From: a virus
DNA length: 23,806 nucleotides
IMG/VR virus record: IMGVR_UViG_3300023116_000361
Location: 1-23,806 of that record
Strand: one strand, 5' to 3'
Shown: piece by piece, positions 1-23,806 of the stretch
Numbering within the stretch: the first letter of the stretch is position 1
How the letters are laid out: the number at the start of each line of letters is the position of its first letter
The notes under the pieces: generated by a model
What the model was told of the DNA's origin: nothing
What the model saw: only the letters and a program-made list of their open reading frames with translations
Database searches by the model: none
Translations under genes and position numbers: made by a program

Positions 1-447
1 AACCGCCTTAACTGCTCTGGATCTCAGACTCATTTCCTTTCTGTTCTCTGCCTTACGGGTAGGGCGTGGTGATTCTGGTTTTGATGAATCAGCAGCCATT
101 GAGAACTTTTCATCAACTGCTTCAACTTCTTCTTTCTTCAGGTTTGCCTTACGATACTCAAGATCAGCACGAGTGCCACGATCCATCTTACCCTGAGACT
201 TAGGCTTTGTCTTACCACCTACATCAGGTTGCATACCAGGGTTTGCTGCCTTGACTCTGCGACCGTGAGTGTATTCAGCACCAGATTGCTTAGAGTCACC
301 AGAAACCATCTTTCCACCAGGAGAACGAGAGTCAGCATACTCTTTCTCAGACTGACCATGCTTACCCTTGTAGAGTTCTTCAACTTTCTGAGGAGCATGA
401 ACTTGCTCAAATGCTTCCATCAAACCTCTAAGATTATTCAGATCCAT
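1..447 (-). CDS. Probable late, virion-associated protein (3' part outside window)
   Basis: An open frame starts at the ATG at 445-447 (MDLNNLRGLMEAFEQVH...) and runs without a stop to base 1, giving 149 residues of an incomplete protein. The product is hydrophilic and rich in Lys, Glu, Ser and Gly, with no visible enzyme motif. A KKEEVEAVDE stretch lies near residues 104-113. From memory, similar low-complexity KKEE segments occur in cyanophage structural or scaffold-type proteins, which is weak evidence. The gene sits just downstream of a terminator and of a perfect T4-type late promoter (TATAAATA, 475-482), so late expression is likely and a virion or assembly role is inferred. The Shine-Dalgarno is weak. 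Function is not recognised. Confidence 0.75.
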   Translation of the reverse strand, partial: MDLNNLRGLMEAFEQVHAPQKVEELYKGKHGQSEKEYADSRSPGGKMVSGDSKQSGAEYTHGRRVKAANPGMQPDVGGKTKPKSQGKMDRGTRADLEYRKANLKKEEVEAVDEKFSMAADSSKPESPRPTRKAENRKEMSLRSRAVKAV

Positions 448-474
448 TTTGGAAAATTTCTATTCTTCTATGGA

Positions 475-482
475 TATTTATA
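475..482 (-). promoter_or_regulatory. T4-type late promoter, TATAAATA
   Basis: The minus strand reads TATAAATA here, the T4 late promoter consensus, which also fits the NATAAATA motif I recall for cyanophages. It is followed after about 28 bases by the ATG of the gene ending at base 1. It touches the U-tract of the terminator at 488-504. This is the only perfect TATAAATA in an intergenic position in the window. It would be read by RNA polymerase carrying gp55, which is encoded at 21747-22277. Confidence 0.8.
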
Positions 483-504
483 AAAAAAGACCCTTAAAGG
501 GTCT
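482..504 (-). terminator. Rho-independent terminator after the small-gene cluster
   Basis: On the minus strand AGACCC pairs with GGGTCT around a five-base loop (488-504), followed by seven T residues (482-488). The left arm overlaps the stop codon of the upstream small gene. It ends the replication-side transcript just before the late promoter. Confidence 0.85.
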
Positions 505-713
505 CAGAGTTTACCACCAACAGTTCCTTCATGTTTGATTGTGTCATCAGGCCATCCTTCTTGCAACCCTTTCAAATAAAATCTGGCTGCTCTGATGCAA
601 TCTTCTTCAGTCAAAGCAGAAACAAGGTTCTTACCTTCTTTGTCTACACCATTCCAAAGAAATCGTCCTTTCTCAACATAAAAGGCATCATCAATCAATT
701 TCTTGTTCATCAT
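504..713 (-). CDS. Small conserved-type protein of unknown function
   Basis: This frame encodes 69 residues from MMNKKLIDD; a start one codon later is equally possible. An upstream in-frame start (731) is less likely because it extends further into the previous gene. The protein has Trp and aromatic residues (FLWNGVDKEG, FYLKGLQEGWPDD) and looks like a compact soluble domain. No motif is recognised. It overlaps the end of the preceding gene by about 23 bases and its stop lies in the terminator stem, so it is the last gene of the operon. Confidence 0.7.
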   Translation of the reverse strand: MMNKKLIDDAFYVEKGRFLWNGVDKEGKNLVSALTEEDCIRAARFYLKGLQEGWPDDTIKHEGTVGGKL

Positions 714-906
714 TCTTTTTATTAAATCCAAAAGGTGCTAAAGTATTTTCTAATTTTACCTTTAGAGCAACTGTGCCAATTGCTTCCATAACTTTCAAAA
801 TGTCTTCTGGTTTAGCACCATCACCAAGTTCTTTAGCAATGTACCAATACTTAGGCCAAAATTCTTCACCTGCCTTTTGATAATCTTCAAGCGTCAGTAG
901 TTTCAT
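691..906 (-). CDS. Small protein of unknown function (71 residues)
   Basis: The frame encodes 71 residues (MKLLTLEDYQKAGEEFWPKY...), likely mostly helical, with no membrane segment and no known motif. Its ATG lies 20 bases inside the end of the upstream 61-residue gene, and its end overlaps the next gene. That pattern of chained overlaps argues for translation coupling. A GAAG stretch just ahead of the start could serve as ribosome binding site. Its position after mazG is the only functional hint. Confidence 0.7.
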   Translation of the reverse strand: MKLLTLEDYQKAGEEFWPKYWYIAKELGDGAKPEDILKVMEAIGTVALKVKLENTLAPFGFNKKNDEQEID

Positions 907-1072
907 TCTTCAATTCATTCTCAATTTGTTTGTCAATTTCAGTGATCACTTCACGAATCTGATTAATGCGCTGTGGCACACAAGTGGGATTGTAAGTGAA
1001 TTCATTCTGAGATTCAAATAGTGCTTGACGTACTGCAGCGGCAGAACGAACATCCATTTCAACGCTGATCAT
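887..1072 (-). CDS. Small protein of unknown function (61 residues)
   Basis: The frame encodes 61 residues starting MISVEMDVRSAAAVRQAL. A GAGAAAGAAG stretch directly upstream is a reasonable Shine-Dalgarno. A later Met (MDVRS) is a possible alternative start. The C-terminal half (RINQIREVITEIDKQIENELKN) looks like a helix with coiled-coil character, so oligomerisation is possible. It overlaps the neighbours on both sides by 14 and 20 bases. No family recognised. Confidence 0.7.
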   Translation of the reverse strand: MISVEMDVRSAAAVRQALFESQNEFTYNPTCVPQRINQIREVITEIDKQIENELKNETTDA

Positions 1073-1181
1073 CTTCTTTCTCGTTAAGTTTATTTTGTCT
1101 AATAGTTTCGTGCAGTCGTTCTACTGCTTTACGAACCTCATCGGTTTCTTCCCATTCAAAGATGTCACCTGAACTAGTCAT
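1059..1181 (-). CDS. Very small acidic protein, 40 residues
   Basis: An ATG at 1179-1181 opens a 40-codon frame (MTSSGDIFEWEETDEVRKAV...) ending in TGA at 1059-1061. An AGAGAGAA purine stretch lies just upstream of the start. It fills the otherwise empty gap between mazG and the 61-residue gene and overlaps the latter by 14 bases. The peptide is charged and probably helical. I do not recognise it. The call rests on position, start signal and codon quality only. Confidence 0.55.
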   Translation of the reverse strand: MTSSGDIFEWEETDEVRKAVERLHETIRQNKLNEKEDDQR

Positions 1182-1195
1182 AAATTCTCTCTTAG

Positions 1196-1609
1196 TCACA
1201 GATCTCCCTCCACACGATTTTCAGAACGATATACATCAAAGGATCCTTCAGGATAGCGAGCACTCAGTTTCTCATAATTCATTTCAAGAATCTCTTCAAA
1301 CGAAGTATCAAGTGCCATACATGCTTGAGCAAGATACCACATGATATCACCAAGTTCACGCTTCAGGTGGAAAGCATTTTCATCATTCCAGGGTTTGCCT
1401 TGAAGAAAAACTTTCTTTACAACTTCAGTAAACTCACCTGCTTCTGCGCTGATGCCAAATGCTGCTGTCATCAAACGAGGGACATCTGCATCTGCTTCAA
1501 CATCAAGTTCAGTCAGACGAGTCAAAAGTTTTGCAAGATCAGAACTTGCAGGACTAGTCGTTTGGCGAACAAACTCAACATATTTTTTAGTGTCAATTTG
1601 TTTTGTCAT
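1196..1609 (-). CDS. mazG: MazG-type nucleotide pyrophosphohydrolase
   Basis: A 137-residue protein of the all-alpha NTP pyrophosphatase (MazG) family, which hydrolyses nucleoside triphosphates, or possibly alarmones, to monophosphate and pyrophosphate. The metal-binding pattern is visible: E56 and E59 in SAEAGEF, then E85 and D88 in ELGDIMWYLAQ. The length fits single-domain cyanophage MazG. The ATG at 1607-1609 follows the gp41 stop by one base. A longer frame to 1750 runs back inside gp41 and is rejected as the start. A strong-looking promoter lies about 50 bases upstream (1659-1687) inside the end of gene 41, so this gene and the small genes after it may also be transcribed separately. 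The substrate is not deducible from the sequence. Confidence 0.88.
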   Translation of the reverse strand: MTKQIDTKKYVEFVRQTTSPASSDLAKLLTRLTELDVEADADVPRLMTAAFGISAEAGEFTEVVKKVFLQGKPWNDENAFHLKRELGDIMWYLAQACMALDTSFEEILEMNYEKLSARYPEGSFDVYRSENRVEGDL

Positions 1610-1610
1610 A

Positions 1611-2987
1611 CTAGAATTTAAATCCGTCAAATGATTTTTTGGGTTTGTTTTCTTCATAAGTATACTCTTCCTCTCTACCCTTGTCAAGGATTTCGTTCTG
1701 TGCAGACTGTTCACAATCATAGAGACGCATCTTAGCACGATCAATACCAACTACAAATCGTTTATGAACTGTTGGATCATTGTATCGATTCTTCAATTGC
1801 TTTACCATAATTTGTCCCAGTTCTTCAAGCTCATCTGTAGAAATAAGGGCAAACATAAGATCAGCAGTAGCAGGGAGACCAAAGGATTCACTAGTATCAG
1901 TAAGTTCAACGTCACTGCTACCATAACCAGAGCGAGTGGTCTGCGTGGCAGAAACGATAGGGACGTTTGCCTCAACAGCCAACCCTCGAAGTTCCTCAGC
2001 AATCGCTTTGATATAGCTATATGAATTGACAGTGCTATTCCCGCGATACCGCGAGGAAGCACATATATTAAGGTAATCAATGAAAATAATATCAGGACGG
2101 AATGACTTCTTAAGTGCAAGTTCATTAAGAAGTGATTTAAAGTGTCCACTATGGGCAGATGCTGTAGGGTACTCCTTAATAATTAGGGTTCCTTGAGTTT
2201 TCTTAGAAAGGTTAGTTACCTTACTTTCAAACATCACTTTAGGAAGTTGACTAATCTCTTGAATGGGGACATTGAGAAGGTTAGCGTCAATTCGTTCTGC
2301 AATTTTTTCCTCAGCCATTTCAAGCGTGATATAAAGTACATTCTTCCCACATAATAAGGCGGAAGATGCGACATGGCACATAAAGAGACTTTTACCGACA
2401 CCAGTGCCAGCAAGAGCAATATTAAGAGTCTTATTTGGAAGACCACCCTTCGTAATTTTATTAAAATACTCAAGATCAAATTCGATCTTGTCTTCTTTCT
2501 TGTGATAGGATTCATAACGCTGTTCATAATCAATCAAATAGTCATGTCCAACGTGAGTATCAAAAGATACTGCGAGAGCATCAGATAGAATGCTTGGAAT
2601 AGCATCTCTATCTTTTTTATCATCCTTACCATCTGCCAAAGCAATTGATTCCATCAATGCCAGATAGATGGCACGATCTCTGCACCATTTTTCTGTTGTA
2701 TCAACTAACCATCCAAAGTCAGTCGGAACATCTTCAAGATAACTAATCAGTTTAGTTATCTCTTGAAAGGTAGAATCTGTTATATCAGATCTCTTCTCCA
2801 CCTCAATACAAATAACTTCTTTTGTAGTTGGTTGATTGTACTCAGTGACAAAATTAAGAATCTCTTCAAACACAATCTTCTGATTGATGTCTTCAAAATA
2901 TTCTGCCTTAATAAAAGGCACAACTTTACGAAGATACTCTTCATTGTAAAGAAGATTTCTGAGGATTAGGACTTCAACTTTATCCAT
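1611..2987 (-). CDS. gp41: Replicative DNA helicase/primase-loading helicase (gp41, DnaB family)
   Basis: A 458-residue hexameric 5'-3' replicative helicase that unwinds the fork ahead of gp43. The RecA-like motor is clear: Walker A GTGVGKS at residues 194-200, and IIFIDYLN with Asp304 as Walker B. The N-terminal domain before about residue 150 resembles the DnaB N-domain region in length. The start is set at MDKVEVLILR (ATG at 2985-2987), since a longer frame to 3005 adds eight poor residues over the upstream gene. It overlaps the oxygenase stop by eight bases. The gp61 primase is not in the window. The length is close to T4 gp41. Confidence 0.95.
   Translation of the reverse strand: MDKVEVLILRNLLYNEEYLRKVVPFIKAEYFEDINQKIVFEEILNFVTEYNQPTTKEVICIEVEKRSDITDSTFQEITKLISYLEDVPTDFGWLVDTTEKWCRDRAIYLALMESIALADGKDDKKDRDAIPSILSDALAVSFDTHVGHDYLIDYEQRYESYHKKEDKIEFDLEYFNKITKGGLPNKTLNIALAGTGVGKSLFMCHVASSALLCGKNVLYITLEMAEEKIAERIDANLLNVPIQEISQLPKVMFESKVTNLSKKTQGTLIIKEYPTASAHSGHFKSLLNELALKKSFRPDIIFIDYLNICASSRYRGNSTVNSYSYIKAIAEELRGLAVEANVPIVSATQTTRSGYGSSDVELTDTSESFGLPATADLMFALISTDELEELGQIMVKQLKNRYNDPTVHKRFVVGIDRAKMRLYDCEQSAQNEILDKGREEEYTYEENKPKKSFDGFKF
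1659..1687 (-). promoter_or_regulatory. Sigma70-type promoter inside the end of gene 41, facing mazG
   Basis: On the minus strand TTGACA (1682-1687, perfect -35) is followed after exactly 17 bases by TATACT (1659-1664, five of six). The predicted transcript start near 1652 lies about 40 bases before the mazG ATG. The site is within gp41 coding sequence, so chance is possible, but spacing and both hexamers are close to ideal. Confidence 0.6.
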
Positions 2988-3522
2988 GAGGTATATCAAA
3001 TACAAATGTTATTCTTGTCTCATCACCGATGTTAACGGTTCCATGAGGTAATTTATTGTTGAACCATAAGAGAGTTCCTGGTTCTACAATGATACTTTCA
3101 TTGCCACAAAAGTACTGATACCTACCAATGATAGAAAGATGATATCTATCTCTGGTTAGGTAGTAAGTTCCTTCGTCAATATGTGCTCCTACAATTTCAT
3201 CTACAGGAAGTGAAAGAAAACCGCACCTATGAATCTCTGCGTTCTTAAAATGCTTGCGTATGATCTTTCGAATCTCACTGTGATGAGAATATGCTGGAGT
3301 TTTAACATTGATCTCAGAATCCCCAACAAAGTCTTCTTTGTTACGAACCCCACCCATTATAAGTTGAAGGGCACTTACTGGCAAGTCTGCAAATCCCCTA
3401 TCAACTAAGGACTGAGAATCCTTCAGATGTTTCTGATGATCCCAGTCCTGTGGATATTTCTTTAATTGTTCAATTACTTTGTTGACGTTTATTTTCGTCT
3501 TCAAAATTTTGATGTTTTCCAT
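2980..3522 (-). CDS. 2-oxoglutarate/Fe(II) oxygenase, Asp/Asn beta-hydroxylase-like
   Basis: This 180-residue protein has the iron-binding signature of cupin-fold 2OG-Fe(II) oxygenases: H114-x-D116 (GAHIDEG), a distal H160 (NKLPHGTVN), and R170 ten residues later (DETRITFVFD), the usual 2-oxoglutarate anchor. The run between them (YHLSIIGRYQYF...PGTLLWFNN) matches the aspartyl/asparaginyl hydroxylase type. The substrate is unknown; amino acid, peptide or base hydroxylation are all possible. It lies between uvsX and gene 41, overlapping a small upstream gene by 53 bases and gp41 by eight bases. A possible internal promoter is at 3356-3384. Confidence 0.8.
   Translation of the reverse strand: MENIKILKTKINVNKVIEQLKKYPQDWDHQKHLKDSQSLVDRGFADLPVSALQLIMGGVRNKEDFVGDSEINVKTPAYSHHSEIRKIIRKHFKNAEIHRCGFLSLPVDEIVGAHIDEGTYYLTRDRYHLSIIGRYQYFCGNESIIVEPGTLLWFNNKLPHGTVNIGDETRITFVFDIPHG
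3356..3384 (-). promoter_or_regulatory. Possible internal promoter upstream of gene 41
   Basis: On the minus strand TTGCCA (3379-3384, five of six) is followed after 17 bases by a perfect TATAAT (3356-3361). It lies inside the oxygenase gene, about 370 bases before gp41, so chance occurrence is a real possibility. Confidence 0.35.
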
Positions 3523-3625
3523 TGTTTAGATATTTGTCGCTCTCAGGTTCAGTGATAAGGGTCATTCCACTTTCAATGAATTCTTTTCCCTTATCAGTTT
3601 CTTTAAACCTGCGTTTACGATCCAT
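3470..3625 (-). CDS. Small basic/charged protein after uvsX, 51 residues
   Basis: An ATG at 3623-3625, inside the last codons of uvsX (11-base overlap), opens a 51-codon frame (MDRKRRFKETDKGKEFIESG...) ending with TGA at 3470-3472. It fills the 92-base gap between uvsX and the oxygenase and then overlaps the oxygenase by 53 bases. The N-terminal half reads like a small winged-helix-type start (TDKGKEFIESG), but the protein is too short to assign. The C-terminal half is polar and probably disordered. Confidence 0.55.
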   Translation of the reverse strand: MDRKRRFKETDKGKEFIESGMTLITEPESDKYLNNGKHQNFEDENKRQQSN

Positions 3626-4619
3626 AACTGAACTCCTGTTTTGCTATTTGGTCTAATTGATCCATTACTTCTGGAGTGAAATATACTTCGGGTTCTTTGA
3701 GAATTGCTTTAGCATAGACTTTTTTGCCGTCAATCTCGTATCGCCCAGCAACGTTTTTCCAGAGACCGCCAATCTCACCGAGTTCAAGAAGACCATAATA
3801 ACGATCAAGGCCACGCTCATCGTAATACAAACGTACCGTAACATCTTTGTTCTCCTTACTCAAACGCGACTTAGCAGTCTTAGCTTTGATAAGATTGCCG
3901 ACGATTTCTGTTCCGTCCTTTTCTTTCTTTTTGCTAAGATAGATGATTGTAGACGCTGCATATTTGAGGCCGCTGCCTCCTCCCATTTCTTTAGTTGGTA
4001 CGTAAGCTCCGATAACATCGTAGGTATGGTTGGTAACGATCATTGGAATGTTTGCTTGACCCAACTTGAGAGTAAGCATACGGAATGCACCTTTAACCAA
4101 TTGTGATTTGGTCATGTCACGAACTTGTTTGTCGTTGAGTGCGTCAGTGATTTCCTTCTCAGTGGAAAGCATACCCAGAGAGTCTAACACAAACATACAA
4201 GGTTTGCGTTCTTCTAATGGTTTCTTAAGGTATATATCTACTGCTTTGAGTGCTTTGCCACGAAACTCCTCAATAGTGACAACATTAACAACAACCAAAC
4301 GAGAGGTATCAATTCCACGCGATTCAATCAGAGATTTGGTAATAGCAGCCTCAGTGTCAAAATAGAGGCAGTAACCATCAGGATTGGAATCAAGGAAATT
4401 CTTAACGACAGCGAGAGAGAAGAAAGTCTTTCCAGTAGAAGACTCTCCAGCAATAGCAGTAATCTTATTCCCAGATACACCACCAAATACGCTACCTGAA
4501 ACCAGTGCGTTAAAAATGTACGAACCTGTGTCCACATAAGTTTCGGTTTCATCAATATCAGATGCTAACTTAGTAAAGTCATCACCAATCTCTTTTACAA
4601 TATCTTTAAGAAAGTCCAT
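3615..4619 (-). CDS. uvsX: RecA-like recombinase UvsX
   Basis: A 334-residue strand-exchange ATPase of the RecA/UvsX family that forms filaments on ssDNA and drives recombination-dependent replication. Walker A GESSTGKT is at residues 58-65 and Walker B CMFVLDSLG has Asp146. The GGGSGLKYAASTIIYL stretch corresponds to the DNA-binding loop/core end. The start is the ATG at 4617-4619, overlapping the stop of the upstream small gene (TGATG). The reading with one more residue uses a TTG and is unlikely. The length is a little shorter than T4 UvsX. UvsY is not in the window. It lies directly downstream of gene 43 with one 54-residue gene between. Confidence 0.96.
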   Translation of the reverse strand: MDFLKDIVKEIGDDFTKLASDIDETETYVDTGSYIFNALVSGSVFGGVSGNKITAIAGESSTGKTFFSLAVVKNFLDSNPDGYCLYFDTEAAITKSLIESRGIDTSRLVVVNVVTIEEFRGKALKAVDIYLKKPLEERKPCMFVLDSLGMLSTEKEITDALNDKQVRDMTKSQLVKGAFRMLTLKLGQANIPMIVTNHTYDVIGAYVPTKEMGGGSGLKYAASTIIYLSKKKEKDGTEIVGNLIKAKTAKSRLSKENKDVTVRLYYDERGLDRYYGLLELGEIGGLWKNVAGRYEIDGKKVYAKAILKEPEVYFTPEVMDQLDQIAKQEFSYGS

Positions 4620-4783
4620 CAAGCTACCATCCCATATTGTTCACGAAGGATTTTTTTATAAGGAAGACCCTGCTCACGCAGTTCTTGTACCAGTTTTAGT
4701 TTTTGATATAGTGCAACATCTCCACCAAGAGTCATTGCATTGATAATTTTATTCAGTTCTTCGTCGTTGATAGGAAGATCCAT
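4619..4783 (-). CDS. Small protein between gene 43 and uvsX, 54 residues
   Basis: An ATG at 4781-4783 (an alternative in-frame ATG lies immediately upstream at 4784-4786) opens a 54-residue frame (MDLPINDEELNKIINAM...) ending in TGA at 4619-4621. Start and stop overlap the neighbours exactly in TGATG fashion, strong evidence for a translated, coupled gene. The second half (QKLKLVQELREQGLPYKKILREQYG) looks like a helix-turn-helix-sized pair of helices. No family recognised. Its position suggests a link to polymerase or recombinase function, but this is inference only. Confidence 0.72.
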   Translation of the reverse strand: MDLPINDEELNKIINAMTLGGDVALYQKLKLVQELREQGLPYKKILREQYGMVA

Positions 4784-7278
4784 CATCCAAAAAATAGTTC
4801 AAGGTTTACAGTTTTCTCCACGTTCCATCCAATTGCATCCAGGATTGCTTTCAGGGGTTCAAGGAATGACTTTTCAAATTGTAAGTCATAATCAACGTAT
4901 TTGTCAATTCCAAGTTCTTTGGGGAAATCTTGGATGAAAGAAATTACGTTTTCATGGAATATATTTGGTTTCTTTAAATAACAGAATTTGATTTTCTCTC
5001 CATTCTGAATCAAAGAATATTTGTTTGTAAGTTTCTTTTGTTTAATATAATGATTGAATAAAAGTGCTCCACGAACATGAATGGGAGTTCCCTTTATATA
5101 AATGTCAGATGATGATGCATATTTTACAACATCAGATGCTGATCTTGGGAAAGAAATATCTTCAGGGGGAAGTTTCTTAAATTCTTCTCTACAGGTATCA
5201 ATAAAGTTGATCACATCATCTTCTGTCCCACTCATCATAAGTTTGAGACCATCTTTAATCATCTTGCGACAAGGTGCAGGAGTTGAAGACTTAACTGCCT
5301 CAATACCCATCATCTTCAGTTTAGGTTCAGTATATTGAACTCCTTCACTGTTCCATACGTTGAGAATATATCGCTTCTTGGCAGTCCAAATACCACGATC
5401 AGCGATGTTCTCACGCTTCATTTGCATCTTCTGTTCATACGCCGAAACGTAATCCGCAAGTTTCTGATAACTGCGTTCGATGAATGGTTCCAGTTTTTCT
5501 TGACAGATCTTGTCAAGTACTGAAACAATTGCTGCTTTATCACCAGACTTATTACCAAAGAATTTATCAACAAGAGGTCCCATATTAAGATAGATTGAGT
5601 CAGTGTCGGATGCAATGACATAATCTACGTTTTCTGTAGACAATAGTTTATTTAGATATTCGTTCATCTTATTCTCAATCCAACGGATAGAGACTTGACC
5701 AGAAAGCGTAATCGCTTCTGCATTGGCCAATTTGTAGTAACGGAAATACTGATTACCGATTGCACCATAAGCAGAGTTGAGTGAAATCTTTTTAGCCATC
5801 TGGATATTATTGCAACGTGCAATCTCTTTCTCCAGTGCCTTAGTAGGAGTCTTTTCATACTGTTGTTTTGCAGCGAGCATCTTCTTTTTAAATATAACAC
5901 GGTCGCCATACATTTTCTCCATCAGTTCTGGCAAGAACCCACGAATATCTTTGCGATACATTGCGCCATTGGCACATACTGCATTGTCTTTATACAATTC
6001 AAAGTTTATCTCTTCATTCAGTATCCTATTAACAGTTGCTGTTGGATGCTTTTCCTCAAGAAGAGTTTCTGGAGAAATATTATACTGCATGATCAAGTGT
6101 GGGTACAGAGAGTTCAAGTCAAAACTCACAACCCAATCATACTTTCCAGGAATGGGTTCTTTCACATATGCACCGGCATACTTTTCATTCTTATCAGAAC
6201 GAACTTTGGGGGGAATGACAATATTTCTTTTCTTCAAATAGTTGTAGATAATATTGTCCCACATTCTTACTTGATAGAACACGTCAACATAATTCACCTT
6301 GGCATCATACGCCATGGTGAGGGCGAGTTCAATCAGTTTCATCTTGTCTTCTAGACGATCGACAAGTTCCACGTCAACGATGTTGTATTCAATAAACTTC
6401 TGCCACCCATGAGTATAGAAATCTTTAAAGGTATCAAACTCAGAGTGATCAAGTTTCTTCTGACCAAGTTCTACGCTGGCAATATAATCAAGACGATATG
6501 ATTCTTGCGCTTTGTAAGTGAACTTCTTATACAAATCAAGGTAGTCAAGTTGAGTGACACCACCAACATCAAAGGTTGTGTGCTTACGACCTTGAATGAA
6601 AGTTTCACCTTGAGTTACAAGACCCCAAGGAGAGAATCTCTTCATTAGTTTCTCACCAAGGACACGATCAAGTCGTTTGCAAATATAAGGAATATCATAC
6701 AACTGAATGTTCCATCCAGTAATCACATCTGGAACGTCAACCATCCAATAATTGATAAAGTGATTGAGAAGTTCATATTCACTTGGACAATAATGGTATG
6801 TTACATTCTCCTGCTTATTGTTGAATGGTTTTACTCCCCAAGTAGTGATCTTCTTGGTTGCATAATCCTGAATAGTAATCGCAAGGATTTCTTCTGAAGC
6901 AGACTCCACATCAGGGAATCCCTCTTCAGATGAAACCTCAATATCCAAAGTTACAAGTTTGATTTGTTTTGTATCAAACTTGATTTCATCTTCTGGATAC
7001 TTTTCTGAAATGTATTGATAGATGTATCGATCATTTCCATAGATCTCAAATCCATCAACTCCTTCATATTTTTTGTAAAACTCACGACAATCACGAACAG
7101 TGCCTGGTTTTACTTCTTCTACGTGTTCTCCACCTAATGTTACATATTTTGTTTCCCTTTTGCTTTTTACATAAAGCGTAGGATAAAACTCATCTCTTGT
7201 TTCAAATCTTTTTCCATTTTCAACTCCACGAACGAGGAACTGATTGCCAATCAATTGAACATTAGTGTAAAAGCGCAT
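4783..7278 (-). CDS. gp43: Family B replicative DNA polymerase with proofreading exonuclease (gp43)
   Basis: An 831-residue polymerase that copies the phage genome with gp45 and gp44/62. Exonuclease motifs: LDIEV at 111-115 (Exo I), GWNIQLYD at 188-195 (Exo II) and YNIVDVELV at 298-306 (Exo III). Polymerase motifs: SFDLNSLYPHL at 385-395 (motif A), KKISLNSAYG at 496-505 (motif B) and SDTDS at 557-561 (motif C). The final residues NLELFFG match the aromatic C-terminal clamp-binding tail known from T4 gp43. The gene is intact, with no intein or split. It is somewhat shorter than T4 gp43 (898). The start overlaps the stop of the upstream LSm-like gene (TAATG). In T4, RegA and gp43 itself repress its translation; I did not identify that operator here. 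Confidence 0.97.
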   Translation of the reverse strand: MRFYTNVQLIGNQFLVRGVENGKRFETRDEFYPTLYVKSKRETKYVTLGGEHVEEVKPGTVRDCREFYKKYEGVDGFEIYGNDRYIYQYISEKYPEDEIKFDTKQIKLVTLDIEVSSEEGFPDVESASEEILAITIQDYATKKITTWGVKPFNNKQENVTYHYCPSEYELLNHFINYWMVDVPDVITGWNIQLYDIPYICKRLDRVLGEKLMKRFSPWGLVTQGETFIQGRKHTTFDVGGVTQLDYLDLYKKFTYKAQESYRLDYIASVELGQKKLDHSEFDTFKDFYTHGWQKFIEYNIVDVELVDRLEDKMKLIELALTMAYDAKVNYVDVFYQVRMWDNIIYNYLKKRNIVIPPKVRSDKNEKYAGAYVKEPIPGKYDWVVSFDLNSLYPHLIMQYNISPETLLEEKHPTATVNRILNEEINFELYKDNAVCANGAMYRKDIRGFLPELMEKMYGDRVIFKKKMLAAKQQYEKTPTKALEKEIARCNNIQMAKKISLNSAYGAIGNQYFRYYKLANAEAITLSGQVSIRWIENKMNEYLNKLLSTENVDYVIASDTDSIYLNMGPLVDKFFGNKSGDKAAIVSVLDKICQEKLEPFIERSYQKLADYVSAYEQKMQMKRENIADRGIWTAKKRYILNVWNSEGVQYTEPKLKMMGIEAVKSSTPAPCRKMIKDGLKLMMSGTEDDVINFIDTCREEFKKLPPEDISFPRSASDVVKYASSSDIYIKGTPIHVRGALLFNHYIKQKKLTNKYSLIQNGEKIKFCYLKKPNIFHENVISFIQDFPKELGIDKYVDYDLQFEKSFLEPLKAILDAIGWNVEKTVNLELFFG

Positions 7279-7547
7279 TACTTAATCAGGTCCTGATATT
7301 TTTCAAGTAGGGTGGGCATAGGATCTGCAAGAGTTAAAATCTTGTCAGAACTCATCATAAAAGTTTCTTGTTTTGTCAACTTTAACATAAATGGCGTAAG
7401 AGTATAAGTCGCCTCTTTGTATTCAGTTACAATGCAAGGTTTGATCAATTTGCAATCTGGTTCTCCAATATCAGCACCAACCTCTTCAATCTGCGATATA
7501 AGAATCTGATTGTTCATCAGAAACATCACTTTGATTACTTTGTCCAT
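7278..7547 (-). CDS. LSm-like small protein, copy C
   Basis: An 89-residue protein that aligns by eye with two others in the window (7486-7866 and 22391-22804): an N-terminal beta hairpin segment (IKVMFLMNNQILISQIEEV), a KPCIV strand, a Y-x-L-x-PF strand, then an ILTL-to-YQDLIK C-terminal helix. The strand pattern resembles Sm/LSm-like beta-barrel proteins, but no RNA-binding residue can be asserted. The N-terminal 20 codons overlap the upstream paralogue by 62 bases in another frame. The alignment needs those residues, so the overlap seems genuine. The stop overlaps the gp43 start. Confidence 0.75.
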   Translation of the reverse strand: MDKVIKVMFLMNNQILISQIEEVGADIGEPDCKLIKPCIVTEYKEATYTLTPFMLKLTKQETFMMSSDKILTLADPMPTLLEKYQDLIK

Positions 7548-7866
7548 GGTTTACAACATCCTCGATATACATTTCTTTTAATTTGGCAGTTGGTTCTACC
7601 ATAGTAACAAGCCAATCTGCAGGAACTGGAATTCTTTTATCTGCAGAAAGTGGAATCCATGGGAAAAGAGAAACTTCATATCCTGCCTTTTGAACTCCAT
7701 TCTGAATTTCTTCATTGAGAAGACTTGGATTCCTCATTTTAATGATGCAAGGTTTATCCAAAAAATATCCAACAACTCTTGGATTCTCTTCTTCACCTAC
7801 TGCCATCTCTGAAACATCAGCAATGATGTCTTCACCAGATTTTAGTACAACTAATTTAATGGTCAT
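7486..7866 (-). CDS. LSm-like small protein, copy B
   Basis: A 126-residue protein starting MTIKLVVLKSGEDIIADV. The LKSGE-D-I-A-V start, KPCIIKM strand, and Y-x-V-x-x-FPW segment followed by VTMVEP...L...Y...V match the copies at 22391-22804 and 7278-7547. A beta-barrel Sm-like fold is inferred. The last 25 residues are polar and probably disordered, and are encoded over the start of copy C. It is the first gene after the promoter at 7888-7916 and thus leads the operon containing gene 43. Confidence 0.8.
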   Translation of the reverse strand: MTIKLVVLKSGEDIIADVSEMAVGEEENPRVVGYFLDKPCIIKMRNPSLLNEEIQNGVQKAGYEVSLFPWIPLSADKRIPVPADWLVTMVEPTAKLKEMYIEDVVNHGQSNQSDVSDEQSDSYIAD

Positions 7867-7887
7867 AACACAAATTTACCTATTAGT

Positions 7888-7916
7888 ATTATAGCAATAA
7901 AAAAGAGGGGGGTCAA
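7888..7916 (-). promoter_or_regulatory. Sigma70-type promoter with extended -10, embedded in a terminator
   Basis: On the minus strand TTGACC (7911-7916) is followed after 17 bases by TATAAT (7888-7893), preceded by TGC, giving an extended -10. The -35 hexamer lies in the 3' arm of the terminator hairpin at 7905-7939. The predicted start near 7881 gives a leader of about 15 bases to the LSm-like copy B. It should drive the gene 43, uvsX and 41 operon. Confidence 0.82.
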
Positions 7917-7939
7917 CTGGATTTTGCCAGTTCCCCCTC
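7899..7939 (-). terminator. Strong rho-independent terminator after hsp20
   Basis: On the minus strand GAGGGGGAACTGG pairs with CCAGTT, a two-base bulge and CCCCCCTC around a six-base loop (7905-7939), followed by six T residues. It is the longest and most GC-rich hairpin in the window. Its 3' arm doubles as the -35 region of the next promoter. Confidence 0.9.
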
Positions 7940-7967
7940 CGTCTGCGCCGACGATATTCGTTATTAT

Positions 7968-8399
7968 TTAGAGATAATCTTTACGTGCATGATGGTCTGG
8001 AACTATTTTTCCAAGGACGATTCTGAGGAGTCCGTCTTCGAAGGTAACGTCTCGTACTTCGGTGTCGTCGGATAAAGTCCACGCTCGTTTAAAGCTTCTG
8101 CTAGCCACTCCCTTGTGGATAAAGGTCTTCTCCGACTCTGTATCTTCCCTTTGTCCTTCGACAAAAAGTTTTCCATACTCCGTGAAAACATTGACTTCTC
8201 CTTTCTTAAATCCTGCTAATGCAATCTCTAAGTGTGATTCTACATTATTTACCTGAATAAGGTTGTAAGGCGGATAGTTTGTTGTAGTTTCATGAAGATT
8301 AAAAAGACGATCAAAATATTCGTCCATACCAATACTGTTCTTGGTGATCTTATCCATCAAGGTATTAAGATCCGCAGCAGAATAACGCTGGATGTTCAT
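7968..8399 (-). CDS. hsp20: Small heat-shock protein, Hsp20/alpha-crystallin type
   Basis: A 143-residue ATP-independent holdase chaperone. The alpha-crystallin domain starts around YPPYNL (residues 42-47) and contains IALAGFKKGEV, the GVASRSFKRAWTLS segment and the DGLLRIVLGKIVP end with the usual hydrophobic I-x-L pattern. The length is close to bacterial IbpA. Hsp20 is a conserved cyanophage gene, possibly protecting virion or host photosystem proteins; the client is unknown. The ATG has an excellent AAAGGAG Shine-Dalgarno. It is flanked by terminators on both sides (8481-8508 and 7905-7939) and has its own -10 element at 8460-8465, so it looks like a single-gene transcription unit. Confidence 0.93.
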   Translation of the reverse strand: MNIQRYSAADLNTLMDKITKNSIGMDEYFDRLFNLHETTTNYPPYNLIQVNNVESHLEIALAGFKKGEVNVFTEYGKLFVEGQREDTESEKTFIHKGVASRSFKRAWTLSDDTEVRDVTFEDGLLRIVLGKIVPDHHARKDYL

Positions 8400-8459
8400 T
8401 ATGGTAGCTCCTTTAAAAGCGAGTTTGTGTTGTGTGGACCCTTACGGCATCCATTACTA

Positions 8460-8465
8460 ATTATA
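8460..8465 (-). promoter_or_regulatory. Probable promoter -10 element for hsp20
   Basis: On the minus strand TATAAT follows the terminator at 8481-8508 by about 15 bases. The position 17 bases upstream lies in the hairpin arm and has no good -35, so an activator or the extended context may be needed. It is placed about 60 bases ahead of the hsp20 start. Confidence 0.55.
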
Positions 8466-8474
8466 CAAGAAAGC

Positions 8475-8508
8475 ATAAAAAAGGGAGTGTAGAAAACCAC
8501 ACTCCCTT
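8475..8508 (-). terminator. Rho-independent terminator between regA and hsp20
   Basis: On the minus strand AAGGGAGTGT pairs perfectly with ACACTCCCTT (8481-8508) around an eight-base loop, and a six-T run follows. It should end the transcript coming from gene 62 and regA. Confidence 0.88.
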
Positions 8509-8527
8509 CTAGGGTGTTCCGACTTGT

Positions 8528-8551
8528 AGAGTGCCGCACGAATGGCACACT
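8528..8551 (-). other. Second hairpin downstream of regA
   Basis: AGTGTGCC pairs with GGCACTCT with one mismatch around an eight-base loop on the minus strand. There is no T-tract, so it is not a terminator by itself. It may stabilise the 3' end or be part of a short RNA between 8554 and 8478. Confidence 0.5.
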
Positions 8552-8553
8552 AC

Positions 8554-8561
8554 TATTTATT
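8554..8561 (-). promoter_or_regulatory. Possible late promoter AATAAATA at the end of regA
   Basis: The minus strand reads AATAAATA across the regA stop codon, fitting the NATAAATA late motif reported for cyanophages. A terminator lies only about 50 bases downstream, so it could not easily serve hsp20. The same eight bases also occur inside gp46 and uvsW coding sequence, which lowers the weight. Confidence 0.3.
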
Positions 8562-8994
8562 CTGCCTCTTGAGTTTTACCCTTCTTACCAATGTTGTACT
8601 TCTGCTCAAGAATCCAATCACCTTTGTCCTTGTAAGCAAGAACCTTGATTTGATTCAGAGGAGCAATATCAACAACACTATCCTCTTTAACAATTGTAAT
8701 CAATCCCCAGTCTGCAAGCAAACGTGCAATGCGATTACGACGCTGAACATCATTCACTGTGAGATTAGCGTGTTTGCCATCAAGCGCAAACAGTTCTTTA
8801 AAGTGAACAATGAAATATCTACCCTGTTTGTGCAGGATATGGCATGATTGATAGAGTTTCTTTTCCTTGCGCGATGCAACTCCGATGCGGGTTAAAGTCT
8901 CACGGACTTTAAGGAAGTCATCAGGTTCATTAAGAATTACCTCCACCATTTGGTCCTGAGACCACTGTACTGTAGGTTCTACCGTAGTAGTCAT
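8557..8994 (-). CDS. regA: Translational repressor RegA
   Basis: A 145-residue RNA-binding protein of the RegA family, which represses early phage mRNAs, including clamp and clamp-loader genes in T4, by covering their start regions. Recognition rests on length, position after gene 62, and segments such as DDFLKVRETLTRIGVASRKEKKLYQSCHIL, read in pieces, plus NRIARLLADWGL. The ATG overlaps the gene 62 stop (ATGA) and has a strong GGAGG Shine-Dalgarno within the last codons of gene 62. Two hairpins and a terminator follow the gene. Confidence 0.93.
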   Translation of the reverse strand: MTTTVEPTVQWSQDQMVEVILNEPDDFLKVRETLTRIGVASRKEKKLYQSCHILHKQGRYFIVHFKELFALDGKHANLTVNDVQRRNRIARLLADWGLITIVKEDSVVDIAPLNQIKVLAYKDKGDWILEQKYNIGKKGKTQEAE

Positions 8995-9359
8995 TTTGTT
9001 CCTCCAATGTCAAGTCGTTGTTTAATAAAAGTGATTTGTTCGTTTGTCAGGATTTTCAGTGCTTGGGATGCTTTTTCATTACTATAACCATAGTATTGTT
9101 TTACACATTCTAAGTCTGTGACTTTATCCTTACGGAGCCAAGGAGAGAATCTCTTCTTTTTCCTGAGACTATTTAGATAAAATGAATATTGCATATCTTT
9201 ATCTAAGAAATGATACTTATTCATTTCGTTTGCAAACATAATACAGTCCAAGTGTCCAGAAAGACAACGATTGACAATGTATGGAGGATATTCCTTTGTA
9301 TGTTCAGTAAGATCTTCTTTTGTAAAGTTAATTGAGTTAAGCCAGTCTTTGAGTTCCAT
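8991..9359 (-). CDS. gp62: Clamp loader small subunit gp62
   Basis: A 122-residue partner of gp44 in the clamp-loader complex that opens gp45 on DNA. Recognisable by size class, the order 44-62-regA-43 and the N-terminal LKDWLNSINFTKEDL pattern with the later PPYIVNRCLSGHLDCI segment, which resembles the T4 gp62 region with PFIVNRALS-like residues. It is shorter than T4 gp62 (187), which is usual for cyanophage versions as far as I recall. The start overlaps the stop of the 352-residue gene (TAATG). It has no catalytic motif, as expected. Confidence 0.9.
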   Translation of the reverse strand: MELKDWLNSINFTKEDLTEHTKEYPPYIVNRCLSGHLDCIMFANEMNKYHFLDKDMQYSFYLNSLRKKKRFSPWLRKDKVTDLECVKQYYGYSNEKASQALKILTNEQITFIKQRLDIGGTK

Positions 9360-10417
9360 TATCTAATAATCTCCAAGTTTGCACCAGGTTCCCAAATCTC
9401 AAGTTGAGTTCTAACTCTCCCATCAGATTTAAGTTTTTCATATCTCTTTGACGCTTTCTTTTTCCACCAAGAAATTGCCTCTTCTGTATTGTGACGAAAG
9501 TCTCCAAGATAATACCTTTTCTTCTCAGTCAAAGATTTTGCATGATTAATACAATCATTAAACTCTTTAAGTTTATTCTCATCTTGCAAAGACTTACGAA
9601 TAATAGAGATCATCTTAGTTTGAATCTTGAGTTTCTTAGATGACTTGTCTGCGGAAATCAGACGCTCACCACCATTACGCTCATTAAACCACCAGAAGAA
9701 GTCACGAAACTCATCATCATGAAAGAGAGGCAAGAAGTTACTCTCAGTGTCACCAATATGTCTTAGAAAGGGTTTGAGTCCATCGTACATAGACACACCC
9801 TTGGTGGTTCCATACAGAGAAGTGGTCTCAAAGTATTTGAGATCAGTTCCATACTTATCATCAAACTGCTGCTTGAGTTCTTTTGATGATGCTAAAAGGG
9901 CAAGTAACTTTCCCCCCAAGTAATTGAATCCAAAAGGTTGAGTAGGAACAATATTAAAACCCATGACAAAATGAGCGTTAATATCAGAGAGAGGAAGGAC
10001 TTTTCCAAAGTAATCATTGCGTGGTTTACTATTGATTGTTGGAGATCCAAATCGAACAACCCCAACCACTTTATCACTATTTGTTTCTACAACAATCCAC
10101 TTGTGAGTTCTACCAGGAATCGCTTCCTCAATAGCATTAGATGCAGTGAGATTAAGAGTCTCAGAATACAACCATTGATTGTATCTTGATGTTGTCTTTG
10201 GATTCGTATCGACAATATGAATCTGGAAGTTCATATCATTTGGATGAACATCAAACGAATCATAGAATTCAGAATCAGCACCAAATAAAGCACCAGATCT
10301 ATCAGAAATCCTATCCTTCTTCACAAAACGAAGATAGTCATCAATACGATTGAACTGAGAATAATAATTTATAAATTTATTAGCAGCATAAACTGCATCA
10401 TCCTCAGTCAGTATCAT
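9359..10417 (-). CDS. Unknown protein, possibly DUF4338/DruA-like
   Basis: A 352-residue soluble protein in the clamp-loader operon. The central part (about residues 105-215) reads WIVVETNSDKVVGVVRFG, then PFGFNYLGGKLLALLASS, then KYGTDLKYFETTSLYGTTKG. This order (substrate-like beta strands, a conserved Leu-rich helix, a KYG element and an E-T-T-S-x-x-G loop) reminds me of the DUF4338 (DruA) family. The similarity is by eye and remote. The N-terminal 100 and C-terminal 130 residues are unassigned, the latter basic (SWWKKKASKRYEKLKSDGR), suggesting nucleic-acid contact. The start has a GGGGAG Shine-Dalgarno and ATGA overlap with the membrane-protein gene. Function is not known. Confidence 0.85.
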   Translation of the reverse strand: MILTEDDAVYAANKFINYYSQFNRIDDYLRFVKKDRISDRSGALFGADSEFYDSFDVHPNDMNFQIHIVDTNPKTTSRYNQWLYSETLNLTASNAIEEAIPGRTHKWIVVETNSDKVVGVVRFGSPTINSKPRNDYFGKVLPLSDINAHFVMGFNIVPTQPFGFNYLGGKLLALLASSKELKQQFDDKYGTDLKYFETTSLYGTTKGVSMYDGLKPFLRHIGDTESNFLPLFHDDEFRDFFWWFNERNGGERLISADKSSKKLKIQTKMISIIRKSLQDENKLKEFNDCINHAKSLTEKKRYYLGDFRHNTEEAISWWKKKASKRYEKLKSDGRVRTQLEIWEPGANLEIIR

Positions 10418-10596
10418 TCGTACTCCCCAGTTTTATTTTTTTGTCCAACCTCACATACAACATGAATAGCAGTTGATTTAGTTGCTTCTGCCATCTGACG
10501 ATATCCAGTTCCAACATATACTTGACCTGCTACAACAGTAACAGTACAAATACCCCAGAACACATAATACCAATGAGACTTAATTTGTTTAATCAT
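10414..10596 (-). CDS. Small single-pass membrane protein, 60 residues
   Basis: The ATG at 10594-10596 starts a 60-residue protein (MIKQIKSHWYYVFWGICTV...). One transmembrane segment spans roughly residues 9-30, preceded by basic residues (K3, K6), predicting the N-terminus inside. The remaining 30 residues would be outside or periplasmic. A longer frame to 10716 runs over the HNH gene and adds an unlikely N-terminus. The start overlaps the HNH stop by eight bases, and the stop overlaps the next start (ATGA). Function unknown; a membrane protein within a clamp-loader operon is unusual. Confidence 0.72.
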   Translation of the reverse strand: MIKQIKSHWYYVFWGICTVTVVAGQVYVGTGYRQMAEATKSTAIHVVCEVGQKNKTGEYE

Positions 10597-10969
10597 TTGA
10601 ATCACACTCAAGAATGTCTGTTTTATGTCTGTTTTTATGGCAATTCTTACATAATGGTATGCACTTTGCCTTTTCGCAAATAAGTTTTTCTCTACCATAG
10701 AGAAACTTACCATCACCCAAATTAAATGATTTTGTTGACGGATCTATATGATGGTATTCTATATCTTGAGTTTTTCCACAGTCTTCACATACATCATCTT
10801 TTGTCAACTCCTCCCAAAAAGATTTCTTTTTTTTCCTTTGCTCTGCTGATTTCTCTTGATTTTTCTTTTTAAACTCCGGATCATCTTTCCTATCAGCATA
10901 CCAATTTGCTTGTGCGGAAGTTTGTTTATCTCCCGTATAAATTGAATCTAATTTAGTTTTATGTGTCAT
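10589..10969 (-). CDS. HNH-type nuclease-like protein
   Basis: A 126-residue protein with an HNH fold: CEDCG (C61, C64), YHHIDP with H73/H74, CIPLCKNCHKNRH with C107, C110, H111 and H115. The two CxxC pairs would bind a structural zinc and the HH...N...H set would bind the catalytic metal. The N-terminal 55 residues are very basic (KKKNQEKSAEQRKKKK) and could bind DNA. It may be a free-standing homing-type endonuclease or a functional phage nuclease. It sits between genes 44 and 62, joined by ATGA overlap to gp44. Its coordinated overlaps argue that it is settled rather than freshly inserted. Confidence 0.82.
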   Translation of the reverse strand: MTHKTKLDSIYTGDKQTSAQANWYADRKDDPEFKKKNQEKSAEQRKKKKSFWEELTKDDVCEDCGKTQDIEYHHIDPSTKSFNLGDGKFLYGREKLICEKAKCIPLCKNCHKNRHKTDILECDSND

Positions 10970-11913
10970 TTGAATTCACACTCCACCATAATTTCAGTTA
11001 GCGCCGCCAGAAGATTAATTTCTTGATCGGCAACGAAGGCAATTTGATACTGATACTTAGCAATAATAAGCACAGCAGCAGGAATACTAGGGTTTTCAAG
11101 GGATACAAGAAGAGCATCGTAAATACGACGCAGAAGTACCCCAGAATCATTGTCCAGATTACTAACGACCCATTTACGTACTTCAGGGAAGTTCTTTTCT
11201 TTAAGGTTTTTAACGAGATCATTTACTTTTACATCACCAAAGGTTGCAAGAATACCAGAATTAATTTCTCCACCAGAAGAATAACGTTGACACTCATTAA
11301 GAACACGTCTCCAGTCAGGAAAGTGCTTATTGATTAGTTCAAGAAGAACTTTATTATCATACTTTACACCTTCTGCAGATAGAATTTCTTGAAGGCGTCC
11401 ATAAAAACCTGCAGCCAACTGCGCCTTCTCTTTTCCCTTGATTGAGAAGTCAACGACGGCACATCGGGAGTGAAGAGGTTCAATGATTTTGTTTTTGTAG
11501 TTGCAGGTAAAGACGAATCTGCAGTTGCCACTAAATTCCTCAGTAAACGCACGTAGGAGGAGTTGTACGTCGTTTGTTGTGTTATCTGCCTCATCAATGA
11601 TGATGACTTTGTGTTTAGCAGTTGACGAAAGCGATACGGTCGAAGCGAAGTTCTTCGCATTGTTTCTGACAGTATCGAGGAATCTACCCTCGTCGGATCC
11701 GTTGATGACATATACATCTACTCCAAGTTCGTTACACAGTGCTTTTGCTACGGTTGTCTTTCCACACCCAGCAGGCCCTGCAAGGAGCAGATTAGGAACT
11801 TCCCCCTTATCTAGGAAGTCTTTGAAAGTTTGTTTGGTTGCATCAGGAAGAATACAATCCTCAATAGTCTTAGGGCGATATTTTTCAACCCAAAGAAATT
11901 CATCACGACTCAT
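10966..11913 (-). CDS. gp44: Clamp loader large subunit gp44 (AAA+ ATPase)
   Basis: A 315-residue AAA+ ATPase, four copies of which with one gp62 load the gp45 clamp. Walker A GPAGCGKT is at residues 46-53, Walker B IIIDEAD at 104-110, sensor 1 around TCNYKNK, and the SRC motif (arginine finger) at 149-151. The N-terminal EKYRPKTIEDC is the standard clamp-loader start. The length is near T4 gp44 (319). The ATG lies just after the stop of the 175-residue gene. Confidence 0.97.
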   Translation of the reverse strand: MSRDEFLWVEKYRPKTIEDCILPDATKQTFKDFLDKGEVPNLLLAGPAGCGKTTVAKALCNELGVDVYVINGSDEGRFLDTVRNNAKNFASTVSLSSTAKHKVIIIDEADNTTNDVQLLLRAFTEEFSGNCRFVFTCNYKNKIIEPLHSRCAVVDFSIKGKEKAQLAAGFYGRLQEILSAEGVKYDNKVLLELINKHFPDWRRVLNECQRYSSGGEINSGILATFGDVKVNDLVKNLKEKNFPEVRKWVVSNLDNDSGVLLRRIYDALLVSLENPSIPAAVLIIAKYQYQIAFVADQEINLLAALTEIMVECEFK

Positions 11914-11916
11914 AAT

Positions 11917-12444
11917 TTATACCCAATCAGGTTTACGTTGTGGGAGGCGAAGATAATTATCGCATACCCATGGTTTAGATGCAATATACAATTTGTACGC
12001 TTCAAACGTACTAATTGTACGATCTAGTTTAAATTCGTCTGGCATCGCTCTTGCAAATGGTGTTGTTTCTTTTCCACTACGACCTTGTGGGTCTGCGGTT
12101 GGAAAGATTTCTCTTGCAGCAAGAAGAGTATTAAAACACGTATGAACTTTACCATATCGTGCTGCATACTCTTCACAAAGAGCAAATCCATGAGCAATCA
12201 ACCACTGCCAATTATTCACAAACTCGTTTGCCCAGATAGTACAGGGATGGTTACGAAAAGCACCCTTCTCAGTAGCATAGGGAGTACCGTCTGCTTTGGG
12301 AAGAGTGCCAAATCCATGACCCCATTTGTCAGAAGCAACAATAGCAAGCATCTGACAGGTCTCTAGGGGCATCTTAACAATGTGCTTGTCAGGAAGAACC
12401 CTGGCAGATTCCCAGGGGTCAGGAGAAGTAACAAAGATATTCAC
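11917..12444 (-). CDS. Conserved-type phage protein of unknown function, GTG start
   Basis: A 175-residue protein (MNIFVTSPDPWESARVLPDK..., with HIVKMPLETCQML following). The N-terminal pattern with a DKHIVKM core is one I associate with an uncharacterised phage family; no enzymatic function is known to me. It contains many Trp, His and Cys residues (WGHGFG, NHPCTIW, WQWLIAHGF), suggesting a compact metal-binding or nucleic-acid-binding domain. The start codon is GTG, overlapping the stop of the upstream gene (GTGA); no earlier ATG is available, and the next Met lies after the conserved core. I do not see T4 DenV motifs. Confidence 0.82.
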   Translation of the reverse strand: MNIFVTSPDPWESARVLPDKHIVKMPLETCQMLAIVASDKWGHGFGTLPKADGTPYATEKGAFRNHPCTIWANEFVNNWQWLIAHGFALCEEYAARYGKVHTCFNTLLAAREIFPTADPQGRSGKETTPFARAMPDEFKLDRTISTFEAYKLYIASKPWVCDNYLRLPQRKPDWV

Positions 12445-12896
12445 TGGAAAAACTGGTTGATGTATCTTACACCCCAGTCTAATGCATGAAGTGGGATGTC
12501 GGCAATATTTTGTGCCAGAATGTCTTTTGCCTTAATAATTCGCTCTTGACCAAGAGCACGGATACATGCACCAGAGGAACGCATATACTCGTTTAGGTCA
12601 TCATCATTTCCGTGTTTGAAACCACTGATATAGATGTCCCTAACTTCCCTCAGCAGTTTTTCTGTTTCTGGTTCAAATGCAATAGTTTCTTCCTTCAGGG
12701 GAATTGCCATATTCTTCATACAAGACATACTGAACTTCATTGCCTTTCGTGTCTCATAGGTAGAATAAGCAAAGATTTGCTTATCCCTATAAGCATATTG
12801 CATAACTCCGTTAGCACATTCCATCACACGAAGGACGGCAACTTTGTCTTTCTCACCATCAGACAAACTATTAAAGATAGTTTTCCAGTCTTTCAT
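12441..12896 (-). CDS. Unknown protein, 151 residues
   Basis: A 151-residue, probably helical soluble protein (MKDWKTIFNSLSDGEKDKVAVLRVMECANG...). There are four Cys residues spread through it but no CxxC pair, and no membrane segment. Its ATG overlaps the AdoMet decarboxylase stop (ATGA) and its end overlaps the next GTG start, so it is translated in a coupled series from gene 45 towards gene 44. No family recognised. Confidence 0.82.
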   Translation of the reverse strand: MKDWKTIFNSLSDGEKDKVAVLRVMECANGVMQYAYRDKQIFAYSTYETRKAMKFSMSCMKNMAIPLKEETIAFEPETEKLLREVRDIYISGFKHGNDDDLNEYMRSSGACIRALGQERIIKAKDILAQNIADIPLHALDWGVRYINQFFQ

Positions 12897-13228
12897 TCCA
12901 GTGGTCTCACAAATTCACGACTAACAATATTAGATGCATGAAGCATCTGTCTCATGTATTCTACACCAGCAGCAGGATCAGTGTGATCCCCACAGGTAAA
13001 AACGTCACAAACTGCCATACCCAACTCTGGCCAAGTGTGAATGCTGATGTGACTTTCAGCAAGCATTGCCACACAAGTTACACCTTGAGGATCAAACTTG
13101 TGTGAGTTGAGTGCCAGCAGAGTAGAATTACATTTGACGCTGGCATGATAAACCACATCCCTAATGTATTGTTCATCATCAAGAAGAACCATACTACAAC
13201 CTTTCAAGGTAAAAAGGATGTGTTTCAT
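12893..13228 (-). CDS. speD: S-adenosylmethionine decarboxylase proenzyme (SpeD/SpeH class 1b)
   Basis: A 111-residue pyruvoyl enzyme making decarboxylated AdoMet for spermidine synthesis. The self-cleavage site LAES-HISIHTWPE is at residues 56-68, with cleavage expected between E58 and S59 and Ser59 becoming the pyruvoyl group. H64 and C79 (DVFTCG) have the same spacing (5 and 15) as Ser63, His68 and Cys83 of the Thermotoga enzyme. All key residues are present, so it should be active. The ATG is at 13226-13228, overlapping the gp45 stop; a TTG one codon upstream is not needed. Host-derived metabolic gene within the replication operon. Confidence 0.92.
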   Translation of the reverse strand: MKHILFTLKGCSMVLLDDEQYIRDVVYHASVKCNSTLLALNSHKFDPQGVTCVAMLAESHISIHTWPELGMAVCDVFTCGDHTDPAAGVEYMRQMLHASNIVSREFVRPLE

Positions 13229-13893
13229 CAACCAAAGCTGGAATCAGGTTCCAGAGCGATATAGTAAGTAAGATCGTGGTTTTTGCTAGTAAATCGAGAA
13301 AGAAGTTTTTGAGAAACAACAACTTCATAAGTTCCAGGAAGAACTTTGATGTTTTCTACTTTGAAGTTGAAGCAGAATTCATTCTCAGTTTCACCAACAA
13401 CAATTGCAAAATCGTTGGAGGTTTCGTTTTTCTTATCACGAACAACCAGTTTCACAACACCTGCTTCACCAACGGCAGAGATATCGGGAAGTTGATAAAC
13501 TGCTGCTGCCTTGAGCAGTTTGTCCAGTTGTTCAGTGCTCACTTCAAAGCAAACATCCTCACTAGGAAGATTAATTTCCTTGTCAGGTGGAGTGACAATT
13601 ACATTGGGATCAGCGAAGAAATACTTAGAACGCATTTTACCTTCACGAATCACAACGTAACCTTCATTACCAAAGTCAAGTTCAGGACTTTGATGAAGGG
13701 TCAGACCATTAAGGAATTGATTCAGATCATAGATACCAAAATCTTTAGAGAACTCCTCAGTAATGGTTGCTTCTGCAAGGATGTTCTTCATCACACTAAT
13801 AGTGCGAAGTTTGCTACCTTCTTTGAAAAGGATAGACTGATTGATGGAAGAAAAGTTCTTCAGGACAGAAAGAGTTTTATCAGAAAGTTTCAT
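13228..13893 (-). CDS. gp45: Sliding clamp gp45
   Basis: A 221-residue processivity clamp, a trimeric ring that tethers gp43 and, in T4, also activates late transcription with gp55 and gp33. The start MKLSDKTLSVLKNFSSIN matches T4 gp45 (MKLS...LLKNFATIN) residue by residue, so the ATG at 13891-13893 is chosen over the upstream one at 13911. A GGAA lies a few bases ahead of it. Other matching parts are GIYDLNQFL and the C-terminal YYIALEPDSSF. Length close to T4 (228). It overlaps the previous gene by 14 bases. Confidence 0.96.
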   Translation of the reverse strand: MKLSDKTLSVLKNFSSINQSILFKEGSKLRTISVMKNILAEATITEEFSKDFGIYDLNQFLNGLTLHQSPELDFGNEGYVVIREGKMRSKYFFADPNVIVTPPDKEINLPSEDVCFEVSTEQLDKLLKAAAVYQLPDISAVGEAGVVKLVVRDKKNETSNDFAIVVGETENEFCFNFKVENIKVLPGTYEVVVSQKLLSRFTSKNHDLTYYIALEPDSSFG

Positions 13894-14491
13894 AGGGTTC
13901 CGTATTTTCATTACAAAGGCCAGCGAAGTGATAGAGAAGAATGCAATAGTGAATTGCTTTTAGAATGTCTTGTTTTGACTTACCATTCTTCTTACCAAAG
14001 CGAGAAAGGTATTTAATAGCATTGCTGCGACAGAAAGGTTCTGCGTCACCAATACCCTCAATCAAATCAAGGGTTTGAGTTTTAGATCCTTCAGAAGCAT
14101 AGTGAGAACGATAAGTTCCGCCAAGATATTCACGAATTTCTTTGATGATTACGTCTTCATTGTACTTCCAAAAACCATTTTCGTTAGTAGGTGCTTCAGG
14201 AAGTTCTGGAATGTCATTCATGTTCAATTTAAATGTAGATGCGTCGTATGGAGAAAAGGAAATGTGATCTTCTCCCATTCCACCATAAATTCTAGATCCA
14301 ACAAAAGAAACAGTATCAGCAGCTCCAATACCATCAGAACTAAACGTAATAGTATCAGAAGAATAGTGAGGATTTCCAGTTAGACTAATTCCATCTTGTT
14401 CCCAGAAATCATTCCAATCTCTTTCTGTTGTTTCACTGGTGCCACCAAGAATGGTGACATCATCTTTTTCAGGCATAACGCTGTTAATCAT
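13880..14491 (-). CDS. DUF3310-type protein with an unusual repetitive N-terminus
   Basis: A 203-residue protein. The C-terminal part (about 138-200: QTLDLIEGIG...FCRSNAIKYLSRFGKKNGKSKQD, read in pieces) fits the DUF3310 pattern found in many phages, with the NAIKYLxRxGxK core; function unknown. The first 90 residues are acidic and Ser/Thr/Gly-rich with three similar short stretches (DTITFSSDGI, DTVSFVGSRI, DHISFSPYDA). The ATG at 14491 has an AAGAGG Shine-Dalgarno six bases upstream and a near-ideal promoter just ahead (14507-14535). It heads the gene 45 to regA operon. Confidence 0.82.
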   Translation of the reverse strand: MINSVMPEKDDVTILGGTSETTERDWNDFWEQDGISLTGNPHYSSDTITFSSDGIGAADTVSFVGSRIYGGMGEDHISFSPYDASTFKLNMNDIPELPEAPTNENGFWKYNEDVIIKEIREYLGGTYRSHYASEGSKTQTLDLIEGIGDAEPFCRSNAIKYLSRFGKKNGKSKQDILKAIHYCILLYHFAGLCNENTEPYETF

Positions 14492-14506
14492 AATAACCTC
14501 TTTTCA

Positions 14507-14535
14507 ATTATATCAAAATTGGGATTGCTCGTCAA
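14507..14535 (-). promoter_or_regulatory. Sigma70-type promoter with extended -10 before the gene 45 operon
   Basis: On the minus strand TTGACG (14530-14535) is followed after 17 bases by TATAAT (14507-14512), preceded by TGA (extended -10). The -35 and spacer lie in the last codons of cobS. The predicted start near 14500 leaves a leader of about 10 bases to the ATG at 14491. Confidence 0.82.
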
Positions 14536-15631
14536 CGGGCATTTGGAAATCTGCATCAACTTTATCATACAGTTCCAAGAATGCTTGTTTGGTTTCGTCA
14601 TCAAATCGGTTCACGCAAACTTGGATTGCTTTTGCTTTATCTTGGAAGATACTGTAGGCACGAACAATGTGAACCAGGCGGCGAGTACTGATGATTTCCT
14701 CAATACCACCATCATAAAAGGTCTTGCGGATAATGTCTGCCCAATCACAGAGACGCTTGAGGAAATCAAGATCAGCAGTTTCTTTGAATGCTCCAATAGA
14801 AGCAGCAACTTTGTAGAGAATTTTGTATTCGTTGGTAGCAGTGGGATACTCCTGCTCAAAGGTAACAGGGAAACGTTCTAGGAAAGCTTCATTGAGCACG
14901 TTAGTCCCAATGAATCGACCGTCGTCACTCCCCTTGCCCTTTGTGTTTGCCGTTGCGAAGATCTGGAAACCCTTGGCGGGCGTAATGTACTTGCCAATCT
15001 TCTTGAGGAAAACGCCTTTACCTTCAAGGATGGACTGGAGGCAAAGGATTTTGTTGCTAGCGAGGTCGATTTCGTCAAGAAGCAAGACGGCACCTCGTTG
15101 GAGGGCTTCCACAACGGGACCATTGTGCCAGACTGTGGCACCATCAACAAGGCGGAAGCCACCAATGAGATCATCTTCATCAGTTTCGATAGTAATGTTT
15201 ACACGGATCAGTTCTCGTCCAAGTTGGGCACACGCTTGTTCAACAGATAGAGTTTTGCCGTTTCCAGAAAGACCTGTAATGAACGTTGGATAAAACAGAT
15301 TGGATTGGATAATTTTTTTAATATCGCCAAAATTACCAAACTTGACGAAGGTATCATCTTTTGCAGGAATAAGGTTTTGCTCAATTGCAGGTAGTGCTGC
15401 AGGAGCATTATAGGAAGTTTCCAGTTCTTTTACAGTTTCTTTAGTTACTTCCAAATTCCACTTACCACGACTAGTTTTATAATCTTTGAGTCGATTAGTG
15501 ATGGTTTGATAATTAAGATCATTCATAGCACAATAACCTTTGATGTCTCCAGAAGTGACTTCTGGACCATACTGATTCTTAAGATTGGTAATCAGTTGAT
15601 CATCGGTCATAGGGAACTGAGAACGTGGCAT
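14513..15631 (-). CDS. cobS: CobS-like/MoxR-type AAA+ ATPase
   Basis: A 372-residue AAA+ ATPase of the CobS/MoxR branch. Walker A GLSGNGKT is at 120-127, Walker B VLLLDEID at 182-189, sensor 1 ATANT at about 226-230 and the arginine region EEIISTRRLVH later. Residues 1-60 form a small polar domain. Such genes are labelled cobS in cyanophages after the cobaltochelatase subunit, but the sequence only shows a MoxR-type remodelling ATPase. The partner is probably the VWA protein encoded just upstream. The start MPRSQFPMTD (15629-15631) is chosen because the longer frame reads through the terminator stem. A TATAAT at 15656-15661 gives it its own likely promoter. Confidence 0.92.
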   Translation of the reverse strand: MPRSQFPMTDDQLITNLKNQYGPEVTSGDIKGYCAMNDLNYQTITNRLKDYKTSRGKWNLEVTKETVKELETSYNAPAALPAIEQNLIPAKDDTFVKFGNFGDIKKIIQSNLFYPTFITGLSGNGKTLSVEQACAQLGRELIRVNITIETDEDDLIGGFRLVDGATVWHNGPVVEALQRGAVLLLDEIDLASNKILCLQSILEGKGVFLKKIGKYITPAKGFQIFATANTKGKGSDDGRFIGTNVLNEAFLERFPVTFEQEYPTATNEYKILYKVAASIGAFKETADLDFLKRLCDWADIIRKTFYDGGIEEIISTRRLVHIVRAYSIFQDKAKAIQVCVNRFDDETKQAFLELYDKVDADFQMPVDEQSQF

Positions 15632-15655
15632 AGTGTGTTTCGTTTCAACAGAGTC

Positions 15656-15661
15656 ATTATA
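15656..15661 (-). promoter_or_regulatory. Probable promoter -10 element for cobS
   Basis: On the minus strand TATAAT lies about ten bases beyond the terminator stem at 15671-15689 and about 25 bases before the cobS ATG. The -35 position falls within the hairpin and matches only about three of six bases. Confidence 0.55.
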
Positions 15662-15689
15662 AAAGAAAAAGGGGGCGCTGAGCACCCCC
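15661..15689 (-). terminator. Rho-independent terminator after the VWA/peptidase gene pair
   Basis: On the minus strand GGGGGTGC pairs with GCGCCCCC (one G-T pair) around a three-base loop (15671-15689), followed by TTTTTCTTTT. It separates the peptidase transcript from cobS. Confidence 0.9.
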
Positions 15690-15694
15690 CATGG

Positions 15695-15832
15695 TCACTT
15701 TGCAAATCGTCCATATTTGAACTTCATTGCTGCTAGTAACCAGGCGTCGGTTAATTTTTTAGGTCCTTCCAACAAAACTTTTCTGACCTTTGAATCTGTT
15801 TCTGAAGCAAGTGCTATTTCTTTCCAATTCAT
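15695..15832 (-). CDS. Small protein between the peptidase/VWA gene and cobS, 45 residues
   Basis: The ATG at 15830-15832 overlaps the stop of the peptidase/VWA gene (ATGA), and a 45-residue frame (MNWKEIALASETDSKVRKVL...) ends with TGA at 15695-15697, six bases before the terminator stem. The gene exactly fills the gap. The peptide is basic and helical (KKLTDAWLLAAMKFKYGRFAK at the end, read in pieces). It could be a small adaptor for the AAA+/VWA pair; that is inference from position only. Confidence 0.68.
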   Translation of the reverse strand: MNWKEIALASETDSKVRKVLLEGPKKLTDAWLLAAMKFKYGRFAK

Positions 15833-17967
15833 ACGACTAAGGAAATAAATTCACCTAGGACTTTTTTATTTAGTTTCTTGGTTCTCAAACTTTTAACAAA
15901 TGCTGACTTAATTTGAGATTTAGTTGCGTCTTCTTTAACATCAAACTCAGAATCTTGAGATAAAGCACTGGAAGACATTCCAAAGTATGCATCATATCCA
16001 GATTCTTTAATGCAGAAACTTTTTTGCTTTTTCCATTCAGTTTGGAGTTTGCAAAGTTCTTTACCATAATCATAGTACATTTTCATAAAGTAATTTGCAT
16101 CACGAGAGGAAAGAACACGAATACCAATAAAGTTTACTGTGGGAAAGTTGTCCTTTAAATTCCTAAGCATAGTATCAGTAAACTTATGCCATTGATATTC
16201 AACTTTATATGTTGTTCCAATCTTACGATCGCGTACAAATGTTGTTTCCGGATTGATACGACGAGTTCCAATGTAAGGTTCTTCTTCCCAATCACGTTTT
16301 ACTTCAACATGACGATTAAGTTGATTTGCTTCTCCATCAGTCAAAACAATACATTGTACTTTTTGTAGTTTATTTTCTTTCTGAAACTTTGGAAGAATTT
16401 GATGCAGAGAAACAAGTGCTTCATTCAGAGGAGTGCCAGAGAGACTCATTTGATCAGGGATACTATAAGTAGATCCATAAGAACATCCAAAATAAGACGC
16501 AATTCTCCAAATATTAAGCATTTGCTTTTCCAATTCTTTAGAAGAAGTCTTGCTACTGAGAATATTCATCATACTAAAATTGTCAGATACAGAAAGAAGT
16601 CCATCTTTCTTTTCATAATGAGCTTTGATTTCAGCAGGAATATATCGATCACTATTTTCATCATATGTTGTGCGATGCCATTCATTAGTGAAAGCATATA
16701 CATCAAAAGGAATAGAAACTTTCTTACAGAACCAAATAAGATTAAAGAGTTGCTTACATGTATCCTGAAGAACTTGCGACATAGAACCACTCCAATCCAA
16801 AACAAAAATCAATCCATGATTTTTGCCATCAGGAATCACAGAAACCTTTTTGAATAGATCTTCATTGTACTTATAGGTATGAAGTTTAGTACAGTCCAGA
16901 ACACCAGTGCGAGCAGTAGTAGAACGTGCATAAGAATCTGCTGACTTACGACACTCAAATTCTTTGACCAGATAGTTTACTTCTTTCTGAGTAGAGTTTT
17001 TAAACTTTTTAAATTCTAAGTCAACTTGATTATAAACATCTTCACCAAGATTCTCTTTTTGTTTTTTAAAATATGCATCCACTACACTATCAATTTTTTC
17101 ATTATTAATAATCACAGACTCCAAATTTAGTTTTGGAAGTTCAACATAAACACTGTCTTGAGTATATTGGGAAATCAATTCACGAAGATTTTCCTCAAGT
17201 TTATCGACGGTGGTAACTTCAGGTTCTTCATTGGTTTCACCACCCATAGAGGTAGGTTGCTTCTGTTGTTCAGCAGTACCACCATAAGAGTTGGTTTCGC
17301 TAGGTTGTTCCTGATCACTCTCATTCTCACCCTCAGGTTGATCAGAGAAGTCAGAAGAAGGTTGGTTAGAACCTTCAGACTGAGACTCCAGACTGTCCAT
17401 AGGAGTGTTGCTTTCTTCTTGTTTCTTTTGCTTACAGAATTTATAGAGTGCCTCTGCAGCAATCAGAACATCAGAAAAGGTTTCAGCATCAGCGATCAGA
17501 TTGATAATTTCAGTCTCTTCACCACGTTCAATAGGAATATCAATATGATTTCCAATCTTGAACCAGAGGTTAGCGCGATCGGCAAGATTCATCTTAGAAA
17601 TATCTTCATCTTTAAGAGCGAAAAAATCTTCATCACTCAGTTCTTTATATCCATTAAAAAATGTCTTTGCAAGTCCCATATACTTGCGCTTCATAAGTTT
17701 TTCAATGCGAGCATCCTCAACAATATTCACAAAAGAATGTGGAATGTTTTGCGGAGGGTCCTCATCTGGAGTAAAGAGTGCATGACCAACCTCATGACCA
17801 ACAAGCATGTCATAAACAACATTACTTGCCCTATCCCAAATGGGAAGAGTCAGTACACGAGTATGAACATTGAACTGGGCAGTTTCAATCTTACGATGCT
17901 CCACAACCAAATCTTCAGTTGCAAGCAGTTTGGCAAGTTGAGATTTGATTTCGTGGGAGACAGACAT
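15829..17967 (-). CDS. Zinc metallopeptidase-like domain fused to a VWA domain (CobT-like)
   Basis: A 712-residue protein. Near the N-terminus GHEVGHALFTP holds a HExxH zinc site (residues 58-62), with VEDARIEKLM downstream as possible third-ligand region. Residues about 182-254 are an acidic, Ser/Gln/Gly-rich linker. The C-terminal VWA domain has the full MIDAS set: DWSGSMS (391 on), SGTPLNEAL around 510-518 and VLTDGE at about 541-546. CobT of cobaltochelatase has the same acidic linker plus VWA layout but not, to my knowledge, the HExxH part. The start MSVSHEIKS (17965-17967) has a GAAG Shine-Dalgarno; MGTYE at 17991 is the alternative. Likely works with the CobS-like ATPase. Confidence 0.9.
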   Translation of the reverse strand: MSVSHEIKSQLAKLLATEDLVVEHRKIETAQFNVHTRVLTLPIWDRASNVVYDMLVGHEVGHALFTPDEDPPQNIPHSFVNIVEDARIEKLMKRKYMGLAKTFFNGYKELSDEDFFALKDEDISKMNLADRANLWFKIGNHIDIPIERGEETEIINLIADAETFSDVLIAAEALYKFCKQKKQEESNTPMDSLESQSEGSNQPSSDFSDQPEGENESDQEQPSETNSYGGTAEQQKQPTSMGGETNEEPEVTTVDKLEENLRELISQYTQDSVYVELPKLNLESVIINNEKIDSVVDAYFKKQKENLGEDVYNQVDLEFKKFKNSTQKEVNYLVKEFECRKSADSYARSTTARTGVLDCTKLHTYKYNEDLFKKVSVIPDGKNHGLIFVLDWSGSMSQVLQDTCKQLFNLIWFCKKVSIPFDVYAFTNEWHRTTYDENSDRYIPAEIKAHYEKKDGLLSVSDNFSMMNILSSKTSSKELEKQMLNIWRIASYFGCSYGSTYSIPDQMSLSGTPLNEALVSLHQILPKFQKENKLQKVQCIVLTDGEANQLNRHVEVKRDWEEEPYIGTRRINPETTFVRDRKIGTTYKVEYQWHKFTDTMLRNLKDNFPTVNFIGIRVLSSRDANYFMKMYYDYGKELCKLQTEWKKQKSFCIKESGYDAYFGMSSSALSQDSEFDVKEDATKSQIKSAFVKSLRTKKLNKKVLGEFISLVV

Positions 17968-18142
17968 GTTCTTCGTTTCGTATGTACCCATAATAAAACG
18001 AAAGGTCGCCCTTAGGACGACCCATGTGACGCTTTTTAAAGTGGCGCAGTGCTTCACGCCTTGATCTCATTGCTTGAGGTTTAAGGCGACGTTTCTGTTC
18101 TTTTTTACTATGGTGTTGCCAGTTCGGGGTAGAGTTGGCCAA
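17915..18142 (-). CDS. Doubtful small basic protein read across a terminator
   Basis: A TTG start at 18140-18142 with AAGGA directly ahead opens a 75-codon frame. The first about 45 residues are strongly basic (SKKEQKRRLKPQAMRSRREA...) with codons typical of the neighbours. The rest runs through the terminator hairpin at 18004-18022 and into the start of the peptidase gene, and looks like noise. A candidate promoter at 18168-18196 would start a transcript about 20 bases ahead. It overlaps the sulfotransferase end by 35 bases. It may be a real short protein, or the region may act as a small RNA. Confidence 0.35.
   Translation of the reverse strand: MANSTPNWQHHSKKEQKRRLKPQAMRSRREALRHFKKRHMGRPKGDLSFYYGYIRNEEHVCLPRNQISTCQTACN
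17990..17995 (-). promoter_or_regulatory. Weak -10-like element before the peptidase/VWA gene
   Basis: On the minus strand TATTAT (five of six to TATAAT) follows the terminator at 18004-18022, without a recognisable -35. It fits the arrangement seen at the other terminators and would start transcription just ahead of the MSVSHEI start. Confidence 0.35.
17995..18022 (-). terminator. Rho-independent terminator before the peptidase/VWA gene
   Basis: On the minus strand GGTCGTCC pairs with GGGCGACC (one G-T pair) around a three-base loop (18004-18022), followed by TTTCGTTTTATT. The T-tract is interrupted, so efficiency may be moderate. Confidence 0.75.
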
Positions 18143-18734
18143 TTTCCTTGCGATAAAGTGATTTGATATTATCTATGAGAGCAGGAGTTTTGTCAAGTTT
18201 ATTTGATTCATAATCTTGTTTTGAATATTTTACTTTTTGGTCCATAGTGACAGGAACACCAACAATATCACTCAACCAATTAGAAAAGTTTTCTCCAAGT
18301 CCATCTTCAAATCTCCACACATGTGTTTTATCTGATAGGAAGTCAAGTTGAGATCGATACCAGTTTACAGATTCTGTGCAAGGATAATTTTCAAGCATTG
18401 AGAAGAAATACATTGGATCTTCCATCAACTCTTGAATATCATCACCATATAAATGTTTGAGATAAATTGATGCTGAGATGAAGCGATCAATGGGGTTTCT
18501 TATGATGCAGACATGGGGAATATTTTCTACATCCAAATGCTTTTCATAATACTCTTTATGAAAATGAGCAACCTCTACACCATCAACACTTTTGTATTGG
18601 CGATCAACATCAACCTTATCATCCCATACCCAACCCTGTGCATCTAAATTTGATTCAACAAATCTACCACCAGTTCTTGGAATATGAATGAAAAAGAATC
18701 TCTTTCCTGTTTCTACATGCTTATATGTTGACAT
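18108..18734 (-). CDS. Sulfotransferase-like protein
   Basis: A 208-residue protein with the two PAPS-binding signatures of sulfotransferases: FFFIHIPRTGGRF at residues 13-25 (5'-phosphosulfate loop, with Arg in place of the common Lys) and CIIRNPIDRFISAS in the middle (3'-phosphate motif with Arg and Ser). The family moves a sulfate group from PAPS to a sugar, lipid or protein; the acceptor is unknown. The short length points to a minimal single-domain enzyme. The ATG at 18732-18734 overlaps the gp46 stop (TGATG). A promoter-like sequence is in its 3' end. It is an accessory gene in an otherwise core order. Confidence 0.82.
   Translation of the reverse strand: MSTYKHVETGKRFFFIHIPRTGGRFVESNLDAQGWVWDDKVDVDRQYKSVDGVEVAHFHKEYYEKHLDVENIPHVCIIRNPIDRFISASIYLKHLYGDDIQELMEDPMYFFSMLENYPCTESVNWYRSQLDFLSDKTHVWRFEDGLGENFSNWLSDIVGVPVTMDQKVKYSKQDYESNKLDKTPALIDNIKSLYRKEIGQLYPELATP
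18168..18196 (-). promoter_or_regulatory. Candidate promoter in the end of the sulfotransferase gene
   Basis: On the minus strand TTGACA (18191-18196, perfect -35) is followed after 17 bases by GATAAT (18168-18173, five of six). The predicted start near 18161 lies just ahead of the small basic frame at 18142 and about 140 bases before the terminator at 18004-18022. It is within coding sequence. Confidence 0.45.
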
Positions 18735-20446
18735 CAACTCGCCATTCTACTGAAACCTTTTACCTTCTCAAACTTAATTACGTTTTCAAATTTATCATGC
18801 AACGACTCTTTATGAGAGATCACAAATACGTTTGCATCTTTGATCACATACTTAATAATTTTAAGAAATTCCTCTGTACCAAAACCATCCAAAGAACTAT
18901 CAAATACCTCATCCATAATCAGGAGATTTGTATTGACTGAGTTCTTCATCCTTGCAACTTCACGCCAGGTGAAAAGGAGTGCAAGGTCGATCCTCATTTT
19001 TTCTCCTTCGCTAAAAGAAGAGTATGAAAAATCTTCATGAATAGGGGACTGGACGGTTTCGTTAAATTCCTCATCAAGTGTGAAGTTAATATAAAAGTCC
19101 ATCATTTGGAGATAACGATTGACTTGCTGATTTATCAGCGGTAGATACTTCTTAATGATTTTGGTTTTAACTCCACCGTCTTTAAGTAGACTGTACGAAA
19201 AATCGTAATAGTTGATAGTGTCCCGTCTAGAAGCGAGTTCGTCGTATGTAGTTTTTAAATTTTCCTTAAAGGATTCTAACTTCTCATGTTCAATATTTCT
19301 ATTTGCAAGTTGGTCGGTAATTCTTTGAATTTCCGATTCCAAATTTCTGATTTGTCTGTGACATCCAGAAATTCTAGTATTGTTTTGAGAAATGCCATGA
19401 GTTAAGGAAGTAATCTCCTTTGATAAATTTGTAAATTGACGCTCTCGCTCTTCTTCCTCTTTAATTGCCTCCTCCAGTTCTTTATAACCGGATTGCAACT
19501 CTTTTGCTTTATTTTGAGCGTCTGTAATTCTATTTATTCTGAAGACCTCTTCAATTGACTGCGTACAGGTAGGGCAAACTGTATTCTCAGTGAAAAACTT
19601 GTGTTCTTTTGTAATAGTAGATACCTTGTTAGAAATTTTTCCTTTCAAGTTACCAAGTTTACGAAGTTTTTCTGTTGCACCAATAAATTTTTCAAGTTGT
19701 TCTTGACTCGTTTCAACCTTGCTATTCAAGTCTTCATTGCTCAGAATATATCCATTTTCTTCATCCAAAAGTTTTTGAATGATACTTTCCTTTTCTTCAA
19801 TATTTTGCTTTCCTCTATTCTCAAGTTCCTCAATAAAATTTTCTTGCATAGAAACTTTTTCATTGAGAGATTCTTTTTTCAGTTCAAGAATTTTGATATC
19901 TTCTTTAACTGAACGAATCTTTTCTTTGATGACAGAATTCATCGTGGAAAAGATACGAATGTCAAGAAGATCTTCAATCACTTCTCTGCGATTTGCTGCA
20001 GACAATTGCATGAAGGGAACAAATGTGCTGCTACCAAGAATTACAATTTGAGTAAATGATTTGTAGTTCATTTTCAGAACGTTCTGTTCAAACCACTTCT
20101 GTTGATCCAAAGAAGCTGCCTCTTGATCCAACAAAGAATCATCTCTCCAGATCTCAAATACTGCTGGTTTAATTCCTCTGATAATTTTCCAGTCAGTTCC
20201 AGAAATAGAAAACTCAACCTCAACCTTACAATCCTTTTCGTTCACAGAATTGATGAGTTGGGGTTTATTAATTTTACGAAATGGTTTACCAAACAATGAA
20301 AAAGTCAGTGCATCCAGAACTGTGCTTTTTCCTGCTCCATTTGTTCCAATAATTAAGTTCGTTGTATTCTCAGTAAAATCAATTTCACTAAATTGATTTC
20401 CAGTGCTTAGGAAATTTTTCCAACGAATTTTTTTAAATAAAATCAT
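18734..20446 (-). CDS. gp46: Recombination nuclease ATPase subunit gp46 (SbcC/Rad50 family)
   Basis: A 570-residue SMC-like ATPase that works with gp47 to process DNA ends for recombination. Walker A GTNGAGKS is at 34-41, long coiled coils run from about 170-290 and 300-410 on either side of a zinc hook CPTC (291-294), the ABC signature FSEGEKMRIDLAL follows at about 478-490 and Walker B LLIMDEVFD at 508-516. Length matches T4 gp46 (560). The ATG overlaps the end of the DUF3110-like gene by 14 bases. Confidence 0.97.
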   Translation of the reverse strand: MILFKKIRWKNFLSTGNQFSEIDFTENTTNLIIGTNGAGKSTVLDALTFSLFGKPFRKINKPQLINSVNEKDCKVEVEFSISGTDWKIIRGIKPAVFEIWRDDSLLDQEAASLDQQKWFEQNVLKMNYKSFTQIVILGSSTFVPFMQLSAANRREVIEDLLDIRIFSTMNSVIKEKIRSVKEDIKILELKKESLNEKVSMQENFIEELENRGKQNIEEKESIIQKLLDEENGYILSNEDLNSKVETSQEQLEKFIGATEKLRKLGNLKGKISNKVSTITKEHKFFTENTVCPTCTQSIEEVFRINRITDAQNKAKELQSGYKELEEAIKEEEERERQFTNLSKEITSLTHGISQNNTRISGCHRQIRNLESEIQRITDQLANRNIEHEKLESFKENLKTTYDELASRRDTINYYDFSYSLLKDGGVKTKIIKKYLPLINQQVNRYLQMMDFYINFTLDEEFNETVQSPIHEDFSYSSFSEGEKMRIDLALLFTWREVARMKNSVNTNLLIMDEVFDSSLDGFGTEEFLKIIKYVIKDANVFVISHKESLHDKFENVIKFEKVKGFSRMAS

Positions 20447-20705
20447 GTTCAGATTTAGGAGGGATTACGAAATCATTCTTGGTAATAATAGTATACTTAT
20501 AATCATTCATTTCGCACGTCTTTATCATTATATCATCTTCAATTTCAATGACGTGCATTTCTGGACTTCCATCTTCTTCCAACATCATAGCAAATCTCAT
20601 GGCATCATCTTCTTCCTCGAAGAGATAGAGAATCTGATCTCCATCATCATCCATTACCGAATATGCGCCTTCTGTTTCTTTGCCGTGTATTGTTAGAATG
20701 TACAT
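20433..20705 (-). CDS. DUF3110-like small acidic protein between 46 and 47
   Basis: A 90-residue acidic protein (MYILTIHGKETEGAYSVMDD...). The block LYLFEEEDDAMRFAMMLEEDG, in pieces, followed by V-x-E-I-x-x-x-x-I-x-x-C resembles DUF3110, a family of small proteins found mainly in cyanobacteria: FE-x-DDA-x-R-x-A-x-x-LE. The role in either is unknown to me. The match suggests capture from a cyanobacterial host. The start follows the gp47 stop by one base, and the end overlaps gp46, so it is co-translated with the nuclease subunits. Confidence 0.78.
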   Translation of the reverse strand: MYILTIHGKETEGAYSVMDDDGDQILYLFEEEDDAMRFAMMLEEDGSPEMHVIEIEDDIMIKTCEMNDYKYTIITKNDFVIPPKSEHDFI

Positions 20706-20706
20706 T

Positions 20707-21747
20707 TTAAATCATTTCACATGCTTCTTGATAAACTTCAGTAATTACTTTACGAATCGTCGATTTATCAAGATCTATTTCTGCCTCCTGAATATATCTA
20801 TTCAAGATAGAAAGTGTGTCTTCTGATTCAAATGCTTCAAAATCTTCAGACTCTTGGATAGTGAAGTTTTCAACAACCTTTAAGTCAGCAACATTAGAGG
20901 AGTACAGTTTATCAATAAATTTTTCAAACTTTTTAGAATCACTCTTCTTACGAACAATAACTTTTACAATTTTGTTAGTATATTCTCTTGAATCAAAAGT
21001 TTGGTGATCAGTATCCTCATAGTAAATATTGTAAAACAATCTGTTTGGATTGTTGACTGGAACATGCTCTAAAGTTTCAGTATCAAAGATATGAAATCCT
21101 CTGGGATCGTTGACATCATTCCAGAACATTTCATAAGGATTGCCTAGATAGAAGACTGTTCCGTTATCCGATCGAGTGTGATAGTGTCCCGAGAAGACAG
21201 TTTCGAACTTCTCAAATAGTTTGCTCTCCAAACCATGCTCCATGAGGATTTGTCGATTAACTCTAAATCCTTGGAGTTCCAGGTGCCCCATCGCACACCT
21301 GCAAGTAGTCTTTTTGATAGTGTTAAGAGATAGTTTTTCATTTTCTTGATTTATCCAGGGTATAAAAAGTACTTTAAGATTATCTAATAAAACCTCTGTT
21401 GGTTCTGAATATACAGTGACATTATCATATTCACGCAGGAGTAAATCTACTCCATTAATGTCATTTGTATTTTTATAATAGGAATCATGATTACCTACAA
21501 TCAAATGAAGTTTGATTCCTTTTTCTTTGATAGGGTCAAAAATATTATCCTTTGCCCAAGAAAGTGCTCCAAAATTAACACCTGTTCGATTGTCAAATGC
21601 ATCACCCATGTGAACAATCGTGGTGATACCTTCCTTTTCTAAGGTTGGAAAGAAAACTTCATTGTAAAATTTTAAGAAGTAATCGTGAAAAAGTTTTGAA
21701 TTTTTACGAGCACCATAATGAGTGTCAGTAATGATTGCGACTTTCAT
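20707..21747 (-). CDS. gp47: Recombination nuclease subunit gp47 (SbcD/Mre11 family)
   Basis: A 346-residue metallophosphoesterase that forms the end-processing nuclease with gp46. The two-metal motifs are complete: DTHYG (D8, H10), GDAFDNR (D49), GNHDSY (N86, H87), GHLE (H155) and GHYHTRSD (H188, H190). Length is close to T4 gp47 (339). The ATG is at 21745-21747, overlapping the gp55 stop (TGATG); an extra TTG-initiated residue is not needed. A candidate promoter lies about 40 bases upstream in gene 55. Confidence 0.97.
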   Translation of the reverse strand: MKVAIITDTHYGARKNSKLFHDYFLKFYNEVFFPTLEKEGITTIVHMGDAFDNRTGVNFGALSWAKDNIFDPIKEKGIKLHLIVGNHDSYYKNTNDINGVDLLLREYDNVTVYSEPTEVLLDNLKVLFIPWINQENEKLSLNTIKKTTCRCAMGHLELQGFRVNRQILMEHGLESKLFEKFETVFSGHYHTRSDNGTVFYLGNPYEMFWNDVNDPRGFHIFDTETLEHVPVNNPNRLFYNIYYEDTDHQTFDSREYTNKIVKVIVRKKSDSKKFEKFIDKLYSSNVADLKVVENFTIQESEDFEAFESEDTLSILNRYIQEAEIDLDKSTIRKVITEVYQEACEMI

Positions 21748-22277
21748 CAATAACGAAGTTTGGAATGCACGGCATCTTTAATACTATTGTAATCGGAGTA
21801 GTTCGATCCGTCAAGGGTGTTGTTGTCGTCGAACACCTCACTGTAACCAGATCGTTCAATAATCTTATTCTTAATGTCTAACTGACGCTTCTCTCTTTGA
21901 ATCCTGCGGAGAAACGCATAATGAATGATCTGCGTAAAGTAAGCAAAAGGATTTTGGGATTTCTCAGGATCAAAATTATGAATGTACTGAACGCAATTTT
22001 CGATTCCATCAGAAATCATATCCTCCTTAAACATGTAGTTGACAAAGTTTGGTTTAAATGATAAGTGATTCGCAATCTTCAGGAAACACTCTCCAATGTA
22101 GCGAGGGATGGGAGGTTTACCTGGCCAAGACTTTCCTCTTTCAGATTTATCTTGCTCAGACAAAACTTTGTCAAACTTTTTTTTATAAGAAACTTCAACG
22201 TTAGTTCTATAATCGATCAGAGCAGCAAGAAACTCTTTGTTATTCACATAATGCTCTGACCTTTTTCTACGGGTCAT
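21747..22277 (-). CDS. gp55: Late transcription sigma factor gp55
   Basis: A 176-residue sigma70-like factor that directs host RNA polymerase to TATAAATA late promoters. The segment HYVNNKEFLAALIDYRT matches T4 gp55 (YVNNKELLQAIIDWKT), and KEDMISDGIENCVQYIHNFD...NPFAYFTQIIHYAFLRRIQREKR is the region 2 core, read in pieces. The start MTRRKRSEHYVNN (22275-22277) has an AGGA Shine-Dalgarno, preferred over the ATG at 22292. It has its own early-type promoter at 22317-22345. Length near T4 (185). Confidence 0.95.
   Translation of the reverse strand: MTRRKRSEHYVNNKEFLAALIDYRTNVEVSYKKKFDKVLSEQDKSERGKSWPGKPPIPRYIGECFLKIANHLSFKPNFVNYMFKEDMISDGIENCVQYIHNFDPEKSQNPFAYFTQIIHYAFLRRIQREKRQLDIKNKIIERSGYSEVFDDNNTLDGSNYSDYNSIKDAVHSKLRY
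21786..21814 (-). promoter_or_regulatory. Candidate promoter in the end of gene 55, facing 47/46
   Basis: On the minus strand TTGACG (21809-21814) is followed after 17 bases by TACAAT (21786-21791), each five of six. The predicted start near 21779 is about 30 bases ahead of gp47. It lies in coding sequence, so chance cannot be excluded. Confidence 0.45.
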
Positions 22278-22316
22278 TGTTTTTCCTATCATAAGTTTTA
22301 TTCATAATATGTATGA

Positions 22317-22345
22317 ATTATAGCACTGACAGAAATACTTGACAA
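22317..22345 (-). promoter_or_regulatory. Sigma70-type promoter with extended -10 for gene 55
   Basis: On the minus strand TTGTCA (22340-22345) is followed after 17 bases by a perfect TATAAT (22317-22322) preceded by TGC. It lies in the 113-base gap ahead of gene 55, the predicted start near 22310 giving a leader of about 33 bases. No clear terminator precedes it. The rest of the gap holds nothing I can name. Confidence 0.85.
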
Positions 22346-22390
22346 GGTATCAAATAACGTGTACAATTACCTTTGTGGAGGTTGATAAGA

Positions 22391-22804
22391 CTACTCTTGG
22401 CTTTTATTGAAGTCTATATTAAAGAGTTTCTCCAGTATCTCTTTTGCTTCATTTACATTAGCAACGTATCCCATTCTACGATTAATCTTAGATTGATTAC
22501 CTTCAGTCTTTTGTGCTTGCTTTAAGTAGTCTTGATACATCAATATCATTTCTATATCAGAAGATTCAGACATTGTAAGTACATCTTCAAGATTAAGAAT
22601 AAACATATCTTCTGTTGTTGTTTTTAACCAGGGTTCTATCTTGTATCCAACAACACCTATCCTTGTTTTAATTTCTTGGATAACTATTGGATTGAAAACA
22701 ATCAGCATTGTTCTATCTTCTTCTTCAGAAGCTGCTACCTTAGCAAATATTTCTTCACCTGATTTTAATTTTACTGTTGCATAAAAGTCGTCTTCAATTC
22801 CCAT
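22391..22804 (-). CDS. LSm-like small protein, copy A
   Basis: A 137-residue protein with an N-terminal VKLKSGEEIFAKVAAS, a NPIVIQEI strand, GYKIEPWL, then LEDVLTMSE...MILMYQDYLKQ. The order and spacing match the proteins at 7486-7866 and 7278-7547, so the three look like paralogues; a small beta-barrel of Sm/LSm type is inferred from the strand pattern. The C-terminal 40 residues (RRMGYVANVNEAKEILEKLF) are unique to this copy. The start overlaps the uvsW end by 11 bases. The role is unknown. Confidence 0.85.
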   Translation of the reverse strand: MGIEDDFYATVKLKSGEEIFAKVAASEEEDRTMLIVFNPIVIQEIKTRIGVVGYKIEPWLKTTTEDMFILNLEDVLTMSESSDIEMILMYQDYLKQAQKTEGNQSKINRRMGYVANVNEAKEILEKLFNIDFNKSQE

Positions 22805-23806
22805 TGTTCTTTAATTGTATTGTGATTATCTCATAATTAAATTTTTCTTCATTATAAGTTTTAATTCTTTCTATAAAATGATTGAGAGTATAATTTTTTC
22901 TGGACTTGGTTGAACAATCATCTGAGATGTCGTACAGAGTTGCTTTTACTTTGTCTTTTCCTTTTCTAAGAACTCGTCCAATACTTTGAAGATTACGGAT
23001 TCTGGATTTACTTGGAGAGGCAAAGATAACATTATGGAGGTTTTTAATATTGATACCTGTAGAAAAAGTTCCATAAGAGGCAACAATAATTGCGTTGTTT
23101 TCTCTCTCTGTAATCTCTCTGACTAATTCTCTTTCTTCAGCATCCACTCCACCATGTACGAAAAATACTTTACGATCATCACCCGTGTTACTATTTATTT
23201 GTTCGTAAAGTACTGCACCATGAGCTTCTACTCTTGCAAACAAAATAAGAGTATTGCCTTTTAAATCTAAAGTAAGGTTACGAATGAACTTATTTCTCTG
23301 TTCGTGACTGATTAAATATTGTATCTCATCTTCATAAGTTTCAAACTTCTGGGGTGGGTGTTTAAGAACAAGACATTGAATGTCAAGTTGAGAAAGGTGT
23401 CCCTGTCTCATCAACTCCTCAGTTCTTGTTACTTTGTATGATGGTCCAAATAGACCTTCTAAGACCCATTTATGAGTCTGTGTACCGTCTAATGTTCCAG
23501 TGAATCCAAATCTATACTTAGCATGATGAAGTTTGGTCATGATTTGTATCAATGACTTGGACTTGAAAAGGTGTGCTTCATCACCTATAATACAACCATA
23601 ATCCTCAAAGAAAGAACGCTCTAGTTTATACACAGACTGCCAAGTAGTGATGGTTACTGGTGCATCATTACTCTTCTCCCTACCAGAATAGATACGGTGG
23701 CAATATGAGTCAGCATCCCAACCATAATCCAAAAAGTCCTTGTACATCTGCTCTACAAGAGATGTCGTCGGAACAACTAGAAGAATTTTTTCGCCTTTAT
23801 CCACAT
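22794..23806 (-). CDS. uvsW: ATP-dependent helicase UvsW (5' end outside window)
   Basis: The C-terminal 336 residues of a superfamily 2 helicase that, in T4, drives branch migration and R-loop and fork regression. Visible motifs: LLVVPTTSLVEQM (Ia), IIGDEAHLF (DEAH-type motif II), FGFTGTLDG (III), LILFARVEAHG (IV), IIVASYGTFSTGINIKNL (V) and QSIGRVLRKGK (VI). These match T4 UvsW in order. The Walker A motif and the N-terminal substrate-recognition domain lie beyond 23806. T4 UvsW has 503 residues, so about a third is missing. An internal Met at 23804 is not the real start. Confidence 0.95.
   Translation of the reverse strand, partial: VDKGEKILLVVPTTSLVEQMYKDFLDYGWDADSYCHRIYSGREKSNDAPVTITTWQSVYKLERSFFEDYGCIIGDEAHLFKSKSLIQIMTKLHHAKYRFGFTGTLDGTQTHKWVLEGLFGPSYKVTRTEELMRQGHLSQLDIQCLVLKHPPQKFETYEDEIQYLISHEQRNKFIRNLTLDLKGNTLILFARVEAHGAVLYEQINSNTGDDRKVFFVHGGVDAEERELVREITERENNAIIVASYGTFSTGINIKNLHNVIFASPSKSRIRNLQSIGRVLRKGKDKVKATLYDISDDCSTKSRKNYTLNHFIERIKTYNEEKFNYEIITIQLKNNGN

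Follow-up and report, generated by a model that had tools for sequence, protein, structure and literature searches.

The cyanophage 'cobS' and 'peptidase' genes as a candidate protein-remodelling pair

Introduction

The combination of a MoxR ATPase with a metallopeptidase-VWA protein is already in print for group 2.2 jumbo phages, in which a MoxR gene adjoins one for a VWA protein whose N-terminal domain is a metallopeptidase and the MoxR-vWA-metallopeptidase pair was assigned to virion assembly (PMC7824862). CobS/CobT similarly consists of an AAA_5 ATPase and a VWA partner, whose N-domain carries an E-x-x-R-I/V-E type motif, and chromosomal CobT works with CobN. In NorQ/NorD, a MoxR-type ATPase is joined by a protein made up of an N-domain, an unresolved linker and a C-terminal VWA domain with a MIDAS; NorD functions in loading nitric-oxide reductase with iron (PMC13036017). 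For cyanophages, the gene has been called a mis-annotated CobT (PMC8651126).

We analysed a window of 23,806 nucleotides of viral DNA (IMG/VR record IMGVR_UViG_3300023116_000361) that encodes such a pair. The two genes are the core cyanomyovirus 'cobS' and 'peptidase' genes, near-universal in marine T4-like cyanophages; cobS, present in almost all myo-cyanophages, is routinely tallied as a vitamin-B12 gene. Our preferred reading, to which we assign a probability of about 0.6, is that the pair is a MoxR-type AAA+ remodelling machine with a gluzincin-bearing VWA partner, acting on substrates of the phage programme and not in cobalamin synthesis. If the pair is indeed a remodelling protease, the B12 reading would misinterpret a large part of marine viral data. 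Coordinates below are those of the window, and all features given with them lie on the minus strand.

Results and Discussion

Domains and metal sites of the two proteins

The larger protein (712 aa; 15829..17967) matched phrog_459, 'peptidase', at 1.9e-267, and zincin-VWA proteins of this type were found in 463 phage records. Its structure was modelled with a pLDDT of 83.5 and a pTM of 0.76. The N-terminal domain (residues 1-188; 17404..17967), modelled separately with a pLDDT of 91.4, is gluzincin-like: when it alone was used for a PDB fold search, the top matches were nearly all zincins of the gluzincin type, none of them below E 0.001, and comprised ArdC, PprI/IrrE, jannalysin, abylysin, selecase and BlaR1. 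Minigluzincins and the ArdC/IrrE zincins share the fold and the HExxH-type helix with this domain, whereas they are stand-alone proteins or other fusions and lack the VWA domain and AAA+ ring. The zinc-binding motif, HEVGH (HExxH; residues 58-62, 17782..17796), is invariant, with H58, E59 and H62 unchanged in 84/84 aligned relatives; even among relatives fetched by patterns that did not include HExxH, the motif was still found in 86/86. Also unchanged across the 84 aligned relatives were E84 and D85 (17713..17718), part of an EDARIE motif on a 'glutamate helix' and the putative site of the third zinc ligand. HExxH and E84 fall within predicted helices 49-65 and 77-95. The domain has the zincin fold, the HExxH and the later helix-borne Glu of a gluzincin, and the 712-aa protein may be proteolytic.

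An acidic linker follows (residues 191-243; 17239..17397), which is predicted to be disordered (pLDDT < 50). The C-terminal VWA domain (residues about 380-665; 15973..16830) was recognised by fold matches to the VWA domain of NorD (9qhd, 9qhe, 9qh8) and the MIDAS of human MDN1. Its own MIDAS, D391xS393xS395...T512...D544, is complete, consisting of DWSGS at residues 391-395 (16783..16797) together with T512 and D544; among the 84 sequences D391, S393, S395 and D544 are invariant and T512 nearly so. In a Pfam search at E 1, neither window protein matched the DUF2201 metallopeptidase-VWA family.

The ATPase gene, the phage 'CobS' (14513..15631, with the 3' end of the frame at 14513), encodes a protein of 372 aa if translation begins, as is likely, at the ATG at 15631 (MPRSQF...), a start that agrees with relatives such as that of Syn9. 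A GTG at 15685, which would give 390 aa, is an improbable start since this codon sits within a hairpin and T-run (15690-15670). The protein matched Pfam AAA_5 (E 1.7e-17; 64.2 bits against a cut-off of 22) and phrog_249 (1e-137), scored 20.2 bits against CbbQ_C (cut-off 20.6), and fell below the CobS equivalog cut-off of NCBIfam TIGR01650 (76.8 vs 558.55 bits). Its relatives in the PDB are Midasin, CobS, NorQ and CbbQ, with CobS chains at 2.9e-22. The Walker A motif, GLSGNGKT (15251..15274), conforms to GxxxxGK(T/S) in 7/7 aligned relatives, and the Walker B (LLLLDEID), sensor-1 (TAN), arginine finger (ER) and sensor-2 (TRR) motifs are likewise conserved; by domain score and motifs, the protein has the AAA_5-type core of MoxR/CbbQ-type AAA+ ATPases. 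A DNA-binding head on the ATPase was considered and dropped, its sole sign being a sub-cut-off HTH match in Syn9.

The first-pass annotation had described a CobS/MoxR-type ATPase with Walker A/B and sensor motifs beside a protein that joins a HExxH zinc site to a full VWA MIDAS through an acidic linker, and both descriptions were borne out. It had also staked its case on conservation of HExxH among homologues; the motif was found in all 209 of 209 distinct relatives.

Pairing and genomic neighbourhood

In 112/114 loci the VWA gene is followed by the ATPase gene. In the window the VWA gene is preceded by that of the recombination nuclease subunit gp46 (18734..20446; phrog_77), as in 101/112 loci, and the gene of the gp45 sliding clamp (13228..13911; Pfam gp45-slide_C) lies downstream of the pair, as in 69/77 loci. 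The window also carries uvsW, gp55, gp47, gp44, gp43, uvsX and helicase genes. Homologous pairs carried by unrelated phages and phage-plasmids adjoin dnaE or genes for a primase, a DNA polymerase or a recombinase, and replication or recombination genes adjoin similar pairs in most of the unrelated elements examined, IncC conjugative plasmids included; hosts are diverse, e.g., Gordonia and enterobacteria. Like the window, IncC plasmids encode a CbbQ/MoxR-type ATPase and a CobT-like VWA protein, which in the plasmids has HEAAH; unlike in the window, ssb, bet, exo and a DUF3150 gene lie between the two genes, and the MIDAS reads DMSSS. This neighbourhood is suggestive only, because replication genes abound in the early modules of phages in any case. 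Correlation of distance matrices as a measure of coevolution did not discriminate, the value for VWA-ATPase (0.90) being no higher than that for VWA-gp46 (0.91). The main text of the infection-transcriptome papers does not give the timing of cobS. A role in anti-phage defence was also considered and rejected, PADLOC having matched neither window protein.

Kinship with CobT

On profile comparison, the N-domain matched the PF06213-type CobT of phages (E 1.6e-9), which in turn matched bacterial CobT (3e-38), and the window's EDARIE motif aligned with EDxxIE of mobile-element CobT. The window protein itself gave no PF06213 or PF11775 match in Pfam at E 1 and no significant match to bacterial CobT on profile comparison. 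Judged by these profiles, the 712-aa protein is distantly related to CobT, the link running through phage CobT. Chromosomal cobaltochelatase CobT lacks HExxH at this site; two apparent instances in rhizobial CobT proved to lie upstream of the protein, in an extended open frame. Our first examples suggested that every mobile-element CobT keeps HExxH, but three further lineages overturned this: the motif is lost in the phage relatives Pseudomonas nickie, Stenotrophomonas BUCTxx99 and Acinetobacter pDETAB1, with the gene pair retained. The zinc site thus persists in the T4-like branch and in many mobile elements and has been lost from chromosomal CobT and some phages, a pattern that offers a way into the origin of chelatase motors. 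One tentative scenario, on balance doubtful, is that bacterial CobST descends from a class of AAA+-driven zinc proteases of phages, phage-plasmids and conjugative plasmids targeting replication or recombination complexes, with the zinc site lost and a metal-insertion role gained.

Function of the pair

We infer the following for complex formation, catalysis and substrate. If the pair works like NorQD, the VWA domain would be held by the ATPase ring, and ATP would power a twisting or pulling of the linker of the partner and of the bound substrate, for which the MIDAS may be the docking point. Substrate would then be delivered to the zincin domain and be either cleaved or gripped tightly in a metal-dependent manner. 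Likely targets would be phage or host proteins of the phage's replication, recombination or transcription programme.

Whether such a machine cuts its substrate is the point at which one alternative parts from this scheme. The HExxH metal might be structural, or serve the loading of metalloproteins, with no peptide cut; NorQD and CobST are metal-insertion machines, and loss of HExxH in some pair-bearing phage relatives means that cleavage is not needed everywhere. In the T4-like branch, however, HExxH and the glutamate helix are invariant, including catalytic Glu59, which a structural use would not obviously require, and we regard a purely non-proteolytic remodeller as doubtful. T4-like phages process their head proteins, which favours a different role, that of a virion-assembly chaperone-protease in the processing or assembly of capsid or tail proteins. 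This was proposed for the jumbo-phage pair, by analogy with a MoxR-VWA tail-assembly pair of an archaeal virus, in a paper that covers T4-superfamily phages and whose adjacent MoxR and metallopeptidase-VWA genes share the architecture found here (PMC7824862). Our data point instead to the replication module, since the synteny is with replication genes and not with head or tail genes; moreover, the cyanophage-core proteins that have been named as detected in virions do not include CobS (PMC3037559), a homologous pair occurs on IncC conjugative plasmids, which form no virions, and the late-promoter core ATAAATA is neither enriched in the window nor present directly before the pair genes. A virion-assembly role is therefore unlikely.

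Quite improbable, in our view, is a viral CobST, in which cobaltochelatase subunits would hijack host CobN and boost cobalamin, e.g., for ribonucleotide reductase, and the 'peptidase' label would be mistaken (PMC8651126). The kinship of the ATPase to CobS and the chain of matches from the N-domain to bacterial CobT are consistent with it, as is a CobN/Mg-chelatase-family protein in the control genome, that of Synechococcus elongatus. Against it stand the low CobS equivalog score, the failure of the window protein to match CobT models directly, and the spread of the pair over elements of varied hosts. CobN was found in 0/12 pair-bearing phage records, although the pair could use that of the host. 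Loss of HExxH from chromosomal CobT, together with the lack of a phage CobN, favours a remodelling or protease machine over B12 synthesis. The first-pass annotation had held that the set need not act in cobalamin synthesis, naming co-occurrence of the VWA protein with CobN rather than with the ATPase as the contrary outcome, and its position is supported: a cobalamin role is improbable and the VWA gene keeps company with the ATPase gene. As for the remodelling and cleavage machine that it envisaged, the MoxR-VWA pair and a conserved peptidase-type zinc site stand, while cleavage itself is a deduction. Overall, the data favour the account of PMC7824862 over that of PMC8651126, and they extend the jumbo-phage pair to cyanomyoviruses at large.

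The 45-aa gene and the hairpins

Between the two genes lies a 45-aa ORF (15695..15832; phrog_869, function not known), which overlaps the 712-aa gene by ATGA and has no overlap with the ATPase gene. The ATGA coupling noted earlier thus holds on the VWA side, but an intrinsic-terminator-like hairpin (15670..15690; 9-pair stem and T run) parts the ORF from the ATPase gene. The place of the ORF varies among cyanophage genomes: it adjoins the VWA gene in only 14/197 relatives and elsewhere lies kilobases off, e.g., next to gp3/uvsY. It is the ATPase and VWA genes that are conserved as a pair, and the proposals that all three genes form a unit and that the 45-residue protein is an adaptor were not upheld. 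No structured RNA reached Rfam thresholds. Terminator-like hairpins recur in the VWA-to-ATPase gap of 38/145 loci, where shuffled sequences gave an expectation of 0.2. A similar hairpin lies upstream of the zincin-VWA gene (18003..18023), and 44/141 relatives have such hairpins 5' of this gene, again vs 0.2 expected.

A conserved ATPase and zincin-VWA pair in a cyanophage replication module

The 23.8-kb window is a fragment of a T4-like cyanomyovirus whose genes run on the minus strand: a uvsW-type helicase, late sigma gp55, gp47 and gp46, then the ATPase/45-aa/712-aa set and, beyond it, a DUF3310 protein, gp45, speD, gp44, hsp20, DNA polymerase, a UvsX-like recombinase and a DnaB-like helicase. 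The ATPase matched AAA_5 (1.7e-17) and phrog_249 (1e-137) and its 712-aa partner phrog_459 'peptidase' (1.9e-267); both assignments exceed chance, and the two are the known cyanophage-core 'cobS' and neighbouring 'peptidase' (T4-GC 150 and 146; PMC3037559). We found the 712-aa protein by tblastn in 463 phage records, with at least 80% of its length covered in 461. Nearly all are Synechococcus, Prochlorococcus or Pelagibacter myoviruses, the remainder being Ochrobactrum phage OC, Pseudoalteromonas phage XG4 and one Stenotrophomonas phage. The pair is real and well conserved, its genes are mostly known already and its architecture has published precedent; what is new is a test of the zinc site among the relatives of CobT, a genomic context in the replication module that takes in IncC plasmids, and a rejected adaptor role for the 45-aa protein.

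The locus holds three ORFs: the ATPase gene, the 45-aa ORF (15695-15832) and the 712-aa ORF, the latter two sharing the ATGA overlap (15829-15832) described in the first-pass annotation. ATG 15631 is a better ATPase start than the GTG of the 390-aa reading, which sits within a strong hairpin and T run (15690-15670). The region 15370-15631 is N-terminal, ahead of the AAA core; it is missing from the Ochrobactrum phage version and gave a sub-cut-off helix-turn-helix match in that of Syn9. The zincin-VWA gene is flanked at either end by a strong hairpin resembling an intrinsic terminator (15670-15690 and 18003-18023). Such hairpins were found in 38/145 gaps between the VWA and ATPase genes and, ahead of the zincin-VWA gene, in 44/141 loci, against 0.2 expected from mononucleotide shuffles in each case. 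Expression levels of the two proteins may therefore differ. Hairpins stand at gene boundaries in many related cyanophage loci, a like feature with differing sequences.

In 112 of the 114 loci with enough sequence, the ATPase gene comes after the VWA gene. In XG4 (4869-8406; record flagged unverified, so that errors are possible), the VWA and the zincin are encoded separately and in reversed order, yet still immediately ahead of the ATPase, which is itself read in two frames that overlap (7176-7496 and 7483-8406). The proposal that the 45-aa protein serves as adaptor is not sustained: it adjoins the VWA gene in just 14 of 197 relatives and lies elsewhere in the locus in 11, and in most isolates listed the homologue is at least 8 kb away. 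These phrog_869-type proteins (conserved core GPKSLxQAWxLQAMKYKYG) shift genomic position and are sometimes part of a longer ORF.

Zinc site and relation to CobT

HExxH (HEVGH, residues 58-62, in the window protein) was found in 86/86 relatives retrieved with patterns lacking it and in 209/209 distinct full-length proteins overall, a total in which two later scans are biased towards HExxH because a GHE-containing pattern was among those used. H58, E59, H62, N81, E84, D85 and R87 are invariant among 84 aligned sequences. In the AlphaFold2 model (pLDDT 83.5), HExxH falls within helix 49-65 and E84/D85 within helix 77-95, while residues 191-243 form a disordered stretch. For the N-domain modelled alone (pLDDT 91.4), the best PDB matches are all zincins (ArdC, PprI/IrrE, jannalysin, abylysin, selecase and BlaR1), no single match falling below E 0.001; such agreement among the top 15 matches to a predicted fold is unlikely to be a chance result. 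On the VWA side, the fold matches were NorD and MDN1.

The cyanophage 'peptidase' has been called a mis-annotated CobT (PMC8651126), and group 2.2 jumbo phages have been described with a MoxR-vWA pair whose vWA is fused to an N-terminal metallopeptidase domain (PMC7824862). The two accounts disagree, and each is partly right. Profile comparison shows that the N-domain of the cyanophage protein shares homology with that of CobT-like proteins from other mobile elements (E 1.6e-9), with HExxH and EDxRIE lining up, and those proteins are homologous to bacterial CobT (Escherichia phage Cyrano: PF06213, 6.4e-27; CobT_C, 3.2e-82); direct comparison of the cyanophage N-domain with bacterial CobT was not significant. 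The HExxH site occurred in 0/80 rhizobial and related chromosomal CobT loci and was absent from all chromosomal CobT read in a wider Pseudomonadota sample, where its columns read like DSMAL and the E of the second motif is retained. One genome copy carries HECGH and, judged by eye from its neighbour, resembles the IncC plasmid type. Since the zinc site is absent in chromosomal CobT and present in cyanophages, their label 'peptidase' is not simply a mis-annotation. CobN, a partner raised earlier as the contrary case, was found in 0/12 phage records carrying the pair.

Among mobile elements, HExxH is present in Cyrano, a Klebsiella phage-plasmid, Rhizobium RHph_Y2_11, Roseobacter CRP-810, T5S1, ICP2, Gordonia Anamika, Rhodococcus Reynauld, IncC, Ochrobactrum OC and XG4. 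Pseudomonas nickie, Stenotrophomonas BUCTxx99 and Acinetobacter pDETAB1 have lost it, which rules out universal retention in mobile-element CobT, and from these three sequences the ATPase-VWA motor can evidently function in its absence. T4-like, phage-plasmid, Roseobacter and IncC proteins clearly show the E84-type second motif; in Anamika and Reynauld it is unclear.

Genomic context and possible role

For the jumbo-phage pair, virion assembly with processing has been proposed (PMC7824862). As a universal role this is opposed by the IncC plasmids, which form no virions and carry a homologous pair around ssb-bet-exo; in conjugative NZ_CP025240.1 (9993-17986), ssb, bet, exo and DUF3150 lie between the genes for an ATPase of CbbQ/MoxR type and a CobT-like VWA protein that has HEAAH. 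In the phage loci, gp46 lies upstream of the VWA gene in 101/112 and gp45 downstream of the pair in 69/77. In unrelated elements the pair also adjoins dnaE (the Klebsiella phage-plasmid, nickie, Cyrano and a Rhizobium phage), primase (ICP2), polymerase and primase/helicase (T5S1), or a recombinase (BUCTxx99). This context favours a putative substrate in the replication/recombination/transcription programme, an argument weakened by the richness of early phage modules in replication genes anyway.

In the NorQD model (PMC13036017), a MoxR hexamer grips the VWA domain, twisting or stretching the linker that leads from it to the N-terminal domain. The 712-aa protein shares this layout of N-domain, disordered linker and VWA with MIDAS, its N-domain being a zincin. 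By analogy, we infer that ATP hydrolysis could power the delivery of a substrate to the zincin domain or, alternatively, that the metal could serve in gripping.

Between gp46 and the zincin-VWA gene lies a weak sulfotransferase-like gene (phrog_3347, galactose-3-O-sulfotransferase; 18108-18737, minus), with no annotation at that place in the S-SM2, P-SSM2, S-PM2, Syn9 and P-HM2 loci viewed. The replication module also contains a 352-aa protein of unknown function (9359-10417, minus; phrog_19197, 6.6e-181) and speD, encoding S-adenosylmethionine decarboxylase (12893-13231, minus).
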